This document shows, piece by piece, positions 1-64,000 of a stretch of 64,000 bases of DNA. The DNA is from Fusobacteria bacterium ZRK30 (GTDB lineage Bacteria > Fusobacteriota > Fusobacteriia > Fusobacteriales > Fusobacteriaceae). The position numbers and the translations under genes were made by a program. The first letter of the stretch is position 1. Each line of letters starts with the position of its first letter. The stretch covers positions 1,612,001-1,676,000 of the forward strand of contig CP102405.1 of the NCBI GenBank assembly GCA_024628785.1. Direction: 5' to 3'. The notes beneath the pieces were generated by a model. The model was not told the origin of the DNA, ran no database searches, and was given only the letters and a program-made list of their open reading frames with translations.

Positions 1-61
1 CAAACAAAAACTTATAAAAACTTAAATTGTGCTTGTTTGGATGCAACGTCACGTTGCTTTT
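1..61 (-). repeat. Dispersed intergenic repeat, copy 1 (cut by window edge)
   Basis: Read on the minus strand, this begins right after the stop of the flavoprotein gene. It opens with the palindrome GCAACGTGACGTTGC (43-57), continues with ATCCAAACAAGCACAATT, and runs off the left edge. The closest relatives are at 24149-24239 and 57223-57306. It contains no ORF. By position it also forms the 3' end of the nine-gene operon. A REP- or MITE-like element is likely, but no mobilising enzyme is visible. Confidence 0.7.
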
Positions 62-1666
62 TTATTTTTCCCTTCCGTGGTTATAAGTTGGAAGAATCAT
101 TGGTGAAAATTCCCTGCTCTCTACCCCATTGTTTTTTAGGTCTTTATGATATTTTTTTACGTGATCAAATGTTAAATCTTTGATTTTTATATCTTTAAAA
201 TTTTCCCCAGCATGAATCCCTGCTCTCCGGCCGAAAACAATTATATCCAACAATGAATTTCCCATAAGTCTGTTGGTTCCATGGATACCTCCGGCACATT
301 CACCGGCTACATATAGGTTTTTTATTTTTGTCTGACCATTTTTATCTATCAATAGTCCGCCATTTTGATAGTGGAGGGTTGGATATACTAAAATAGGTTT
401 TTTTCTCATATCCAAACCAAATTTAAGGTACATTCTCATCATTGCAGGAAGTTTTTTCTCAATTGTACCTTCCCCGTGAATCATCTCAATAAGAGGAGTA
501 TCCAGCCATACACCATACCCACCACTAGGAGTAGGAATACCATTTCCTTTTATATTGCACTCTTTAATAATTGCAGAAGCTTCAACATCTCTTGTTTCCA
601 AATGATATACAAACTGTTCCCCGTGGATATTTAGAGGAGTAGCACCTAAACTACGAACTTTTTCTGTAACCAATGCTCCAAAAATTTGAGAGGGATAGGC
701 TACACCGGTAGGGTGGTATTGAATAGTGTCTGCAAAAGCAAGTTCTGCTCCTACCCTGTAACCCATAACAAGTCCGTCAGCAGTGGCACCATAATGGTTG
801 GATGTAGGGAACCCTTGGTAGTGAAGTCTTCCAGCTCCTCCTGTTGCCATTATTACAGTTTTTGCCCTAACTACAAAATTTCGTTTAGTCTCAAGGTCAC
901 AGATAATTGCTCCTGCAGCTTTACCATCGGTATCAAGGAGGAGTTCAATAACTGGAGAAAATTCCAAGACCTCTATCTCTTTATTTCTGACTTCATCTCT
1001 CATGACACGCATTATTTCAGCACCACTGTAATCTGCTGCAGAATGCATTCTTTTTCTCGAAGTACCTCCACCGTGATTAGTAATCATAGTTCCGTCATTT
1101 TCCTTATCAAACATCACACCTAGATCATCTAACCACTTGATTGCAGAGGGAGCATCCTTTACCAGAGTGCTTGCAAGTTCGGGAACATTGGTATAATGTC
1201 CCCCTCCCATGACATCTAAATAGTGTTTTGCAGGAGAATCATTAGGTTTATCTGCCGCCTGAATTCCTCCCTCAGCCATCATTGTATTAGCATCACCAAA
1301 ACGCAATTTAGTGGCAATCAATACTTTAGCTCCTCTGTTATGAGCTTCCAGTGCAGCAGCGGCTCCTGCTCCCCCACCTCCTATGATTAGGATATCAGTA
1401 TCATAATCTATTTTATCCAGATTTATTTGAAAATTTTCAAGTTTACTTTTACCCTCTAAGAGAACCCCTAATTCATTGGGAACCCTGTTTCCTTTATTGA
1501 CTCCGTGCTTCAAATACATAAACCCTTTATCGCTATAATCAGGATGATTTTCATTTAAAACATCTATTTTACCCTCTGGAGACATCCTCGGAAAATTTAT
1601 TCCAATTCTTTGGGAACGTGTCTCTTCTACTTTTTTAGATAATTCCCTCATCTCTGCTGTGTACAT
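62..1666 (-). CDS. Soluble fumarate reductase-like flavoprotein subunit (FrdA/TfrA family)
   Basis: FAD flavoprotein of the succinate dehydrogenase/fumarate reductase family, 534 aa. The dinucleotide-binding GGGGAG lies at about residues 96-101. The catalytic signatures are all present: IQYHPTG, TRDVEASAI, PTLHYQNGG and HGTNRLMGNSLL. The histidine that carries covalent FAD in membrane FrdA/SdhA (SHTVAAEGG) is replaced by Asn here (ANTMMAEGG, about residue 127), so FAD is probably noncovalent, which in this family favours fumarate reduction. About 90 residues precede the FAD fold, and the C-terminus is shorter than in FrdA. The start is the ATG after GGGGAGG; an upstream in-frame ATG contains that site. 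It is the last gene of the hdr-flx operon, and no membrane anchor gene follows. The thiol:fumarate reductase A subunit is the nearest concept. Confidence 0.85.
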   Translation of the reverse strand: MYTAEMRELSKKVEETRSQRIGINFPRMSPEGKIDVLNENHPDYSDKGFMYLKHGVNKGNRVPNELGVLLEGKSKLENFQINLDKIDYDTDILIIGGGGAGAAAALEAHNRGAKVLIATKLRFGDANTMMAEGGIQAADKPNDSPAKHYLDVMGGGHYTNVPELASTLVKDAPSAIKWLDDLGVMFDKENDGTMITNHGGGTSRKRMHSAADYSGAEIMRVMRDEVRNKEIEVLEFSPVIELLLDTDGKAAGAIICDLETKRNFVVRAKTVIMATGGAGRLHYQGFPTSNHYGATADGLVMGYRVGAELAFADTIQYHPTGVAYPSQIFGALVTEKVRSLGATPLNIHGEQFVYHLETRDVEASAIIKECNIKGNGIPTPSGGYGVWLDTPLIEMIHGEGTIEKKLPAMMRMYLKFGLDMRKKPILVYPTLHYQNGGLLIDKNGQTKIKNLYVAGECAGGIHGTNRLMGNSLLDIIVFGRRAGIHAGENFKDIKIKDLTFDHVKKYHKDLKNNGVESREFSPMILPTYNHGREK

Positions 1667-1747
1667 TAAATACCTCCCCATGAATATTAGTTTTATCCTT
1701 TACAATTTTATTTATCTTTAAAGACCTGTAATATCAAAAAATAAAAA

Positions 1748-2428
1748 TTATTTACTGATATCTCTGGAATTATATAATTCTTTTAATTCTTCGACATTTT
1801 TATCCATAACTTCTTTCAGTGATTTATCGTGTTTTCCCGCTGCGATCTCTGCTACTCTATCCTTTAAATGCTCTGTTTTAGGAACAATATATTTACCTGT
1901 AAGACGCCGTGCCAAAAGAGCTACATTATAATGAGTTATCCCAGCAGGACATCTGGATGCACATATTCCACATGATACACAGTCAAAAGATCCGTGTGCA
2001 CATTTTTCAAATTCCCCTCTCTGGGCATGGGCAATATATTGCATAACATTTAAATCTTGAGGGCAGCCATTTGTGCATGAATTACAGCCTATACACTTAT
2101 AAATTTCAGGATAAAATTGTGCCATGGTATCCATGGTAGGTTTAAATTTATCTATATCGTACAGTGGTTTTTCCCCCGGAAAAAACGGAAGCTGTGTAAA
2201 ATACATTCCATCTTCGACCTTTGTCTGGCATGCAAGGGCTATTTTTAACTCCTTATCTCCCTTGACTCTGTAGATAGTAGAACATGCACCGCAGAACCCA
2301 GATCTGCATCCGCACCCTTTAGTTAATTGGTATCCTGCATATTCCATAGAATCCATGATTGTTAAAGTAGAAGGTACAGTGTATTTTTTACCAAATATAT
2401 ATACATCGATCATTTTTTTTTCAGACAT
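1748..2428 (-). CDS. Fumarate reductase-like iron-sulfur subunit (FrdB/TfrB N-terminal type)
   Basis: 226-aa electron-transfer subunit partnering the flavoprotein 81 bp downstream. A plant-type [2Fe-2S] set is visible at Cys41, 46, 49 and 67 (CRSGFCGAC...C). Two CxxCxxCxxxCP motifs follow, at Cys112-122 (CIGCNSCTNGCP) and Cys150-160 (CVSCGICASRCP). This is FrdB/SdhB length. Methanogen TfrB carries a C-terminal HdrB-like CCG domain; here that domain is absent, but a separate hdrB lies in the same operon. The start follows AAGGGGGACATAG. It is probably soluble and would receive electrons from the Hdr/Flx proteins or ferredoxin and pass them to FAD; the exact donor is inferred. Confidence 0.87.
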   Translation of the reverse strand: MSEKKMIDVYIFGKKYTVPSTLTIMDSMEYAGYQLTKGCGCRSGFCGACSTIYRVKGDKELKIALACQTKVEDGMYFTQLPFFPGEKPLYDIDKFKPTMDTMAQFYPEIYKCIGCNSCTNGCPQDLNVMQYIAHAQRGEFEKCAHGSFDCVSCGICASRCPAGITHYNVALLARRLTGKYIVPKTEHLKDRVAEIAAGKHDKSLKEVMDKNVEELKELYNSRDISK

Positions 2429-2470
2429 CTATGTCCCCCTTGCTATTTATTATTTTATAGTAATATTAAA

Positions 2471-3310
2471 TTAATATTCATTTGGAAGTTCCGTGATTTC
2501 GTCACATCTAAATACAGGACCATCTTTACACACGTACTTATCACCTATATTACAACGTCCGCATTTTCCAATTCCGCACTTCATCTTCAATTCCAAAGTA
2601 GTATAAACCTGTTCCTTTTTAAATCCCATCTCCTCCAATGCCTGAAGGGTATACTTTATCATGATAGGCGGTCCACAGACTAAGGCGATCTTATTGTTGT
2701 CAAAGTTTAAAGTTTTTACGAAGTTAGGAACAAAACCTACATGCCCATTCCAATTTTTAGATACGTTATCTACTGTAAGGTGTACAGCAGTTTCTTTTTC
2801 TTTTGGCCAGACATCAAAGATATCATTTGAATGCACTAAATCTCCAGGTGTTCGGGCACCATAAACAATATCTACCACACCGAAATCTTCCCTATTATCC
2901 ATCACATAATTAATTACAGAACGCAATGGAGCTAGCCCTATTCCTCCTCCTATAAAGAGTAAATCTTTATTTTTTAGATCTTCTACTGGGAAATTATTTC
3001 CATAGGGACCCCTTACACCGACTTCAGAACCTGGCTCAAGCTCATGCAAATAATCTGTAACAGTTCCGCATTTTTTGATACTGCATTCTATATACTCCTC
3101 CTGTGTAGGAGAGGATGTTATTGAAAAAATAGCCTCTCCTATTGGGGGTATAGAGATCATAGCACATTGCCCGGGGAGAAATTCAAAGGGTTTTTTCCCA
3201 AAACTATCAACTATTTTAAAAGTAGTAACATCATGTGTGTCTACTCTGACCTCCTTTATAACAGCTATTTGAGGTATCAATGGATCTTGATCATGACAAC
3301 TACAACTCAT
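2471..3310 (-). CDS. flxA: NAD(P)H-binding FAD/[2Fe-2S] flavoprotein (FlxA-like)
   Basis: 279-aa ferredoxin-NADP reductase-type protein related to PyrK and hydrogenase/sulfide dehydrogenase gamma subunits. The FAD site includes AIFSITSSP. The nucleotide site is GGGIGLAPLRSV. Four C-terminal cysteines (KMKCGIGKCGRC...VC) bind a [2Fe-2S] cluster. It would take electrons from NADH and feed the Hdr module, as FlxA does in the Desulfovibrio FlxABCD-HdrABC complex. ATG at 3310 is chosen because AGGCGG lies 8 nt upstream; a GTG at 3319 has no spacing to that site. It overlaps the preceding gene by 11 nt, which suggests translational coupling. Confidence 0.82.
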   Translation of the reverse strand: MSCSCHDQDPLIPQIAVIKEVRVDTHDVTTFKIVDSFGKKPFEFLPGQCAMISIPPIGEAIFSITSSPTQEEYIECSIKKCGTVTDYLHELEPGSEVGVRGPYGNNFPVEDLKNKDLLFIGGGIGLAPLRSVINYVMDNREDFGVVDIVYGARTPGDLVHSNDIFDVWPKEKETAVHLTVDNVSKNWNGHVGFVPNFVKTLNFDNNKIALVCGPPIMIKYTLQALEEMGFKKEQVYTTLELKMKCGIGKCGRCNIGDKYVCKDGPVFRCDEITELPNEY

Positions 3311-4346
3311 TATTTTCACCGCCTAATTTTTTTATTATTTTTACAATGTCTATATGTACCGGGCATCTGTCAACACATCTCCCGCAACCTACACATGAAT
3401 AATCCCCCTTATGATTTTTAGGGTAATAAACAAGTTTATGCATAAATCTCTGTCTTAGTCTCTGCATCTGGGTGGTTCTGGGATTTCCATGGGCCATAAG
3501 TGTAAAATCCGATGACATACATGAGTCCCAGCAGCGAAATTTTTCTCCGTGATTATTTCCCTTGTAATCTTGAAGGTCATAACAGTGACATGTAGGACAG
3601 AGATATGAGCAGGTTCCACAGGCAAGACACCTTTCACTGAATTCATTCCATATCTCTTCCTTGTCAAATATCTCCTGCTGAGTTCCCTTTATCTTGGAAA
3701 GATCTATGTTATTAAATGGAAGATCTTCTAATTTTTCCTGGATATTACTTTTTTCTTTTTCTAAATTTTGAATATCTTTTTCATCTATATCTGTAAAAAG
3801 TTCTTTTGTACTGTCCATCAATTTTTGACCTTTTTCACTCTGAGGTTTCCATATATAGGAATCTCCTACATCCCATGCAGCTACGTCTGCACCTAAAGGC
3901 GCAGATGAAGCATCTATTCCAAAAGAACTGCAAAAGCAAGTGTCTTCAGGATTGGTGCAAGCAAGAGAGATGATGGTTCCTCTATCCCTGTGTTCTCTAT
4001 AATAAGTATCTACAGGTTCTCTTAAAAATATATTATCTAAAAGTTTAAAACTCTTTACATCACAGGGTCTCACACCAAAAATAACGTATTCATCTCCTAT
4101 AGCTTTTACAGCTTTAAGACTTAATTTATTATTTTGATTTTTAAATTTCAAATAAGTTTCTGTCTGAGGAAAAACAAGGTGTTTAGATGAAGTAGTTGTC
4201 CTTACTTTGTCTAAATTAACCTTCTCCCCATCCTTCCAAAGTGAAAAATTAAGTGTTTTATTTTTTTCAATAGGAAGAAATAAATCAAAATCAGTACTGA
4301 TTTTTTGCCATAATTCAGGCAGTTTAGTCTTTAAAATCTTTTTCAT
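3300..4346 (-). CDS. flxB: 4Fe-4S dicluster protein (FlxB-like; AsrA/hydrogenase beta family)
   Basis: 348-aa soluble protein. The N-terminal half has the FGVRPCDVKSFKLLDN motif typical of hydrogenase-beta/anaerobic sulfite reductase A-like proteins. The C-terminal half has two [4Fe-4S] motifs, CLACGTCSYLCP and CVGCGRCVDRCP. It is expected to relay electrons between the NADH flavoprotein FlxA and the other ferredoxin-like subunits. Its ATG overlaps the stop of the upstream gene by one base (TAATG), and GGAGG lies in the upstream gene's last codons. Together with flxC, flxD and flxA it defines the Flx module. AsrA is the main alternative family name, but no asrB or asrC is present. Confidence 0.78.
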   Translation of the reverse strand: MKKILKTKLPELWQKISTDFDLFLPIEKNKTLNFSLWKDGEKVNLDKVRTTTSSKHLVFPQTETYLKFKNQNNKLSLKAVKAIGDEYVIFGVRPCDVKSFKLLDNIFLREPVDTYYREHRDRGTIISLACTNPEDTCFCSSFGIDASSAPLGADVAAWDVGDSYIWKPQSEKGQKLMDSTKELFTDIDEKDIQNLEKEKSNIQEKLEDLPFNNIDLSKIKGTQQEIFDKEEIWNEFSERCLACGTCSYLCPTCHCYDLQDYKGNNHGEKFRCWDSCMSSDFTLMAHGNPRTTQMQRLRQRFMHKLVYYPKNHKGDYSCVGCGRCVDRCPVHIDIVKIIKKLGGENNEL

Positions 4347-5323
4347 TATTTTCCTCCTTTTTTTGAAAATGTATCTGTATCTTCCAGTTTAAATGTAACA
4401 AGTGGTGCCGGAGTTGTAGAATCCATACCGGCATTAAACTCACCATAGACCTCATTTATATCTTTTATTATTTTTCGATTTAGCAGATCAAGGGGAATCC
4501 CGGCAGGACAGACTCTTGCACATTCACCACAATCTACACAACGACCTGCCACATGATAAGCTCTAACGAGATGGAAAAAAGTATCTTCCCCCTCTGTCTT
4601 GGCTTTTCCAGAGACCTCTGCATCTTCATTATCAAATACACATTTCACACAACTGCATGCAGGACAGATATCACGGCATGCATTACATCTGATACACCTT
4701 TGGAATTCTCCCTTCCAAAAATTGTAACGTTGGTCAGGGGACATGGCTTCAATCTCTTCAATTCTCTTAAATCTATCCCCACTATGTTTACTATTTTCTA
4801 CTTCATCACTTAAAAGCTGGTCATAAACCACTGGATTTGGAGAGATACATGTTATGCATTTATCATATTTTATTTCCTCTCCTGAAACATCTATATTCTT
4901 ATTTTTACTGATTAAAGTAAAATTATTTTCATGTTTTTTTATCTCTCTGACTCTTTCATTTAACATTATTTTTTTTACTTTCTCAGGATCGACCATCCCT
5001 TCACAGGGGATCCCATAGAGGACTACATCGTCCCTGTTTATCCTGTTATCTTTTAGGAGCTGGTTAAAAGACGTTGAATCACATCCCTTAATAAAAATCC
5101 CAATCTTATCATGTTTTGTAAGTTCCTTTATAAGAAATTTACTGAGATTGTTTATACAGAATAAATCCCATATCAAAGTATCGGTGTCTTCTGGTTTAGT
5201 GATAAATACCGGATATGAATCGGACCATAGGTCCCCTTTTTTCCAGCCTAAAATTTTGTCTACCTCTTTATCTATAAGAGCCTGTTTTGCAACAGCCCTG
5301 ATTTTTTTAGTTATATTTTCCAT
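4346..5323 (-). CDS. flxC: 4Fe-4S ferredoxin-type protein (FlxC-like)
   Basis: 325-aa iron-sulfur protein. An N-terminal region of F420 dehydrogenase-beta type includes IKGCDSTSFNQLL, YGIPCEGM and CITCISPNP. Two [4Fe-4S] motifs follow, CIRCNACRDICPACSC and CVDCGECARVCPAG. In FlxABCD-HdrABC systems the FlxB and FlxC proteins carry electrons from FlxA toward FlxD. The gene overlaps flxD by 13 nt and flxB by 1 nt, so the four genes are almost certainly co-translated. The SD GAGGG precedes the ATG. The assignment rests on motifs and the gene string; the residues that contact partners cannot be seen from sequence alone. Confidence 0.75.
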   Translation of the reverse strand: MENITKKIRAVAKQALIDKEVDKILGWKKGDLWSDSYPVFITKPEDTDTLIWDLFCINNLSKFLIKELTKHDKIGIFIKGCDSTSFNQLLKDNRINRDDVVLYGIPCEGMVDPEKVKKIMLNERVREIKKHENNFTLISKNKNIDVSGEEIKYDKCITCISPNPVVYDQLLSDEVENSKHSGDRFKRIEEIEAMSPDQRYNFWKGEFQRCIRCNACRDICPACSCVKCVFDNEDAEVSGKAKTEGEDTFFHLVRAYHVAGRCVDCGECARVCPAGIPLDLLNRKIIKDINEVYGEFNAGMDSTTPAPLVTFKLEDTDTFSKKGGK

Positions 5324-5775
5324 CTGGCATCCCTCAACTTTTTATTTGGTCCAAGCTTATAAACATCTTCCAATATATCGTTCATCACAGTTGCAAACTT
5401 ATTTCCCTCTGCTGCCGAGATCCAATCGACTTTAAAACGTTCTTTTTCTACTCCTATATATTCAGTTAAATTTGTTATGAGTGAAAATCGACGTCTTGTA
5501 TGATAATTTCCTGTAGAATAATGGCAGTCCCCTGGATGACACCCGGCTATTACTACACCATCAGCACCATTTTGAAATGCCCGAAGTACAAAATTTATAT
5601 TTACTCTGCAAGAGCATGGGACACGTATGATTTTTATGTTAGCAGGATATTTTAACCTGCTTGTCCCAGCCAGATCAGCCCCTGCATAACTGCACCAGTT
5701 ACAGCAGAATGCAACTATTAATGGTTTAAACTCCTCATTTTTATTGACTACATTGGTATTGGTATCTAATGACAT
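5311..5775 (-). CDS. flxD: MvhD/FlpD-type [2Fe-2S] linker protein (FlxD)
   Basis: 154-aa protein of the MvhD/FlpD family, which docks electron-input modules onto HdrA. Characteristic cysteines are visible in FCCNWCSYAGADLAG, RVPCSCR and IAGCHPGDCHY, and the family ending TGNYHTRRR is present. In methanogens MvhD joins hydrogenase to HdrA; with FlxABC beside it, it should instead link NADH oxidation to HdrA. Its start overlaps the hdrA stop by 10 nt, with GGAGG about 10 nt before the ATG. No hydrogenase large-subunit gene is nearby, which supports NADH rather than H2 as the electron source. Confidence 0.85.
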   Translation of the reverse strand: MSLDTNTNVVNKNEEFKPLIVAFCCNWCSYAGADLAGTSRLKYPANIKIIRVPCSCRVNINFVLRAFQNGADGVVIAGCHPGDCHYSTGNYHTRRRFSLITNLTEYIGVEKERFKVDWISAAEGNKFATVMNDILEDVYKLGPNKKLRDARWKI

Positions 5776-7748
5776 ATTGCATCCACCTCCGCTAAGATCT
5801 GTTTATTTGTAAAACCTTTGAGGTCTATTGCACCTGGCCGGCAGGTAACGGTACACCCTCCACAGCCGTGACAGAGAGCTTCATTTACATCAGCTACTAC
5901 TTTTTTAATTTTTTTCCCATGATCATCGATCTCTATATTTTTATAAGAGATGGCATCGTATGGACACATCTCTGTACATGCAAGGCACCCGCTGCATAGA
6001 GATTCATCTACTGCAGAGACACAGGGATTATTAACAAGTTTTGATTTGTTTAAAAGACCAATAACTTTTGCAGCAGCAGCACTTGACTGGGCTACAGTTT
6101 CAGGAATATCTTTGGGTCCCTGACAGGCTCCAGCCAGATATATCCCTGCTGATGCTGTTTCTACAGGACGAAGTTTCGGATGAGCTTCTGTAAAAAAGTT
6201 ATTAATATCGGTACTGATATTAAGTTTTCTTTTTAGGTCTATAGCATCACTTTTAGCCTTTGTAGCAGCAGCCAATACAACCATATCTGCATCTATCACA
6301 AGAGTTTCACCACTCATGGTGTCCACTCCATGAACCATAAGTTTTTTTCCTTCTGGGAAAATTTTTCCAACCATTCCTTTAATATACTGGACTCCGTATT
6401 TTTCTACTGCTCTCCTTTGAAATTCATCAAAATTCTTTCCGGGAGTACGTACATCGATATAAAATACATATGCCTCTATATCAGGATATTTTTCCTTTAT
6501 CAACATGGAATGTTTAGCGGTATACATACAACAAATTTTTGAACAATATGATTTACCTCTTTCAGTTTTATCTCTGGAACCGACACACTGTATAAACACT
6601 ACTTTTTTTGGCTTTTCTCCATCAGATGGACGTAAAAACTTTCCGTTTGTCGGTCCGGCAGCATTGGTGATCCTTTCAAATTCAAGAGATGTAATTACAT
6701 CTGGATGATCGTATTGGTATTCTCCAAATTTATTTAAATCAATGATATCGTAACCGCTGGCAACTACTATAGCACCATATTCTTCAGTTATTATTTCGTC
6801 TTTATCATCAAATTTAATAGCATTTGACGGACATAATTTTTCACACAAACCGCATTTTCCTGTTTTTAATTTAATACACTCATCTGTATCGATTACTGGT
6901 ACATTGGGAACAGCCTGGGCAAATGGGATATAGACTGCACCTCTATTTTTAAGCCCTTCTTCAAATTCACTTTTAGCTTTTTTAGAAGGACATTTTTCAG
7001 TACATATTCGACACCCGGTGCACTTGTCCATATCAACATAACGAGCTTTTTTCTTTATCTGGACATTGAAATTACCCACATAACCACTAATTTTTTCAAC
7101 TTCACTATAGGTGTGAAGAGTTATATTTGGATGTTTTGCAGCATCTACCATTTTTGGTGTCAAGATACATGCTGAACAATCCAGTGTAGGAAATGTTTTA
7201 TCCAATTGTGCCATCTTTCCACCGATACTAGGTGTTTTCTCTACAATGTCTACCTTATATCCAGCATCTGCAATATCCAAAGCAGACTGTATACCAGCTA
7301 TTCCACCACCAATTATCAGAGCTTTTTTTACTACATCTATCTCTCCTGGAACCAGCTCGCTGTTCAAAGTAACCTTAGCTACTGCTGCTCTCGTGAGAGC
7401 TATAGCTTTTTCGGTTCCAGCTTCCTTATCCTTATGAACCCAGGAGCACTGTTCCCTTATATTGGCAATTTCAACTAAATATGGATTTATCCCAGCTTCC
7501 TCTGCAGCTCTACGAAATGTATTTTCATGCATCCTAGGAGAACATGCTGCAACTACAACCCGGTCTAAGTTGTGTTTATCTATAACTTCCTTCATCATAT
7601 TTTGCCCAATCTCAGAACACATATACTGATAATCTGCAGCATATGCAACTCCTGGCATTTTTTTTGCTTCTTCTACAACCTGTTTTACATCGACAGTAGC
7701 GGCTATATTAGAACCGCACCAGCATACAAAAACTCCAATTTTTCGCAA
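5766..7748 (-). CDS. hdrA: Heterodisulfide reductase subunit A-like bifurcating flavoprotein
   Basis: 660-aa HdrA. The N-terminal region carries CWCGSNIAATVDV. The FAD site is IIGGGIAGIQSALDIADAG, with SIGGKMAQLDKTFPTLDCSAC just after it. There are four ferredoxin-type motifs: CTGCRICTEKCP, CGLCEKLCP, CSGCLACTEMCP and CHGCGGCTVTCRPG. HdrA is the flavin site where electron bifurcation occurs in Hdr complexes. The start chosen is TTG at 7748, spaced 6 nt from AAGGAGGT; a longer in-frame version begins inside that SD. It lies between hdrC and flxD. The protein has one complete HdrA unit and no fused MvhD. Confidence 0.88.
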   Translation of the reverse strand: MRKIGVFVCWCGSNIAATVDVKQVVEEAKKMPGVAYAADYQYMCSEIGQNMMKEVIDKHNLDRVVVAACSPRMHENTFRRAAEEAGINPYLVEIANIREQCSWVHKDKEAGTEKAIALTRAAVAKVTLNSELVPGEIDVVKKALIIGGGIAGIQSALDIADAGYKVDIVEKTPSIGGKMAQLDKTFPTLDCSACILTPKMVDAAKHPNITLHTYSEVEKISGYVGNFNVQIKKKARYVDMDKCTGCRICTEKCPSKKAKSEFEEGLKNRGAVYIPFAQAVPNVPVIDTDECIKLKTGKCGLCEKLCPSNAIKFDDKDEIITEEYGAIVVASGYDIIDLNKFGEYQYDHPDVITSLEFERITNAAGPTNGKFLRPSDGEKPKKVVFIQCVGSRDKTERGKSYCSKICCMYTAKHSMLIKEKYPDIEAYVFYIDVRTPGKNFDEFQRRAVEKYGVQYIKGMVGKIFPEGKKLMVHGVDTMSGETLVIDADMVVLAAATKAKSDAIDLKRKLNISTDINNFFTEAHPKLRPVETASAGIYLAGACQGPKDIPETVAQSSAAAAKVIGLLNKSKLVNNPCVSAVDESLCSGCLACTEMCPYDAISYKNIEIDDHGKKIKKVVADVNEALCHGCGGCTVTCRPGAIDLKGFTNKQILAEVDAICH

Positions 7749-7781
7749 CTTTATACCTCCTTGCAAGATAATAACCTATAT

Positions 7782-8195
7782 TTATTTACTGTATTTACGA
7801 AGCGCACTTACAACAGCCTGTTGTGGCATTTTTTGGTCTGTCATTAACTGACCTATATTTTGAACTTTTAATCTGTCATTTCCTTTTTGTCTCAAGTTGA
7901 TAAGGCGTATAGCCTCCATTAGTTTAGCCAGGTCAACTCCCCTGGGGCAACGAGCTGCACAGGTAAAGCACGATGCACAGCTCCAGATTGTTTTACTCTG
8001 AATAACCTTATCAAACTGGCCTAATTGAAGGTGCCTTAATATTTGATGAGGAAGTATATCCATCTCTGTAATTGCCGGACAGCCTGCTGTACATTTTCCA
8101 CACTGCATGCAGTCATTGATCATCTCATTGCTTATTTTTTTTATTTGTAAGATATCTTTTTCATATTTATCGGGAATAATTTTTGTTCTAGTCAT
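7782..8195 (-). CDS. hdrC: Heterodisulfide reductase subunit C-like 4Fe-4S protein
   Basis: 137-aa small ferredoxin-like HdrC with two [4Fe-4S] motifs, CMQCGKCTAGCP and CASCFTCAARCPRGVD, in a family of normally 130-190 aa. It passes electrons from HdrA to the HdrB active site. It has no transmembrane segment, so this is the soluble HdrABC type rather than membrane HdrDE. AGGAGGCGG precedes the ATG. It is 25 bp after hdrB and 33 bp before hdrA, all on the minus strand. The physiological acceptor is not a CoM-CoB heterodisulfide in such a bacterium; the neighbouring fumarate reductase genes suggest fumarate. Confidence 0.87.
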   Translation of the reverse strand: MTRTKIIPDKYEKDILQIKKISNEMINDCMQCGKCTAGCPAITEMDILPHQILRHLQLGQFDKVIQSKTIWSCASCFTCAARCPRGVDLAKLMEAIRLINLRQKGNDRLKVQNIGQLMTDQKMPQQAVVSALRKYSK

Positions 8196-8220
8196 TTTTC
8201 CGCCTCCTAATAAAAAATAA

Positions 8221-9009
8221 TTATTTCACATTTAAAGCTTCGGCTAAAAGTTCTGTAAAATAAACAACAGATATATTATTGGCCTTAGCTTCGTGACTGT
8301 TCTCTAGATTATATTTACATAGAGGACATGCAGTTACGATCTCTTGAATTTTATTTGTGACAGCAGATTTTATAATGTTATTTGTCATCTCTTCTGTTAT
8401 AGATTTATTTTCGGTCACCAGATATCCTCCGCAGCACTCTGTCCTGTAGGGATATTTTATAGCTTTACCTCCTAATGCATCTATAAAATTTTCAATAATA
8501 ACAGGATTTTCTGAATCATCAAATTTCATATCTTTCTCTGGTCTGAGAAGGAGACATCCATAATAAGCTCCTATTTTACGGTCATTGAGAGATACTTTTA
8601 CTTTTTCAGATAATTTTTCAAATCCATAATCATCCCTTATCATCTCTAAAAAATGAATGACCTCTCCATCTCCATTGTAATTATTTTCAAGCTGGAGATA
8701 ATTGTTGACCTTGTCCCTGACTTCAATTTTATCCTTCATATCTTTATTGACCCTTTTAATAACATGATGACAGGCAGAACAAAGAGTCACCAGTTTTTCA
8801 CCTTTTTCCTGTGCTGCTGCAAGACTTCTAACGGAAGATAGTTTTGTAACTATCTCATCTTCTCCCATTGGATATACTGCGCCGCAGCACTGCCAATCTT
8901 TTTGTTCTATCAATTCAATCCCCAATTCATTGGCTGAATCCAGAGCAAATTTTTCAAGTTCCTGTGCTTTTGTTTTTAAGGTACATCCCGGATAATAGCT
9001 ATACTTCAT
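8221..9009 (-). CDS. hdrB: Heterodisulfide reductase subunit B-like CCG-domain protein
   Basis: 262-aa HdrB. Two cysteine-rich CCG domains are visible: YYPGCTLK...WQCCGAVYP plus CSACHH, and YYGCLLLRP...RTECCGGYL plus TACPLCKYN. In methanogens these bind the two noncubane [4Fe-4S] clusters that split heterodisulfide; in bacteria HdrB-like proteins act on other thiols or as electron relays. It is the first main gene of the operon. The ATG at 9009 has only a weak SD of its own (AAGG about 13 nt away). It overlaps the stop of a 15-codon upstream frame that has a strong SD, so coupling is possible. Confidence 0.87.
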   Translation of the reverse strand: MKYSYYPGCTLKTKAQELEKFALDSANELGIELIEQKDWQCCGAVYPMGEDEIVTKLSSVRSLAAAQEKGEKLVTLCSACHHVIKRVNKDMKDKIEVRDKVNNYLQLENNYNGDGEVIHFLEMIRDDYGFEKLSEKVKVSLNDRKIGAYYGCLLLRPEKDMKFDDSENPVIIENFIDALGGKAIKYPYRTECCGGYLVTENKSITEEMTNNIIKSAVTNKIQEIVTACPLCKYNLENSHEAKANNISVVYFTELLAEALNVK

Positions 9010-9053
9010 TTATTTAATCTGTACCTTAAGATATTAAAAGTACAGACCTTCAC
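9006..9053 (-). CDS. Possible 15-codon upstream ORF coupled to hdrB
   Basis: A GTG-started frame encodes VKVCTFNILRYRLNK and ends in TGA overlapping the hdrB ATG (ATGA). AAGGGGG just before the GTG is a far stronger SD than any next to hdrB itself. It could deliver ribosomes to hdrB by coupling, or it could be chance. No repeated amino acid suggests classical attenuation, and no terminator hairpin was seen here. Confidence 0.3.
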   Translation of the reverse strand: MKVCTFNILRYRLNK

Positions 9054-9078
9054 CCCCTTTTTTATTTTAATTATTATA

Positions 9079-9131
9079 TTGTTATTTTTTTAACAAAGTT
9101 GGTTGTAAAAAAAATTGATAATAACATCAAT
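9079..9131 (-). promoter_or_regulatory. Rex-like operator and second palindrome upstream of hdr-flx operon
   Basis: TTGTTATTTTTTTAACAA (9079-9096) matches the usual Rex form TTGTTAAN4TTAACAA with one symmetric change in each half. ATTGATAATAACATCAAT (9114-9131) is a second inverted repeat. The same pair, with the same 18-nt offset, occurs before the fumarase operon (12791-12843). Rex senses NADH/NAD+, which fits an NADH-using complex. The similarity extends upstream to about 9290; the promoter elements themselves could not be placed with certainty. Confidence 0.6.
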
Positions 9132-9290
9132 TTTTGATTTTAGAAAAAGGTTATATCAACATATAAGGATTCTAAAATATAAGAATAAATTGTAAAAAAA
9201 TACTATAAAAACAAATCTAATAATATATATAGCTCAGAAAAAACTAAAAATCAACTAAAAAAAATAAATAAAATAAAATAACTAAAATTA
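9132..9290 (-). repeat. Duplicated upstream region shared with fumarase operon
   Basis: This stretch is clearly similar, allowing small gaps, to 12844-12990. Identical blocks include AATATAAGAATAAATTG and ACTATAAAAACAAATCTAAT. Both copies face the start of a minus-strand operon. It is best read as a duplicated control region. No ORF is present. Confidence 0.7.
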
Positions 9291-9341
9291 GTTACTTTAT
9301 GCCTATTTTATGAGTTATTTAATTTTATAAGGAAATAAATC

Positions 9342-9367
9342 ACGCCCCATGAAATATTCTGGGGCGT
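9342..9367 (-). terminator. Hairpin after malic enzyme gene
   Basis: ACGCCCCA and TGGGGCGT form a perfect 8-bp stem just after the malic enzyme stop on the minus strand. The T-rich tail is poor (GATTTATTTCC), so termination may be incomplete and allow read-through toward the hdr operon. Confidence 0.6.
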
Positions 9368-9373
9368 TAATTA

Positions 9374-10561
9374 TTATTTTCTTGTTAAATTATTTTCAAT
9401 AGCAATTTTTTTAACAGTTTCTGCTACTACTGATGCAACCCTATCATCAAATGGACTAGGAATGATATAATCTGCTCTTAATTCATCTTCCTTTAATACA
9501 TTGGCGATACCATATGCAGCTGCTATCTTCATCTCATCATTAATTACTGTAGCTCCTGCTTCTAAAGCTCCTTTGAATAATCCCGGGAACGCCAATACAT
9601 TATTTACTTGATTTGGATAATCTGATCTACCTGTTCCTACTACTGCCGCTCCTGCTTCTAAAGCATCTTCAGGCATGATCTCAGGTGTAGGATTTGCCAT
9701 AGCTAAAATAATAGGATCTGTATTCATAGATCTGACCATATCTTTAGTAACCATATTAGGTCCAGATACTCCTACAAATATATCCGTTCCTTTAACTAAT
9801 CCCGCTACTGAGTCCTCCTCTAAGTTTTCTGGAGTATCTATGATATTTTGATCCAATAATTCCTTTACTAAAAATCTATATTTGTCATATTTATCCTGCA
9901 TTATAACGCCTTTTGAGTTATAAGCATATAGTGATTTAACTCCTAATTTCTTAAGCATTCTAGCAATAGAAGATCCTGCTGAACCAGTTCCGATCATAGA
10001 CACTCTCAAGTCAGATATATTTTTACCTAACAATTTAGCAGAATTTATTATTGCAGCTGTAGTGACTATTGCAGTACCGTGTTGATCATCATGGAATACA
10101 GGAATATCTAACTCTTCGATTAATCTTCTCTCTATTTCAACACATTTAGGAGCAGCTATATCCTCTAGGTTTATTCCTCCAAAACTAGGTGCTAATAACT
10201 TACAAGTTTTGATAATTTCTTCGGTATCCGTAGTATCTAAGCAGATAGGGAATGCATCTACCCCACCAAATTCTTTGAATAAGATAGCTTTCCCTTCCAT
10301 TACAGGTAATGCGGCTTCAGGACCAATATCTCCTAATCCTAATACTGCGGTACCATCTGTGATTACTGCAACCATATTTCCTTTGGCTGTATACTTATAA
10401 ACATCACTTTTGTTTTCTGCGATTTTTTTACAAGGTTCTGCTACACCTGGTGAATATGCCAAACTTAAATCTTCTTTAGTAGCCACTGATACCTTTGAAA
10501 TAACTTCAATCTTACCTTTGTGTTGATCGTGTAGTTTTAATGATTCTTCGTATACTCTCAT
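9374..10561 (-). CDS. NAD(P)-dependent malic enzyme (oxaloacetate-decarboxylating)
   Basis: 395-aa short-form bacterial malic enzyme, which converts malate to pyruvate, CO2 and NAD(P)H. Family marks include SLAYSPGVAEPCKKIAE, TDGTAVLGLGDIGPEAALPVMEGK, FHDDQHGTAIV and the nucleotide fold MIGTGSAGSSIARML. The start at 10561 follows AGGAGGAATATTAGT; a longer frame upstream overlaps the fumarase beta gene and lacks an SD. It is the third gene of the fumarase operon, so malate can go to fumarate or pyruvate from the same transcript. Reductant made here could feed the neighbouring NADH-linked fumarate reduction system. NAD versus NADP preference cannot be read safely from the sequence. Confidence 0.9.
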   Translation of the reverse strand: MRVYEESLKLHDQHKGKIEVISKVSVATKEDLSLAYSPGVAEPCKKIAENKSDVYKYTAKGNMVAVITDGTAVLGLGDIGPEAALPVMEGKAILFKEFGGVDAFPICLDTTDTEEIIKTCKLLAPSFGGINLEDIAAPKCVEIERRLIEELDIPVFHDDQHGTAIVTTAAIINSAKLLGKNISDLRVSMIGTGSAGSSIARMLKKLGVKSLYAYNSKGVIMQDKYDKYRFLVKELLDQNIIDTPENLEEDSVAGLVKGTDIFVGVSGPNMVTKDMVRSMNTDPIILAMANPTPEIMPEDALEAGAAVVGTGRSDYPNQVNNVLAFPGLFKGALEAGATVINDEMKIAAAYGIANVLKEDELRADYIIPSPFDDRVASVVAETVKKIAIENNLTRK

Positions 10562-10613
10562 ACTAATATTCCTCCTGTTTATTTTTTCCTCATAGTGAGG
10601 GTTTTGCAAAATT

Positions 10614-11165
10614 TTATTTGTTTTCACAGTTATATTCTTTTTGACCTATCTCATATAGATCATTTCCATATAGATCATTTATAACAATAGCAGGAAAATC
10701 TACCACTTCCATCTTCCTAATCGTTTCAGATCCCAAATTATCATATGCAATAACTTCAGATTTTTTAATAGATTGAGCTATAAGAGCTGCTGCACCACCC
10801 ACTGCTGCAAAATATATAGTTTTATGATTTACAATAGAATTTCTTACTTCTTGATTTCTAGCTCCTTTACCTATCATTCCTTTCAATCCAGCTTCAATTA
10901 ATTTTGGTGCATATGGATCCATTCTATAGGAAGTTGTAGGACCTGCACTTCCTATGGCTTTTCCTGGTTTAGCAGGAGTTGGTCCTACATAATAGATTAT
11001 TTGTCCCTTTGGGTCAAAGGGAAGATCTTTCCCCTCTTCTAATAATTTGATTAATCTAGCGTGAGCAGCATCTCTTGCTGTATATATGATCCCCGAGATC
11101 TTTACAGTATCTCCTGCTTTTAATTTTTCTATATCACTGTCTCTCAATGGTGTTGTTAACTTCAT
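10614..11165 (-). CDS. Class I fumarate hydratase, beta (C-terminal) subunit
   Basis: 183-aa beta subunit of two-subunit, oxygen-sensitive 4Fe-4S fumarase, which interconverts malate and fumarate. Visible family motifs are TARDAAHARL, YYVGPTPAKPGKAIGSAGPTTSYRMD, GMIGKGAR and the YFAAVGGAAALIA segment. The related tartrate dehydratase beta subunit has the same fold, but the malate context favours fumarase. The SD GGAGG precedes the ATG. The alpha subunit gene lies upstream but is unusually separated by about 700 bp without genes. Malic enzyme follows 52 bp downstream. The subunit should be inactive without the alpha partner. Confidence 0.88.
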   Translation of the reverse strand: MKLTTPLRDSDIEKLKAGDTVKISGIIYTARDAAHARLIKLLEEGKDLPFDPKGQIIYYVGPTPAKPGKAIGSAGPTTSYRMDPYAPKLIEAGLKGMIGKGARNQEVRNSIVNHKTIYFAAVGGAAALIAQSIKKSEVIAYDNLGSETIRKMEVVDFPAIVINDLYGNDLYEIGQKEYNCENK

Positions 11166-11861
11166 TTTATAACCTCCATAATAAATTCTAATTTTTTATT
11201 GGATCTACGTCATATTACTTTTTATACGTTATCTGTGACTAAAGTTTTTTTTCATCAATCTACACTAAATTAATCTGAGTTGCTGCTTGTAGAAAAGACT
11301 TAAGAAGATTTAACTCCTTCTTTTTATGGTTTCGCGAGGTTACGACTATTAGAAAATTCTAAAGAGTCCCTCTTTTATACAGGTTCAAGAAAAAACATTT
11401 TTCCCTCCTTTTCAAGGAGCGAGATACTTTTTCTCTGTAGCTAGAAATAAGTATCCAAAAAGAGCCAGAAGATTTATAATTGTCTTAATAAGTAAATCAC
11501 GATTGTCATTGTAGAAACAGTACTGCTGAAGTGGAACGACTATAAACTTCGCTTTAAACCAAAAAAATATCCCTGGGAATCTCTGTGTTGATAGATTTTT
11601 TTAACTTTGAAAGTGATATTACTTTGTACTTTCATGTATACTAGAGCGTTCAACAAATTAAGTTCCGCAGTGTAACGAGGACTGTAGCTTTTCTTTCCTC
11701 TGTTTCTTTTACTCACTAAAAGAAATAGAGCCAGTTAAGAGTGGAACCCTTAGAATTTATTAGTGTAGTTCTTTATCTCATTTTCTCAAAATTCTATATT
11801 TATGAAATAAACTAATAGTTCTATGACCCTTGTTGTTACTCTGTGATGAAGAATTAATATT
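11166..11861 (-). other. About 700-bp gene-free, hairpin-rich spacer between fumarase subunit genes
   Basis: No convincing ORF, RNA family or IS end was recognised here. Several inverted repeats are visible: CTCCTTTTCAAGGAG (11405-11419) and a long stem from GATACTT to AAGTATC (11423-11455). Stops are frequent in all frames; the longest minus-strand start, around 11650, gives only about 30 codons. Class I fumarase alpha and beta genes are normally adjacent or fused, so this looks like an insertion, a structured RNA or a decayed element. It is not similar to the dispersed repeat family described elsewhere in this window. Confidence 0.55.
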
Positions 11862-12704
11862 TTATAGGATTACTTCTTTATGTCTAGCAGCATGACAGTT
11901 TATATTGATGGCAACTGGCAGTGATGCAATATGGCAGGGATAAGCTTCTATTTTTACTGAAAGTGCAGTATTTCTACCACCTAACCCCATGGGTCCTACT
12001 CCAGTTTTATTTACTAACTCTAATAACTCATCTTCTAATTTAGCGTTTATAGGATTTGAGCTGCTGTCATTGACATCTCTCATAAGGGATTCTTTAGCTA
12101 ATAGTGCAGCCTTTTCAAAAGATCCCCCTATTCCTACTCCTACAATAATTGGAGGACATGGATTTCCACCGGCACTCTTAATTGTCTCCACAACAAATTG
12201 TTTGATACCTTCGATACCGTCAGCTGGTTTTAACATCTTGATAGCGCTCATATTTTCGCTTCCTCCGCCTTTAGGGGCAAGTACGATTTTCACCTTATCG
12301 CTTCCAGGTACCAGTTTAGTATGAATTATTCCAGGAGTGTTATCCTTTGTATTTACTCTGTCTAAAGGATCTTTAACAACAGATTTTCTCAATAATCCTT
12401 TTTCATAGCCCCTTCTAATTCCTTCATTGATAGCCTCGTATATATCTCCATCTATATAAACTTCGGTACCTATTTCTAAAAATACTACTACTATTCCAGT
12501 ATCTTGACACATAGGAACTCTATTTTCTTTAGCTAGTTCATGATTTTCAACTATTTGGTCTAATATATTTTTTCCTACAGGTGAAATTTCTGTTTTAGCC
12601 ATTTTTTTTAAATTATCCAGAACATCAGAACCCAAATAGAAATTGGCATCCATACACATTTTTTCTACAGCATCTGTTACCTTAGTTAAATCCAAGCTTT
12701 TCAT
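11862..12704 (-). CDS. Class I fumarate hydratase, alpha (N-terminal) subunit
   Basis: 280-aa alpha subunit carrying the 4Fe-4S site of oxygen-labile fumarase. Cluster and active-site regions are visible in [51 protein letters not shown] and GVGPMGLGG. Length and ends match the family. It is the first gene of the malate operon, preceded by a Rex-like operator region nearly identical to that of the hdr-flx operon. An iron-sulfur fumarase fits a strict anaerobe. A tartrate dehydratase alpha subunit is the only close alternative. Confidence 0.9.
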
Positions 12705-12790
12705 CTAATCACTCCTTAAGTTATTAATATTGTATTGCTTTTTTACTATTACAGTCTAAATAAATGCTATTTAAACTTCCAATATATTTT

Positions 12791-12843
12791 ATGTTAATTT
12801 TTTAACAAAGTTAGCTGTAAAAAAAATTGATAGTAATATCAAT
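12791..12843 (-). promoter_or_regulatory. Rex-like operator and second palindrome upstream of fumarase operon
   Basis: ATGTTAATTTTTTAACAA (12791-12808) fits TTGTTAAN4TTAACAA with one mismatch, and ATTGATAGTAATATCAAT (12826-12843) is a perfect inverted repeat with a 4-nt centre. Sequence, order and spacing match 9079-9131. The shared region continues to about 12990. The rest of 12990-13198 is AT-rich and shows nothing else that I can name beyond the start-proximal SD of the divergent gene. Confidence 0.6.
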
Positions 12844-13198
12844 TTTAGAGTAAGGTTATATTGAAATATAATAATTCAAAAATATAAGAATAAATTGTAA
12901 AAAAATACTATAAAAACAAATCTAATAAGATATATAACTCAAAATTTACTAAAAATCAAATAAAAAATTGAAAATAAATAAATTATTTAGTAAGTGTATA
13001 AAAAAACAACCCAAAGGTACTTCTGTGATATTATTAATTTGTTTTATAGTGAATAAAAGAAAATAATACTGGAAGATTTTTAGAAGTTGCCATAAGTTTT
13101 TTAATTTAGGACTTAGAAACAACATAATAAACAGAATTTTTATTTAAATAATATTAGTTATACAGGTGAAATAGTATATAATGCTATAGAGGTGGGAA

Positions 13199-13996
13199 AT
13201 GTATTTAGATGAAAAGAAAATATTAATACAAATATACAGGTGGTTTTCATTTTATGAAAAAAATTCAACTTTGGAGTCTCAATTAAAGATACTCAGCAGG
13301 AATATATCTATTGATTCAGGGTTAGAAAAAGTTTTTGGTATAGATGATTATTTGAAAAAGGTAGATCTGATTCCTGAAAATTGGGAAAGTGTATATAATA
13401 TTTTAGATTACGAGATTGAAAGCAGAAAAAATGGAAGTTATATAGTTGATATATTAGTAGAATATGATAACTTAGGAGTGAAAGATGATTTAAGAACAAC
13501 TTTTAAATATATTTTTAGTCTAAATTATGAAAAAAAAGGAAAAGACAAGATGTTCATGCCTTTAATTCAAAGTGTAAGGGTTTCTACACTGGGAATTCAC
13601 GATCATATTTTAGAAAAATGTAAAAACAAGATCTTGGCATCACTGAATTATTTTTATCTTTTAATGGATAAAAATGATAAGGAAGTAGAATGTTTTAAAG
13701 AAATATTAAGTAAAAGTTTTAATCTTGATTTTCAGGGAAAAAATATTGATTTATTTAAAAATCTAAAAAAATACTGTATATCCAATAGTAAGGAATATAA
13801 AAGCTTAGACCATAGGATAGAAGATATTGAGGTTTTAGAAATAAACAAATTCCAGTATAAAGTTCAATTAATAATAAGTTTGAAAAAAATAGACAGAAGA
13901 GATAACCTTTCGGAAAAAGAATTTTATACAGACATAGAATTAGAAGATTGGGGTTCAGATTTATTGAAGATTGTATCACTTAAAAATAAAGATTGA
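13199..13996 (+). CDS. Uncharacterised protein, possibly two tandem NTF2/SnoaL-like domains
   Basis: 265-aa cytoplasmic protein of unknown function with no signal peptide, membrane segment or metal motif. Its two halves look alike in outline: a helix-rich start (KILIQIYRWFSFYEK; KILASLNYFYLLMD), then a region of 50-70 residues, then beta-type strands ending in similar turns (YIVDILVEYD; YKVQLIISLKK). That pattern suggests two SnoaL/NTF2-like folds, but this is inference. GAGGTGGGAA precedes the ATG. It is followed 11 bp later by a flavin-reductase-like gene in the same direction, so the two probably form an operon. Confidence 0.5.
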   Translation: MYLDEKKILIQIYRWFSFYEKNSTLESQLKILSRNISIDSGLEKVFGIDDYLKKVDLIPENWESVYNILDYEIESRKNGSYIVDILVEYDNLGVKDDLRTTFKYIFSLNYEKKGKDKMFMPLIQSVRVSTLGIHDHILEKCKNKILASLNYFYLLMDKNDKEVECFKEILSKSFNLDFQGKNIDLFKNLKKYCISNSKEYKSLDHRIEDIEVLEINKFQYKVQLIISLKKIDRRDNLSEKEFYTDIELEDWGSDLLKIVSLKNKD

Positions 13997-14007
13997 GGAG
14001 GGAATAA

Positions 14008-14517
14008 ATGTTTGAAAAAATAAAAACATCAGAAATAGGAAATGTCTTTGATTTAATTGGAAAAGACTGGATGTTAATAACAGCAGGAGACGACAAAAAG
14101 GCCAATACAATGACAGCAGCTTGGGGAACATTAGGTGTAATGTGGAATAGGAATATAGCCATGATTGCAGTAAGACCTGAAAGATATACCTATGAATTTA
14201 TTGAAAAAAATGAATATTTTACCCTGTCTTTTTTTGATGAGAAGTACAAAAAGGATTTAATTTGTTTAGGTACTAAATCTGGGAGGGATGAGGATAAGAT
14301 AAAAAATAGTAATTTAAATCTAGTAAAAGGAGAAAATCTGCCTTATTTTCAAGAAGCTAAATTAATAATAAAATGCAAAAAAATATTCAGAAATGAAATA
14401 AAAAAAGAAAACTTTTTGGATAATAATATAAATTCCTGGTATGATGGTCCCAATGATATTGGTGGAAAACATATCTTCTATATGGCGGAAGTGATAGAGG
14501 TTTTAAAATCTAAGTAG
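14008..14517 (+). CDS. Flavin reductase-like FMN-binding protein
   Basis: 169-aa protein of the flavin reductase/DIM6-NTAB split-barrel family, which binds FMN and often reduces flavin with NAD(P)H. The typical N-terminal layout is visible: WMLITAGDDKKANTMTAAWG, followed by WNRNIAMIAVRPERYTYEFI and FTLSFFDEKYKKDL. These sections form the flavin pocket in the family. Length is normal. GAGGAGG precedes the ATG, and the gene follows the unknown gene by 11 bp. A repeat-family copy and a terminator shared with ptsI lie directly downstream. The substrate cannot be specified. Confidence 0.8.
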   Translation: MFEKIKTSEIGNVFDLIGKDWMLITAGDDKKANTMTAAWGTLGVMWNRNIAMIAVRPERYTYEFIEKNEYFTLSFFDEKYKKDLICLGTKSGRDEDKIKNSNLNLVKGENLPYFQEAKLIIKCKKIFRNEIKKENFLDNNINSWYDGPNDIGGKHIFYMAEVIEVLKSK

Positions 14518-14520
14518 ATA

Positions 14521-14592
14521 AAAAGTAACGGGACATTGCATCTAAACAAGCTTTGGCAATCCCTCTTGCGGGCATAATTTCTTAGATAATAA
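14521..14592 (+). repeat. Dispersed intergenic repeat, copy 5 (short form)
   Basis: It starts three bases after the flavin reductase stop with a degenerate palindrome (GTAACGGGACATTGC), then ATCTAAACAAG. It ends in GCGGGCATAATTTCTTAGAT, which matches the end of the copy at 49468-49580 (ATGGGTATAATTTCCTAGAC). The middle of the element is deleted relative to that copy. Confidence 0.6.
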
Positions 14593-14596
14593 AAAA

Positions 14597-14624
14597 GAGA
14601 GCAATAGTTTTTATTATTGCTCTC
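14597..14624 (-). terminator. Terminator of ptsI (usable from both sides)
   Basis: GAGAGCAATA pairs with TATTGCTCTC, followed on the minus strand by a T run. It lies between the convergent flavin reductase and ptsI genes and can serve both, though the tail is better for ptsI. Confidence 0.8.
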
Positions 14625-14636
14625 ATATATAAAATT

Positions 14637-16358
14637 TTATAAACTTTCGTTAAACTTTCTTATTTCAGCTTTAATCTCTTCAGCAGTGGCCATAGCCATT
14701 ACTCTTTCAACTAATGCTTCACATTCTTTTTTATCTAAGTGGATAATATTTCTTTTAATACCTAATACAGAGATAGCAGACATTGAAAATGCATCTAATC
14801 CCATACCAAATAAGATAGGAGTAGCTAATTCGTCTCCTGCAAATTCTCCACACATAGAGATAGATATTCCACCTGCATGAGCCCCTTCAATAGATAATTT
14901 GATAGCTGCTAACACACCAGGATTGAAAGAATCATAAAGGTTAGAAATTTTTTCATTTCCTCTATCTACAGCTAGTGTATATTGAGTCAGATCATTTGTA
15001 CCGATTGAGAAGAAATCTACTTCTTCGGCAAAATATTTTGCTCTAAATGCTACAGATGGAGTTTCAACCATTATACCTAATTGAATATTTTCATCAAAAT
15101 TGATACCTTCATTTTTTAACTCTGCTTTACACTCTTCTAATATAGCTTTTGATTTTCTAACTTCATCCAATGAAATTATCATAGGAAGCATGATCTTGAT
15201 ATATCCAAATCCAGAGGCTCTAAGTAAGGCTCTATATTGTGTTTTTAAAATCTGAGGTCTGTCTAAACAAACTCTAATTGCTCTCCATCCTAGGAATGGA
15301 TTTTCCTCTTCAGGTAATTCCATATAAGATAGTGCTTTATCTCCACCAATATCCATTGTTCTGATAGTTACAGGAAGACCGTTCATTCTTTCTGCAACTT
15401 CTTTATATGCTTCAAATTGTTCCTCTTCAGTAGGGAACTTATCAGAGTTCATGAATAGAAATTCAGTTCTGTAAAGACCGATTCCGTCAGCTCCATTTCT
15501 AAGAACACCTTCAATATCAGAAGGCCCACCGATATTAGCCCATGCTCCTACAGTGATACCGTCTTTAGATGTTGCTTTTTTATCTTTTAATTCCTTTAAT
15601 TCTTCTTTTTCAATATTGAATTTTTCCTTTGCTTTTATAGCTTCTACAATTTCATCATTGGTAGGATTAACAATAACTTTACCAGTCAGTGCATCTACAA
15701 TGATTGTTTCTCCCTCTTTAACATCATCTAAGATAGTCTTTGTACCTACAACAGCAGGAAGTTCTAAAGATCTAGCCATGATAGATGAATGAGCAGTTTT
15801 ACCACCTATTTGTGTAACGAATGCTACAACATTTTTAAGGTCTATTTGAGCTGTATCTGATGGAGTTAGATCGTTTGCTACGATAACAGTATCAGCAGGA
15901 AGGTTTCCTAAATCTATAATTGGAGTTCCTGTGATATTATATAACCATCTTTTAGCTATATCTCTAAGGTCTGCTACTCTTTCTCTTAAGTATGGATCGT
16001 CTAAATTAGATAACATATCGCAATATACTTCTATCCCTTGAGTCAGAGCATACTCTGCAGAAATTTGTTCATCTTCGATTAATTCAACTACTTCTTCAAA
16101 TAGATCTTCATCTTCTAAAAGAGTGATATGACCATCAAAAATAGTCGCTTTATCTTCACCTAATTTTTTAGCAGTCATCTTTCTTATTTCAAATAATTGC
16201 TCTCTAGATTCGTCTCTACCATCTAATAATCTTTTTTCTTCATTCTTTGTATCCATTACTTTCTCTTTATTGATAACCAATTCTGTTTCTTTATATAAAA
16301 ATGCTTTTCCAACAACAATTCCTGGAGAAGCATCTATACCTTCTATTAACTTTCTCAT
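14637..16358 (-). CDS. ptsI: PTS enzyme I (phosphoenolpyruvate-protein phosphotransferase)
   Basis: 573-aa enzyme I, which takes phosphate from PEP and passes it to HPr in the cytoplasm. The phosphohistidine region is GGKTAHSSIMARSLELPAVVG. The PEP-binding barrel shows GIGLYRTEFLFM, RTMDIGGDKALSY, NPFLGWRAIR, MLPMI, GIMVETPS, FFSIGTNDLTQYTLAVDRGN and SMCGEFAGD. Length is standard. It lies 68 bp downstream of ptsH, with a hairpin terminator between that probably lowers ptsI expression relative to HPr. The fructose PTS at 55.4 kb is a likely customer. Confidence 0.96.
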   Translation of the reverse strand: MRKLIEGIDASPGIVVGKAFLYKETELVINKEKVMDTKNEEKRLLDGRDESREQLFEIRKMTAKKLGEDKATIFDGHITLLEDEDLFEEVVELIEDEQISAEYALTQGIEVYCDMLSNLDDPYLRERVADLRDIAKRWLYNITGTPIIDLGNLPADTVIVANDLTPSDTAQIDLKNVVAFVTQIGGKTAHSSIMARSLELPAVVGTKTILDDVKEGETIIVDALTGKVIVNPTNDEIVEAIKAKEKFNIEKEELKELKDKKATSKDGITVGAWANIGGPSDIEGVLRNGADGIGLYRTEFLFMNSDKFPTEEEQFEAYKEVAERMNGLPVTIRTMDIGGDKALSYMELPEEENPFLGWRAIRVCLDRPQILKTQYRALLRASGFGYIKIMLPMIISLDEVRKSKAILEECKAELKNEGINFDENIQLGIMVETPSVAFRAKYFAEEVDFFSIGTNDLTQYTLAVDRGNEKISNLYDSFNPGVLAAIKLSIEGAHAGGISISMCGEFAGDELATPILFGMGLDAFSMSAISVLGIKRNIIHLDKKECEALVERVMAMATAEEIKAEIRKFNESL

Positions 16359-16393
16359 TTGAGAACCTCCGTAATTAAAAAATTTTTAAAAAA

Positions 16394-16420
16394 AAGATAG
16401 AAGGTCAAACCTTCTATCTT
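16394..16420 (-). terminator. Intercistronic terminator between ptsH and ptsI
   Basis: AAGATAGAAGG pairs with CCTTCTATCTT around a 5-nt loop, and a T run follows on the minus strand. Placed between ptsH and ptsI, it should reduce transcription into ptsI, as is common where HPr is needed in excess. Confidence 0.8.
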
Positions 16421-16426
16421 AAGTGA

Positions 16427-16690
16427 TTAGTCTCTTAAGTTTGCTAAAAGATCTGTTAATTTCTCAACAGCAGTATCAGCGTCTGATCCTTCTGTATGAA
16501 CAGTTACGTTAGTTCCCTTTTTTATCCCTAAAGATAATAATTTTAATAGTGATGTTCCTTTAACTTTTTTTCCAGATTCATTTTCAACTTCAATTTTTGA
16601 TTCAAAAGTTTTAGCTACAGTTACGAACTCGTTCCCTGGTCTTGTATGTAAGCCTGTGTCATTTGTTATTTCTACTGTTTTTGATGCCAT
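16427..16690 (-). CDS. ptsH: Phosphocarrier protein HPr
   Basis: 87-aa HPr, the histidine phosphocarrier between enzyme I and the sugar-specific PTS enzymes. The active His15 is in TGLHTRPGNEF. A serine at residue 47 in KGTSLLKLLSLG aligns with the regulatory Ser46 region of HPr, so regulation by an HPr kinase is possible, although no hprK is in the window. Length is standard. AGGAGG precedes the ATG, and a good promoter (TTGCAC, 17 bp, TATTCT) lies 47-75 bp upstream. The gene is followed by a terminator and then ptsI. Confidence 0.95.
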   Translation of the reverse strand: MASKTVEITNDTGLHTRPGNEFVTVAKTFESKIEVENESGKKVKGTSLLKLLSLGIKKGTNVTVHTEGSDADTAVEKLTDLLANLRD

Positions 16691-16736
16691 TTTTTTTAAT
16701 CCTCCTAATAATTTGAATAAATGTTTCTACAAATTT

Positions 16737-16765
16737 AGAATATCATAATTCAAAAAAAAGTGCAA
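16737..16765 (-). promoter_or_regulatory. Promoter of ptsH
   Basis: On the minus strand, TTGCAC (16760-16765) and TATTCT (16737-16742) are separated by 17 bp, with an AT-rich surround and the ptsH SD about 40 bp further. It is a sigma-70-type match by eye; the transcription start is not shown. Confidence 0.6.
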
Positions 16766-16816
16766 ATAATTTCGTTAAAACATGTCCATAAAACCCACAT
16801 TATCCGTAAATGGAAC

Positions 16817-18013
16817 TTAAGGTCTTAAAGTTGACAACCACTCTAAATCTACATCTTCATCATAATCGATTCCATCTGCTTCAAAACCATTTAAATTCAT
16901 GAAATATTTCTTATATAATTTAAAGTCACATAACTCTTTAAAGTTTTCTTCTGTAATATCCTTGTATATATTTACACTTTTCTCTTGGATATCATCACTT
17001 AGTTCCCAAGAGTCCGGTCTCATTCTACCTTTTGCATCAAAATTAGGCGAATCTCCATAGATCATGTCAGCAAGAAGCCTATGAGTGTGTTCCATACACG
17101 GCTCCTCCTGTCCCTGTTCTGCCATAACTTTGAACAGTACAGAAGCATAGATAGAAAAACACGGAATAAATGCACTGGCCTTTGTGGTGATAGCTCTATT
17201 GACAGAAGTATACACTTCACCGCCCAGCTTCTCACTAACCAAAGTATTTAACTTTATAGCACTATCTTCTAAATGTTCCTTTGCTCTACCAATAGTTCCA
17301 TCTCTATATACTGCACGGGTTATATCTCCGCCGATATATGAATAAGCAACACTTTTAAAACCGTCATTACAAACACCTTCATCCACTAAAGCATTAACCC
17401 AGTGACTCCAGTCTTCTCCACCCATAACTTTTACAGTATTTGCGATCTCTTCCTCTGTTGCTGAGTCAACACTTAAATACTCGATCTCTTCTTTTTGAAT
17501 ATTTAATGTATATCCACCAAACTCTTCATTTATAGGTTTGATACAAGATCTATGAACAACTCCAGTGTCGGGGTCTTGTCTTACTCCAGAAGCGACACTA
17601 TATATTAGAAGGTCTATCTTCCCTCCAAATTCATCCTTTATATATTCAATAACTTCTTTTCTCATGTCATGGGAAAAAGCATCCCCAATAAAGTTTTTAG
17701 CAACTAAGCCTTCTTTTTCTGCGGCTTCTTTAAACCATATATTGTTATACCAACCAGCACTTCCAACTTTTTTTTCTGATCCTTCTTTTTCAAATGAAAC
17801 ACCAATGGTATCAGATTTACTTCCACCAAATGCTAATGAAATTCTAGTAGATAATCCATATCCTGAAGACGCTCCTAAAATTAGTACTTTTTTCGCACCT
17901 TCATACTGCTTACTATTTTTTGCTACCTTAATTTGATCTTCAACTATTTTTTTACATCCCATGGGATGGCAGTTTAGAGCTAAACTTCCTCTTACTCTTG
18001 GTTTAATTATCAT
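16817..18013 (-). CDS. fabV: FabV-type trans-2-enoyl-CoA/ACP reductase
   Basis: 398-aa NADH-dependent enoyl reductase of the FabV/Ter family, which reduces trans-2-enoyl-CoA or -ACP (for example crotonyl-CoA to butyryl-CoA) without flavin. Visible motifs are IIKPRVRGSLALNCHPMGC, the nucleotide-binding VLILGASSGYGLSTRI and the Tyr-x8-Lys active site in YRDGTIGRAK. Length equals the family. It may serve fatty acid synthesis or butyrate-type fermentation; which one cannot be settled from the sequence. It is monocistronic. A Rex-like half-conserved site lies about 105 bp upstream, which would fit an NADH-consuming reductase. Confidence 0.93.
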   Translation of the reverse strand: MIIKPRVRGSLALNCHPMGCKKIVEDQIKVAKNSKQYEGAKKVLILGASSGYGLSTRISLAFGGSKSDTIGVSFEKEGSEKKVGSAGWYNNIWFKEAAEKEGLVAKNFIGDAFSHDMRKEVIEYIKDEFGGKIDLLIYSVASGVRQDPDTGVVHRSCIKPINEEFGGYTLNIQKEEIEYLSVDSATEEEIANTVKVMGGEDWSHWVNALVDEGVCNDGFKSVAYSYIGGDITRAVYRDGTIGRAKEHLEDSAIKLNTLVSEKLGGEVYTSVNRAITTKASAFIPCFSIYASVLFKVMAEQGQEEPCMEHTHRLLADMIYGDSPNFDAKGRMRPDSWELSDDIQEKSVNIYKDITEENFKELCDFKLYKKYFMNLNGFEADGIDYDEDVDLEWLSTLRP

Positions 18014-18119
18014 GTTTATTAAACACCTCCGTCTGATTAGTTTATCATAATATTTACTATATTTACAAGGTAATTTATAATATCCACCTTATTAAATTAC
18101 TGTTGTAATTTAATAATTC

Positions 18120-18137
18120 TTGTTAATTTTGTAACTA
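18120..18137 (-). promoter_or_regulatory. Weak Rex-like site upstream of fabV
   Basis: TTGTTAATTTTGTAACTA has a perfect left half of the Rex form TTGTTAAN4TTAACAA and two mismatches in the right half. It lies 107 bp upstream of the fabV start. It is supported only by resemblance to the two stronger sites at 9079 and 12791 and by the NADH link of the enzyme. Confidence 0.35.
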
Positions 18138-18424
18138 AAGCCCTATAAATATTTACTTTTTTCTAAAATGGTTACTTTTGTTGAGTTTAGAGAAGGTTAA
18201 CCGCTGCCTTCCCGCCTTTGGCGGACAGACGTATTAGCGTGAAGAACGTATCATAGGTATAGGATAAATTTAAAAGTATTTATAATTTTGATTTTTAAAA
18301 GCTATATACTTTTATAGGAATATATAGTTATAATTAGTAAGGTATAATATAGGTATACACACAAATAACTATAAATCCTACCATATAGCATAGATGAAAA
18401 AATTGGAATGAGGAGTTGGTAAAA
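18138..18424. other. Intergenic region with a GC-rich hairpin between fabV and yihY-like gene
   Basis: AT-rich spacer holding one GC-rich block near 18208-18240. It contains CCCGCCTTTGGCGGACAG, a short CCGCC/GGCGG hairpin with a 3-nt loop. A TATAAT at 18343-18348 could be the -10 of the downstream gene. There is no ORF of note. The block is compositionally foreign to its surroundings. Confidence 0.4.
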
Positions 18425-19690
18425 ATGAAATTAACTATAAAAAAATTTATACAGGGTATAAGGAAACAGATCAGTCAGAGTAATAAATTGATCTTTAAAA
18501 TACTAAAGTTGATCTTATTTACATTTGAAAATTATAAAAAAAGCAGATCAGACCTATGGTCATCTGCACTGACATTTTATTCCCTCCTTACTATTGTTCC
18601 TGTAATAGCCATAGCCTTTGTCGTTACCAGGGGCTTTGGAGTGGAAAAATTAATAAAAGATGAATTATATAAAACCTTTTTCTTACAGGATGAAATTTTG
18701 GATCAAATATTGATTTTTTCCCAGAGGACTTTGGAAAATACCAAGGGAGAATTGATAGCAGGTACAGGAATTTTATTTTTGATCTGGTCGGTCATAAAGA
18801 TATTTTCTGCAGTGGAAAAATCATTTAATGAAATATGGAAGGTACAGGAATCCAGGAGTTTTGTAAGAAAACTCACCGATTATATGTCACTAATATTTTT
18901 ATTCCCATTGATTGTAGTCCTATCTAACGGACTCTCAGCAATCCTACAGATTTTTATATTAAAGATATATCCAGGATTGATAGAGGTCTTAAATTTTATT
19001 CCACAGGTCCTTATTATAATATTTTTTACCCTCATATATTTAATTATTCCAAATACAAAGGTAAAATTGTCCACAGCATTTATAGCAGGGGTATTTTCAG
19101 GAGTTGTCTTTCAGATAACGCAATCTATCTTTATCCACCTCCAGGTCAGCTTATTAAACTACAATGCTATCTATGGAAGTTTTTCCCTTATACCTATATT
19201 TATAATGTGGCAGAAAATAGTGTGGTTTATCATCTTATTGGGGGCTCATCTCTCCTTTATCATACAAAATTCCTATAAATATTCTTACACTATAAATGAG
19301 ATAAATTTAAATTTTTCCTCCAAAAGAGATATATCTATTATATGTATATACTACCTTGTAAAAAACTATGAGGAAAATAAACCGCCCATGAGTACCAATG
19401 AACTATCCCACAAACTGGGGATAGCCATAGGAGTGACCCAGGACATCCTCAATATGCTGGCAAAATCAAACTTTATAGTGGAGATAGTCACATCCAGCGA
19501 TGAAAGAAAATATAAACTCTCTAAAAATATAGATATTCTCTCTATTGGATATATTATCTCCGAGATTACAGAGATAGGATATAGTCAGAAGGTAGGAGAT
19601 GAATCCAAAGATATCTTGGAAAAAATAGAAAGCGCTATAGAAAATTTTCAATATGACCTACTATTAAAGGATATAGGCCCAAATAGTTAA
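18425..19690 (+). CDS. YihY/BrkB-family inner membrane protein with C-terminal winged-helix-like domain
   Basis: 421-aa integral membrane protein. The family N-terminal signature SRSDLWSSALTFYSLLTIVPVIA is split here as RSDLWSSALTFYSLL plus TIVPVIAIAF. About six hydrophobic segments follow, with the family segment YNAIYGSFSLIPIFIMW. After about residue 300 comes a soluble tail, STNELSHKLGIAIGVTQDILNMLAKSNFIVE, which looks like a winged helix-turn-helix and is found in many YihY homologues. Function is unproven; the old 'ribonuclease BN' name does not apply. ATG at 18425 is preferred, 9 nt from GAGGAG, over a TTG at 18416. It is monocistronic. Confidence 0.82.
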   Translation: MKLTIKKFIQGIRKQISQSNKLIFKILKLILFTFENYKKSRSDLWSSALTFYSLLTIVPVIAIAFVVTRGFGVEKLIKDELYKTFFLQDEILDQILIFSQRTLENTKGELIAGTGILFLIWSVIKIFSAVEKSFNEIWKVQESRSFVRKLTDYMSLIFLFPLIVVLSNGLSAILQIFILKIYPGLIEVLNFIPQVLIIIFFTLIYLIIPNTKVKLSTAFIAGVFSGVVFQITQSIFIHLQVSLLNYNAIYGSFSLIPIFIMWQKIVWFIILLGAHLSFIIQNSYKYSYTINEINLNFSSKRDISIICIYYLVKNYEENKPPMSTNELSHKLGIAIGVTQDILNMLAKSNFIVEIVTSSDERKYKLSKNIDILSIGYIISEITEIGYSQKVGDESKDILEKIESAIENFQYDLLLKDIGPNS

Positions 19691-19752
19691 AAATATGTAT
19701 TTTAAATAAATATTCTGAGCATTCCTTGTTATTTTATAAAAACAAACTAAAA

Positions 19753-19788
19753 AACCACACTCTTGGTACTATTGACCTGAGTGTGGTT
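19753..19788. terminator. Bidirectional terminator
   Basis: AACCACACTC pairs with GAGTGTGGTT, with T runs on both strands. It sits between the convergent yihY-like and efflux permease genes and can end both transcripts. Confidence 0.85.
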
Positions 19789-19835
19789 TTTTCCCTATGT
19801 TATATAAAGTTTATTTTAGGGAGTCCAGTGTTATT

Positions 19836-21059
19836 TTATTCGTTTCTCAAAGCATCGATAGGATTTAACATAGAGGCCTGCCTGGCCGGGTAAACCCCGA
19901 AAATAAGTCCGATTAAAGTTGAAATGATCACTGAAATTAATACAATTGCAGGGGAAACAATAGGTGAGATATTTATAAAATATCCTATGATATTAGATAT
20001 TATATAACCTGTGACAATTCCCAGCCCACCGCCTACTAGTGATAGGATGATAGACTCTGTCAAAAATTGAAATAGGATATCTCTGCTTTGAGCTCCAATA
20101 GCTTTCCTGATCCCTATCTCCTTTATCCTTTCGGTCACACTGACAAGCATTATATTCATAACTCCGATTCCTCCTACAAAAAGAGAGATCCCGGCAACAA
20201 ACAGGATAAATATATTTAGTGTTTCTAAAATACTTTTTAATTCACTTCCCCTGGGAACTTTTTCCTCATAGTCATAGATATTAGAATGATTTCTAGATTC
20301 TAACTGCTGAATTACCCTTATAAGGATATCTTTTCCCATAAGGGGGTCTTCTGGCATAACTATAAGGGTTTCGTAATCTTTTGTACCCTTTATCCTTTCC
20401 ATCTGAGCCAGGGGGATCCTGGTAAAGGTCGGCATCATCCTGGATAAACCAATTTCATTCATGGCAGAATCCGGATGCTGAAACACTCCTACAATGACAA
20501 ATTCTTTTACTTTCTTTAAAGATCGAAATTCCAGACTTATCTTCTTCCCTAAGGGTGATTCTGAATTAAATAGTTTTTTTGCCGTAAGATGATCGATTAC
20601 AATAACAGGGGAACCTTCTTCATATTCAATACTTAAAATAGGTCTTCCATCTATATAGTTTACCCTGTCTACTTTTTCAAAATCAGGAGTAGTAGAATAA
20701 ACAAGAGCCATCCTTTTGATATCCGGTCCAGTCTTATTTTTAATTGAGATCCTTTCACGTATACTAGGTGTTATGGCCTCTATCCCGTCTATATTATATT
20801 TAATATCTTTAATGTCTTCCATGTCTAGTGAGTAGATATTTTTATATTCATCGGCATCGGTATCTACATTTATTTCATAGACACCAAACCCGCTATTAGC
20901 TAAATTTCCGGTGATTTTTTTCTCTCCTCCCTTACCAATGGCAGACATTGCTATTACTGAAGATATTCCAATAATTATTCCTAGCATAGTTAGAAGGGAT
21001 CTCATCTTATTACCTATTAAAGACTGAATTGAACTTTTAAATATCTCTATAAAATTCAT
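19836..21059 (-). CDS. MacB-type ABC transporter permease
   Basis: 407-aa FtsX/MacB-family permease. The first membrane segment is at the N-terminus (NKMRSLLTMLGIIIGISSVIA). A large extracytoplasmic MacB-PCD-type domain follows, up to about residue 270, and then three C-terminal membrane segments with the family mark RIKEIGIRKAIGAQ. The ATPase is encoded separately just upstream and overlaps by 23 nt. With the adaptor and TolC-type genes it forms a four-gene tripartite efflux operon, probably exporting a drug, peptide or lipid-like substrate; the substrate cannot be told from sequence. Confidence 0.9.
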   Translation of the reverse strand: MNFIEIFKSSIQSLIGNKMRSLLTMLGIIIGISSVIAMSAIGKGGEKKITGNLANSGFGVYEINVDTDADEYKNIYSLDMEDIKDIKYNIDGIEAITPSIRERISIKNKTGPDIKRMALVYSTTPDFEKVDRVNYIDGRPILSIEYEEGSPVIVIDHLTAKKLFNSESPLGKKISLEFRSLKKVKEFVIVGVFQHPDSAMNEIGLSRMMPTFTRIPLAQMERIKGTKDYETLIVMPEDPLMGKDILIRVIQQLESRNHSNIYDYEEKVPRGSELKSILETLNIFILFVAGISLFVGGIGVMNIMLVSVTERIKEIGIRKAIGAQSRDILFQFLTESIILSLVGGGLGIVTGYIISNIIGYFINISPIVSPAIVLISVIISTLIGLIFGVYPARQASMLNPIDALRNE

Positions 21060-21771
21060 GATCTATTACCTCGTTTTTTATTAATTTCCCATCATGGAAT
21101 CGAATAATCCTTTTACAGTTTGCTCCTACATTATCCTCATGGGTAACCATAACTATAGTAGCTCCTTCACGATTTAGTTTTTTAAAGATCTCTATGATCT
21201 CTGCTTCAGATACAGAATCTAAATTTCCGGTAGGTTCATCTGCCATAATAATCTCAGGATTTACAACTAAGGCCCTTGCAATGGCAACTCTCTGACGCTG
21301 TCCCCCTGATAACTCATTAGGTTTATGGTTAGCCCTGTTTTCCAAACCGACACTTTTTAAAGCCTCTAAAGCTCTTTTCTTTCTAATCTTTGCGTGGATT
21401 CCGCTGTAAACCAGTGGGAGAGCTACATTTTCCCAGGATTTTAATTTAGGCAGTAAGTTAAAAGACTGAAATACAAATCCTATTTTTTTATTTCTAACTT
21501 GTGCTAGTTGATTATCGTTTAAATTAGATGTATCGATCCCATCTAATTTATAGGTTCCAGATGTAGGAGTGTCCAGGCAGCCTAAGATATTCATCATGGT
21601 AGATTTCCCACTGCCACTATGTCCCATGATAGCTACAAATTCACCATTTTTTATGGTGTAGGAAACATCATCTAATGCTTTTAATGTAAGATCTCCGGTT
21701 CGGTATATTTTATCTAACCTGGTTATCTCAATGACAGTCTCCCTATCACTGTAATTTATAAGACTATTCAT
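21037..21771 (-). CDS. MacB-type ABC transporter ATP-binding protein
   Basis: 244-aa ATPase of the LolD/MacB group. Walker A is GHSGSGKST, the Q-loop segment is FVFQSFNLLPKL, the signature is LSGGQRQRVAIARAL, and Walker B is IIMADEPTG followed by NLDS. It powers the separate permease encoded downstream. The start overlaps the adaptor stop by one base and the end overlaps the permease start by 23 nt, so the genes are tightly coupled. Domain order matches stand-alone MacB-type ATPases rather than the fused E. coli MacB. Confidence 0.93.
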   Translation of the reverse strand: MNSLINYSDRETVIEITRLDKIYRTGDLTLKALDDVSYTIKNGEFVAIMGHSGSGKSTMMNILGCLDTPTSGTYKLDGIDTSNLNDNQLAQVRNKKIGFVFQSFNLLPKLKSWENVALPLVYSGIHAKIRKKRALEALKSVGLENRANHKPNELSGGQRQRVAIARALVVNPEIIMADEPTGNLDSVSEAEIIEIFKKLNREGATIVMVTHEDNVGANCKRIIRFHDGKLIKNEVIDHEFYRDI

Positions 21772-22883
21772 TAACTTTCACCCTGGCCTTTATTTTTGCC
21801 CCTGCCGCTTCTTGTTTTAACCTCCTGACCGTTTTCCAAAGCAGTATAAGGATTTTTTAGAATTGAAATATCATCCTCTAAATTATCTACTGCAACCATA
21901 CTGCTGTTACTGTCCTTTATACTGATATAGTTTTTCCTTATTTTCTTTTCAGCATTTAAAATAAATACATAGTAACCCTTTTCATCCTCTAAAACAGAAA
22001 CTCTCGGAATTGAAACAACCCCATCTATGGAACTTACAACTATATCTACCGAGGAATTGAATCCTGGCCTAAGTTCCTCTGGTAAATTTTCTATAGTGAT
22101 CTCCACCTCTACATAAGCCTCAGTATCACTTGTAGTGGAACTGTTGTTGTTATTGGAAGAATTTGATGCTGTAGCAGAGGAAAGAGTCGATATCTTACTG
22201 ACAACTCCATGAAATTCCTCCTGATAGGCATCTGGCCTGATTTTTACATCTTGCCCAAGGGATATACCGTGGATACTGTACTCCGGTACATTGGCAACTA
22301 CAATAAGATCTGAAAGATCGGCTACCTCGAAGAGTTCTACTTCGGTGTTTACTCTGTAATTGGCCTCTGCAATCATAGATATGATTGTTCCGTCAAAGGG
22401 ACTTTTAATTTCATCTAACATCTTAGACAGTTCCTCTTGGAGGCCCTCTATATCTAGTTTAGATTTTTTTATATCAAACTCTAGATCCTCTATTTCCACC
22501 TGGGAAGATCCTCCTACCTCAAACATAGAAACAGCATTTTTCAGATTTCTCTCTAATTTTTTTAGATTTATTTGCTCTTTTTTCAAATTTCTGATAACAG
22601 TATTTTTGTCCTCTGGGTCAAATGTCATGATAATCTCACCTTTTTTTACATAATCACCGGCACTATAAAAAACTTCATCTACCTTGAGGGGCCTATCAGC
22701 ATATACGAGCTTTGTATCCCTTGCCTGTACTACTCCATCAGCTTCTACTATCTTTTTGAATGTAGATTTTTTTACGCTGAATACCTGGTATTTCGGGGAG
22801 ACATCTTTATTTTGATTATTTTTATAATAGACTCCTCCTCCTATCAATACCACAGCTATCAGCCCTGCAATAATTTTTTTCAT
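21771..22883 (-). CDS. MacA/HlyD-type periplasmic adaptor protein
   Basis: 370-aa membrane fusion protein. One N-terminal anchor (MKKIIAGLIAVVLIGGGVYY) is followed by a split lipoyl-type domain and a coiled-coil hairpin (about residues 100-150, Lys/Glu/Leu-rich). A beta-barrel domain comes next, with an Asn/Ser-rich loop near residue 240. The last 20 residues are strongly charged. It should bridge the MacB-like transporter to the TolC-type channel. ATG at 22883 follows AGGAGGTAAG; an earlier in-frame ATG at 22907 lies inside the tolC-like gene and lacks an SD. Confidence 0.9.
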   Translation of the reverse strand: MKKIIAGLIAVVLIGGGVYYKNNQNKDVSPKYQVFSVKKSTFKKIVEADGVVQARDTKLVYADRPLKVDEVFYSAGDYVKKGEIIMTFDPEDKNTVIRNLKKEQINLKKLERNLKNAVSMFEVGGSSQVEIEDLEFDIKKSKLDIEGLQEELSKMLDEIKSPFDGTIISMIAEANYRVNTEVELFEVADLSDLIVVANVPEYSIHGISLGQDVKIRPDAYQEEFHGVVSKISTLSSATASNSSNNNNSSTTSDTEAYVEVEITIENLPEELRPGFNSSVDIVVSSIDGVVSIPRVSVLEDEKGYYVFILNAEKKIRKNYISIKDSNSSMVAVDNLEDDISILKNPYTALENGQEVKTRSGRGKNKGQGES

Positions 22884-22884
22884 C

Positions 22885-24129
22885 TTACCTCCTATACTGT
22901 ATCTCATATATAAATGCAGTCAATTCATTCTCTTTCTTTTCCAATTCTATGGAGTTTATAATATAATCTTCGTACTTTTCTATATAGTTTATATAGGTTT
23001 CATTTCCCTGTTCGTAGTTTAACTTATACATCTTATATGTCATCTCGTCCACTTCTTTTTGGAGCTTTAGATTAGTAACCTCTTTTAGGAGGGAGTTATA
23101 CCGATTAAAATATTCGTTTTTTAAATTCTCCAGACTTTTTTCGAGCTTTTTCTTCTCCATTTCCAGACGTTCTTTTTCCACCTCATAGGTAGCTGTGGTA
23201 TTGTCATATTCAAATAAAGTTTTATCTATACTAAGTCTTACCAGCCATCCGTCATTTTTTACATCATAAAAAGTTCCTGCATTGAGGTCGGGCCAACTGG
23301 TGCTATAAGCCGAATATTTTTTATCTTCTTCGACCTTATCTATGGATAATTCTACATTCTCCAATGATCTGTCACCAATATTATTGATGTCACTGGTATA
23401 TAATTTTTCTAATCTAGAATATTTAATGTCAGAATAAATTTTGAGATTAAATACTGTTTCAAAAGTTTTTTCTATTTGAATCAGATCAAGGTTTAGCTGT
23501 TCTATATCATTATTTAAGTTTTTTAAACGCATCTTTGAATATTTATAGTCCAACCTGGAAGATTGCCCTGTATTAAATCCTCTTTCCAGTTTAACAGCAT
23601 CTGCTTCTAGACTTGGCAGCAGTCCTTTCTTTAATTTCAATTCCAGCCTTGTATCCATAAGGGTTTTATAGGTATCAATAAGTGATAGAATCTCTCCTTC
23701 CATCCGCTGATCTTCAAAGTTTAATCTCATCACTTCATCGATGGTAAACAGGTTTCTATTATATTTCCTGTCTCCATAAAAAATATCCTTTAAGTTTTTT
23801 TCTAAACCGACCAACTGTTTGTTTTCCCCATTGTACTCCTCATCATACTCACCTTCATATTTAAAAAAATCATATGAAGCAGATACTAGTCCACTAGATC
23901 TTTCCCCATTGGTATCATCTGTGAATTTTCCGCTTCCCTTCAGATCGATACCGTCTCTGTCTATCCGTTCTATCTTTTTATTATCTATGGACAGTTGTTT
24001 TTGTTCTAAAGTACGATATTTTGCAGAATAACCATTTTGTTCCAGCTGTAAGACAAGGTCATCCAAGGTCATAGAATAGGATTGAGAGTATGTAAGTAAT
24101 GCCGCTACAAGTAAACCTAGTTTTTTCAA
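22885..24129 (-). CDS. TolC-family outer membrane efflux protein
   Basis: 414-aa outer membrane channel of the TolC family. A signal peptide (MKKLGLLVAALLTYSQSYS) leads into long amphipathic helices, among them LKLKKGLLPSLEADAVKLERG and YNSLLKEVTNLKLQKEVDE, interspersed with strand-like regions, as in the two-repeat TolC fold. It is the first gene of the efflux operon and ends one base before the adaptor start. Sequence similarity to TolC is low, as usual, and the assignment leans on the helical pattern and context. AGGAGG-like SD precedes the ATG. Confidence 0.82.
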   Translation of the reverse strand: MKKLGLLVAALLTYSQSYSMTLDDLVLQLEQNGYSAKYRTLEQKQLSIDNKKIERIDRDGIDLKGSGKFTDDTNGERSSGLVSASYDFFKYEGEYDEEYNGENKQLVGLEKNLKDIFYGDRKYNRNLFTIDEVMRLNFEDQRMEGEILSLIDTYKTLMDTRLELKLKKGLLPSLEADAVKLERGFNTGQSSRLDYKYSKMRLKNLNNDIEQLNLDLIQIEKTFETVFNLKIYSDIKYSRLEKLYTSDINNIGDRSLENVELSIDKVEEDKKYSAYSTSWPDLNAGTFYDVKNDGWLVRLSIDKTLFEYDNTTATYEVEKERLEMEKKKLEKSLENLKNEYFNRYNSLLKEVTNLKLQKEVDEMTYKMYKLNYEQGNETYINYIEKYEDYIINSIELEKKENELTAFIYEIQYRR

Positions 24130-24148
24130 GTTATTTCCCTCCTTTTAT

Positions 24149-24239
24149 AAAAAAAGCAACGTGACGTTGCATCCGGACAAGCACAATTAAGGTTTTTTAT
24201 AATCTTTTATTTCTCCATAAATTTTGTGATCTCCTGGAT
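24149..24239 (+). repeat. Dispersed intergenic repeat, copy 2
   Basis: It opens with the perfect palindrome GCAACGTGACGTTGC (24156-24170), then ATCCGGACAAGCACAATTAA, nearly identical to the copies at 1-61 and 57223-57306. It ends near TTTTGTGATCTCCTGG, related to the end of the 49468 copy. It lies in plus orientation between two minus-strand genes, so orientation is not tied to the neighbouring gene here. Confidence 0.75.
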
Positions 24240-24246
24240 AAAAAAA

Positions 24247-24274
24247 AGCTACCTACTAATTTTAGCAGATAGCT
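24247..24274 (-). terminator. Terminator of the COG2509-type oxidoreductase gene
   Basis: On the minus strand AGCTATCTGCTAA pairs with TTAGTAGGTAGCT (two G-U pairs), followed by a run of eight T. It clearly ends transcription before the repeat and the efflux operon. Confidence 0.85.
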
Positions 24275-24339
24275 CTATTTTTAGTTATTAAAATATACAA
24301 TAGTTTTGTGAAAATCCTGTGAAAAATCTATACAGCGGT

Positions 24340-25917
24340 TTAACTTATTTCTTCAGCGAATATATTATCTACAATCTTTAATCCATCTATGGCAGCACTG
24401 GTTATCCCACCGGCATATCCTGCTCCTTCACCTATTGGGTATAATCCCTTTGTACTGATGGATTCCCCTGCCTCGTTCCTGGTAATCTTCACAGGAGCAG
24501 AAGTTCTTGTTTCAGGCCCTATTAAAAGTGCTTCATTGGATACAAAGTTAGGCATCTTTTTCCATTGGTGGAAAGCTAACTTCATGTTTTTCTTTATTAT
24601 ATCCGGAAAAAATTCATTTAAATTTTCAGATTTCATCCTCATAGGATAACTGCTTTTAGGCAGAGAAGTAGATTTTTTATCTTTTATAAAGTCTACAACT
24701 CTCTGTGCTACTCCTCCATAATTCCCCACAGAGTTATATGCATCTCTCTCTAATTTTTCCTGATATTCCATTCCGCTGAACAGGTGATCACCAAATTCAT
24801 TGGCTTTAATCCCTACTGCAATAGCAGAGTTACTGAACTCTCCATCTCTTTTAGAATAGCTCATTCCATTGACTAAACTTGTATTTTTTTCAGAGGCAGC
24901 ATTTACTATAACTCCTCCTGGGCACATACAGAATGAGAATACCCCTCTGCTCTCTGCCTTGTTGTTATATGTCATACTGTATGTAGCAGCTTCCAGATTT
25001 TCATGATTAGCAAATTTACCATACTGCATCTTATCTATAGCTGCTCTTGGATGTTCTATCCTTGTTCCCATGGCAAATGGTTTATTTTCCATGAATACAC
25101 CATTTTTATAGAGCATCCTATAGGTATCCCTGGCACTGTGACCTATGGCTAAAACTAGATGTTCTATATCTACCCTATCCTTTTTATTATGAGATACTGT
25201 ATCTACACCGATTACTTTATTGTCCTTTATAAGGATATTTTCAACTAAAGTGTCGAAATAAAATGTTCCACCCATTTGTATTATTTTAGATCTCAGATTT
25301 TTTGTTACGACTTTTAAAATATCGGTACCTATATGAGGTTTGTAGTCCCACATAATTTCTTTCTGTGCTCCTAATCCAATTAGAGTTTCAAATACATGGG
25401 TAATGTATTCACTCTTTACACGGGTATTTAGTTTCCCGTCAGAATAAGTACCTGCTCCTCCTTCACCAAACTGGATATTAGAGTTTATATCCAGATCGTC
25501 ATTTGTGTAGAAGTTATCGATAGATCTGTCTCTCTCATCTACTTTTTTCCCACGTTCAAATATAATGGGCTTATACCCATGTTCACATAATCGAAGGGCT
25601 GCAAATAATCCAGCCGGTCCGCTGCCTATTATCCCTATACGTCCTTCTAAATTTTTAGATCTTCTGGGGTTTACCTGCAGGGCCTTTGGTTTAGTTAGCC
25701 ATTTATGTCCCTCTAAATTGATATCTTTCTTAAAAGTTAACTCCAAATTGTATAAAAATTTGATCTGAGTTTTTTTTCTAGAATCAATGGATCTCTTTAT
25801 ATATTCTATATGGATAACGTTGGATAGATCTATCCCTTTTTTTATAAGTTCATTTTTTATAGCATGATCCTGATTTTTTTCTATTGGAATCATTATGTTA
25901 TTAATAACAGCTTTCAT
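24340..25917 (-). CDS. FAD-dependent dehydrogenase of the COG2509 type
   Basis: 525-aa flavoprotein of a conserved but uncharacterised family. The N-terminal 90 residues form a small alpha/beta domain. The FAD site is IGIIGSGPAGLFAALRLCEHG. Family marks QFGEGGAGTYSDGKLNTR, FCMCPGGVIV and the C-terminal YPIGEGAGYAGGITSAA are clear. Length is normal. Function is unknown; homologues are broadly distributed in anaerobes. It is monocistronic with its own terminator, and the SD GAGGTGAGA precedes the ATG. No substrate can be proposed. Confidence 0.88.
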   Translation of the reverse strand: MKAVINNIMIPIEKNQDHAIKNELIKKGIDLSNVIHIEYIKRSIDSRKKTQIKFLYNLELTFKKDINLEGHKWLTKPKALQVNPRRSKNLEGRIGIIGSGPAGLFAALRLCEHGYKPIIFERGKKVDERDRSIDNFYTNDDLDINSNIQFGEGGAGTYSDGKLNTRVKSEYITHVFETLIGLGAQKEIMWDYKPHIGTDILKVVTKNLRSKIIQMGGTFYFDTLVENILIKDNKVIGVDTVSHNKKDRVDIEHLVLAIGHSARDTYRMLYKNGVFMENKPFAMGTRIEHPRAAIDKMQYGKFANHENLEAATYSMTYNNKAESRGVFSFCMCPGGVIVNAASEKNTSLVNGMSYSKRDGEFSNSAIAVGIKANEFGDHLFSGMEYQEKLERDAYNSVGNYGGVAQRVVDFIKDKKSTSLPKSSYPMRMKSENLNEFFPDIIKKNMKLAFHQWKKMPNFVSNEALLIGPETRTSAPVKITRNEAGESISTKGLYPIGEGAGYAGGITSAAIDGLKIVDNIFAEEIS

Positions 25918-26034
25918 CTCTCACCTCGTTAGTTAATTTGTTAATTTTACATATTATTATATCACACTTAAAATAGAATCAATATCTAAAAAATTGTGCT
26001 TTATTTTATATTAAGTATATAAGGGAAGAAAAAA

Positions 26035-26057
26035 AGCCCATAACTTTCGTCGGGCCT
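26035..26057 (-). terminator. Terminator of the SDR gene
   Basis: On the minus strand AAGGCCC pairs with GGGCTTT (one wobble) around a 12-nt loop, followed by a T run. The rest of 25918-26130 shows only AT-rich promoter-like sequence for the COG2509 gene. Confidence 0.65.
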
Positions 26058-26130
26058 TTTGGATTTATTACTCCTATAACATTTAGAATTTGTATCATAG
26101 TATTAAAAAATATAATTTGAATAAATTAAC

Positions 26131-26832
26131 TTATTTTTTCCTGTTAATAATTAAATCTGAAATTACCATCTTACAATTAAGACTTGCATGAATAATTTCT
26201 TCGGCAACATCTTCAGCTTTCATAAATGTTGAAAAATCGTATCCTGAATCAATATTATTCCAGAATGGAGTGTCCATCCCCCCTGGATAAACTATAATAA
26301 CTTCTATATTCCCACCACGGACTTCTTCTCTTATTGATTCCAAGAAGCCCTTTGCTCCCCATTTGGCAGCACAGTATATAGTTTCGTTTTTCTTTCCTGT
26401 TTGTGCAGCAGTAGATAAGATATTGATAATTCTGCATTTTTGCTTTAAGTTCTTCATATGCTTTACAGCCCTTGAAGTCATATTGATAAGACCAACGAGA
26501 TTAGAATTTAAAATAGAACTGATTTCATACTCTGTCAGCTCCTCAACACTCCCAAAGAATCCTTTCCCTGCATTGTTATAGAGGTGCTCTATTTCAATAT
26601 TGTCTGTTTTTAAATCTAAAAAAAATTTATCTACTTCAGACAGGTCAGAAATATCAATTTTAACTCCTAGAATCTTTACGTCTTGATAAATTGTTTTCAG
26701 TTCTTTGATTGAATTATTCAGTTTCTTTTCATCTCTACCCATTATTATAACGTTTTTCCCTCTTTTTATTAATTTTTTTGCAAGTTCATAACCGAGTCCC
26801 GAACTTCCCCCTGTTATTAATGAATATTTCAT
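26131..26832 (-). CDS. Short-chain dehydrogenase/reductase (SDR)
   Basis: 233-aa classical SDR. The nucleotide-binding motif is TGGSSGLGYELA near the N-terminus, NNAGKG lies at about residues 90-95, and the active-site Tyr-x3-Lys is in YCAAKWG with an upstream Ser in ILSTAAQ. The basic residue in IIMGRDEKK after strand 2 hints at NADP(H), though this is weak. The substrate is unknown. It is monocistronic, with GGATGG close to the start and a terminator downstream. Confidence 0.88.
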   Translation of the reverse strand: MKYSLITGGSSGLGYELAKKLIKRGKNVIIMGRDEKKLNNSIKELKTIYQDVKILGVKIDISDLSEVDKFFLDLKTDNIEIEHLYNNAGKGFFGSVEELTEYEISSILNSNLVGLINMTSRAVKHMKNLKQKCRIINILSTAAQTGKKNETIYCAAKWGAKGFLESIREEVRGGNIEVIIVYPGGMDTPFWNNIDSGYDFSTFMKAEDVAEEIIHASLNCKMVISDLIINRKK

Positions 26833-27167
26833 CGATCCACCATCCTTTTTTTATGTTGATCTAAATTTTTTTAATATCTTTTATTTACAACCTAACAAAA
26901 ACTTCTACAAACACAATTAATTTTATAGATTCTCCTATAACTTACTTATCTTTCAGCTTTTTCCTTCTGATTTACGCTCTCCCATTTGTTCTAATAGTTC
27001 AATATAATAGAAATTAAGTAAGAGCTATTTAATATATCTGGTTGATATCTTCTCTTGAAACTGTTATCATAGAAGGATAATAGATGTAGGATATAGGGTA
27101 TAAAATAAAGGATTTTTTCTAAAATTACAGAATAATATAAAAATTATAATATTTTAGGAGGGATCAT
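26833..27167. other. Divergent intergenic region, no gene seen
   Basis: AT-rich spacer between the SDR gene (minus) and a small lipoprotein gene (plus). I see no ORF, repeat-family copy or terminator. AGGAGGGATCAT just before 27168 is the SD of the lipoprotein gene. Confidence 0.5.
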
Positions 27168-27392
27168 ATGAAAAGCTATATTTTATTGATGTCACTATTA
27201 TTTACCGCTTGTGTTTCCAATAATCTTAGAACAGGGATGTCTACGAAAACAAATAAAAGTTTAGAGATTACAGTGAAGGAACAGGGGATAGAATTTAAAA
27301 AATTACAGGAAGATAATAAAGAATTAAGGCAGGACATGGAAAATTTAAATAAAAGGATCCAGAAGGTTGAAGATTTTTATGAGTTAAATTAA
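27168..27392 (+). CDS. Small coiled-coil lipoprotein
   Basis: 74-aa lipoprotein. The signal peptide ends in the lipobox LFTAC (Cys at about residue 15), and the mature part ends in a charged heptad-type helix (EFKKLQEDNKELRQDMENLN). It resembles in plan, but not closely in sequence, the Lpp-like lipoproteins encoded 900 bp downstream. It is probably an outer membrane lipoprotein that forms a coiled coil in the periplasm. AGGAGGGATCAT precedes the ATG, and the next gene starts 9 bp after its stop. Confidence 0.7.
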   Translation: MKSYILLMSLLFTACVSNNLRTGMSTKTNKSLEITVKEQGIEFKKLQEDNKELRQDMENLNKRIQKVEDFYELN

Positions 27393-27401
27393 GGAGGAAC
27401 A

Positions 27402-27911
27402 ATGAAAAAAACTTTTATTATAGGGTTTATACTTTTGAGTATAGCAGCCAAGGGAGATTTGGGGACAGATATTAAACAGAATCAAATTATCTTAGATAAT
27501 ATTAAATTAGAAAATGCACAGCTCAAAGAAGAGGTAAAGAGATTGAGTCAAATCCTAGATAAATTAGAGATAAATTTAGCCAAGGAAATAAAATTTGAAG
27601 ATTTAGGAGTGGAGATCAGAAGGGATATAGAAAGTTTTACTTTAAAGATAGCAAGTGAAGATCTAAGTCAGGGAGAGTATAATAGTATATTGGATAATTT
27701 TATAGAGATAACTAAATATGATCCTAAAGATCCTATTATTTTTCAGGGGAGCAAGGGAAATACAGAATTTTTAAACTCTTATTTTACTGCCAAGGGTTTT
27801 GATCTTTCTAGGATAACCGTAGAAATTAAAGAAGATAATGAGCTAATCCCAGAAAAAAAAGGGATAAAGGTCGTTGATACAAGAATAATTTTGAAAAAAA
27901 AAGAGAATTAA
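27402..27911 (+). CDS. Secreted coiled-coil protein, possible degenerate OmpA-like C-terminus
   Basis: 169-aa exported protein. Signal peptide MKKTFIIGFILLSIAAKG lacks a lipobox cysteine, so it is periplasmic rather than lipidated. A coiled coil follows (LENAQLKEEVKRLSQILDKL), then a globular part. In that part, GNTEFLNSYFTAKGFDLSRI recalls the NQKLSEDRA...KGI region of OmpA-like peptidoglycan-binding domains, but the key Asp and Arg are not clearly conserved; this reading is tentative. It forms a two-gene unit with the small lipoprotein before it and ends at a hairpin overlapping its stop. Confidence 0.6.
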   Translation: MKKTFIIGFILLSIAAKGDLGTDIKQNQIILDNIKLENAQLKEEVKRLSQILDKLEINLAKEIKFEDLGVEIRRDIESFTLKIASEDLSQGEYNSILDNFIEITKYDPKDPIIFQGSKGNTEFLNSYFTAKGFDLSRITVEIKEDNELIPEKKGIKVVDTRIILKKKEN

Positions 27912-27919
27912 ATTCTCTT
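27901..27919 (+). terminator. Terminator overlapping the stop codon
   Basis: AAGAGAATT pairs with AATTCTCTT around one base, with A and T runs on either side. It includes the end of the preceding coding sequence. Confidence 0.75.
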
Positions 27920-27954
27920 TTTTTTATTGTTTTTATTAGCGTAGAGACCTAAAA

Positions 27955-28008
27955 CTGTAAAAAAAATAAAAAAAAATAAAAAAATAAAAAGAAAAATAAA
28001 AAAAACAG
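27955..28008 (+). promoter_or_regulatory. A-tract block upstream of lipoprotein cluster
   Basis: Some fifty bases consist almost only of A runs (5-9 A) broken by single T or G. This is typical of curved DNA or an UP element before a strongly expressed promoter. TATAGT at about 28011-28016 could be the -10 of the lipoprotein genes. The role is inferred. Confidence 0.4.
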
Positions 28009-28051
28009 GTATAGTTAAGATAGGAGTTATTAAATATAGGAGGTAATAGTT

Positions 28052-28264
28052 ATGAAAAAAATATTATTTGGACTTTTAATAGTCGGTGCTCTTTCAGCTT
28101 GTTCAAGCTCAGAGGAAAAAGTAGATATCCCAACGCAAGTTCAAACTTTGAATGAAACTGTTTCTACTCAGACACAGGAATATGAGTCATTAAAAGCAGA
28201 GACTGAAGAATTGAAGATGCAGGTACAAGAATTAAATGATCTAATGAATGAAACTAAAAACTAG
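28052..28264 (+). CDS. Lpp-like small coiled-coil lipoprotein, paralogue 1
   Basis: 70-aa lipoprotein. The lipobox LSAC in GALSACSSS is followed by a short acidic linker (EEKVDIPTQVQ) and an uninterrupted heptad-type helix ending NDLMNETKN. The plan equals that of murein lipoprotein Lpp, but the C-terminal residue is Asn, not the Lys used for covalent peptidoglycan linkage, so it may be unlinked. It is nearly identical to the next gene and shares its N-terminal 35 residues with the OmpA-like third gene. GGAGGTAATAGTT precedes the ATG. Confidence 0.8.
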   Translation: MKKILFGLLIVGALSACSSSEEKVDIPTQVQTLNETVSTQTQEYESLKAETEELKMQVQELNDLMNETKN

Positions 28265-28274
28265 GAGGAATGTT

Positions 28275-28487
28275 ATGAAAAAAATATTATTTGGACTTTT
28301 GATATTAGGAGCTCTTTCAGCTTGTTCAAGCTCAGAGGAAAAAGTAGATATCCCAACACAAGTTCAGACGTTGAATGAAACTGTTTCTACTCAAACACAG
28401 GAATATGAATCATTAAAAGCAGAGACTGAAGAATTGAAGATGCAAATACAAGAATTAAATAATTCAATCAATGAAACTAAAAACTAG
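28275..28487 (+). CDS. Lpp-like small coiled-coil lipoprotein, paralogue 2
   Basis: 70-aa near-copy of the preceding lipoprotein, differing at only a handful of residues (for example IQELNNSINETKN at the end). Start 28275 follows AGGAGGAATGTT; a longer in-frame version reaches back into the previous gene and is rejected. Spacing between homologous starts is exactly 223 bp, the same as to the third gene, so the pair arose by tandem duplication. It is expected in the outer membrane inner leaflet. Confidence 0.8.
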   Translation: MKKILFGLLILGALSACSSSEEKVDIPTQVQTLNETVSTQTQEYESLKAETEELKMQIQELNNSINETKN

Positions 28488-28497
28488 GAGGAATATT

Positions 28498-29112
28498 ATG
28501 AAAAAGATATTATTAGGACTTTTAATAGTAGCAGCTCTTTCAGCTTGCTCAAGTTCAGAGGAAAAAGTAGATATCCCCACACAAGTTCAGACATTGAATG
28601 AAAGTGTAGAGATGAATGCTACTACTCTAACAGAGGTTAAATCTGGAAATGAAGAGATTAGAGCTCAATTAGAAGAAGGTCAGCAAAAAGCTGCTATGAT
28701 GGCAGAACATATGAAGATGGTAAAGGCATTTGAAGGAACTGGTGTTACTGTAACAGCAGTAGATAATGGATTACACCTTACTCTTCCTGGAGATACAGCT
28801 TTTAATTCAAGTAAAGCAGTATTGAATGAAAGTATGAAAACAATATTAGATCCAATTGCTGAAACTTTAATGACTTATCCGGGAACAGATGCTATGATCA
28901 AAGGTCATACAGACAGCTCAGGGCCTGAAGAATTCAATCAAAAATTATCAGAAGACAGAGCTATGGCAGTTTCTACTTATTTAATGAATAAGGGAATAGA
29001 TTCTTCCAGGATAGAAACTGTAGGAGTTGGAAGTTCTGAACCTACTGATGATAATGATACAAGAGACGGAAGAATGGCAAATAGAAGAGTTGACTTAACA
29101 ATCACATATTAA
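28498..29112 (+). CDS. OmpA-family (Pal-like) peptidoglycan-binding lipoprotein
   Basis: 204-aa lipoprotein. The N-terminus (lipobox AALSAC, then SSSEEKVDIPTQVQTLNE) is shared with the two preceding small lipoproteins. A helix-rich linker follows, and from about residue 85 an OmpA-like domain with GHTDSSGPEEFNQKLSEDRA and NRRVDLTITY. The Asp and Arg that bind diaminopimelate in this family are at TDSSG and NRRVD. It anchors the outer membrane to peptidoglycan. It is the last gene of the tandem cluster, with AGGAGGAATATT before the ATG and a strong terminator after it. Confidence 0.88.
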   Translation: MKKILLGLLIVAALSACSSSEEKVDIPTQVQTLNESVEMNATTLTEVKSGNEEIRAQLEEGQQKAAMMAEHMKMVKAFEGTGVTVTAVDNGLHLTLPGDTAFNSSKAVLNESMKTILDPIAETLMTYPGTDAMIKGHTDSSGPEEFNQKLSEDRAMAVSTYLMNKGIDSSRIETVGVGSSEPTDDNDTRDGRMANRRVDLTITY

Positions 29113-29168
29113 TAATATTAATTTTAAGTTATTTATAAAAGAACTTGAGATGGCTGTTGATATATTAT

Positions 29169-29212
29169 AACCTGTAAATGAGACACTAGAAAAAGTGTTG
29201 AATTTACAGGTT
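29169..29212 (+). terminator. Terminator of lipoprotein cluster
   Basis: AACCTGTAAAT pairs with ATTTACAGGTT (one mismatch), with an inner ACACT/AGTGT helix and a run of six T. It is well placed 57 bp after the OmpA-like gene. Confidence 0.85.
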
Positions 29213-29236
29213 TTTTATATATTCTAGATTATCAAA

Positions 29237-29560
29237 TTAAATTGTAAGACTTGGTTCTTCACAGAATTTTGTATGAATTTTTTTATTACTATTTAGTTTA
29301 TTTATCAACTCTTGTGATGGACCTTTATATTGATTATCTCCTTTAAAACTCTTAGTATGAATAGCTTGTTTCGGACATTGATTATAACGTGCCCAACATC
29401 CATTACACTTGCTGTGATTTACTTGTGGATATGGGATCATTTTAACTGCTTGATAAGCACAGACTTTTACGCAATTTCCACATTTAACACATTGCTCTTT
29501 GTTGATTCTTTGTTTAACTCATCAAGTAACTCTGGGTCTTGAATAATTGTAAAATTCCAA
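29237..29560 (-). pseudogene. Frameshifted ferredoxin-domain remnant
   Basis: Minus-strand remnant of a 2[4Fe-4S] protein. One frame (29237-29518) encodes EQCVKCGNCVKVCAYQAVKM and then CNGCWARYNQCPKQAI, an asymmetric second motif as in EFR1-type flavodoxin-ferredoxins. It has no usable start. A different frame just upstream reads NFTIIQDPELLDELNKE and would continue it after one frameshift near 29510-29520; that frame also meets stops further up. The region 29560-29740 holds only scattered short frames. It is a broken gene, probably of the EFR1 or ferredoxin-fusion type. Confidence 0.6.
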
Positions 29561-29740
29561 GACTATTTATTATGTTTTTTTAATACATACACAGATTATA
29601 ATTTTTTTGTGTATGCATTACAGCATCTCTTTTAGAAAAATATTTATAATGTAAGCAACAGTTATTCATATAAGCCACCTGGAATTTTTGCTACTTCCTT
29701 GTACATTTTTTGTCTGTATCATTTAAACTTTACTTTTTTA

Positions 29741-30733
29741 TCATATATTCCCTGCAAGTGTTGCAACCATAATTGCCTTTATCGTATGCAATCTGTTTTC
29801 TGCTTGTTTAAATACGATAGATTTACTTCCTTCAAAGACTTCATCTGTAACTTCCATCTCCTGAATACCAAATTTCTCCAGGATATCTTTTCCTACGACT
29901 GTCTTTTGATCATGAAATGCTGGAAGGCAATGTAAAAAGATTGAATTTTTTGCAGTCATATCCATAACATTGTTATTCACCTGATATGGAAGTAATTTTT
30001 TTATTCTCTCCTTCCAAACTCCTTGATCCTCTCCCATAGATACCCATACATCTGTATAGATTACATCTGTATCACTTACGCCTTCTTCCAAAGAATCTGT
30101 AAAGGTAAGTTCAGCACCTGTAGTTTTAGCAATTTCTTGAGCTTTTTTTATTAACTCTTCTTCTGGGAAAAGGTCTTGAGGAGCTACGATTTTAAAATCC
30201 ATACCGACCATTGCTGCACCGATCATAAGGGAATTCCCCATATTATTTCTTCCATCTCCAAGGTATGCCATCTTTATCCCTTCTAGTTTACCAAATTTTT
30301 CCTTGATAGTAAGAAAATCTGCCAAGATCTGCGTTGGATGAAACTTGTCTGTGAGACCATTCCATACAGGTACACCTGCAAATTCCCCCAGGATCTCTAC
30401 TGTCTCTTGGGCATACCCTCTATACTGTATTCCATCATAAAAACCACCTAGAACTCTAGCACTATCCTTTATAGATTCCTTTTTTCCAATCTGGCTTCCT
30501 GAAGGCCCTAGATATGTTATATTAGCTCCTTGATCCATAGCTCCTACTTCAAATGCACATCTAGTTCTGGTAGAATCCTTTTCAAAAATAAGAACGATAT
30601 TTTTCCCCGAAAGATATTTTTTTTCCGTTCCTTCATTTTTATCCTTCTTTAACTTAGCTGAAAGCTCTAAAAGATAGTTAAATTCCTCTGTAGTGTAATC
30701 CAATAACTTTAAAAAATTTTTATTCTTTATCAT
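29741..30733 (-). CDS. argF: Ornithine carbamoyltransferase
   Basis: 330-aa enzyme joining carbamoyl phosphate and ornithine to citrulline. Carbamoyl-phosphate motif STRTR, then [20 protein letters not shown] and the ornithine-site [10 protein letters not shown] are all present. Length is standard. It is the last gene of the arg operon and overlaps argD by 4 nt (ATGA). Unlike argC it looks intact, so it could still act in citrulline or arginine deiminase metabolism even if de novo synthesis is broken. A catabolic ArcB role is possible, but the operon favours ArgF. Confidence 0.93.
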
Positions 30734-31887
30734 TTTTCCCCCTTAAATCCTTGAAATATATTTTTTAATACCATATAAAGTTCTTCAATTTCCTTTTCTC
30801 CTACATTTAGAGGCGGGATAATTCTCACTACATTATCTCCGGCTCCAACTAAAAGTACATTGTTTTTCAGTGCATATTTTATAAAGTTTCCAGGATTTTT
30901 ATTTAATTTTAATCCCTGTAATAGGCCCAATCCTCTGACTTCCTTTATAAGGTCAAATTCCTTCTTTAGAAGTTCTAATTTTTCTTTTAAAAGTTCTGCT
31001 TTTTTGTCTATTGTAACGAGGATACCCTTATCAATAAGTTCTGTTAAAACAGTATTTCCAACAGCACAGGATAAGGCATTTCCTCCAAAGGTAGTCCCGT
31101 GATCTCCAGGAATAAAAACGTCAGCTTTTTTATTTACAAGGATAGCTCCTATGGGGATTCCTCCTCCAAGGCCCTTTGCCATACATACTATATCAGGGAT
31201 AACTCCAAATTTTTTATAGGCAAAAAAACTCCCGCTTCTTCCTGCACCACATTGAATCTCATCGAAGATTAAAAGACAATTCCATTTATCACATAATTCC
31301 CTCAACTTTTTTAAAAATTTAATATCTGCCTTAATCAACCCTGCTTCCCCCTGGATAGGTTCAATTATAATTGCACAAGCTCCAGACATCTTTTTAATAA
31401 TATTATTGATATTGTTAAATTCACATTCCTCGGTTCCACCTATCAGAGGTTTAAATTCTTTTTGATACTTGGACTGCCCAGTCACAGAAAGAGCTCCCAT
31501 AGTTCTTCCATGAAAAGAATCCTTCATATAAAGGATCTTTCCTTTACCATGTCCCTTCTGTTTTCCGTACTTTCTAGCTATTTTTAGAGCAGCTTCCACA
31601 GCTTCGGTTCCGCTGTTACAAAAGAATACCTTATTATGATCACTCAATCCCACTAGTTTTTTAGCCAATTCAGATTGTTCAGTAGTATGGTAAAGGTTTG
31701 AAATATGAAGTAATTTTTCACTTTGTTTTTTTATAGTCTTTATTATTTCAGGGTGACAATGACCCAGTGAATTTACAGCTATTCCAGATACAAGATCCAG
31801 ATACTCGCTATCTGCTTCATCATATAGTTTCATACCCTTTCCCGAGATAAAAACTTTATCGGGTCTATTATAAGTATTTATTAACAT
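30730..31887 (-). CDS. argD: Acetylornithine aminotransferase
   Basis: 385-aa class III PLP aminotransferase for N-acetylornithine. It shows [69 protein letters not shown] and the PLP lysine region [14 protein letters not shown]. It is full length. AGGAGG lies 5 nt before the ATG. It lies 37 bp after argB and overlaps argF. The enzyme looks intact, although the preceding step (argC) is not. Confidence 0.94.
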
Positions 31888-31924
31888 CTTAGCCTCCTTT
31901 ATATTCCTTTAATATTCTCTATAA

Positions 31925-32788
31925 TTAGCCATTTACAATCATAGTTCCAATGCCATCTTTGGTGAATAATGCCATCAAGATACTGTGTTCCTTCTCGCCG
32001 TTTAAAATATGCACCTTTTCCACACCTTTTTTTAAAGCAGATACACATGATTGTACTTTGGAAATCATTCCTCCACAGATAGTTTTATCTTGAATAAGTT
32101 GACCAACCTTTAGAAGATCAATCTCCTTGATCAAACTGTTCTTATCCTCTATATTTCTATAAAGACCATCTATATTAGTCATCAATATAAGTTTGGTAGC
32201 CTTTAGAGCACTAGCTATCTCCCCTGCCACATAATCGGCATTTATATTGTAGGTATTACCATCCTTATCAGTTCCTAGGGGTGCTATTACAGGTATTATC
32301 CCTGCTTCCAAAAAATTCTTTATGATCTCGGTATCTATTTTTTTTACCTGTCCCACATAACCTATATCTATTTTTTCTCCATCTATATTTATATATTTTT
32401 TTTCTGCCATGATCATATTACTGTCTTTACCTGTAATTCCCACAGCGTTAGTATTATTTTTATTTAAAAGGGAGACAATCTCCTTGTTTACCTTTCCACC
32501 TAAAACCATCTCTACAATATCTATTGTTTCCTTGTCGGTAACTCTATTCCCCATCTTAAATTCAGATTTTTTATTCAATTTGTAAAGCATATCATTTATT
32601 GCCGGTCCGCCTCCATGTACAACTACTGGAAGCATCCCTAGATATTTTAAAAGAGCTATATTCCTTATGACTTTTTCCTTGGTCTCCTCATCTTTCATAG
32701 CATTTCCACCGTACTTTACAACCACTATTTTTCCATGAAACTCCATTATATAGGAGAGTGCCTGAGACAATATCTTAACGTCTTTCAT
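31925..32788 (-). CDS. argB: Acetylglutamate kinase
   Basis: 287-aa amino acid kinase that phosphorylates N-acetylglutamate. Motifs are VVKYGGNAM, VVHGGGPAIN, GITGKDSNMI, NINADYVAGEIASAL and LILMTNIDGLY. Start 32788 follows a GGGGGG-type SD; an earlier in-frame ATG (32821) overlaps argJ and has no SD. Length is typical. It is in the middle of the arg operon, 13 bp after argJ. The arginine-binding N-terminal extension of feedback-inhibited kinases is not evident, though this cannot be judged firmly by eye. Confidence 0.94.
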   Translation of the reverse strand: MKDVKILSQALSYIMEFHGKIVVVKYGGNAMKDEETKEKVIRNIALLKYLGMLPVVVHGGGPAINDMLYKLNKKSEFKMGNRVTDKETIDIVEMVLGGKVNKEIVSLLNKNNTNAVGITGKDSNMIMAEKKYINIDGEKIDIGYVGQVKKIDTEIIKNFLEAGIIPVIAPLGTDKDGNTYNINADYVAGEIASALKATKLILMTNIDGLYRNIEDKNSLIKEIDLLKVGQLIQDKTICGGMISKVQSCVSALKKGVEKVHILNGEKEHSILMALFTKDGIGTMIVNG

Positions 32789-32801
32789 TTCTTTCCCCCC
32801 T

Positions 32802-34019
32802 TTAAGTTCTATATGCCCCATTAATTTTTACATAATCATAGGTTAAATCACATCCCCAAGCTGTAGCTGAATACTGACCGTCTTTTAAATCAATTTCTAC
32901 TTTAATTTCTGGTTTAAGTAAGATTTCTTTGGCTTTATCTAGATCAAATTTTATTCCCATACCATCTTTAGCTATCTGAACATATTCCCCTTTACTAAAA
33001 AATGAAATATCTATATTGTTGGGATTAAATTCAACATCTGAATAACCCACTGCACAAAGGATTCTCCCCCAATTTGCATCGGCACCAAAGAAAGCACACT
33101 TAGTAAGATTGGATCTGATAACTGATTTTGCAGATATTCTAGCATCTTCTAAAGTTTGGGCATTTTTTACCTCTACCTCTATAAGTTTAGTAGCTCCTTC
33201 CCCATCTTTAGCTATCAATTTAGCCAATTCTGTATTGATATAGATTAAGATATCTTTAAATTTTTCAAAATCTTCTCCAGCAGTTTCAATTTTTTTATTC
33301 TCTGCCAATCCATTGGCTATAACCATAGCCATATCATTGGTACTGGTGTCTCCATCTACAGAGATCATGTTGTAAGACATATCCACACTATCTTTAAATG
33401 CTAGGTCCAGCATCTCCTTACTGATATTTAAATCTGTAACCAAGGTCGAAAGCATAGTACCCATATTTGGATGAACCATTCCAGACCCTTTGGCTATTCC
33501 GGCTAAAGTTATCTCTTTTCCATCTATCTCAAAGGAAACAGCAATTTTCTTTTCCGATGTATCTGTAGTTAACATAGCTATAGCTGCATCGTGCCCCCCT
33601 TGGGCAGACAGATTTTCACACCCTTTTTTTATGGCTAACTCTATTTTCCCCATATCTAACTGCACTCCTATGATTCCGGTGGATTGTACTATTACCTCTT
33701 CTTTGGAAACCCCCAATATGTCGGCAGTGAGCTGAGCCATGGTATTGGCATCTTCCAATCCTTTTTTACCTGTGCAGGCATTTGCATTACCACTGTTTAC
33801 AACCACTGCCTTGGTGATGGAATTTTGAATATGTTCCATGTTCATTACTATGGGGGCTGCCTTTACCTTGTTTTTTGTAAATACAGCTGAGGCTACAGGT
33901 TCTCCCTTTGAATGAATAACACAAAGATCCTTTTTACCACTTTTTTTAAGGCCGCCTGATACTCCGCTAGCAGTTATTCCAACAACATCTGTTATAGTTT
34001 TTCCCTCTAATATTTTCAT
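32802..34019 (-). CDS. argJ: Bifunctional ornithine acetyltransferase/N-acetylglutamate synthase
   Basis: 405-aa ArgJ, which recycles the acetyl group from acetylornithine to glutamate. The self-cleavage site is AIAMLTTDTSEKK, where the second Thr of the TT pair is the family's nucleophile. VHPNMGTML, SVDGDTSTNDM and NWGRILCAVGYS are also typical. It is full length. Its SD (GGAGG) sits in the last codons of a small ArgJ-like gene directly upstream. It is likely intact and, in a working pathway, would make a separate argA unnecessary. Confidence 0.94.
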   Translation of the reverse strand: MKILEGKTITDVVGITASGVSGGLKKSGKKDLCVIHSKGEPVASAVFTKNKVKAAPIVMNMEHIQNSITKAVVVNSGNANACTGKKGLEDANTMAQLTADILGVSKEEVIVQSTGIIGVQLDMGKIELAIKKGCENLSAQGGHDAAIAMLTTDTSEKKIAVSFEIDGKEITLAGIAKGSGMVHPNMGTMLSTLVTDLNISKEMLDLAFKDSVDMSYNMISVDGDTSTNDMAMVIANGLAENKKIETAGEDFEKFKDILIYINTELAKLIAKDGEGATKLIEVEVKNAQTLEDARISAKSVIRSNLTKCAFFGADANWGRILCAVGYSDVEFNPNNIDISFFSKGEYVQIAKDGMGIKFDLDKAKEILLKPEIKVEIDLKDGQYSATAWGCDLTYDYVKINGAYRT

Positions 34020-34025
34020 CTTTTA

Positions 34026-34274
34026 TCATCCTCCTTTAAATAAATTACTGTTCACCACTATTACTTTAGTTACAGGGCATCTAATATACTCGACATCCAT
34101 AAAGACAGACTCTATTTTTGCTTTATTTTTTTTAAATGCAGTGGAGGAGTCAGTTTCATCCTCCGAATGGGTAATGCCGCAATCTTTTTTATCTATTTGC
34201 TTTAGATAACCTAATATTTTCTCATCTTTGGCCTTGTCCACATCAATCATTGTTTTCTTTTTTCCCCATTTCAT
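34026..34274 (-). pseudogene. Duplicated, diverged N-terminal fragment of ArgJ
   Basis: 82-codon open frame whose whole length aligns with ArgJ residues 1-80. Shared positions include MK..GK.KT..DV, LKK/LKQ, KKD, THSE/IHSK, KNK.K and TKVIVVNSN/TKAVVVNSG. It stops where ArgJ continues with GNANAC. It has a good SD (AGGAGG) and ends in codons that form the argJ SD, so it is placed like a translated leader for argJ. Without the remaining 320 residues it cannot be an acetyltransferase. It is either a decayed duplication or a short protein kept for coupling. Confidence 0.75.
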
Positions 34275-34303
34275 CGTTTTTTATTCCTCCTCTCCAATGA
34301 AAT

Positions 34304-34987
34304 TTAAGGAAAAATAGAGATGAAATCTATTCCTGTCGCTTCCTCAAATCCAAATATCGCATTCATATTTTGTATTGCTTGACCTGCTGCACCCTTCATA
34401 AGGTTATCTATGGCCGATATAATTATGACCCTTCCCGTTCTTTTGTCCACTCTTACAGTGATATCGCAATAGTTACTTCCTTTTACCCACCTTGTTTCAG
34501 GTAAGGTATCTTTGATTCTTATAAATTTATCTCCATGATATTCCTCTGAATATATCTTTTTTAACTCTTTTTCTTCGATATCTTCTCTAAGTTTTGCATA
34601 GATAACTGATAAGATCCCCCTATTCATAGGGACAAGGTGGGGAGTGAATGTAAGAGTTATCTCTTTTTTACTAATTTTACCAGCCTCTTGTTCTATCTCC
34701 GGTGTATGCCTGTGAGTTGCCACTGCATTTGTGATTTCAAAGGCTTTTCCATGGGGAAGAGCTATAAAAAGAAGGTCTATTTTATTGAGATATTTCTCAA
34801 CCTGTGTATTAGAAATACATACCTTATTAAATTCATAGGAGTAATTTTCATATATGCTAGAAAACTCCTGTCCCTCATAACTATGAGAGGCAATAAATTC
34901 TATTTTTATCTGAGGATGGGTTCTCAACAGCCCTAAAAGTTGTTGACCAGCATACCCGGTGGCTCCTAATATTCCGACATTTTTCAT
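34304..34987 (-). pseudogene. argC: N-acetyl-gamma-glutamyl-phosphate reductase with in-frame core deletion
   Basis: The 227-codon frame starts as a normal ArgC (MKNVGILGATGYAGQQLLGLL; LLFIALPHGKAFEITNAV) and jumps directly to ATHRHTPEIEQEAG and the normal C-terminus (TFTPHLVPMNRGILS; NLMKGAAGQAIQNMN). About 115-120 residues are missing, including the NPGCYPT segment with the catalytic cysteine. The junction near 34715-34730 is in frame. Family length is about 345. The product cannot catalyse the reductase step. It is the first gene of the arg operon, with a normal SD, and follows two arginine leader peptides. Confidence 0.88.
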
Positions 34988-35072
34988 CTGTTTTTTCCCT
35001 CCAATTTATGAACTTATTTTGTTTTAAATTTCTATTTTTCCTTGTTTTATCCTATTTTTTTGTATAAAAAAT

Positions 35073-35098
35073 GAGCCTACCGAAAATTTGGCAGACTC
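35073..35098 (-). terminator. Attenuator terminator 2 before argC
   Basis: GAGTCTGCC pairs with GGTAGGCTC (two wobbles), followed by a T run on the minus strand. It lies 27 nt after the stop of leader peptide 2 and about 85 nt before argC, where a ribosome-controlled terminator would act. Confidence 0.75.
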
Positions 35099-35124
35099 CT
35101 AGGAATCGACAAAGATCTTATCGG

Positions 35125-35178
35125 TTATAAAAAAATACTAGATTTTAAATTACTTCTCCTGAACCTTTTCCTTAGCAT
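35125..35178 (-). CDS. Arginine-rich leader peptide 2
   Basis: 17-aa ORF MLRKRFRRSNLKSSIFL with Arg at residues 3, 5, 7 and 8, encoded by AGG and AGA. GAGGAGG sits 7 nt before the ATG. A terminator hairpin starts 27 nt after its stop, and argC follows. It was too short for ordinary gene calling. A ribosome stalled on the Arg codons could change folding downstream. It lies in another frame inside a 39-codon Arg-rich frame that lacks an SD, so the SD decides for this ORF. Confidence 0.65.
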   Translation of the reverse strand: MLRKRFRRSNLKSSIFL

Positions 35179-35294
35179 CTGTGTTCCTCCTCAAAATATT
35201 TCTTAATAATTTATTATATCTTCTGTCATCTATCTTAGCTGTAAAGTTTATTCGATCTTTTCTCATGCATTCAATAAATTTTTATAAATAAAAA

Positions 35295-35333
35295 AACCTG
35301 GTATAAGCTTTCTAAAGGGGCTTCTACCAGGTT
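35295..35333 (-). terminator. Attenuator terminator 1 of the arg leader
   Basis: AACCTGGTAGAAGC pairs with GCTTATACCAGGTT (one mismatch) around an 11-nt loop, followed by a T7 run on the minus strand. It is a very strong hairpin lying between leader peptide 1 and leader peptide 2. Its 5' arm (TAGAAGCC) can alternatively pair with GGCTTTTG just after the 35349-35370 hairpin. Confidence 0.85.
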
Positions 35334-35348
35334 ATCTTTAAAACAAAA

Positions 35349-35370
35349 GCCAGCAATATTAATTGCCGGC
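35349..35370 (-). promoter_or_regulatory. Upstream hairpin of arg attenuator 1
   Basis: GCCGGCAAT pairs with ATTGCTGGC around TAAT and is followed by TTTTGTTTT. It can be read as a terminator of its own or as the pause/anti-antiterminator hairpin, since its 3' side plus the following TTTTG can pair with the next hairpin's 5' arm. Confidence 0.6.
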
Positions 35371-35440
35371 CTGTTAACAATTTTTTTATATACTCATTGG
35401 AAGTATTCATTTCCAAATCTTTGCACAAAAAATTATCAGA

Positions 35441-35512
35441 TTAATCAAGCCATTTTAGAATGATAGGGTTTATTGATTCTTTTCTTCTCATCCTGCTTCT
35501 CCTGATTAACAT
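35441..35512 (-). CDS. Arginine-rich leader peptide 1
   Basis: 23-aa ORF beginning MLIRRSRMRRK and ending ILKWLD. Five Arg codons (AGG, AGA) lie in the first ten positions. AGGAGG sits 8 nt before the ATG. It is followed by two hairpins with T runs (35349-35370 and 35295-35333). A promoter with consensus TTGACA lies 50 nt upstream. Position before the arg operon and Arg content make an attenuator leader the best reading; distance from the Arg codons to the first strong hairpin (over 100 nt) means extra folding must relay the signal. Confidence 0.75.
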   Translation of the reverse strand: MLIRRSRMRRKESINPIILKWLD

Positions 35513-35549
35513 AACAAATCCTCCTGTGATTTTCTTTCTTCTCTTTTTA

Positions 35550-35588
35550 TTTGAATTAATATTATCAGATATTATTTGATTATGTCAA
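35550..35588 (-). promoter_or_regulatory. arg operon promoter with overlapping ARG-box-like operator
   Basis: On the minus strand TTGACA (35583-35588) and GATAAT (35561-35566) are 16 bp apart. TTTGAATTAATATTATCA (35550-35567) overlaps the -10 and matches 16 of 18 positions of the ArgR box TNTGAATWWWWATTCANW. This suggests repression by ArgR in addition to attenuation. The remaining sequence to 35809 shows no gene. Confidence 0.6.
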
Positions 35589-35809
35589 CATTTTTTTAAA
35601 GAAATATTTATATATTTTTATTTTTCCCAGATTTATTTCAAATTTCAACTAAAATTCTATGTAAATTCTCTCTTGTGTAGTAATATGTACTATATAAAAT
35701 TTGTCAATGTCAACTCTAACTTTAGTCTTGATAGTTTTTATTATTAAAAAAGCATTGTATTTATTATCTTACTTTAAGAATTCATTAAAAATAAAACGGA
35801 GGATTAATT

Positions 35810-36607
35810 ATGTTTGATTATCATATCCATTCAGAATTTTCTGATGATTCATCGGAGAAAATGTCTAACATTGTAGAAGAAGCTATAAGAAAAGGCGGGA
35901 AAAAATTATGTTTTACAGAGCATATGGAATTCAACTTTCCCCATGAGATTAAAAAATTTAATTTAGATTATGATGCATACAAAAAGGAGTTTGAAAGGAT
36001 GCGTTCTATCTATGGAAAAAGGATAGATCTATCTATGGGTGTTGAAATTGGGATACAGACAGGGGAAAAAAATATACAGGAACTGGTCAATTATACAAAA
36101 AAAAATAAATTTGATTTTATTCTGGCATCTGCCCACTGTCTTGAGGGGAAAGATCTATACACTATGGATCCCAATGTCGGGAATATAGATGATTTTTTTA
36201 CTAGATATTTCCAGGAGATGTTAGATGTTTTTAAATATTTTAACGATTACGATGTAGTAGGGCATATTGATCTAATAAGAAGATATTTTTTAGAGGCACA
36301 AACTCATGAGTTAGAGGGATCTAAAGAGGTATTAAGGGAGCTTTTTATCCATATAATACAAGAGGGGAAGGGGATAGAGATAAATACAGGCGGACTTTTT
36401 TATGATTCTGCTAATATAAATCCTACCTTGGATATAATTAAATTTTATAAGGAGATGGGAGGGTCAATAATTACTATAGGAAGTGACTCCCATATAGCTG
36501 AAAGGGTCTTAAGTAACTATGAAAAAGCTATAGATTATTTAAAACGTGCAGGGTTTCAATATGTGACTACTTTTGAGAGGAGAAAAAAGACATTTCATAA
36601 AATTTAA
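35810..36607 (+). CDS. hisK: Histidinol-phosphatase of the PHP family
   Basis: 265-aa PHP-type phosphatase for histidinol phosphate. Metal-binding motifs are DYHIHSEFSDDS, FTEHMEF, GVEIGIQ, ASAHCLEG, VVGHIDL, IEINTGGL and TIGSDSHIAE, in family order. Length is right for the HisK/HisJ form. ACGGAGG precedes the ATG. It lies just before the histidine leader and the remains of the his operon. It looks intact, although most other his genes here are lost, so it may now be idle or act on another phosphoester. Confidence 0.88.
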   Translation: MFDYHIHSEFSDDSSEKMSNIVEEAIRKGGKKLCFTEHMEFNFPHEIKKFNLDYDAYKKEFERMRSIYGKRIDLSMGVEIGIQTGEKNIQELVNYTKKNKFDFILASAHCLEGKDLYTMDPNVGNIDDFFTRYFQEMLDVFKYFNDYDVVGHIDLIRRYFLEAQTHELEGSKEVLRELFIHIIQEGKGIEINTGGLFYDSANINPTLDIIKFYKEMGGSIITIGSDSHIAERVLSNYEKAIDYLKRAGFQYVTTFERRKKTFHKI

Positions 36608-36670
36608 AAAATAAAAGTATGCAAAAGATAAAACTTATGCTAGAATGATTAAAATAAAAAAACCAAATAT

Positions 36671-36678
36671 GTTATAAT
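36671..36678 (+). promoter_or_regulatory. Extended -10 promoter of the his leader
   Basis: TGTTATAAT-type extended -10 (TATAAT at 36673-36678) lies 27 nt before the hisL start codon. No clear -35 is visible at 17 bp, consistent with an extended -10 promoter. Confidence 0.5.
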
Positions 36679-36704
36679 AATTAAAATATTCTTAGGAGGA
36701 AAAA

Positions 36705-36749
36705 ATGATTAATAAAATGTTTAATAATAGGCATCATCATCACTGCTAA
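36705..36749 (+). CDS. hisL: Histidine operon leader peptide
   Basis: 14-aa ORF MINKMFNNRHHHHC with four consecutive His codons (CAT CAT CAT CAC, 36732-36743). AGGAGG lies 7 nt before the ATG. It is followed by the alternative hairpins of an attenuator and then hisZ. This is a classical ribosome-controlled histidine attenuator: stalling at the His run when charged histidyl-tRNA is scarce would permit read-through. It is intact even though the operon it controls is not. Confidence 0.92.
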   Translation: MINKMFNNRHHHHC

Positions 36750-36768
36750 CAGGGTTTGTATTCTTTTA

Positions 36769-36896
36769 AGATACAGATCCATTTCGTTTAACGAAAATTT
36801 AGGGTCTGTATCTGGAGTGATGATAAACATTTCTTGAAAACTGAGAATTTTTGAGAGCACCCAGATACTAAAATGTATCTGGGTGCTCTTTTTTTT
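36769..36896 (+). promoter_or_regulatory. Histidine attenuator (1:2, 2:3 and 3:4 pairings)
   Basis: Segment 1 AGATACAGATCC (36769-36780) pairs with segment 2 GGGTCTGTATCT (36802-36813). Segment 2 extended by GG gives GTATCTGG (36808-36815), which pairs with CCAGATAC of segment 3 (36861-36868). Segment 3 pairs with segment 4 (36854-36889, 15 bp) as a terminator followed by a T8 run. The three mutually exclusive pairings are explicit in the sequence. Confidence 0.9.
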
Positions 36897-36939
36897 ATAT
36901 TCTATATAATATCACATTGCTTTTTATAGGAGGAATAAT

Positions 36940-37590
36940 ATGAAAAACTACAGAAAAGAAGAGGCGTTTATTATGGATTTTGAAAAGATATTCGAGTACT
37001 ACGGATATGAAAAGATTAAATTGAATACCTTTGAAAAGTATGATACATACTTTACTAATAAAGATATAATAAATCCAAATGGGGATCTTTATGTGTTAAG
37101 ACCGGATATGACTCTACCGGTAGTAAAATATTTTTTCGAGCAGCAGACTCAAAGTGGAAAATTTTATTATAGTGACAGTGTGTTTCGTGCAGATAAAAAA
37201 GGTCTGGAATTCAATGAAAGGAAACAGGTGGGAATAGAGTATCTGGGTGGTGAAAACATCTTATCCGATATAGAGATCTTAGATCTTGCTGTACAGACCT
37301 TGGAAAAATTAGACCATAGTTATATTTTGTGTATTTCTAATACGGAATTTATCAAAGAGATGATAGAGACTCTAACAGAGGAGAAAGAGCAAGGGGAACA
37401 GATACTTGAATATCTCTATAGAAGAAGCAGTGATCTTGAAAGTTACCTTGTAAAAATTGATATAGAAGAGGAAAAAATTACCAGACTCCTCCAATTAAAC
37501 AAGCTCTTCGGAAACTTTAAAAGGGTAAAGGAAACTCTTTATAAAATGGCAGTAACTGATAAACAAAGAAAACCCTGTAAAACTTGCTAA
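36940..37590 (+). pseudogene. hisZ: hisZ, 3'-truncated by a deletion
   Basis: The 216-codon frame encodes the first about 205 residues of HisZ, the regulatory subunit of short-form ATP phosphoribosyltransferase (class II tRNA synthetase-like). It shows LYVLRPDMTLPVVKYF, FYYSDSVFRADKKG and ERKQVGIEYLGG. After about 37550 the sequence changes to hisF sequence in a different frame, so the last residues (KQRKPCKTC) are not HisZ. HisG, its obligate partner, is missing. AGGAGGAATAAT precedes the ATG. It is likely nonfunctional. Confidence 0.8.
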
Positions 37591-37821
37591 AATATATAAT
37601 GAGATGGGTGCTGATGAGTTAGTCTTTTATGATATCACTGCTACTAATGAAGAAAGAGAGCTTTTTACAGATATTGTTGAGCAGGTGGCAAACCAAATAT
37701 TTATATCCCTCACAGTAGGAGGAGGGATCAATACACTCAATGATTTTGACATGGTATTAAAGGCAGGTGCAGATAAAGTAAGTGTCAATTCAGGGGCAGT
37801 CAAAAATCCTGATCTGATCAG
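37556..37821 (+). pseudogene. hisF: Internal fragment of hisF
   Basis: The frame reads ENPVKLAKIYNEMGADELVF, then ITATNEERELFTDIV, LTVGGGINTLNDFDMVLKAG and [16 protein letters not shown]. That corresponds to about residues 30-120 of the 250-residue HisF cyclase. The N-terminal catalytic Asp segment (IIPCLDVKNGRVVKG) and the C-terminal half with the second catalytic Asp are gone. No SD-led start exists; an internal ATG at 37604 gives a 105-codon frame that runs out of phase into hisI. It is a remnant only. Confidence 0.88.
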
Positions 37822-38283
37822 AGAAGCAGAAAGGAACTCTGGAACAAGGGAGCAAGTTCTGGAAATATTCAAAAAACAAAAGAACTATCCTGCGACTGTG
37901 ATGGAGACACTTTACTTATAAAAGTAGAACAAAAAGGTCCTGCGTGTCATACAGGAAAAAGATCTTGTTTTTTTAATAAAGTCACACCTGTTAAAAATCT
38001 GACCATGGGAGAGGCACTCTTTACCCTTGATGATATTTTAAAAGACAGAAAAAAAAATCTCATGGAAGGGTCATATACAGCCTATCTGTATAAAGAAGGA
38101 TTAGATAAGATACTAAAAAAAGTAGGAGAAGAGTGTGCAGAGGTAATTATTGCTGCTAAAAATTCTGATAAATCAGAACTTATATATGAGGTAAGTGATC
38201 TTTTATACCACCTTTTAGTCCTTTTAAATGAGCAGGAAATAAGGCTAGAAGAGATAAAAGATGAACTTATAAAAAGAATGTAA
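37822..38283 (+). pseudogene. hisIE: hisIE with 5' part deleted; HisE domain complete
   Basis: From the junction the frame reads [33 protein letters not shown] and [11 protein letters not shown], the C-terminal part of phosphoribosyl-AMP cyclohydrolase HisI. It continues into a full phosphoribosyl-ATP pyrophosphatase domain HisE ([35 protein letters not shown]). An in-frame ATG at 38005 could start a 92-aa HisE alone, but no good SD was seen. HisI lacks its N-terminal half. The hisG, D, B, H and A genes are absent between hisZ and here. Confidence 0.85.
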
Positions 38284-38285
38284 AA

Positions 38286-38331
38286 CAAAGAGAAAAGGCA
38301 AGCTGAGTATTTATCAGATTGCCTTTTCTCT
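38286..38331. terminator. Bidirectional terminator after his remnant
   Basis: AAAGAGAAAAGGCAA pairs with TTGCCTTTTCTCTTT, a long perfect stem with T-rich tails. It ends the his remnant (plus) and the convergent acyltransferase gene (minus). Confidence 0.85.
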
Positions 38332-39201
38332 TTATTTTTTAAATTCCTTACTCAGTCTCCATCTGTCATGGAACCACATCCATTGTTCTGGATGTTCCTT
38401 GATAGCTTCCTCTATAAGGTAGATTAAATTTTGTGTATTGACCTTTACATCATTTTTTAGATCTCCTGTTTCAATAAGTTCAATTCTTTTTACAATTTTT
38501 ACCGTATTAGTATTATCTTCATTTAATATGGAATATCCAAATACCAATGGAACTTTAAATTTTAATGCGAAGTGTATGGCACCTGTAGGAGCTATGGTGT
38601 CTCTGCCAAAGAAATTAACAGTAGTACCCTTATCCCTGTGATCTGAAAAAAGTGCTAAGATCTCCTTGTTTTTAATTACCTTTAGAAGTTCTCTAGGGGT
38701 ATTTTTGGATTTTTTTATCATATTAAAATTAAGCTGGCTACGATTTTTAGTGATATACTCATCGATATAGGGATTCCTTTGGGCTTTAACCACATCGGAT
38801 AATCTATATTTTTCTGTAATCTTCAGAGAGGCTTCTAAATTTCCCATATGCATACTAGCTATGATAAGACCTTTATTTTCAGCTACAGCATCGTCTAGGA
38901 TATGGTAATTTTCTACATTGACCTTTGTCTCATCGAAGATAAAGTCCATAATCCATAGAGATGAAAGGTATGCTTTAGTCAGCACCTTATAATTTTTTTT
39001 AGCTAGTTCTATTCTTTCCTCATCTGTTTTCTCAGGAAAAGCTAATTTTAGGTTGGCTAATGCTATCATCCTTCTTTTTTTAATAAGGTGATACCCTATT
39101 ATTCCTATTTTTTCAGCAATTTTATATCTTGTTTTTTCCGGAAACATCATAAGTAATTTTACAAAACTAATCATGAGATAATATTCTAATTTATGTTTCA
39201 T
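38332..39201 (-). CDS. LpxL/HtrB-type lipid A acyltransferase
   Basis: 289-aa membrane-associated acyltransferase. The family catalytic H-x4-E is in MHMGNLEASL, followed by RNPYIDEYI, SDHRDKGTTVNFFGRDTIAP and the C-terminal HPEQWMWFHDRWR. These are typical of LpxL/LpxM, which add secondary acyl chains to lipid A precursors at the inner membrane. An N-terminal hydrophobic segment serves as anchor. Length is normal. AGGAGGATGAA precedes the ATG. The presence of this enzyme supports an outer membrane with lipid A. Acyl chain preference is unknown. Confidence 0.88.
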   Translation of the reverse strand: MKHKLEYYLMISFVKLLMMFPEKTRYKIAEKIGIIGYHLIKKRRMIALANLKLAFPEKTDEERIELAKKNYKVLTKAYLSSLWIMDFIFDETKVNVENYHILDDAVAENKGLIIASMHMGNLEASLKITEKYRLSDVVKAQRNPYIDEYITKNRSQLNFNMIKKSKNTPRELLKVIKNKEILALFSDHRDKGTTVNFFGRDTIAPTGAIHFALKFKVPLVFGYSILNEDNTNTVKIVKRIELIETGDLKNDVKVNTQNLIYLIEEAIKEHPEQWMWFHDRWRLSKEFKK

Positions 39202-39346
39202 TTCATCCTCCTAATTATGTATAATTCAAGTCTATATAGTCTACCACAATTACTATAATGGTGCAATTCAACTAAATAGATTTGTAATTAAATCAATAAT
39301 GGGGTAATATCATATTACGAAATAAATATTAGTAAGGAGTGGTAAG

Positions 39347-40804
39347 ATGTATGATGTTGCTATAATTGGTGGAGGAGTTATCGGATGCAGTATAGCCCGG
39401 GAGCTTTCTAAATATAAAATAAAAACAGTAGTAATAGAGCAAGAAGGGGATGTAAGCTGTGGTGCTACAAAGGCAAATTCAGGGATTGTTCACGGGGGCT
39501 ACGATGCTGCCTATGGTACTAAGAAAGGTTACTTTAGTCATAGAGGTAATATACTTTTTGAGGGTTTAAATAAGGAACTAAATTTTGGATTTGAAAAAAT
39601 TGGATCATTGGTACTGGCCTTTGATCAGAAGGAATTAAAAACACTATCTAAAATAATTGAAAATGGTAAAAAAAATGGAGTAGAAAATTTAAAGGTTATA
39701 GGTAGAGAGAAATTACTAGAATTAGAGCCAAATGTAGGAAGTGCTGTAGGGGCCTTATATTGTAAGGAAGCAGGAATAGTTTCTCCCTATGAATATTGTA
39801 TAGCGTTGGCTGAAAATGCCATATCAAATGGAGTGGAATTTAAATTTAACAGCAGGGTCGAAAATATAGATAGAATAAATAATATATATACCATAAAAAC
39901 AGTTTCAGGAGAAGTAAAGACAAAGTTAGTTATCAATGCTGCCGGAGTAAACTCTGATATTATTTCTAATATGATGAATGATGAATATTTTCATATAATC
40001 CCACGAAAGGGGGAATACCTGGTCTATACAAAGGGGTATGGGGATAAAGTTAACCATGTTATATTTCAATGTCCCAATGAAAAAGGAAAAGGTGTCTTGG
40101 TTACACCTACCTATCACAACAACCTTATGGTAGGCCCAGATGCACAAATTATGGATGATAAATATGATACTTCTACAAATATAGATAAGTTATTTGATAT
40201 TATAGGTAAAGCAGAAAAATCTATTCCAAATTTGGAAAATAAAAAAATTATCAGAAGTTTTGCAGGAACCAGAGCTACCAGCAGTCTCCACGACTTTATA
40301 ATTGAGGAAACTGAATCTAAAAAATTCATCAATGTGGCAGGAATAGAATCACCGGGGATAACATCTTCCCCTGCAATAGCCCAGTATGTAAGAGATTTAG
40401 TTGAAAAGATAATCGAACTGCCTAAAAATAATGAGTTTAATCCCTATAGAGAGCCCAACATTTTAAAGAAGCCAAAGGATGATATGCTGCCTATGAAAAC
40501 AGTAAATGAGTATATCAATTTAGATGAGGATGATCCTGATAGGATCGTGTGCAGGTGTGAGCAGGTCAGACAGAGAGAGATCTTAGATGCCTTGGACAGG
40601 GGGATAAAAATTACTTCTACCGATGGAATAAAAAGGCGTACCCGGGCAGGAATGGGAATATGCCAAGGTAGATTCTGTGAACCCCGGGTAAAAAAAATTA
40701 TTGCTAAAAGATATGGCATTTCAGAAGAGGAGATAACTACCAGAGGGATAGGAAGCGGGAGTGAACCTGTCCGGGTAGAGATTATGAAATTAAGAAGTAA
40801 ATAA
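39347..40804 (+). CDS. GlpA-like FAD-dependent dehydrogenase with BFD-type [2Fe-2S] domain
   Basis: 485-aa oxidoreductase. The FAD site DVAIIGGGVIGCSIARELS starts at residue 3, followed by GATKANSGIVHGGYDA and a DAO fold typical of glycerol-3-phosphate dehydrogenases. The C-terminal 90 residues have CRCEQV...RTRAGMGICQGRFCEP, a BFD-like [2Fe-2S] domain as in GlpA and related firmicute proteins. Usually it is followed by a GlpB-like oxidoreductase and a DUF1667 protein; neither follows here. Glycerol-3-phosphate or a 2-hydroxyacid is the likely substrate. AAGGAGTGG precedes the ATG, and a terminator lies right after the stop. Confidence 0.85.
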   Translation: MYDVAIIGGGVIGCSIARELSKYKIKTVVIEQEGDVSCGATKANSGIVHGGYDAAYGTKKGYFSHRGNILFEGLNKELNFGFEKIGSLVLAFDQKELKTLSKIIENGKKNGVENLKVIGREKLLELEPNVGSAVGALYCKEAGIVSPYEYCIALAENAISNGVEFKFNSRVENIDRINNIYTIKTVSGEVKTKLVINAAGVNSDIISNMMNDEYFHIIPRKGEYLVYTKGYGDKVNHVIFQCPNEKGKGVLVTPTYHNNLMVGPDAQIMDDKYDTSTNIDKLFDIIGKAEKSIPNLENKKIIRSFAGTRATSSLHDFIIEETESKKFINVAGIESPGITSSPAIAQYVRDLVEKIIELPKNNEFNPYREPNILKKPKDDMLPMKTVNEYINLDEDDPDRIVCRCEQVRQREILDALDRGIKITSTDGIKRRTRAGMGICQGRFCEPRVKKIIAKRYGISEEEITTRGIGSGSEPVRVEIMKLRSK

Positions 40805-40844
40805 AAAAAGTTCTAAGGGTCCTGTAGATTCTTAGAACTTTTTT
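40804..40844 (+). terminator. Terminator of GlpA-like gene
   Basis: AAAAAAGTTCTAAG pairs with CTTAGAACTTTTTT around a 13-nt loop, starting at the stop codon. Confidence 0.85.
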
Positions 40845-40933
40845 GTTGCTTTTTGACAGTAAGAAAATTAATAATGGAATTTAAAATAAATATTTTTATG
40901 AATTAATATTATTTCATTCTAAGAGGTGATATA

Positions 40934-41482
40934 ATGATTAATAAATATTATAAAGGTAGGATTTTAATTATGGTTGAAAAAATAGATTTAGATATGGTAA
41001 GGAATAGTGCATTTAAATATTATACAGATGGAGATTTTTATTGTTCAGAGGCAGTTGTCTTAGCTATTAAAGAGATGTTTGGTTTAGATTATGGAGACGA
41101 AGTTGTTCGGTTAGCATCTGGTTTTGCTATTGGAATGGGAGGTTCTGGCTGTGTTTGCGGTGCAGTTGTAGGTGCTAACATGGCTATTGGAATGGTTTTT
41201 GGAAGAGATAAAGCTAAGGATAGAAGAGTAAAAAAAACTTTAAAGCTGTCAAAGGAAGTTCATGATTATTTTAAAGAGGAAAAAGGCTCTTTATGTTGTA
41301 GAGTATTAACACGTAAGTTTAAAAAGTTTGGTTCTAAGGAGCATAAGGAACAGTGTGCGTTATTTACCGGAGAGCTGGCTTATAAAACTGCTGAAGTTAT
41401 AGCTAGAGAGTTGAAAATAACTGTAGTTAAAAATGGGAGTGAAGAAATCAAAATAAAAAAAAGAGGCCTTTTTAATTTTTAA
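40934..41482 (+). CDS. C_GCAxxG_C_C family protein
   Basis: 182-aa protein of the cysteine-patterned C_GCAxxG_C_C family, which is thought to bind a redox cofactor or cluster. The ordered cysteines are visible in FYCSEAVVLA, GSGCVCGAVVGANMAIG, GSLCCRVLTRKF and KEQCALFTGELAYKTAE. Homologues are common in anaerobes and have no settled function. GAGGTGATATA precedes the first ATG; a second ATG at 40970 also has a fair upstream AGG, so the first 12 residues are uncertain. It follows the GlpA-like gene but is separated by a terminator. Confidence 0.85.
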   Translation: MINKYYKGRILIMVEKIDLDMVRNSAFKYYTDGDFYCSEAVVLAIKEMFGLDYGDEVVRLASGFAIGMGGSGCVCGAVVGANMAIGMVFGRDKAKDRRVKKTLKLSKEVHDYFKEEKGSLCCRVLTRKFKKFGSKEHKEQCALFTGELAYKTAEVIARELKITVVKNGSEEIKIKKRGLFNF

Positions 41483-41607
41483 TAACCCTGATCTTAATTG
41501 TTAATCAACTAATTAAATATGAAAATGATTGGAAAAAATAGTTGTATTTTTTTACTTATAAATATATACTATATGGTAATCAAATTTAGTTGTTAGGAGA
41601 TGTAAGA

Positions 41608-42375
41608 GTGGAATTTATAAACAGTAAGGAAAATAAATTATTTAAAACTATAAAGAAATTAAAACAAAAAAAATACAGAGAGAGAGAAAATCTTTTTTTA
41701 GCAGAGGGACATAAATTTTTGGATTTTTCTATAAACCCTAAATATATCATATTACGTGATGGTGTGGAAGAAAATTTTCCTAAGATAGATAATTTTAACT
41801 GCAAGAAATATATATATAGTGATACCTTATTTAATGATATTTCAACACAAGAAAATTCACAAGGTGTAATTTTAATCTATGATTTTCTATCTAATTCTAT
41901 AGATGATTTAGGAAAAAATATAGTTATCTTAGACCGTATTCAGGATCCTGGAAACCTTGGTACAATCATTAGATTGGTTGATGCAGTGGGCTTTAAAGAT
42001 ATCATATTAACAACTGGAAGTGTTGATATATATAATGATAAGAGTGTCAGAAGCAGTATGGGATCATTATTTAATCTAAATATAAACTACATGTCAGAAG
42101 AAAAACTTGTGGAATTTTTAAAATTAAATAACTACAATATTTTATCTAGCGGATTAACAAATGAAAGTGTAAATTATAACAAGGTTAAGCTACAGGGGAA
42201 AAATGCAGTTGTTTTTGGAAATGAAGGACAAGGGGTATCAAAAGAGATATTAGAAGCGAGTAATGAGATTGTAAAAATACCTATATATGGAAGTGCAGAA
42301 TCACTGAATGTAGGAGTGGCCACTGGAATCATATTGTATAAGGTCAAAGAAATACTGGAGGAATATGAGGTATAA
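41608..42375 (+). CDS. SpoU/TrmH-family RNA 2'-O-methyltransferase
   Basis: 255-aa SPOUT methyltransferase. The N-terminal substrate-binding part has KYRERENLFLAEGHKFLD. The SAM knot motifs are LDRIQDPGNLGTIIRLVDAVGF, VVFGNEGQGVSKEIL and IPIYGSAESLNVGVATGIILY. It methylates ribose in rRNA or tRNA; the target is unknown. The GTG at 41608 is preferred, 7 nt from AGGAG; a TTG at 41590 has no SD. It overlaps the Nudix gene by 11 nt, suggesting an operon. Confidence 0.88.
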   Translation: MEFINSKENKLFKTIKKLKQKKYRERENLFLAEGHKFLDFSINPKYIILRDGVEENFPKIDNFNCKKYIYSDTLFNDISTQENSQGVILIYDFLSNSIDDLGKNIVILDRIQDPGNLGTIIRLVDAVGFKDIILTTGSVDIYNDKSVRSSMGSLFNLNINYMSEEKLVEFLKLNNYNILSSGLTNESVNYNKVKLQGKNAVVFGNEGQGVSKEILEASNEIVKIPIYGSAESLNVGVATGIILYKVKEILEEYEV

Positions 42376-42889
42376 ACATTTAAAAAAAGACAAAGTTTTT
42401 GAAAATAAACATTTTGAGATATATGAGGAAGACTTAATTCTGCCTAATGGTAATCAAGTAAGATGGACTTTTTTAAAGAATTATATAGCTGTAGGAGTAA
42501 TTGCATTTACTCCAGAGGGGAAACTTTTATTGGTTAAACAATATAGACCGGCTTTAAAACAAGAAATAGTTGAGATCCCTGCAGGACTTGTAGATCCTGG
42601 TGAAGATGTGGAAAAAGCTGCCATGAGAGAGCTTGAAGAAGAAACTGGATACAGAGCTGAAAAAATGACTAAAGTATGTGAATATTTTAGAAGTCCAGGA
42701 CTCTCCTCTTCTAAAATGTATATCTATCATGCTGAAGATTTAGTTAAAACATGCCAAAATCTAGATGAGGATGAATTTTTAGAAGTTTTAGAAGTTGATG
42801 TAAAAGAGATCGATGAGATATTAAAGACCCCTTTAGACGGAAAGACCATGTATTCACTTAACTATATAAAATCAAATTTAAAAAAATAG
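42365..42889 (+). CDS. Nudix hydrolase (ADP-ribose pyrophosphatase type)
   Basis: 174-aa Nudix protein. The complete Nudix box is GLVDPGEDVEKAAMRELEEETGY, given here as GLVDPGEDVEKAA plus MRELEEETGY. The flanking KQYRPALKQEIVEIPAG and YFRSPGLSSSKMYIYHA are typical of ADP-ribose pyrophosphatases. It hydrolyses a nucleoside diphosphate linked to another moiety, probably ADP-ribose. Length is normal. It starts inside the end of the methyltransferase gene, with GGAGG about 6 nt before the ATG, and ends at a hairpin terminator. Confidence 0.9.
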   Translation: MRYKHLKKDKVFENKHFEIYEEDLILPNGNQVRWTFLKNYIAVGVIAFTPEGKLLLVKQYRPALKQEIVEIPAGLVDPGEDVEKAAMRELEEETGYRAEKMTKVCEYFRSPGLSSSKMYIYHAEDLVKTCQNLDEDEFLEVLEVDVKEIDEILKTPLDGKTMYSLNYIKSNLKK

Positions 42890-42907
42890 CCTGTTTTAGG
42901 TTATTTT
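42882..42907 (+). terminator. Terminator of methyltransferase-Nudix operon
   Basis: AAAATAGCCT pairs with AGGTTATTTT (one wobble) around a 6-nt loop and overlaps the Nudix stop codon. T7 follows. Confidence 0.75.
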
Positions 42908-43064
42908 TTTATGGAAAAAATAAATTAAAAATTATGATATAATAAAGGTGAATAGTAACAAATTTTTAAAAACAAAAAAGGTTTTTGAAATAAATTATAT
43001 AATACTGTTAACAATTTTTTTAATTAAAATTAATCAATGAGTAAAAGAAAATGAGGAGAAATAG

Positions 43065-43742
43065 ATGAGATTAGATAAACATTTAACTGAATGTGGATTA
43101 GGGAGCAGAAGCGAAGTAAAAAAAATATTGAAAACTAGAGAAATAAAGGTAAATGGAAGGATAGAAATTTCCCCGAAACTTAATATTTCCACTGATGATG
43201 TAATTTTATACAAGGGTGAAATGATAGAATATAAAGCAATGAGATATTATATCATGAATAAACCTGCTGGATATATTACGGCAACTGAGGATAGAAGAGA
43301 TAAAACTGTTATGGAGATCCTGCCAGAATGGGTAATTCAAAAAAAACTTTTCCCCGTTGGAAGATTGGATAAAGATACAGAGGGACTATTACTTTTTACA
43401 AATGACGGTCCTCTTTCCCATGAATTACTTTCTCCTAAAAAACATGTGGATAAAGTTTATTATGTGGAAGCTGAAAAAAATATTACAGATGAGGATATAA
43501 AAAAATTAGAATTAGGAGTGGACATAGGTGGGTACATTACTAAACCATCTAAGTGTGAAAGGGTAGATGAAAACAAGATAAATCTCACAATAAGTGAGGG
43601 AAGATTTCATCAAGTTAAGAAGATGCTCCATGCAGTAAACAATTGTGTGGTATATTTAAAGAGAATCAAATTTGCCAGTTTAGAATTGGCAGATATGAAA
43701 ATTGGAGAAGTCAGAGAAATCAATGTGGAGGAAATCTTATGA
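43065..43742 (+). CDS. RsuA/RluB-family 16S/23S rRNA pseudouridine synthase
   Basis: 225-aa pseudouridine synthase. The N-terminal S4 RNA-binding domain is MRLDKHLTECGLGSRSEVKK. The catalytic motif is GRLDKDTEGLLLFTNDG with its Asp, and the RFHQVKKMLHAV segment is typical of RsuA/RluB/E/F. The target uridine cannot be assigned. GAGGAG precedes the ATG. Its TGA stop overlaps the ATG of the next gene (ATGA), so a phosphatase is co-translated with it. Confidence 0.92.
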   Translation: MRLDKHLTECGLGSRSEVKKILKTREIKVNGRIEISPKLNISTDDVILYKGEMIEYKAMRYYIMNKPAGYITATEDRRDKTVMEILPEWVIQKKLFPVGRLDKDTEGLLLFTNDGPLSHELLSPKKHVDKVYYVEAEKNITDEDIKKLELGVDIGGYITKPSKCERVDENKINLTISEGRFHQVKKMLHAVNNCVVYLKRIKFASLELADMKIGEVREINVEEIL

Positions 43743-44458
43743 ATTTTTTAATAGATATGCATACACATACAAATACCACACCTCATGCTTACAGTTCTCT
43801 GGAGGAAAACATCAGAGCTGGAAAGAAAAGAGGAATTAAAATTATTGCTAACACCATGCATGGTCCTTATCTTCAGGATTCACCTCATTGGTGGGCAATC
43901 GCCAATCAGAGAACATTACCTGATTATGTAGATGGAGTAAGAGTATTAAAAAGTGTAGAAGCGAATGTAGTAAATATAGATGGTGAGTTAGATATAAATG
44001 ATAAAATAATTGAGATCTGTGACATTATTATAGGAGGTTTTCATAGTATCCCTGAATATGGAGATACCGGTGATATAAATAAAAATACCAAAGCTATTAT
44101 AAATGTTATACAAAATAATGTGGTAGATATCTTAGTTCATTTGGGAAATCCAGAGTTTCCTATAGATTACGAGAAAGTAGTTATTGCAGCGAAAAAACAT
44201 AATGTAGCTATAGAAATTAACAATGGATCCCTAACTACCAGCAGAGCAGGATCGAAACCAAACTGTGAAAAGATTATGGAACTTTGTTTTAAATATAAGC
44301 CTTATATATCTTTGGGGAGTGATGCACATTTTTCTACTCTTATCGGTGAATTTAGTGAAGCTATAGAATTAATAGGAACTTATAACAAAGAATTAATATT
44401 GAATACAAATGAAGATAAATTAAAGGAATTTGCTGTTCTTAGAGGTAAAAATATATAG
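43739..44458 (+). CDS. PHP-domain phosphatase (YcdX type)
   Basis: 239-aa PHP phosphoesterase of the YcdX-like group. Metal ligands are in IDMHTHTNTTPHAYSSLEEN, NTMHGPYL, EANVVNIDGELD, GGFHSIPE, LVHLGNPEFP and SLGSDAHFSTLIG. The substrate in vivo is unknown. Start 43739 follows GGAGGAAATCTT within the end of the pseudouridine synthase gene; an earlier frame start inside that gene is rejected. It is followed 11 bp later by a small exported protein. Confidence 0.88.
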   Translation: MNFLIDMHTHTNTTPHAYSSLEENIRAGKKRGIKIIANTMHGPYLQDSPHWWAIANQRTLPDYVDGVRVLKSVEANVVNIDGELDINDKIIEICDIIIGGFHSIPEYGDTGDINKNTKAIINVIQNNVVDILVHLGNPEFPIDYEKVVIAAKKHNVAIEINNGSLTTSRAGSKPNCEKIMELCFKYKPYISLGSDAHFSTLIGEFSEAIELIGTYNKELILNTNEDKLKEFAVLRGKNI

Positions 44459-44469
44459 AGGTGAGAAAT

Positions 44470-44904
44470 ATGAAAAAAATTATTATATTTACTTTTTTAG
44501 CAATTACAATTTCGACATATTCAGAAGTAAAGGAAGTAGTTAAAAATGCCGAAGGAAAAAACATTGTATTAATGGAAGATAAAACCTGGGCATTGGAAAA
44601 AGAATTTGAAAGTGTAAAAGAGTTTGAAAGCAAAGTTAAATTATCCAATGTAGATGTTTCTCCTAAAAGGAGTGATGGAAGAAGTCTTACAGGAACTGTT
44701 ACAAATCAAAGTAGAAAAAAATTAGAATATGTTACCTATAATGTAAAATGGAAAATTGATGGTCAGTATTCTATTTTGAGAACATTTACTATAAAAGATC
44801 TGAATTATAGAGAAAGCAGAGAATTTAATAAAAGAATTAAGTTAGAAGGCATTCCAGGTAGAGACTATAAGGTTGAAGTTTTAGATTTTAAATGGGGAAA
44901 ATAA
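44470..44904 (+). CDS. Secreted protein with FxLYD-like domain
   Basis: 144-aa exported protein. Signal peptide MKKIIIFTFLAITISTYSE is followed by a short SH3-like stretch (KNAEGKNIVLMEDKTWALEK). A beta-sandwich type domain comes next (GRSLTGTVTNQSRKKLEYVTY...RTFTIKDL), resembling FxLYD domains. It is probably periplasmic; function is unknown. ATG at 44470 is 8 nt from GAGG; a GTG nine bases earlier overlaps the SD. It is the last gene of the pseudouridine synthase operon and ends at a terminator. Confidence 0.7.
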   Translation: MKKIIIFTFLAITISTYSEVKEVVKNAEGKNIVLMEDKTWALEKEFESVKEFESKVKLSNVDVSPKRSDGRSLTGTVTNQSRKKLEYVTYNVKWKIDGQYSILRTFTIKDLNYRESREFNKRIKLEGIPGRDYKVEVLDFKWGK

Positions 44905-44915
44905 AAAAAATAGAT

Positions 44916-44966
44916 AAAACCTCTAAAAATAACTTTTTTTGTATATTTTTGAAATTAGAGGTTTTT
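44916..44966 (+). terminator. Terminator after secreted protein gene
   Basis: AAAACCTCTAA pairs with TTAGAGGTTTT around a long AT-rich loop, followed by T6. Confidence 0.75.
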
Positions 44967-45057
44967 TATTTTTACACAAGCATCAGTAAGTGTCAGAAGC
45001 TTATATTTAAATATAACGAGTTTCCATAAAAATAATAATAGGACTTTAGGAGGGGTT

Positions 45058-46032
45058 ATGGAATTAATAAAAAAAGACACCAGTCTCTCGATTCCTAAAA
45101 AACGAAGAAGAAATCGAGAAAATAGCGGGACAATATTTTCTATCTATAAGTCTGAAAAAACTTTAAAAGATTATATGTTCCATTTAAATGACTTTTTAAA
45201 ATACATATACGAATATGACGGGGATCTAAATCCTGATGAAACTATGAATATGATGAACAACATTGAAAAAGAAGATATAGAAGATTATCTGAAACATCTC
45301 CTCCATGAGAGAGAGTTAAAAAAAAGCTCTATCAATAAGAGTATATCATCTCTTAAGAGTCTATATAAGGAATTGGAGAAGAATGGTTATAATAATCCAT
45401 TCAAATATGTCCCTCTATTTAAAACAACTAAACATAATTTAGATAACGTTCTCAAACTCTCATATGAGGAATTGAAGGAGATTATATTAAATTTTTCCGT
45501 TGTAGATGATAAGAGTTTTAGGGATCTGGTTATTTTATATACTTTATTCTATACTGGGTTGAGAAGTTCCGAGTTAATAAACTTGAAATACGAGGATATA
45601 ATCGAGAGGCAGGGAAGTATAGTTTTGAGGTTGAAAGAGACGAAAAGTGGAAAAGAACAATATAAACCTCTCCATGATGAGTGTTATAAAAAAATAATGG
45701 AGTTTAAAAATTACATCATAAAGCTTTATAAAGTTGATTTGGAAGAGATATTAGATCACTATATTTTTTCTAAGAGCTTTCTTCCTAACGAGAAAATGTC
45801 CTATAATAATTTGTATAGAATCATAAAGGATAAAGGTCTCACCATAGGAAAGGATATTTCTCCACACAATATCAGGCATACAGTAGCTACAGAGTTATCT
45901 CTACGTGGTGCGGATATTTTAGAAATACGTGATTTTTTAGGACATGCCGACACCAAAGTTACCGAAGTATATATCAATGCAAAAAATATATTAGAGAAAA
46001 GAGCTATCACCAAATTACCGAAGCTGATTTGA
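45058..46032 (+). CDS. Xer-type tyrosine recombinase
   Basis: 324-aa tyrosine recombinase with an N-terminal SAM-like core-binding domain and a C-terminal catalytic domain. The catalytic set is visible: Arg in YTGLRSSELINLKYED, Lys in KETKSGKEQ, His-Arg in SPHNIRHTVATELSLRG, His in FLGHADTKVTEVYIN, with the Tyr nucleophile in the last motif. Length is near XerC/D (about 300). No phage or integron genes surround it, and a dif-like 28-bp site lies 69 bp beyond its stop. That suggests a chromosome dimer resolvase. GGAGG precedes the ATG. Confidence 0.88.
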   Translation: MELIKKDTSLSIPKKRRRNRENSGTIFSIYKSEKTLKDYMFHLNDFLKYIYEYDGDLNPDETMNMMNNIEKEDIEDYLKHLLHERELKKSSINKSISSLKSLYKELEKNGYNNPFKYVPLFKTTKHNLDNVLKLSYEELKEIILNFSVVDDKSFRDLVILYTLFYTGLRSSELINLKYEDIIERQGSIVLRLKETKSGKEQYKPLHDECYKKIMEFKNYIIKLYKVDLEEILDHYIFSKSFLPNEKMSYNNLYRIIKDKGLTIGKDISPHNIRHTVATELSLRGADILEIRDFLGHADTKVTEVYINAKNILEKRAITKLPKLI

Positions 46033-46042
46033 TGATAGCTTC
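46020..46042 (+). terminator. Terminator overlapping recombinase stop
   Basis: GAAGCT pairs with AGCTTC around an 11-nt loop, followed by a T8 run. The stem begins inside the last codons of the recombinase gene. Confidence 0.75.
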
Positions 46043-46811
46043 TTTTTTTACAGACGATATTATCTCAAGTAATAATTAATTTATATACATTTATATAAAT
46101 ACTAAATATAATAACTGTTATATTTAGTATTGTTAAAAAAATTATAATTACTCCAAGTAATTATTGTGTTAAAACCCTTTAAAATCAATAGTTTTGCAGA
46201 GATTATATGTATGATAAACTATGTTTGTATTTTTTAAACTTAAAAGTATATTTTCTTATTTTTATAATTAGTTGAGATAATTATAATCTGTGTTGTTTGT
46301 ATGATGAAGAATAAGCAAGTAGATTAACTCTAATGGAATCTACAGCTTATGTTCAGCTAGCCATGACTGTTGTGACAGCGAGAAAAAAGAGAGTTTTGTA
46401 GAAGTGAAACTAATTATCTGTTTATGGATTTTTTTATTTATCATAGAATTAAAGACCAGGATCTCCTCCCTGGTCTAAAAATAGATCTCTTTTCCAGAAG
46501 AAATTATAGAGATGAAAATATTTTCATATTTATTTTCTATTTTAATCACATAAAAGAAAATTTAAATAAACAAAAATTAAATTGTTTTTATATCATTTAT
46601 ATAAAAAATAAAATAACAATGTATTTTTTAAAATACATATTAAAAGAAAACAATTGATTTTTTATTCTATTATCTAGTGATTATTTCAGATAATTTTTAT
46701 AAAATTGATCTTGTAATTTTGATGTTAAAAATTAAAAATCCCATTTATATATAAATATAAAGGGCGATAGTATAGTTTATTATATTTGATTTCATAAAAA
46801 TAAATCTATAA
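46043..46811. other. Long non-coding region beyond the recombinase
   Basis: About 770 bp without a convincing gene. Besides the dif-like site it holds three related near-palindromes of the type ATAATTAYCTCAAGTAATTAT (about 46058-46079, 46143-46165 and, inverted, 46262-46288). It also holds a hairpin-rich stretch at 46315-46400 (GTAGATT...AATCTAC; CTGTTGTGACAG) and GACCAGG...CCTGGTC near 46451-46473. A 77-codon frame at 46424-46657 is AT-rich, lacks an SD and is not accepted as a gene. Confidence 0.5.
46101..46128. other. dif: Candidate dif (Xer recombination) site
   Basis: Two 11-bp arms, ACTAAATATAA (46101-46111) and TTATATTTAGT (46118-46128), are perfect inverted repeats around a 6-bp centre (46112-46117). 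This 11-6-11 layout and the ATAA/TTAT inner ends are those of Xer dif sites. It lies just after a Xer-type gene. The symmetry extends three more bases on each side. No T run follows, so it is not a simple terminator. Confidence 0.6.
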
Positions 46812-47789
46812 TTAAATTAATAGGACTTTATTTTGCTTTTTTAAATTTTCCAACAATTGATTTTTATTTTTCCATTTAAATTCATAGACTAAATATTCAA
46901 TATCTAATTTTTCTAGAATTCTATTTATAGAGTTGTCATTATATATTTCGTGAGAATCTAAATTGGTGATATGATCTATTATTATTCCATATCGGTCTAT
47001 TCTATTTTTAGTAACAGCTATTTTGTTTTGGTTTTCTTTTAATCTATTTTTTCTATATAAAAATGGAAAAGTAGCATTTAGATGAATTCCGCGGATATAT
47101 CTTTTTAGAATTTTAGAATTTAAAATTACCTCTCCTATATATTTTTCAACTGTTTCAAAATTGTTTATATTTTTATCTGTTAATGTCAGATGGGATATAT
47201 CCAGCATAATCCCTTTGTTAGAATAATTTATCTGATCTAAAAACTCTTTTGTTTCTATCTCATCTAAGAGGTCCATTCCCGGCCACCATAAATTTTCTAA
47301 AAGTAATATAGGCCCATTCTTCACATCTTTAAAAACTTCATTGAGAAGTTCCACTGTATAACCTAAAACCTCTTTATTTCCATATTTAAAATTATCGCCA
47401 AATACTTCATCCAGTCCAACATGAGCTACATGAAAAACCATATATTCCGATCCCATCTTAATGGAGTCTAAAAGTTCACTTTTATAAAAATCAACCAACC
47501 TTTGACGCCCCCATCCTCCATAAACTTCTACAGCTTTTTCCAAACTATCAAATTCTTTTATTAATTCTTCCTTATCCTCCAGCCACATATGCAGCCATGA
47601 TGGAAAATATAATAGATGATGCCCAATAGCTTTTACACTCTCTATATTTTCAGGGTTATAAAATCCACCGGTCATAGTTTCTATACCATCTAATTTATAT
47701 TTTTGTAAAATTCTATCCAATTCATTCCACCCATCTCCTATTTGTTCCAGATAGTTGTCAGATGCTATAAAACTAAGTAATTTTTTCAT
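46812..47789 (-). CDS. TIM-barrel sugar isomerase/endonuclease IV-like protein
   Basis: 325-aa protein with the outline of xylose isomerase-like TIM barrels: DGIETMTGGFYNPENI, YMVFHVAHVGLDEVF, ILLLENLWWPGMDLLDE, GIMLDISHLTLTD and IRGIHLNATFPF. The Glu, Asp/His and His positions could form a metal site, but a canonical full set is not assured. The substrate is unknown. It begins 3 bp after the radical SAM gene stop, on the same strand, so the two form an operon. AAGGGGAAT precedes the ATG. Confidence 0.65.
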   Translation of the reverse strand: MKKLLSFIASDNYLEQIGDGWNELDRILQKYKLDGIETMTGGFYNPENIESVKAIGHHLLYFPSWLHMWLEDKEELIKEFDSLEKAVEVYGGWGRQRLVDFYKSELLDSIKMGSEYMVFHVAHVGLDEVFGDNFKYGNKEVLGYTVELLNEVFKDVKNGPILLLENLWWPGMDLLDEIETKEFLDQINYSNKGIMLDISHLTLTDKNINNFETVEKYIGEVILNSKILKRYIRGIHLNATFPFLYRKNRLKENQNKIAVTKNRIDRYGIIIDHITNLDSHEIYNDNSINRILEKLDIEYLVYEFKWKNKNQLLENLKKQNKVLLI

Positions 47790-47791
47790 GC

Positions 47792-48703
47792 CTATTCCCC
47801 TTGTGATATATTTTTTTCTTTGAGGTGTTTTTCTATGGAATTCAAAACATTTCTTTTATCCAGACTCCATCTGGGTTCAATGAGAGTTTCACGACTCCCG
47901 TCTCCGGTGAGCCTGTGGATGACCATGTCTTTATCTAAAATTTTGATACCTTTTCCTATGAGATCTATATACTCCTCCTTAGTCAGAGTATGGAATTTCG
48001 TCTCTATATACAGCTTTTCTAAATTTGTATTTTGAATTATGTGTAAAAGATGAAACTTTACTCCCCATACTTTTTTCTTGACTATATATCTTATAGAATC
48101 TAACATAGTTTTGTGACTTTCATTTGGGAGTCCCAAAATAATATGAGCAACGACCTTTATGTTTTTATTGTTTAATTTCTCCATCATATTGTCAAATACA
48201 TCCAGCTTCCATCCTCGATTTATCTTTATGGCTGTTTTTTCATCTGTAGTCTGTAAGCCCAATTCTACCCATAAAAAAGTTTTATTATTCAACTCCTCCA
48301 AAAGATCTAAGATCCCATCATCTATACAATCTGGTCTGGTTGCTATAGCCAATCCCACTACTCTAGGGTGAGAAAGTGCTTCCTCGTATATTTTTCTTAA
48401 ATATTCTAAATCTCCATATGTATTTGTAAAATTTTGAAAATAAGCGATAACATTTCCGTGGGGGAATTTTTTACTGATCAATTTCAGTTGTTCCTCAATC
48501 TGATCTGTTATACTTTTCTTTCTAGACCCTGCAAACTCCCCGCTTCCGCTATCGCTGCAAAATATACATCCTTTTTTACTCAATGTTCCGTCTCTGTTGG
48601 GACAGGTAAATCCTCCATCCAAAGAAACTTTATATATTTTCTCTCCAAATTTTTCTCTTAAAAAATAATTTAATGAATTATATCTTTTTTCTCCCCATCT
48701 CAT
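47792..48703 (-). CDS. TIGR01212-type radical SAM protein (YhcC-like)
   Basis: 303-aa radical SAM protein. The family N-terminus is RYNSLNYFLREKFGEKIYKV. The cluster region is FTCPNRDGTLSKKGCIFCSDSG, where the three cysteines are spaced as in the YhcC family rather than the simple CxxxCxxC. ATRPDCIDDGILDLLEEL, VELGLQTTDEKTAIKINRG and the C-terminal MVIHRLTGDG are also typical. Function is unproven, with a link to RNA modification proposed for relatives. It is the first gene of a two-gene operon. Confidence 0.88.
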   Translation of the reverse strand: MRWGEKRYNSLNYFLREKFGEKIYKVSLDGGFTCPNRDGTLSKKGCIFCSDSGSGEFAGSRKKSITDQIEEQLKLISKKFPHGNVIAYFQNFTNTYGDLEYLRKIYEEALSHPRVVGLAIATRPDCIDDGILDLLEELNNKTFLWVELGLQTTDEKTAIKINRGWKLDVFDNMMEKLNNKNIKVVAHIILGLPNESHKTMLDSIRYIVKKKVWGVKFHLLHIIQNTNLEKLYIETKFHTLTKEEYIDLIGKGIKILDKDMVIHRLTGDGSRETLIEPRWSLDKRNVLNSIEKHLKEKNISQGE

Positions 48704-48823
48704 CTTATATTATCAGCTCCTGTTTGTTTATTCTGTCATTATACCACGTATTTAGTTAGACCTGTCTTTATTCTACAAAATATGGTAAAATTATAAGCAG
48801 ATAAAATTTACGAGGTGACAAAG

Positions 48824-49468
48824 ATGAACACAGAAATTTTCTTAATTAGACATGGGGAAACTATTTGGAACACTAAAAAATTAATACAGGGTCAGTTAGA
48901 CAGTCCCTTAACAGATAATGGTATCCACCAATCTAATCTTTTATCCCAGAGGATGAAAAAAATAAATCCCGATATAATCTATACCAGTGATTTGAAGAGA
49001 GCTGTTGATACAGCGAACATAATAAATCAACATATAGATAAAGATATCATTGAAATTTCTGGAGTCAGAGAAAGACATTGGGGGATATTTCAGGGTGCTA
49101 ATTGGCCAAAGATCAAGAAATTTTTTCCTACTCAATATAAGTACTATAGAAATGACAGTAAAAATTATATGATTCCAAATGGAGAATCTTATAACCAGGT
49201 TACTAAAAGAACTATGGAGAGTCTTGTGGATATTATTGAAAATCATAAAGATCAAAAAATAGTTATAGTTACACATGGTGGAGTTATCAGTCCATTGATT
49301 AGAGCTTTACTCTGCATTCCCTATGAAACACACAGAAAATTTATGATATCTAATAGCAGTATAACCAAGTTAGTTTATAATGATTTTGGGTTTTCTATAG
49401 TCTCTTTAGGTGATATAGCACACTTAGAAGGGGAAGAACAAATATTAGATGAATTGAAAGAAAATTAA
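48824..49468 (+). CDS. Histidine phosphatase superfamily protein (phosphoglycerate mutase-like)
   Basis: 214-aa phosphatase. The catalytic motif LIRHGETIWN is at the N-terminus. SDLKRAVDTANII, the general-acid region ERHWGIFQGANW and VTHGGVISPLIRALL complete the family set. It probably dephosphorylates a small metabolite, as do CobC- and GpmB-type proteins; the true substrate is unknown. ATG at 48824 lies 9 nt after GAGG; a GTG at 48815 overlaps the SD. It is monocistronic and followed immediately by a repeat-family copy and a terminator. Confidence 0.87.
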   Translation: MNTEIFLIRHGETIWNTKKLIQGQLDSPLTDNGIHQSNLLSQRMKKINPDIIYTSDLKRAVDTANIINQHIDKDIIEISGVRERHWGIFQGANWPKIKKFFPTQYKYYRNDSKNYMIPNGESYNQVTKRTMESLVDIIENHKDQKIVIVTHGGVISPLIRALLCIPYETHRKFMISNSSITKLVYNDFGFSIVSLGDIAHLEGEEQILDELKEN

Positions 49469-49580
49469 AAAAAGCAAAATGATACTGTATCCAGATAGAC
49501 ATAATTTAGATTTTTATAAATTTTATCTCAAGATTTTTAGATACTTTGGTGATGCTCCTTATGGGTATAATTTCCTAGAC
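49468..49580 (+). repeat. Dispersed intergenic repeat, copy 6 (long form)
   Basis: It starts at the phosphatase stop with a decayed palindrome (GCAAAATGATACTGT), then ATCCAGATAGACATAATT. It continues through TTTTATCTCAAGATTTTTAGAT to CTTTGGTGATGCTCCTTATG and TATAATTTCCTAGAC. It is the most complete copy, about 110 bp, and links the palindrome-containing 5' half to the 3' half seen at 14521-14592 and 52205-52355. Confidence 0.65.
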
Positions 49581-49586
49581 TAAAAA

Positions 49587-49614
49587 AAGAATCACCTCAA
49601 TAGAGATGATTCTT
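49587..49614. terminator. Bidirectional terminator
   Basis: AAGAATCA/GATTCTT stem with A and T runs on the two sides. It ends the phosphatase gene (plus) and the META-domain lipoprotein gene (minus). Confidence 0.8.
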
Positions 49615-49627
49615 TTTTTATTTAATT

Positions 49628-50095
49628 TTATTTATTTTCTTCCACTTCTTCTACAGCAGTCAAAACCAATATAACTTCTCCCTCACTTAAAAGTTTTAAT
49701 TCTTCTCCTACGATCTCGTAAGATGTAACTTTTTGTAAAAGTGAAGTAAATGCATATTCTTGTTGCATAGCATCTTCAGGTCCCATCATCATAGTTGATC
49801 CAATTTTGCCCATGTTAAGTTCATTGTTATTTAGTATATAGCTGCCGAAGTATCTATTGACACTTGCATCACCATTAAATTTTCCATCTTCAAACCTTAA
49901 ATCAGCTTTTGAAGTAGCTGTTACATCTTTTAATTTTTCATCTGATAAATATTTAGATAACTTCCAAGTAGTTCCTGTAAACTCTTTTTGAATAACCTCT
50001 ATACTTACTGAATCTGTTCCTGTTTCCATCGGCTTATTAGCAGAACACGAGATGATAAAACCTGATAATGCTAATATTAATAATACTTTTTTCAT
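49628..50095 (-). CDS. META/HslJ-domain lipoprotein
   Basis: 155-aa lipoprotein. The signal peptide with lipobox FIISC (Cys at about residue 17) is followed by a META-type domain: GTTWKLSKYL at its start, then ADLRFEDGKFNGDASVNRYFGSY, split here as LRFEDGKFNGDASVNRY. The LNMGKIGSTMMMGPEDAMQQE block is also typical. HslJ relatives relate to heat or novobiocin stress, but function is unclear. Start 50095 follows GGGAGGTTTG; an ATG at 50113 lies within the SD. It is monocistronic. Confidence 0.85.
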   Translation of the reverse strand: MKKVLLILALSGFIISCSANKPMETGTDSVSIEVIQKEFTGTTWKLSKYLSDEKLKDVTATSKADLRFEDGKFNGDASVNRYFGSYILNNNELNMGKIGSTMMMGPEDAMQQEYAFTSLLQKVTSYEIVGEELKLLSEGEVILVLTAVEEVEENK

Positions 50096-50286
50096 AATAT
50101 ACAAACCTCCCATTAGATAAACACTCTTTGGTTTAAAAATTAATTTTTTTTAATAAAATAAAGTGCATACATATATATACCATAAATTAGAAATAATTCC
50201 TAGTTATATCTAAAGTTTTACTATTTTATGAGTTTAGGTTATAATATGCTGTAAACCATTATTGAGTTAGATAGGAGGAGAAGTTT

Positions 50287-51120
50287 ATGAACGCAGTTAA
50301 AACATTTTTATTGATGATCACTATGACATTGATATTATTATTTATAGGAGGAGCCATCGGTGGACGGAATGGTGCCATGTTTGCCCTAATATTTTCTTTT
50401 GGTATGAATATGATAAGTTATTGGAACAGCGATAAAATAGTCTTAAGAATGTATAAGGCACAAGAGGTAGAAAAAAACTCTGAAGTATATTCTATAGTAA
50501 GGGAACTAGCAGAAAGAGCGGACCTTCCTATGCCAAAGGTATATATGATCAACCAGTCACAGCCAAATGCATTTGCAACAGGAAGAAATCCAAAACATGC
50601 AGCAGTGGCAGTTACCCGTGGAATCACAGAAATTTTAGATAGAAATGAACTAAAGGGTGTTTTAGCCCATGAATTGGGTCACGTACATAATAAAGATATA
50701 TTGATTGGGACTATGGCAGCATCCTTTGCCGGTGCCATTGCATACCTGGCTACTATGGCAAGATGGGCAGCTATATTTGGTGGAAGAGATGATGAAGACA
50801 AAAATCCTATAGCTCTTATTGGAATAGCTATCTTTGCTCCAATGGCAGCAATGTTAGTTCAGATGGCAATTTCACGTACCCGTGAATATAAAGCTGACAG
50901 CTATGGTGGAAAATTAGCAGGAAATCCACTCTATCTGGCTAACGCTCTGAAAAAATTAGAGATGTGGAGTACCAGAACACCTATGGATGCTAAGCCGGCA
51001 ACAGCACATATGTTTATAGTAAATCCATTAAAGGGACAAAATATGGCAAAATTATTCAGCACCCATCCATCTACAAAGGATAGGATAGTAAAGTTAGAAG
51101 AACAGGCCAGACAATTATAA
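50287..51120 (+). CDS. htpX: HtpX-family membrane zinc metalloprotease (M48)
   Basis: 277-aa inner membrane protease. Two N-terminal membrane segments lie within residues 1-55. The zinc motif is VLAHELGHVHN, two further hydrophobic segments follow (around GTMAASFAGAIAYLATMA), and a third ligand Glu is in SRTREYKADSYGG. The active site faces the cytoplasm in this family, which degrades misfolded membrane proteins. Length is right. AGGAGGAGAAGTTT precedes the ATG. It is monocistronic with a terminator. Confidence 0.93.
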   Translation: MNAVKTFLLMITMTLILLFIGGAIGGRNGAMFALIFSFGMNMISYWNSDKIVLRMYKAQEVEKNSEVYSIVRELAERADLPMPKVYMINQSQPNAFATGRNPKHAAVAVTRGITEILDRNELKGVLAHELGHVHNKDILIGTMAASFAGAIAYLATMARWAAIFGGRDDEDKNPIALIGIAIFAPMAAMLVQMAISRTREYKADSYGGKLAGNPLYLANALKKLEMWSTRTPMDAKPATAHMFIVNPLKGQNMAKLFSTHPSTKDRIVKLEEQARQL

Positions 51121-51127
51121 GGTACCC

Positions 51128-51155
51128 AAAAGAACGTCTTTCCAGGCGTTCTTTT
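51128..51155 (+). terminator. Terminator of htpX
   Basis: AAAAGAACG pairs with CGTTCTTTT around a 10-nt loop, 8 bp after the stop. Confidence 0.85.
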
Positions 51156-51269
51156 TATATAGAGAATTAAAACGATCTCAATGCAGTCTCAAGCTGTCAT
51201 ATTGCTAATTTATTGTAATCATGTTACAATTTAAACTGGTAAAATCAATGATTATATAGGAGAAATGAA

Positions 51270-52166
51270 TTGAAGAATAAAAAACAAAAAGGGTTTCATT
51301 CCAGAAATCCACATTCAGGAAGATATAATTTTAAATCCCTTATAAAGGACTCTAAAGGATTAAAAAAACACATAAAAAGTAACCCAAGTGGTGATAATAC
51401 AATTGATTTTGGAGATGAAAAAGCAGTTCTGGAATTAAATAGGGCTCTGCTAAAATCTTATTATGGTATCGAAAATTGGGATATTCCAAAGGGATTTTTA
51501 TGTCCCCCTATTCCGGGAAGAGCTGACTATATCCATCATATATCGGATCTATTGCCAAGATCTAAAAAAAATATCAAGGTTTTAGATATTGGAACCGGTG
51601 CAAATTGTATCTATCCCATTATCGGAAATAGTGCTTATGGGTGGAAGTTTATAGGTTCGGATATCGATCCTGTTTCAGTAAAAAATGCAAAGGAAATAAT
51701 TCAAAAAAATAATTTAGAAGACAGTATAGTTATTAAACTTCAAAGTGATAAAAATAATTTCTTTAAAGGAATTATAGATGAAGAATATGTAGATATGACT
51801 ATGTGTAACCCGCCATTTCATGCCTCTTTAAAGGAAGCGTTATCTGCCAACAAACAAAAAAGAGATAATTTGAATAAAACCAGGGCCTCTAATCTAAATG
51901 AAAAACTAAACTTTGGAGGGCAAAAAGCTGAACTTTGGTGCAAGGGAGGAGAGATCCTATTTCTGAAAAAAATGGCCAGAGAAAGTCTTTTATTTTCAAA
52001 TAAGGTGGGATACTTTACTTCCCTTGTATCTAAGGGAGAAAATGTAAAACCTATGGAAAAAATCCTAAAGAAATTAGGTGCATCAGATATAAGAATTATA
52101 GAGATGGTACATGGGAATAAAATATCTAGAATTTTAGCTTGGAGTTTTAACACGAAAAAAAAATAG
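51270..52166 (+). CDS. rlmF: 23S rRNA (adenine-1618-N6)-methyltransferase
   Basis: 298-aa RlmF, which methylates A1618 of 23S rRNA with SAM. The N-terminal HSRNPHSGRYNFKSLI, the SAM-binding VLDIGTGANCIYPIIG, the catalytic MCNPPFHAS and the late WCKGGEILFLKKM are typical. Length is right. The start is TTG at 51270, 7 nt after AGGAG; no better ATG exists nearby. It is monocistronic, with a terminator and a reverse-oriented repeat copy downstream. Confidence 0.92.
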   Translation: MKNKKQKGFHSRNPHSGRYNFKSLIKDSKGLKKHIKSNPSGDNTIDFGDEKAVLELNRALLKSYYGIENWDIPKGFLCPPIPGRADYIHHISDLLPRSKKNIKVLDIGTGANCIYPIIGNSAYGWKFIGSDIDPVSVKNAKEIIQKNNLEDSIVIKLQSDKNNFFKGIIDEEYVDMTMCNPPFHASLKEALSANKQKRDNLNKTRASNLNEKLNFGGQKAELWCKGGEILFLKKMARESLLFSNKVGYFTSLVSKGENVKPMEKILKKLGASDIRIIEMVHGNKISRILAWSFNTKKK

Positions 52167-52180
52167 TACCATTTTTTTAA

Positions 52181-52203
52181 AAAGAGTCTTATGAGACTCT
52201 TTT
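52181..52203 (+). terminator. Terminator of rlmF
   Basis: AAAGAGTCT pairs with AGACTCTTT around a 4-nt loop, followed by an eight-T run. Confidence 0.9.
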
Positions 52204-52204
52204 T

Positions 52205-52355
52205 TTTGATACATTAAATTTTACCTCCAAGGATAATCACCAAAAATCACCAAGACTTCTACTCGATAAAGATTATTACATAATCTAAGAATCTTGAGAT
52301 ATTAGTTTATAAAATCTCATTTCCTCCTATCTAGATGAAACGTTACGTTTCTTTT
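52205..52355 (-). repeat. Dispersed intergenic repeat, copy 7 (minus orientation)
   Basis: Read on the minus strand it has the palindrome GAAACGTAACGTTTC (52337-52351), then ATCTAGATAGGAGGAAATGA, TATCTCAAGATTCTTAGAT and TTGGTGATTTTTGGTGATTA. These blocks match copy 6 in order. The palindrome differs from GCAACGTGACGTTGC by a C-to-A change in one arm and the matching G-to-T change in the other, so pairing is kept. Confidence 0.7.
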
Positions 52356-52430
52356 ATTTTTCTTGTCTAATAAAAAAAAATGATATAAACTATAGAAGTG
52401 GCAGATAAAAATTATATAGGGAGATTTAAA

Positions 52431-53288
52431 ATGAAAAAACGATTAATACTAGGGATATTTCTTTTAATGGGGGTGTTATCTTTTAGTGAGACTTTTGTAA
52501 CTACAGAGTGGTTGTCTCAAAATAAGGATAATATTAAGATTATAGATGCTAGAGGGAAAGCTTATAAACTGGGACATATACCGGGAGCTATTGAAGTAAA
52601 CTGGAAATCTCTATCTGATATGGATGCTGAATTTGGATCTGAAAAATGGGGAACGGTATTAGAAATTGATAATTTATCAAAAAAGTTAAATGAATTAGGC
52701 ATAAAGTCAACAGATGAAATTGTAGTTTATAGTAAAACACTAGGTGCCTGGGGAGAAGATGGCCGTGTATACTGGACGCTGCAAATGGCAGGATTTAAAA
52801 ACCTTCATATACTAGATGGAGGAATAGACAAATGGAAGAGTGAAAATCGAAAGACTACATTCTCTAAAACAAAATATCCTGAAGTAACTAACTCTATAGT
52901 TAAATGGGATAATAGTAGAAATATAACAACCGATCAATTGATCAAAGAATTTAAGGATCTAGTTATAATAGATACCAGAGAGCAAGATGAATATTTAGGT
53001 GCTACTAAGTTTGGTGAAGCTAGAGGGGGACACATAAAAGGAGCTATTAATATTCCATTTAACTCATTTTTAGAAAAAGATGGGACTTTAAAGAATTCTA
53101 AAGCCATAGAGAAAATATTAAACTCAAAGGGAATTGAAAATAATATGAAGATAGTAACTTATTGTACAGCTGGAATAAGATCTGCTCATATGCAGGTTGT
53201 TTTAGAGAAATTAGGTTATAATGCAAGAAATTATGATGCTTCATTTTATAGATGGGCAGCCTTAAAGACATTAGAATTAGAAAAATAA
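52431..53288 (+). CDS. Periplasmic two-domain sulfurtransferase (rhodanese)
   Basis: 285-aa thiosulfate sulfurtransferase-like protein. Signal peptide MKKRLILGIFLLMGVLSFSE precedes two rhodanese domains. The N-terminal domain (LGHIPGAIEVNW; VVYSKTLGAWGEDGRVYW) lacks a Cys at the active loop, as usual. The C-terminal domain has VTYCTAGIRSAHM with the catalytic Cys. A secreted rhodanese could act in periplasmic sulfur or cyanide handling; its role is not known. Start 52431 follows GGGAGATTTAAA; an in-frame start 33 bp earlier lacks an SD. Confidence 0.87.
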   Translation: MKKRLILGIFLLMGVLSFSETFVTTEWLSQNKDNIKIIDARGKAYKLGHIPGAIEVNWKSLSDMDAEFGSEKWGTVLEIDNLSKKLNELGIKSTDEIVVYSKTLGAWGEDGRVYWTLQMAGFKNLHILDGGIDKWKSENRKTTFSKTKYPEVTNSIVKWDNSRNITTDQLIKEFKDLVIIDTREQDEYLGATKFGEARGGHIKGAINIPFNSFLEKDGTLKNSKAIEKILNSKGIENNMKIVTYCTAGIRSAHMQVVLEKLGYNARNYDASFYRWAALKTLELEK

Positions 53289-53335
53289 AAACGTGATGTT
53301 GCATTCAGATGGGCATTATCTAGGGGTTTATAAAT
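53286..53335 (+). repeat. Dispersed intergenic repeat, copy 4 (degenerate)
   Basis: Directly at the rhodanese stop, AACGTGATGTTGCATTCAGA matches the core AACGTGACGTTGCATCCAGA with few changes and is followed by an abbreviated tail. It is again at a gene's 3' end. Confidence 0.6.
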
Positions 53336-53362
53336 AAAAAAAGTAGAAAGCTGAATATTATT

Positions 53363-53404
53363 AAAGAGGTTTATATCTTATATTTTATAGGTATAAACCT
53401 CTTT
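53363..53404 (+). terminator. Terminator after rhodanese gene
   Basis: AAAGAGGTTTATA pairs with TATAAACCTCTTT around a 16-nt loop, followed by T-rich sequence. The remaining spacer to 53586 shows no gene. Confidence 0.85.
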
Positions 53405-53586
53405 TTTTATTATATTTTTTATTGAATGATTTGTTTTGACAGGTCGTTATTTTATTAATTTAATACAAAAATTATAAACCTTGTTTTTACTGGTCTCTGT
53501 TAGGTTTTATCCCTATATAATATAGATACTCTAGAATTTACAATCTTGTTATTTTATTAGGGGATTAAATGGTTATTTTACACCAT

Positions 53587-53646
53587 TTTTGAAAGGTTTT
53601 GATGTTTTTTGAAAGAAAATGATTGAAATATATTTAGAAGTATAAT
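53587..53646 (+). promoter_or_regulatory. Candidate FruR operator and promoter of fru operon
   Basis: TTTTGAAAG is repeated at 53587-53595 and 53607-53615, exactly 20 bp apart, as expected for a DeoR-type regulator binding one DNA face. A similar GATTGAAAT follows at 53621-53629. TATAAT at 53641-53646 is a likely -10. The fruR start is 24 bp further. Confidence 0.5.
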
Positions 53647-53669
53647 ATAATGATCGTAGGTGATGTGAA

Positions 53670-54410
53670 ATGATACAAATAAAACGAGAAGAGATAATAA
53701 AGTCAATGTTAGAAATCAAAAAAACAGTGACACTAAAAGAATTAACAGAAAAATTAAAAACATCTGAATCAACAATTAGAAGAGATTTAGCAAGGATGGA
53801 AGAAAATGGAATACTAACAAGAGTTCATGGAGGAGCTCGTATATCCAATATTTCCTATGAGGAGGATCTAGTTTCCAAAACCAGTCAAAATAATGAAGCT
53901 AAAGAGAATATAGCCTTCCTTGCCTCTACCTATATAAAGGAAAATGACTGTGTATTTTTAGATGCCGGGACAACTACAGAATACCTTATAAAACATATGA
54001 GATCAAAAGATGTTACCGTAGTAACTAACGGGATCCACCATGTAAAGGAATTGTCTAAATACAAGATAAAAAGCTATTTTACAGGAGGAGCGCTAAAACA
54101 TAAAACAGGTGCATTGATTGGAAAAGATGCATTGAAGACTATTGAAAGCTATAACTATGATATTTCATTTATAGGTTCTAATTCCATAGATATAAAAGCC
54201 GGTCTGACAACTCCAGATCCAGATGAGGCCCTGATAAAAGAAAAGGTTATTCAAAATTCTAAAGTTTCATATATTTTAGCAGATCATACCAAATTTAATA
54301 AAATTTCATTCTCAAAATTTGGAAATTTAGAGGAAGTAAAGATAATTACAGATACCATTATAGATGAAAGATATCATAACATAAATACAATTGAGGAGGT
54401 CATAAAATGA
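53670..54410 (+). CDS. fruR: DeoR-family fructose operon regulator
   Basis: 246-aa DeoR-type transcription regulator. The N-terminal helix-turn-helix is REEIIKSMLEIKKTVTLKEL followed by TSESTIRRDLARMEENG and ILTRVHGGA. The C-terminal sugar-phosphate sensor domain has FLDAGTTTEYLI, VVTNGIHHV and FIGSNSIDIKAGLTT. It probably senses fructose 1-phosphate and represses fruKA. It is the first gene of the fru operon and overlaps fruK by 4 nt, a standard arrangement. GTAGGTGATGTGAA precedes the ATG. Confidence 0.92.
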   Translation: MIQIKREEIIKSMLEIKKTVTLKELTEKLKTSESTIRRDLARMEENGILTRVHGGARISNISYEEDLVSKTSQNNEAKENIAFLASTYIKENDCVFLDAGTTTEYLIKHMRSKDVTVVTNGIHHVKELSKYKIKSYFTGGALKHKTGALIGKDALKTIESYNYDISFIGSNSIDIKAGLTTPDPDEALIKEKVIQNSKVSYILADHTKFNKISFSKFGNLEEVKIITDTIIDERYHNINTIEEVIK

Positions 54411-55330
54411 TCTATACATTAACATTAAACCCATCTATAGACTATATAATAAATGTTGAAAATTTTGTTCCTGGAGATATAAACCTGACAAAATCAGAAT
54501 ATAAATTACCAGGGGGAAAAGGAATAAACGTGAGTCAGGTCCTGACTAATCTACAAACTCCTAATACAACACTAGGATTTACAGGGGGATTCACAGGAGA
54601 TTTCATAAAAAAATCTCTGGATAAAAAAGATATAAATCATGACTTTATAGAAGTTTCCGGTGATACCAGGATAAATATAAAGATGAAAGATATCAACAGC
54701 GAGAGTGAGATAAATGGAAATTCTCCTGAGATATCATCAGAGGCATTAAAAAAATTAAAAGTAAAATTAGGATCATTGATAACTGGTGACACCTTAGTTC
54801 TCTCTGGCAGTGTACCAAAATCTATAAGTTCAACTATATATAAAGATATTATGACTGATATTCCCAATGGAGTAAAAGTCATATTAGATGCTAAAGGTGA
54901 GGCACTATTAGAAGGGATCAAGGGGAAACCTTATATGATAAAACCTAACAATCACGAATTAGGTGATATATTTGATGTAAAATTAGATTCTATAGAAGAT
55001 ACAATTCTATATGGTAAAAAATTACTTGATTTGGGAGCTCAAAATATAATTGTTTCAATGGCTGGAGACGGAGCACTTCTTATAACTCCTACAGCTTCAT
55101 ATATAGCCAATGCTCCAAAAGGGAAATTAGTTAATTCTGTAGGTGCAGGTGATTCTTTAGTAGCCGGCTTTACCTGCGGTGTTTATAAGGGCCTGGATAT
55201 TTTAAAGGCATTTAAATTAGGTATTGCATGTGGAAGTGCGTCAGCATTTTCAGAAAATTTATGTACAGAAATAGAAGTAGAAAGGTTGTTGAAGGAGGTG
55301 AAAATAGAACAAATTATAGAAACACCATAA
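54407..55330 (+). CDS. fruK: 1-phosphofructokinase
   Basis: 307-aa PfkB-family kinase that converts fructose 1-phosphate to fructose 1,6-bisphosphate. The substrate region TLNPSIDYIINVENF and GGKGINVSQVL, plus the catalytic NSVGAGDSLVAGFTCG with its Asp, are clear. MAGDGALLIT is also typical. Length is standard. GAGGAGG precedes the ATG in the end of fruR. It lies between regulator and transporter, which fixes the substrate as fructose 1-phosphate rather than tagatose 6-phosphate. Confidence 0.94.
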   Translation: MIYTLTLNPSIDYIINVENFVPGDINLTKSEYKLPGGKGINVSQVLTNLQTPNTTLGFTGGFTGDFIKKSLDKKDINHDFIEVSGDTRINIKMKDINSESEINGNSPEISSEALKKLKVKLGSLITGDTLVLSGSVPKSISSTIYKDIMTDIPNGVKVILDAKGEALLEGIKGKPYMIKPNNHELGDIFDVKLDSIEDTILYGKKLLDLGAQNIIVSMAGDGALLITPTASYIANAPKGKLVNSVGAGDSLVAGFTCGVYKGLDILKAFKLGIACGSASAFSENLCTEIEVERLLKEVKIEQIIETP

Positions 55331-55373
55331 AAGAAAAGTTTAATTATTAATCTATACCATAAGGGGGAAGAAT

Positions 55374-57224
55374 ATGAAAATTACAGATTTAATAAACGAA
55401 AGTAGTATTACTTTGGATTTAAAAGGAATAAACAAAGGTGAAGTTATAAACGAACTATGTGAACTACACTATAAAAATAATAATATTAATAACTTAGAAG
55501 GATATATGAAGGATATCTTAAAGAGGGAATCCCAGAGTTCAACAGGATTAGAAGAGGGAATAGCTATTCCCCATGCAAAATCTAAATATGTAACAAATCC
55601 ATCTTTAGTGTTAGGAATTTCAAAGGATGGAATAGACTATGATTCTTTAGACGGAGAACCTAGCAACTTACTCTTTATGATTGCAGCTCCAGAAAATGCA
55701 AGCGATACCCATATAGAAACACTCTCTAAGTTAACTACATTTCTAATTGATGATGATTTTAGAGAAGCTATTTTAAATGCTGAAACTCCTGAAAAAATTA
55801 TCTCTTTAATCAATAAAAAAGAGGTAGAAGAGGACGGAAATATAAATTTAGAAGTAGAAGCAGCAAAGGGAAGTATCTTAGCAGTAACTGGGTGTCCTAC
55901 AGGAATAGCTCATACATATATGGCAGCAGATGCACTGAAAAAGAAAGCTGTAGAGATGGGAATAAATATCAAGGTAGAAACGAATGGTTCTACAGGGATA
56001 AAGAATAAGCTTACTGAAGAAGAGATCCATAGTGCTGCAGGTATCATTGTAGCCGCTGATAAAGCTATAGAAATGAATAGATTTGACGGAAAACCTGTAC
56101 TTATCGTTCCTGTAAAAGATGGGATCAAGAGACCGGAAGAATTGATTAATAGTGCTCCCAAGTCTCCTATATATAGAACAGATCAGAATAAAAAATCCAG
56201 TAATGACAACGCTCCTAAAAGAAGCGGATTTTATAAACATCTGATGAATGGAGTATCGAATATGCTGCCATTCGTTGTAGGAGGAGGTATCTTAATTGCT
56301 GTTTCATTCATGTTTGGAATAAAAGCTTTTGATCCTGCAGATCCCAATTTCAATAAATTTGCAAAATTCTTGATGGATATAGGAGGGGGAGGAGCATTTG
56401 CACTGATGGTTCCAATCTTAGCCGGTTTTATCGGAATGAGTATTGCAGATAGACCCGGATTCATGCCTGCCATGGTTGGTGGAATGATGGCCAATTCTAA
56501 TGGCGGTGGATTCTTAGGAGGACTATTAGCTGGTTTCATAGGTGGTTATGTTGTTAACTTTATTAAAAAATCAACTTCTAATATGCCGGAATCTATGGAA
56601 GGATTAAAACCAATATTAATCTTCCCTGTATTAGGGTTATTTATCACAGGTGGAATAATGACAATTATTTTAGGACCTATAGCCTCTATAAACAGTGGAA
56701 TGGTAACTTTCCTTAATGGACTGGGAACAAATAACTTAATTGTATTAGGAATAGTATTAGGTGGAATGATGGCAGTAGATATGGGTGGGCCTATCAACAA
56801 AGCGGCATTTACCTTTGGTATTGCAGCTATCGCTTCTGGAAACTATGCTCCCCATGCAGCTGTTATGGCTGGTGGAATGGTACCACCATTAGGAATAGCT
56901 ATAGCTACAGTATTATTTAAAAATAAATTTACAGACGAAGAGAAAAACTCCGGTAAAACTAACTTTATATTAGGAGCTTCATTTATCACAGAGGGAGCTA
57001 TACCATTTGCAGCAGCAGATCCACTAAAGATCATTCCTGCATGTATAATTGGTTCTGCCCTTGCTGGTGGAATGGCTATGTATTTTGGAACAGAATTACC
57101 TGCTCCTCACGGTGGATTATTTGTTATCCCTATCATAACTCATCCAATGATGTATCTTCTTTCAGTAGTTACAGGTTCACTTGCAACTGCAGGTATAATA
57201 GGTACTCTGAAAAAAGAGATCTAA
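55374..57224 (+). CDS. fruA: PTS fructose-specific EIIABC
   Basis: 616-aa fructose permease. The IIA domain (about 1-148) carries the phospho-His in GIAIPHAKS. IIB starts near residue 160 with the phospho-Cys loop VTGCPTGIAHTYMAADAL. IIC from about 285 has some nine membrane segments, with NGVSNMLPFVVGGGILIA and DMGGPINKAAFTFG as family marks. It imports fructose as fructose 1-phosphate using HPr~P. GGGGGAAGAAT precedes the ATG. It is the last gene of the operon, with a repeat-family copy and a terminator downstream. Confidence 0.95.
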   Translation: MKITDLINESSITLDLKGINKGEVINELCELHYKNNNINNLEGYMKDILKRESQSSTGLEEGIAIPHAKSKYVTNPSLVLGISKDGIDYDSLDGEPSNLLFMIAAPENASDTHIETLSKLTTFLIDDDFREAILNAETPEKIISLINKKEVEEDGNINLEVEAAKGSILAVTGCPTGIAHTYMAADALKKKAVEMGINIKVETNGSTGIKNKLTEEEIHSAAGIIVAADKAIEMNRFDGKPVLIVPVKDGIKRPEELINSAPKSPIYRTDQNKKSSNDNAPKRSGFYKHLMNGVSNMLPFVVGGGILIAVSFMFGIKAFDPADPNFNKFAKFLMDIGGGGAFALMVPILAGFIGMSIADRPGFMPAMVGGMMANSNGGGFLGGLLAGFIGGYVVNFIKKSTSNMPESMEGLKPILIFPVLGLFITGGIMTIILGPIASINSGMVTFLNGLGTNNLIVLGIVLGGMMAVDMGGPINKAAFTFGIAAIASGNYAPHAAVMAGGMVPPLGIAIATVLFKNKFTDEEKNSGKTNFILGASFITEGAIPFAAADPLKIIPACIIGSALAGGMAMYFGTELPAPHGGLFVIPIITHPMMYLLSVVTGSLATAGIIGTLKKEI

Positions 57225-57306
57225 AAAGCAACGTGACGGTTGCATCCAGACAGGGACAATATAGATTTTAATAAGTCTTTATTTTTCCAATAAATTTTGC
57301 TGATTT
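57223..57306 (+). repeat. Dispersed intergenic repeat, copy 3
   Basis: It begins at the fruA stop codon. The palindrome GCAACGTGACGGTTGC (57228-57243, one base inserted) is followed by ATCCAGACAGGGACAATATA and a T-rich tail, closely matching copy 2 (24149-24239) along about 80 bp. Confidence 0.75.
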
Positions 57307-57325
57307 AATATCTTAAATAATAATA

Positions 57326-57354
57326 AAAAGTGTCGAGAAATTCTCGACACTTTT
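57326..57354. terminator. Bidirectional terminator
   Basis: AAAAGTGTCGAGAA pairs with TTCTCGACACTTTT around a single base, a near-perfect hairpin between the convergent fruA and acid phosphatase genes. Confidence 0.92.
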
Positions 57355-57379
57355 TTTAGATCTCTAGACGTTACCTTGC

Positions 57380-58237
57380 TTATTTTCCATCCCATGGATT
57401 TATCACTTTTTTTCTAGCTTCCATCTTCTCACTTGTTGATAATTGATAGTATCCTTCTACGATTCCACTGTCAAATCCACCATACTCTGGATTCGGTAAA
57501 ACTATAAATTTACTTCCATAATTGTCTTTCATATCTTCTACATGATTTTTTCTGTCTATATTTAGTTTATGATGAACCACACTATCAAAATCATCCAGAT
57601 TATCTCCACCTAAAAGAACTATTGTATATCCTTTATCCTCTATACTCTTTAACCTCGGTGCCTTATTAGATGTAGTAGTTTTTCCTAATACATGGTCCTT
57701 GTCTGCAAAGGGAGCTCCTATCTTCTTTAAATTTTCTATTGTGGGTATTGTTAACTCAGCACTTCTATTTGAAACATAGAACACTTCAAAACCTAACTCC
57801 TTTGCAGTTTTTATAAAGTCTACAGACCCCGGAACTTCTGTTGCCTCTTTTGCATTTACCCACCTTGCCCAGTCTTTAGAACTGTATAGTTTATGGTTAA
57901 CGGCCTGCCATGCAGCAAATGCACTATTATCTAATACCGTTTCATCTAAATCTAAGACTACAGCTAATTTTTCACCTTTATTTTGGGGGTCTTTTGCTAT
58001 TTCTTTTAGATAAGATTTCCCAGAGTTGTATGCCTGATGGGTCAATGCTCTATACTCTCCTGAATCCCTTACCCAGACTGTTCCAAGTACCGATTGATTG
58101 GCAAACTCGGCTGTATCATTATTCTCATTGGATATTATACTGATTTTTGCAGTTGGTTCAGATACTTTTGTTTTAGCAGTTGTGCAAGCTGTCCCTAATG
58201 TTAATAATGCTGCAATTAATAAAATTTTCTTTTTCAT
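57380..58237 (-). CDS. Class C acid phosphatase lipoprotein (e(P4)/HAD type)
   Basis: 285-aa outer membrane lipoprotein phosphatase. Signal peptide with lipobox LGTAC, then the HAD nucleophile motif VLDLDETVLDN, motif II FYVSNRS, and the acidic motif LLGGDNLDDF. These match class C nonspecific acid phosphatases such as Haemophilus lipoprotein e(P4), which releases phosphate from NMN and other nucleotides outside the cell. That would help NAD precursor or phosphate salvage. Length is right. AGGAGGCAGA precedes the ATG. It is monocistronic. Confidence 0.92.
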   Translation of the reverse strand: MKKKILLIAALLTLGTACTTAKTKVSEPTAKISIISNENNDTAEFANQSVLGTVWVRDSGEYRALTHQAYNSGKSYLKEIAKDPQNKGEKLAVVLDLDETVLDNSAFAAWQAVNHKLYSSKDWARWVNAKEATEVPGSVDFIKTAKELGFEVFYVSNRSAELTIPTIENLKKIGAPFADKDHVLGKTTTSNKAPRLKSIEDKGYTIVLLGGDNLDDFDSVVHHKLNIDRKNHVEDMKDNYGSKFIVLPNPEYGGFDSGIVEGYYQLSTSEKMEARKKVINPWDGK

Positions 58238-58492
58238 TCTGCCTCCTATAAACTTAAATTTTAATTAAGTGTAACATAGGGAAAAATAAATTACAATAAG
58301 GCCGTTTATTCATAATAAAAATAAAGGAAAAGTGAGGAGTCTGTTGAAAATTACTAGATCAGTATAAAAAAACTAATCATATATTAAGGAAATCTTTTCT
58401 CGATATATGATTGATTCTATAAATAATTTTGAAATTTAATTAATTTTATAATATACTATACTTACGAGAAAATAATACCGGGGGGTTAGGAG

Positions 58493-58618
58493 ATGAGAAA
58501 AAAGAAAAAAATCAGAATAAGAAGTAATTCAGCAGCTAGAAAGGGAGGATTTCTAAAATTCATATTTTTTCTTATAATTATATTCCTAGTTTTCTATGTA
58601 TTTTTCAAATTAATATAA
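58493..58618 (+). CDS. Tiny basic single-pass membrane protein
   Basis: 41-aa ORF. The N-terminal 20 residues are very basic (MRKKKKIRIRSNSAARKGG). One hydrophobic helix follows (FIFFLIIIFLVFYVFF) and the end is KLI, so the N-terminus is likely cytoplasmic. GGGGGTTAGGAG lies just before the ATG, and a promoter-like ATAATATACTATACT lies about 35-50 bp upstream. It has its own terminator at 58648-58679, which argues for a real transcript. I do not recognise the family. Confidence 0.6.
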   Translation: MRKKKKIRIRSNSAARKGGFLKFIFFLIIIFLVFYVFFKLI

Positions 58619-58647
58619 TATTTACCCTTAAAAATAAAGAAATAATA

Positions 58648-58679
58648 AAAGGCACTTAGAATTTTTTCTAAGTGCCTTT
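58648..58679. terminator. Bidirectional terminator
   Basis: AAAGGCACTTAGAA pairs with TTCTAAGTGCCTTT around a 4-nt loop. It lies between the tiny membrane protein (plus) and the mgl operon end (minus). Confidence 0.88.
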
Positions 58680-58716
58680 CTCAGTTTTTAATAAACATAT
58701 TAAAGATAAAAATTAA

Positions 58717-59310
58717 CTATAACTCCATCTTTTCATATTTTTTCATTATCTTTTCTAAATTCTGTCTCTCTTCTAGAGATAGTTTCTCCTCAAAATATTT
58801 TTCTACATCATCCAATAAAATATGTTTTTCCTGGAGATCTAATAAAAATTTTACAGCCTCATCTGGTTTTTTTGTAAAGTTAGTAAATCTAGTTTCAATC
58901 TCTAAGAGGATATAGATATCATTTTTAAAGTGATATTTAAGGCCCTCCAGCAAATAACAAAACCCCAATATTTCCAATTCTTCTACTGGGTTACTCTCAA
59001 CTTTTTCATAGTCTATCTTGTCTATCTGTTCTTTAAATGTCCCGAAACTTTTATACATTCCCCTTTCAATCCCATTTTTTTTGGCACTTAATATCTTTTG
59101 CCCTGTTTCAGCTAGAGATTGATCATCTTTAAAGAAATTTATCTCTATACCCAGATCAAAAGCAAAACCTATTATAGTTTTATGTTCTAACATCTCTTCC
59201 AAAAATTCTAAATTTCCCTTCCCTATCCCAATCTCATCAGAGATTGAACACTGTATATTTTCTAAAGCCTCCCTTATCTCCTGTACTGACATACCAATTA
59301 ATTTAATCAT
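58717..59310 (-). CDS. Uncharacterised protein at the end of the mgl operon
   Basis: 197-aa soluble, acidic protein of unknown function. No signal peptide, membrane segment or catalytic motif is evident. It is mostly helical by composition, with Glu/Lys/Leu-rich stretches (EKYFEEKLSLEERQNLEKIM). It starts 13 bp after mglC on the same strand, so it is part of the sugar transport transcript. ATG at 59310 lies 8 nt from AGGTGG; a GTG at 59322 overlaps that SD. A role in sugar uptake or its control is only inferred from position. Confidence 0.6.
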   Translation of the reverse strand: MIKLIGMSVQEIREALENIQCSISDEIGIGKGNLEFLEEMLEHKTIIGFAFDLGIEINFFKDDQSLAETGQKILSAKKNGIERGMYKSFGTFKEQIDKIDYEKVESNPVEELEILGFCYLLEGLKYHFKNDIYILLEIETRFTNFTKKPDEAVKFLLDLQEKHILLDDVEKYFEEKLSLEERQNLEKIMKKYEKMEL

Positions 59311-59322
59311 ATAAAAAACCAC

Positions 59323-60324
59323 CTATTTCTTTTTAAGATATTTTCTTGTGTCTAAACCTACAGCTATGATAATGATCAATCCTTTTATAATATACTGCCA
59401 ATATGGACTGATACCTATATATGTCAGACCGTAATTTATAACAGTAAAGATTATAACTCCTGTTACTACCCCGCTGATCCTACCGACTCCCCCGCTAAAG
59501 GAAACTCCACCAACGACACAGGCTGCGATAGCATCTAATTCATACATAAATCCAATATTATTTGTAGCTGATCCGATCCTTCCTGCTTCTAAAAATCCCC
59601 CTACAGCATAAAAAATTCCAGAAAGGATATATACCTTTAACAGATTATTTCTTACATTTACTCCGGAAACTGCTGCTGCTTCAGGATTTCCACCAATAGC
59701 AAATATGTTTTTACCAAATTTAGTTTTATTCCACAATACCCAAGTAATAACAGTTGCAATAGTAGCGTAGATTATCAAATATGAAAAACGGTATCCTGAT
59801 ATCCTAAAAACACCCTGGGTAAACTTTGAAAACCGGGGATCAAAGGATGCTACTGGAGATGCTCCTATTAGATCAAAATATAATGAATTAGCACCATATA
59901 CAATGATCATAGAACCTAAGGTTGCTATAAACGGCGTTACATGAAAAATCGCTATAACTATCCCATTTAATAATCCAACTATAGCACCGATTATTATAAC
60001 TAATAATAAAACTACCATTAGAGGCATCTCTCCTATATTAGGAAACACCTTAGTTGCAGCACTGGTAGATTGCAGAAGTGATGCCGATATCAGAGCAGCC
60101 ATTCCAACTTGACGTCCTGCAGACAGATCTGTTCCCTGGGTTACAATAAGACCGGCAACTCCTAAGGCAATAATTATTCTAACTGATGACTGGGTCAATA
60201 TATTGGTTAAATTTCTAACCGATAAAAACGTCGGTTCCTTCATAACTATAAATACCAGTAAAGCTATCAATACCAGGTATATCGCGTTTTCTGTTCCCCA
60301 ATTCTTTACTTTTTTCTTATCCAT
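59323..60324 (-). CDS. mglC: Galactose/methyl galactoside ABC transporter permease
   Basis: 333-aa permease of the ribose/galactose (RbsC/MglC) family with about nine hydrophobic segments. The family signature is GGISFSGGVGRISG-like, here VVGGVSFSGGVGRISGVVTG. GTDLSAGRQVGMAALISASL and FAIGGNPEAAAVSGVNV are also typical, and NPEAAxxSGI is the ATPase contact. It is the third gene of mglBAC, 14 bp after mglA. AGGAAATAT-type SD precedes the ATG. Sugar specificity is taken from the operon as a whole. Confidence 0.92.
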   Translation of the reverse strand: MDKKKVKNWGTENAIYLVLIALLVFIVMKEPTFLSVRNLTNILTQSSVRIIIALGVAGLIVTQGTDLSAGRQVGMAALISASLLQSTSAATKVFPNIGEMPLMVVLLLVIIIGAIVGLLNGIVIAIFHVTPFIATLGSMIIVYGANSLYFDLIGASPVASFDPRFSKFTQGVFRISGYRFSYLIIYATIATVITWVLWNKTKFGKNIFAIGGNPEAAAVSGVNVRNNLLKVYILSGIFYAVGGFLEAGRIGSATNNIGFMYELDAIAACVVGGVSFSGGVGRISGVVTGVIIFTVINYGLTYIGISPYWQYIIKGLIIIIAVGLDTRKYLKKK

Positions 60325-60338
60325 ATTTCCTCCAAATA

Positions 60339-61838
60339 TTATAAAAATTTAGCTGACAAGGTCATTATTTCTTCTTGTGTGGTTTTATTTGTATCTACTA
60401 TCCCTGCTATCCTTCCATTACTCATAACCAGTATCCTGTCGGTTGTACCCATGAGCTCTGGCATCTCAGATGAAATTATTATTATTCCCTTATCTTTTTT
60501 TGCCAGTTCATTCATAAGTTGATATATTTCAAACTTAGCTCCTACATCTATCCCCCTAGTCGGCTCATCCAACATCAATATTTCAGGATTTGTAAGTAAC
60601 CACCTTCCAATGATAACCTTTTGCTGATTCCCCCCAGACAGACTTCCAATATGGGTTTTTTGAGTAGGAGTTTTCACCCTCATACTGTCTATAACCCACT
60701 CTGTATCTACTTTCATCTTTTTATCATCTAAAAAATGTCCAAGCCCTTGATAAATATCAACATTTGATATAACAGAATTAAAGGTTATATCCAACCCTGC
60801 AAAGATTCCTGTAGATCTTCTTTCCTCTGTAACTAGTGCAAACCCGTTTTTTATAGCTTCATGGGGATTTTTATTATTAACAACCTTGCCGTCTAATATT
60901 ATTACCCCTGTTTCCCTTTCCCTCATTCCAAAGATAGATTCCAATATCTCAGTTCTTTTAGCTCCTACCAGCCCCGCTATTCCCAGGATCTCCCCTTTAC
61001 GTAGTTTAAAGTTTATACCTTTGAAGGATGGCTGTTGTTTAGCTGTAAAGTCTTTTATCTCCAAGATTACTTCTTTAGGAACATTGGTTTTAGGAGGGAA
61101 TCTTTCACTGAGATCCCTTCCTACCATCATATTAATAATGATGTCTGTAGTAAGGTCTTTGGAGTTATCGGTAGAGATCCATTTTCCATCTCTCATAACA
61201 GTCACTTCATCAGCTATCTCCAAGATTTCCTCCATCTTATGGGATATATATATGATTCCGCATCCTCTATCCCTTAACTTATTGATAATTTTAAATAGGT
61301 GGGTCACCTCTTTTTCTGTCAATGAAGACGTAGGCTCATCCATCACTATAATTTTGGAATCGTAGGAGACAGCCTTTGCTATCTCTAACATCTGCATCTC
61401 TGAAACAGACAATTCTCCGACCTTCTTCTTTGGATCTATATCGATATCCAATTCATCAAATATTTTTTTGGTATCATCATACATCTTCTTCTCATCTATA
61501 AAAAAACCTTTTTGAGGATACCTTCCAAGCCATATATTATCCATAACATTTCTCTGTAACACTTGATTTAACTCCTGATGAACCATAGATACTCCACTGT
61601 CTAAAGCCTCTTTAGGAGAGGTGAAATTTATTTCTTTTCCGCAAAATATAATCTCTCCATGATCTTTTCGATAGATACCAAAAAGACATTTCATCAGGGT
61701 AGATTTTCCTGCTCCATTTTCTCCCATAAGTGCGTGAACACTAGCCTTCTTTATTTGAATGGTAACCTTATCCAGAGCTTTTACTCCCGGAAACTCCTTG
61801 GTTATTTCCTTCATCTCCAAAAGAAATTTTTCTTCCAT
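60339..61838 (-). CDS. mglA: Galactose/methyl galactoside ABC transporter ATP-binding protein
   Basis: 499-aa double ATPase. The first domain has Walker [11 protein letters not shown], signature [15 protein letters not shown] and Walker [12 protein letters not shown]. The second has a degenerate GLVGAKRTE in place of Walker A, signature [15 protein letters not shown] and [15 protein letters not shown]. This is the usual form of MglA/RbsA-type proteins. It energises MglC. GGAGGAGGATC precedes the ATG. It is separated from mglB by a small hairpin, which should make more MglB than MglA. Confidence 0.94.
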
Positions 61839-61864
61839 TTTTAAGATCCTCCTCCTATAAAATA

Positions 61865-61888
61865 AAGCTGGGTGATAAAACCCAGCTT
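61865..61888 (-). terminator. Intercistronic hairpin between mglB and mglA
   Basis: AAGCTGGGT pairs with ACCCAGCTT around a 6-nt loop, with a weak T tail. Such hairpins between the binding-protein and ATPase genes protect or favour the upstream mRNA and reduce downstream expression. Confidence 0.75.
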
Positions 61889-61895
61889 AAATATA

Positions 61896-62909
61896 TTATT
61901 TAAAATCCGCAAGATTATCTTTGTCTACACCTATATAAGGGACTCTTACAGCTTTTTTATCATCTAATTTCCACTCTGTTCCTTCAAGGGGCTCTTTCCC
62001 CACAGCTAAGTTATAAGAAAGGTCAAAGGTAGCTTGGGCTTGGTTTTTAGCATCATTTAAAACAGTTCCCTCTAATTCTCCCCTTTCAACCATTGCAAGA
62101 GCTTCTGGAAGAGCATCTATTCCGAATACCGGTATATCCGATCTTCCGGCTGCTTTTAATGACTCTATTGCTCCGAATGCCATCCCATCATTATTTGCTA
62201 TAACTACCTCAATCTTATCTTTATTAGGGCCTGCAATCCATGCATCCATCTTATCTTTAGCCATTGCTGTATCCCACATTGCTGTATCTAAATGTAATGC
62301 TTCTGTATCTATACCTTTTTCATTTAAAGTCTTTACTGCCCATTCAGTTCTGGCTTCAGCATCTGGATGACCAGGTTCTCCTTTTAGCAATACAAATTGA
62401 ATCTTTCCATCTTTATTTAAATCCCATTTATCACTGTTATTCATCCAGTGCTTGGCAATGAGTTCACCTTGAATTACCCCTGACTCCTTAGAATCTGTTC
62501 CCACATAGTATACTTTGTCATATGAATTCATATCTTTTTGAGATGGTTCCTTATTGAAAAAGACCACTGGTTTATTTTCTTCCTTAGCTTTATTGATAAT
62601 AGTCGAGGCAGAAGCAGGGTCTACTAAGTTTACAGCTAAAACATCCATTCCCTTAGATAAAAATACATCTATTTGATCATTTTGAGTAGACTGGTTATTT
62701 TGTGAATCTACCAGATCAAGTTTGATTCCTTTGGCACTTGATATTTTACCCAGATCTTGTCTCAACACAGACATAAAGTTATCGTCAAACTTATAAATAG
62801 CTACTCCGATCTTAGGTGCACTTTCACCCTCTGTAGTTGCTGATTTTTCATTTCCACCACAAGCTGTTATCGCTGCTACCATTGCCATTACTGCAAATAT
62901 TTTCTTCAT
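61896..62909 (-). CDS. mglB: Galactose/glucose-binding lipoprotein
   Basis: 337-aa periplasmic-binding protein of the MglB type. The signal peptide ends at AAITACGGN, a lipobox, so unlike E. coli MglB this one is probably lipid-anchored. Sugar-binding marks include [51 protein letters not shown] and [25 protein letters not shown]. The calcium-site-like DLNKDGKIQ segment of MglB is present ([14 protein letters not shown]). It is the first gene of the mgl operon. GGGGGATCTAT precedes the ATG. Confidence 0.94.
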
Positions 62910-63273
62910 ATAGATCCCCCTAAATTTTATTTTTAATACAATACCCTTTAATAAAATTTACCCCATGATTTTTTAAATGTCAAATCATTTTTAACTGAGT
63001 TAATAAAGTTATTTTCATTTTTATGTATATATAACATATATGATTTTTTGTTTTTCTTTACCTATAGGATATTAGGAGGATCTTTTAAAGCTATTATTTA
63101 TTTATTTTAATTTTAAATACTTTTTTTATAGTACGAAAAAGTTATTTTATAGTAAAAAATCATCAACAAAACTAATAATCACTGATTTATCAATTTAATA
63201 TATATATTTTTAATATAGTGAAAAAATTGATATTATACTTGTATAAATAAGATTTCAATAGGAGGAAATAAAA
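62910..63273. other. Divergent intergenic region, promoters only
   Basis: AT-rich spacer between mglB (minus) and a small plus-strand ORF. Both SD sites are at its ends (GGGGG near 62914-62918; GGAGG at 63261-63265). Several TATAAT-like boxes are present, but none can be assigned with confidence. I see no ORF or repeat copy. Confidence 0.5.
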
Positions 63274-63414
63274 ATGGCAAGAATTAAAAGAGCAGGAATA
63301 AACTTTTTAAACTTTTTCAGAGCAGAGGAGATCTTACCAGCTGAATTTAAAGGACATCATGAATTAGAAAACTTCGATAAGATTCAAAACACAGAATTTT
63401 ATATCAACTTCTAA
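63274..63414 (+). CDS. Small phenylalanine-rich ORF with its own terminator
   Basis: 46-aa ORF beginning MARIKRAGINFLNFFRAEEI and ending NTEFYINF. Seven Phe residues are present, with no signal peptide or membrane helix. GGAGG lies 8 nt before the ATG, and a strong terminator starts 16 nt after the stop. The FLNFF stretch resembles a phenylalanine leader peptide, but no plus-strand gene follows within the window, so a free-standing small protein is as likely. Not recognised. Confidence 0.5.
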   Translation: MARIKRAGINFLNFFRAEEILPAEFKGHHELENFDKIQNTEFYINF

Positions 63415-63429
63415 GAAGAATTTCAAAAG

Positions 63430-63463
63430 AGAGATCGCAGATTAGTTTGAATCTGAGATCTCT
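63430..63463 (+). terminator. Terminator after small ORF
   Basis: AGAGATCGCAGATT pairs with AATCTGAGATCTCT (one mismatch) around a 6-nt loop, followed by a T6 run. Confidence 0.85.
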
Positions 63464-63669
63464 TTTTTCATATCTATTTCATATATAAAGAAAGTTAGGA
63501 AAAATCTAACTGCAAGGGTCATCACCATAATTCTAATAATTTTTTCAGAAATTAAGAATTATGAGAGAAACTCGCTTTGCTCAGACAATCGGATATTTTC
63601 CTAAACTTTCTATACATATTCCATTTACGATATTTTTAAAATGTCGATTTTAATAATAATAGCCCTTAT
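63464..63669. other. Intergenic, nothing assigned
   Basis: This AT-rich stretch carries a short inverted repeat (GTTAGGAAAA near 63496 against TTTTCCTAAAC near 63600) and no ORF. The inverted repeat might mark the ends of a small element of about 120 bp, but no target duplication was identified. Confidence 0.3.
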
Positions 63670-63738
63670 TTACTTCTCTCTTAATTTCTTAGACTCCCTA
63701 ATAGCCTTTTTCTTATTTTTGTATTCTTCAAAATACAT
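63670..63738 (-). pseudogene. Short fragment similar to the C-terminal part of the next gene
   Basis: A 22-codon frame, MYFEEYKNKKKAIRESKKLREK, resembles LEEYKKDRRKALKEYKKLQKEK of the partial gene that ends 28 bp away. It has no SD. It looks like a remnant of a second copy of that gene's tail or a partial tandem duplication. Confidence 0.4.
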
Positions 63739-63766
63739 ATTAGAATGTTTTGACCCATATCAAATT

Positions 63767-64000
63767 TTATGATGTCCATATTTCTTTAAGGGTTTCAAAT
63801 ATATTTTGTTTTTCTTCTTTCTTCTTTTCTGCTTTTTCTTTCTCTTTCTGTAATTTTTTATATTCTTTAAGAGCTTTTCTTCTATCCTTTTTATATTCTT
63901 CCAACGGACCTAAATATATGGTTTTTTCAGTATCTATATTCAATCCATCAAGAAAAAGGTTTACTTTTGTTATAAATATGTATTTTTTGAATTTTACAGG
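63767..64000 (-). CDS. 3' end of an unidentified coiled-coil protein gene (partial)
   Basis: The last 77 codons of a minus-strand gene that begins beyond the right edge. The visible part starts PVKFKKYIFITKVNLFLDGL. From IYLGPLEEYKKDRRKALKEY it becomes a Lys/Glu-rich helix, ending TLKEIWTS. A terminal charged coiled coil is clear; the family is not recognised. No terminator was seen after it, and a related 22-codon fragment lies just downstream. Confidence 0.6.
   Translation of the reverse strand, partial: PVKFKKYIFITKVNLFLDGLNIDTEKTIYLGPLEEYKKDRRKALKEYKKLQKEKEKAEKKKEEKQNIFETLKEIWTS

Follow-up and report, generated by a model that had tools for sequence, protein, structure and literature searches.

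A diverged partial copy of argJ held in an open frame between argC and argJ in Fusobacteria bacterium ZRK30

The arginine gene cluster and the frame between argC and argJ

We analyzed a stretch of 64,000 nucleotides (the window) of Fusobacteria bacterium ZRK30, a member of the family Fusobacteriaceae (contig CP102405.1, positions 1,612,001 to 1,676,000). Its minus strand carries, in order, argC, an 82-codon open reading frame (ORF) and argJ, and then argB, argD and argF, the last three named by eye. The argJ gene (32802..34019, minus strand) encodes 405 aa and is full length by Pfam (PF01960, 489.1 bits), and argC (34304..34987, minus strand) encodes 227 aa and has an internal in-frame deletion. 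The gap between them spans 284 nt (34020..34303, minus strand) and contains the ORF (34026..34274, minus strand), which opens with ATG and has a product of 82 aa. Codons 1-76 form a diverged partial copy of argJ, and the 6-codon tail comes from the sequence upstream of argJ. Direct reading places a Shine-Dalgarno (SD) region (GGAGAGGAGG; 34286..34295, minus strand) 5' of the ATG, with both ribosome site and start close behind argC. At the other end, the tail NLFKGG and its stop are the argJ upstream sequence read in frame, including the argJ SD AAAGGAGG; the final codons AAA GGA GGA TGA (34026..34037, minus strand) make up this site, as the earlier note on this DNA had read it, and the stop codon lies between the argJ SD and the argJ start. 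Among the titles and abstract openings listed, none pointed to a paper on this locus.

The ORF aligns without gaps to residues 1-76 of the adjacent ArgJ, with 30 of 76 residues identical and a local score of 128, whereas 1000 shuffles gave no more than 57. When the register was shifted over offsets -10 to 29, the 30 identities were found at offset 0 and at most 13 at every other offset tested. At the DNA level, the copy and argJ agree at 46, 49 and 33 of 76 first, second and third codon positions. The earlier note had claimed a match to ArgJ residues 1-80; the homology is real and gapless, but it ends at residue 76 (VNS). Its description of a strongly diverged yet open frame holds, as the window copy has no stop and no other disabling mutation.

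ArgJ, a bifunctional ornithine acetyltransferase / N-acetylglutamate synthase (PF01960), is the source of residues 1-76 of the copy, which differs from it in being only 82 aa long and in lacking the rest of the enzyme. Its score against the Pfam ArgJ profile is 12.4 bits, under the cut-off of 32. Near-invariant ArgJ residues lost in the copy include G23, T48, V52, A55 and P56, and 13 of 24 conserved N-terminal sites of known ancestral state are changed. In solved structures the alpha chain gives way to the beta chain near ArgJ residue 187; the copy stops at residue 76 and lacks the region of the self-cleavage site and the beta chain. The fragment cannot have ArgJ enzyme capability. Nothing was found to support an interaction with ArgJ, which had been proposed as one possible role.

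Aligned with its counterparts in two species of the same genus (G002 and G006), the window argC lacks 118 codons, in frame, with the junction near 34729. The deleted segment includes NPGCYPT, as seen in G002, whose cysteine is presumably catalytic in ArgC, and the genome holds no other match above the argC cut-off. Since argC lacks its active-site segment and no second argC was found, arginine synthesis is probably interrupted in the window's species, and it is doubtful that the ORF now contributes to arginine supply. On the plus strand (36940-38283), a shortened HisZ-like frame of 216 aa precedes a HisF-like fragment of 105 aa (by Pfam) and a frame that resembles HisE by eye, a layout suggestive of a his cluster that has lost its central part.

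Upstream of argC lies a pair of short frames rich in arginine, MLIRRSRMRRKESINPIILKWLD (35512-35441, minus strand) and MLRKRFRRSNLKSSIFL (35178-35125, minus strand). Both have good SD sites, and a terminator-like hairpin comes after each of them (35372-35347 and 35098-35073). Both frames are conserved in G002 and G006, a similar pair occurs in Propionigenium maris (L025), and single arginine-rich frames occur at L003-L007, L012, L014 and L015. No such frame was seen in the 700 nt examined at each of the eight loci L026-L033, or in the 286-397 nt of sequence covered at L002, L008, L010, L011, L013 and L017. Two such frames per 700 nt turned up in 4 of 500 shuffles; of 362 window stretches, 2 had them, and these may include the site itself. 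The arrangement looks like a putative ribosome-mediated attenuation system of the arg operon, and it may be of wider interest than the argJ fragment.

Other signals in the region were considered and set aside. No Rfam match reached the gathering threshold anywhere in the window, and the argC-argJ gap folded no better than shuffles in the two genomes in which it was folded (z -0.12 in the window, -0.78 in G002). A promoter-like match inside the ORF (34240-34213, 9/12) was unconvincing, with 14 matches in 1901 bases against a shuffle mean of 9.0 (sd 2.9). A structural model of the copy was unusable (mean pLDDT 38.3) and says little, as the control, a fragment of ArgJ itself, was also modeled poorly (55.7).

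Origin of the copy and its state in relatives

The copy stems from a partial tandem duplication at the 5' end of argJ, which took in codons 1-76 and about 27 nt ahead of them, including the ribosome site. To follow its history, we used a genus sample of eight genomes, three of which have argJ (four of the five argJ-less ones are only 62-81% complete), and a family sample of 61 genomes, 12 with argJ. The argC-argJ gap measures 284 nt in the window, 176 nt in G002, 62 nt in G006 and 272 nt in P. maris, which belongs to the same family but lies outside the genus; these three are the nearest relatives that have both argC and argJ. Copies are known from three genomes only, those of the window, G002 and P. 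maris, and among the relatives examined the complete 82-codon open frame is confined to the window's species.

In the sister species G002, the gap holds a 52-codon remnant with a GTG start behind a GGGGG stretch, which covers most of the gap and overlaps the argJ start as ATGA. This remnant is recognizable through the window copy, against which it scores 82 (shuffle maximum 49), and not through its own ArgJ (score 43, below the shuffle maximum of 50). P. maris DSM 9537 (listed as both L019 and L025) has a full-length copy broken into 15 codons with a TAA at codon 16 and a 1-nt deletion that shifts the frame; a 54-codon frame then runs from an internal ATG to a stop that likewise overlaps the argJ start as ATGA. 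About 44 nt separate the two small frames. The 62-nt gap of G006 contains no copy. The earlier note had named two findings that would speak against its idea, absence in all sister species or a neutral substitution pattern with disabling mutations, and the outcome is mixed: the P. maris copy is disabled, that of G002 mostly lost and G006 has none, but the window copy is undamaged. By direct reading, each of the three copy-bearing loci combines an SD site of its own with a stop that adjoins or overlaps the SD or start that comes next, and the anatomy of the window ORF fits candidate translational coupling from argC to argJ.

We also scanned for loci at which argC lies beside argJ with a gap of 60-700 nt, which allowed 37 of 103 loci (L001-L103) to be scored, some genomes being present twice (L019=L025, L023=L024, L018=L030). 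When each gap was compared with its own ArgJ, only those of the window and of P. maris (listed twice) beat all 200 shuffles; the near-misses were L022, which is G002 (5 of 200 shuffles reach the score), and L055 (2 of 200). No argJ-like copy was found in the 117-120-nt gaps of six loci or in the 300-nt gap of Geosporobacter subterraneus, where the longest short frame has 35 codons. In three more members of the family (L120-L122), the gap does not exceed about 20 nt. In two other Fusobacteriales an acetyltransferase-like gene, named by eye, sits between argC and argJ (L020, 2732-3166; L009, 2771-3265).

As in a relic of duplication, the copy adjoins its source and has the same junction in all three genomes, where the argJ upstream sequence follows codon 76. 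The copies of the window and P. maris share K6, K19, G33, T35 and Y63, found in none of the six ArgJ compared (the chance expectation was not computed), and Y63 is common to all three copies. Because of this common junction and these shared residues, a single duplication in the common ancestor of the genus and Propionigenium, before their split, is most likely. Likelihood tests on 76 codons rejected none of four topologies, with AU p values of 0.27 for independent origin and 0.24, 0.82 and 0.24 for three single-origin trees. Independent duplications in two genera are nevertheless disfavored by the identical junction and shared residues, and gene conversion between copy and argJ could mimic them. 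Compared with partial tandem duplications and truncated-gene relics in bacteria, the locus has the same tandem position, copied ribosome site and gene start, and staged decay in relatives; it differs in that the window frame is still open and its end doubles as the argJ ribosome site.

Tests for selection in the copy

Codon models excluding the short G002 remnant were used to ask how the copies have evolved; with omega set to 1, the window copy has diverged by roughly half a substitution per site. With omega = 1 on all copy branches the log-likelihood was -1413.42, and freeing the window copy raised it to -1405.56 at omega 0.17 (F3x4); under F1x4, fitted on one topology, it rose from -1419.97 to -1413.15 at omega 0.19. 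The other two F3x4 topologies gave omega 0.16 and 0.25 on the window branch. Overall, this branch freed alone yielded omega 0.16-0.25 with 2 delta lnL of 8.4-16.1 (three topologies under F3x4, one under F1x4), and 0.20-0.27 when the P. maris branch was freed too; the likelihood profile was about 2.6 units lower by omega 0.5. None of 160 neutral simulations reached a 2 delta lnL of 13.6 (0/40 under the fitted model, 0/40 with moderate and 0/80 with strong heterogeneity; one starting point per fit). For the P. maris copy alone, two topologies gave 2 delta lnL of 5.6-6.1 and the third gave 1.8. If independent origin is assumed, omega of the window copy is still 0.25 (2 delta lnL 8.4), and the P. 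maris copy is compatible with neutrality (2 delta lnL 1.8). Including the G002 remnant gave a single omega of 0.28 over all copy branches (lnL -1466.75, versus -1477.93 at omega 1). When the remnant was included and omega was freed only on the window lineage, the fit drifted to extreme values (branch lengths 3-5, omega 0.04) and was discarded.

Comparisons between copies by codon position are independent of argJ. The window and P. maris copies differ at 31, 31 and 44 of 74 first, second and third positions (one-sided p=0.0099), a third-position excess of 13 that was reached in 0 of 80 neutral simulations. Over the 20 codons of protein-guided alignment, window and G002 copies differ at 6, 4 and 15 positions (p=0.0003), and P. 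maris and G002 copies at 7, 8 and 13 of 20 (p=0.04). Both the omega below 1 and the surplus of third-position differences in the window-G002 pair argue for selection on a translated product after the species separated.

The probability that codons 2-76 stay open under neutral substitution is 0.067-0.078 for t 0.5 and falls to 0.044-0.057 for t 0.6. These values count stops only, and the absence of indels lowers them further. At about 4-8%, chance alone could account for the open frame. The number of kept residues (24 of 54) exceeds the neutral expectation at t 0.6 (P 0.03) and not at t 0.4-0.5 (P 0.57, 0.18).

Other tests gave no sign of constraint. At known-ancestor sites, where four argJ agree, the window copy is changed at 19 of 60 first, 23 of 67 second and 12 of 30 third positions, and the third positions do not differ significantly from the first and second combined (42 of 127; p=0.52). 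Conserved ArgJ residues were not favored: at known-ancestor sites the copy kept 11 of 24 that are conserved in ArgJ and 13 of 30 that are not (p=1.0). Replacements were no milder than neutral ones (mean BLOSUM62 -0.70, against neutral means of -0.62 to -0.74). Since retention is not tied to ArgJ conservation and replacements are as harsh as neutral ones, any constraint did not preserve ArgJ-like features. The dN/dS comparison suggested in the earlier note gave a divided answer: codon models reject omega = 1, but the known-ancestor test and the replacement pattern do not. Its argument that an open frame suggests a role is partly supported, by the evidence for past protein-level constraint (omega 0.16-0.27), but not by the decay in relatives or the lack of ArgJ-linked retention.

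Readings of the open frame

The explanation that we lean towards, at a little over even confidence, is that the ORF is a translated, once-constrained argJ fragment in decay, without ArgJ activity, and thus a relic; its main rival is a frame that bridges argC and argJ. According to the former, the fragment would have retained its start, SD site and stop beside argJ, and the keeping of these three elements suggests that it was probably translated within the arg message. Its protein sequence may have been weakly constrained for part of the lineage history, as codon models support, although not every test does. The fragment would now be in the course of being lost, broken as it is in P. maris, shortened in G002 and absent in G006, and in the window it would sit behind an argC without its active-site segment, its frame still open through residual constraint and luck. 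Several observations count against a relic: the window copy has no disabling mutation, at a P of 0.044-0.078 for an intact frame; omega below 1 and the third-position differences from G002 point to selection; the residues kept are more numerous than expected at t 0.6; and in each of the three surviving copies the frame terminates at the argJ start or next to it, something not required of a mere relic.

These same endings are what a bridge would predict, a reading that we hold to be possible but doubtful. Ribosomes leaving argC would translate the fragment and restart at argJ, avoiding the untranslated gap (and polarity) made by the duplication; what would matter is that the frame stays open and stops at the argJ SD, and its sequence would count for little. 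The SD and start close behind argC, the stop between argJ SD and start, the ATGA endings in G002 and P. maris and the span of the G002 frame over most of its 176-nt gap are consistent with this, as is a frame that stays open despite divergence, and replacements without an ArgJ-like pattern suit filler. However, pure filler predicts omega near 1, and the models give 0.16-0.27; P. maris tolerates an interruption of about 44 nt; and the 117-120-nt gaps and the 300-nt gap of G. subterraneus exist without an argJ-like copy. Translationally coupled short upstream ORFs in operons likewise have a stop beside or over the SD or start of the next gene, but the window ORF is derived from the very gene it precedes, and its coupling is a prediction.

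Alternatively, a small protein with its own function, such as a partner that binds ArgJ or a nascent peptide with a regulatory effect, could be encoded, with the C-terminal EYIRCPVTKVIVVNSNLFK under selection. Omega below 1 would agree with this, as would codons 62-76, where window and G002 copies differ at 4, 2 and 10 of 14 positions (p=0.0025). We nevertheless consider it improbable: G002 has lost the N-terminal part, P. maris has it in broken form and G006 lacks the copy altogether, copies occur in three genomes only, the model of the copy has low confidence (to be read beside that of its control) and the replacement pattern is neutral-looking. A strictly neutral pseudogene from birth, open here by chance only, is disfavored and, to our judgment, the least probable of these readings, for the third-position test at known-ancestor sites, replacements with no tie to ArgJ conservation and the disabled or shortened sister copies would suit it, but the likelihood ratio with its simulations, the low open-frame probability and the third-position excess between window and P. 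maris speak against it.

Our preferred reading remains that of a translated fragment in decay. As a rather unlikely but broader possibility, the duplicate fragment may have been co-opted as a short translated ORF under its own selection, unrelated to the conserved features of its parent, and carrying ribosomes from argC to argJ; it would then be a new small gene at birth, already vanishing in sister lineages. The locus makes one partial duplication traceable in four lineages, where it is open, shortened, broken and absent. It illustrates that being diverged yet open does not by itself prove function, as well as the reach and limits of codon statistics on 76 codons. If the bridging role were true, a gene fragment would have been recruited merely to be translated.
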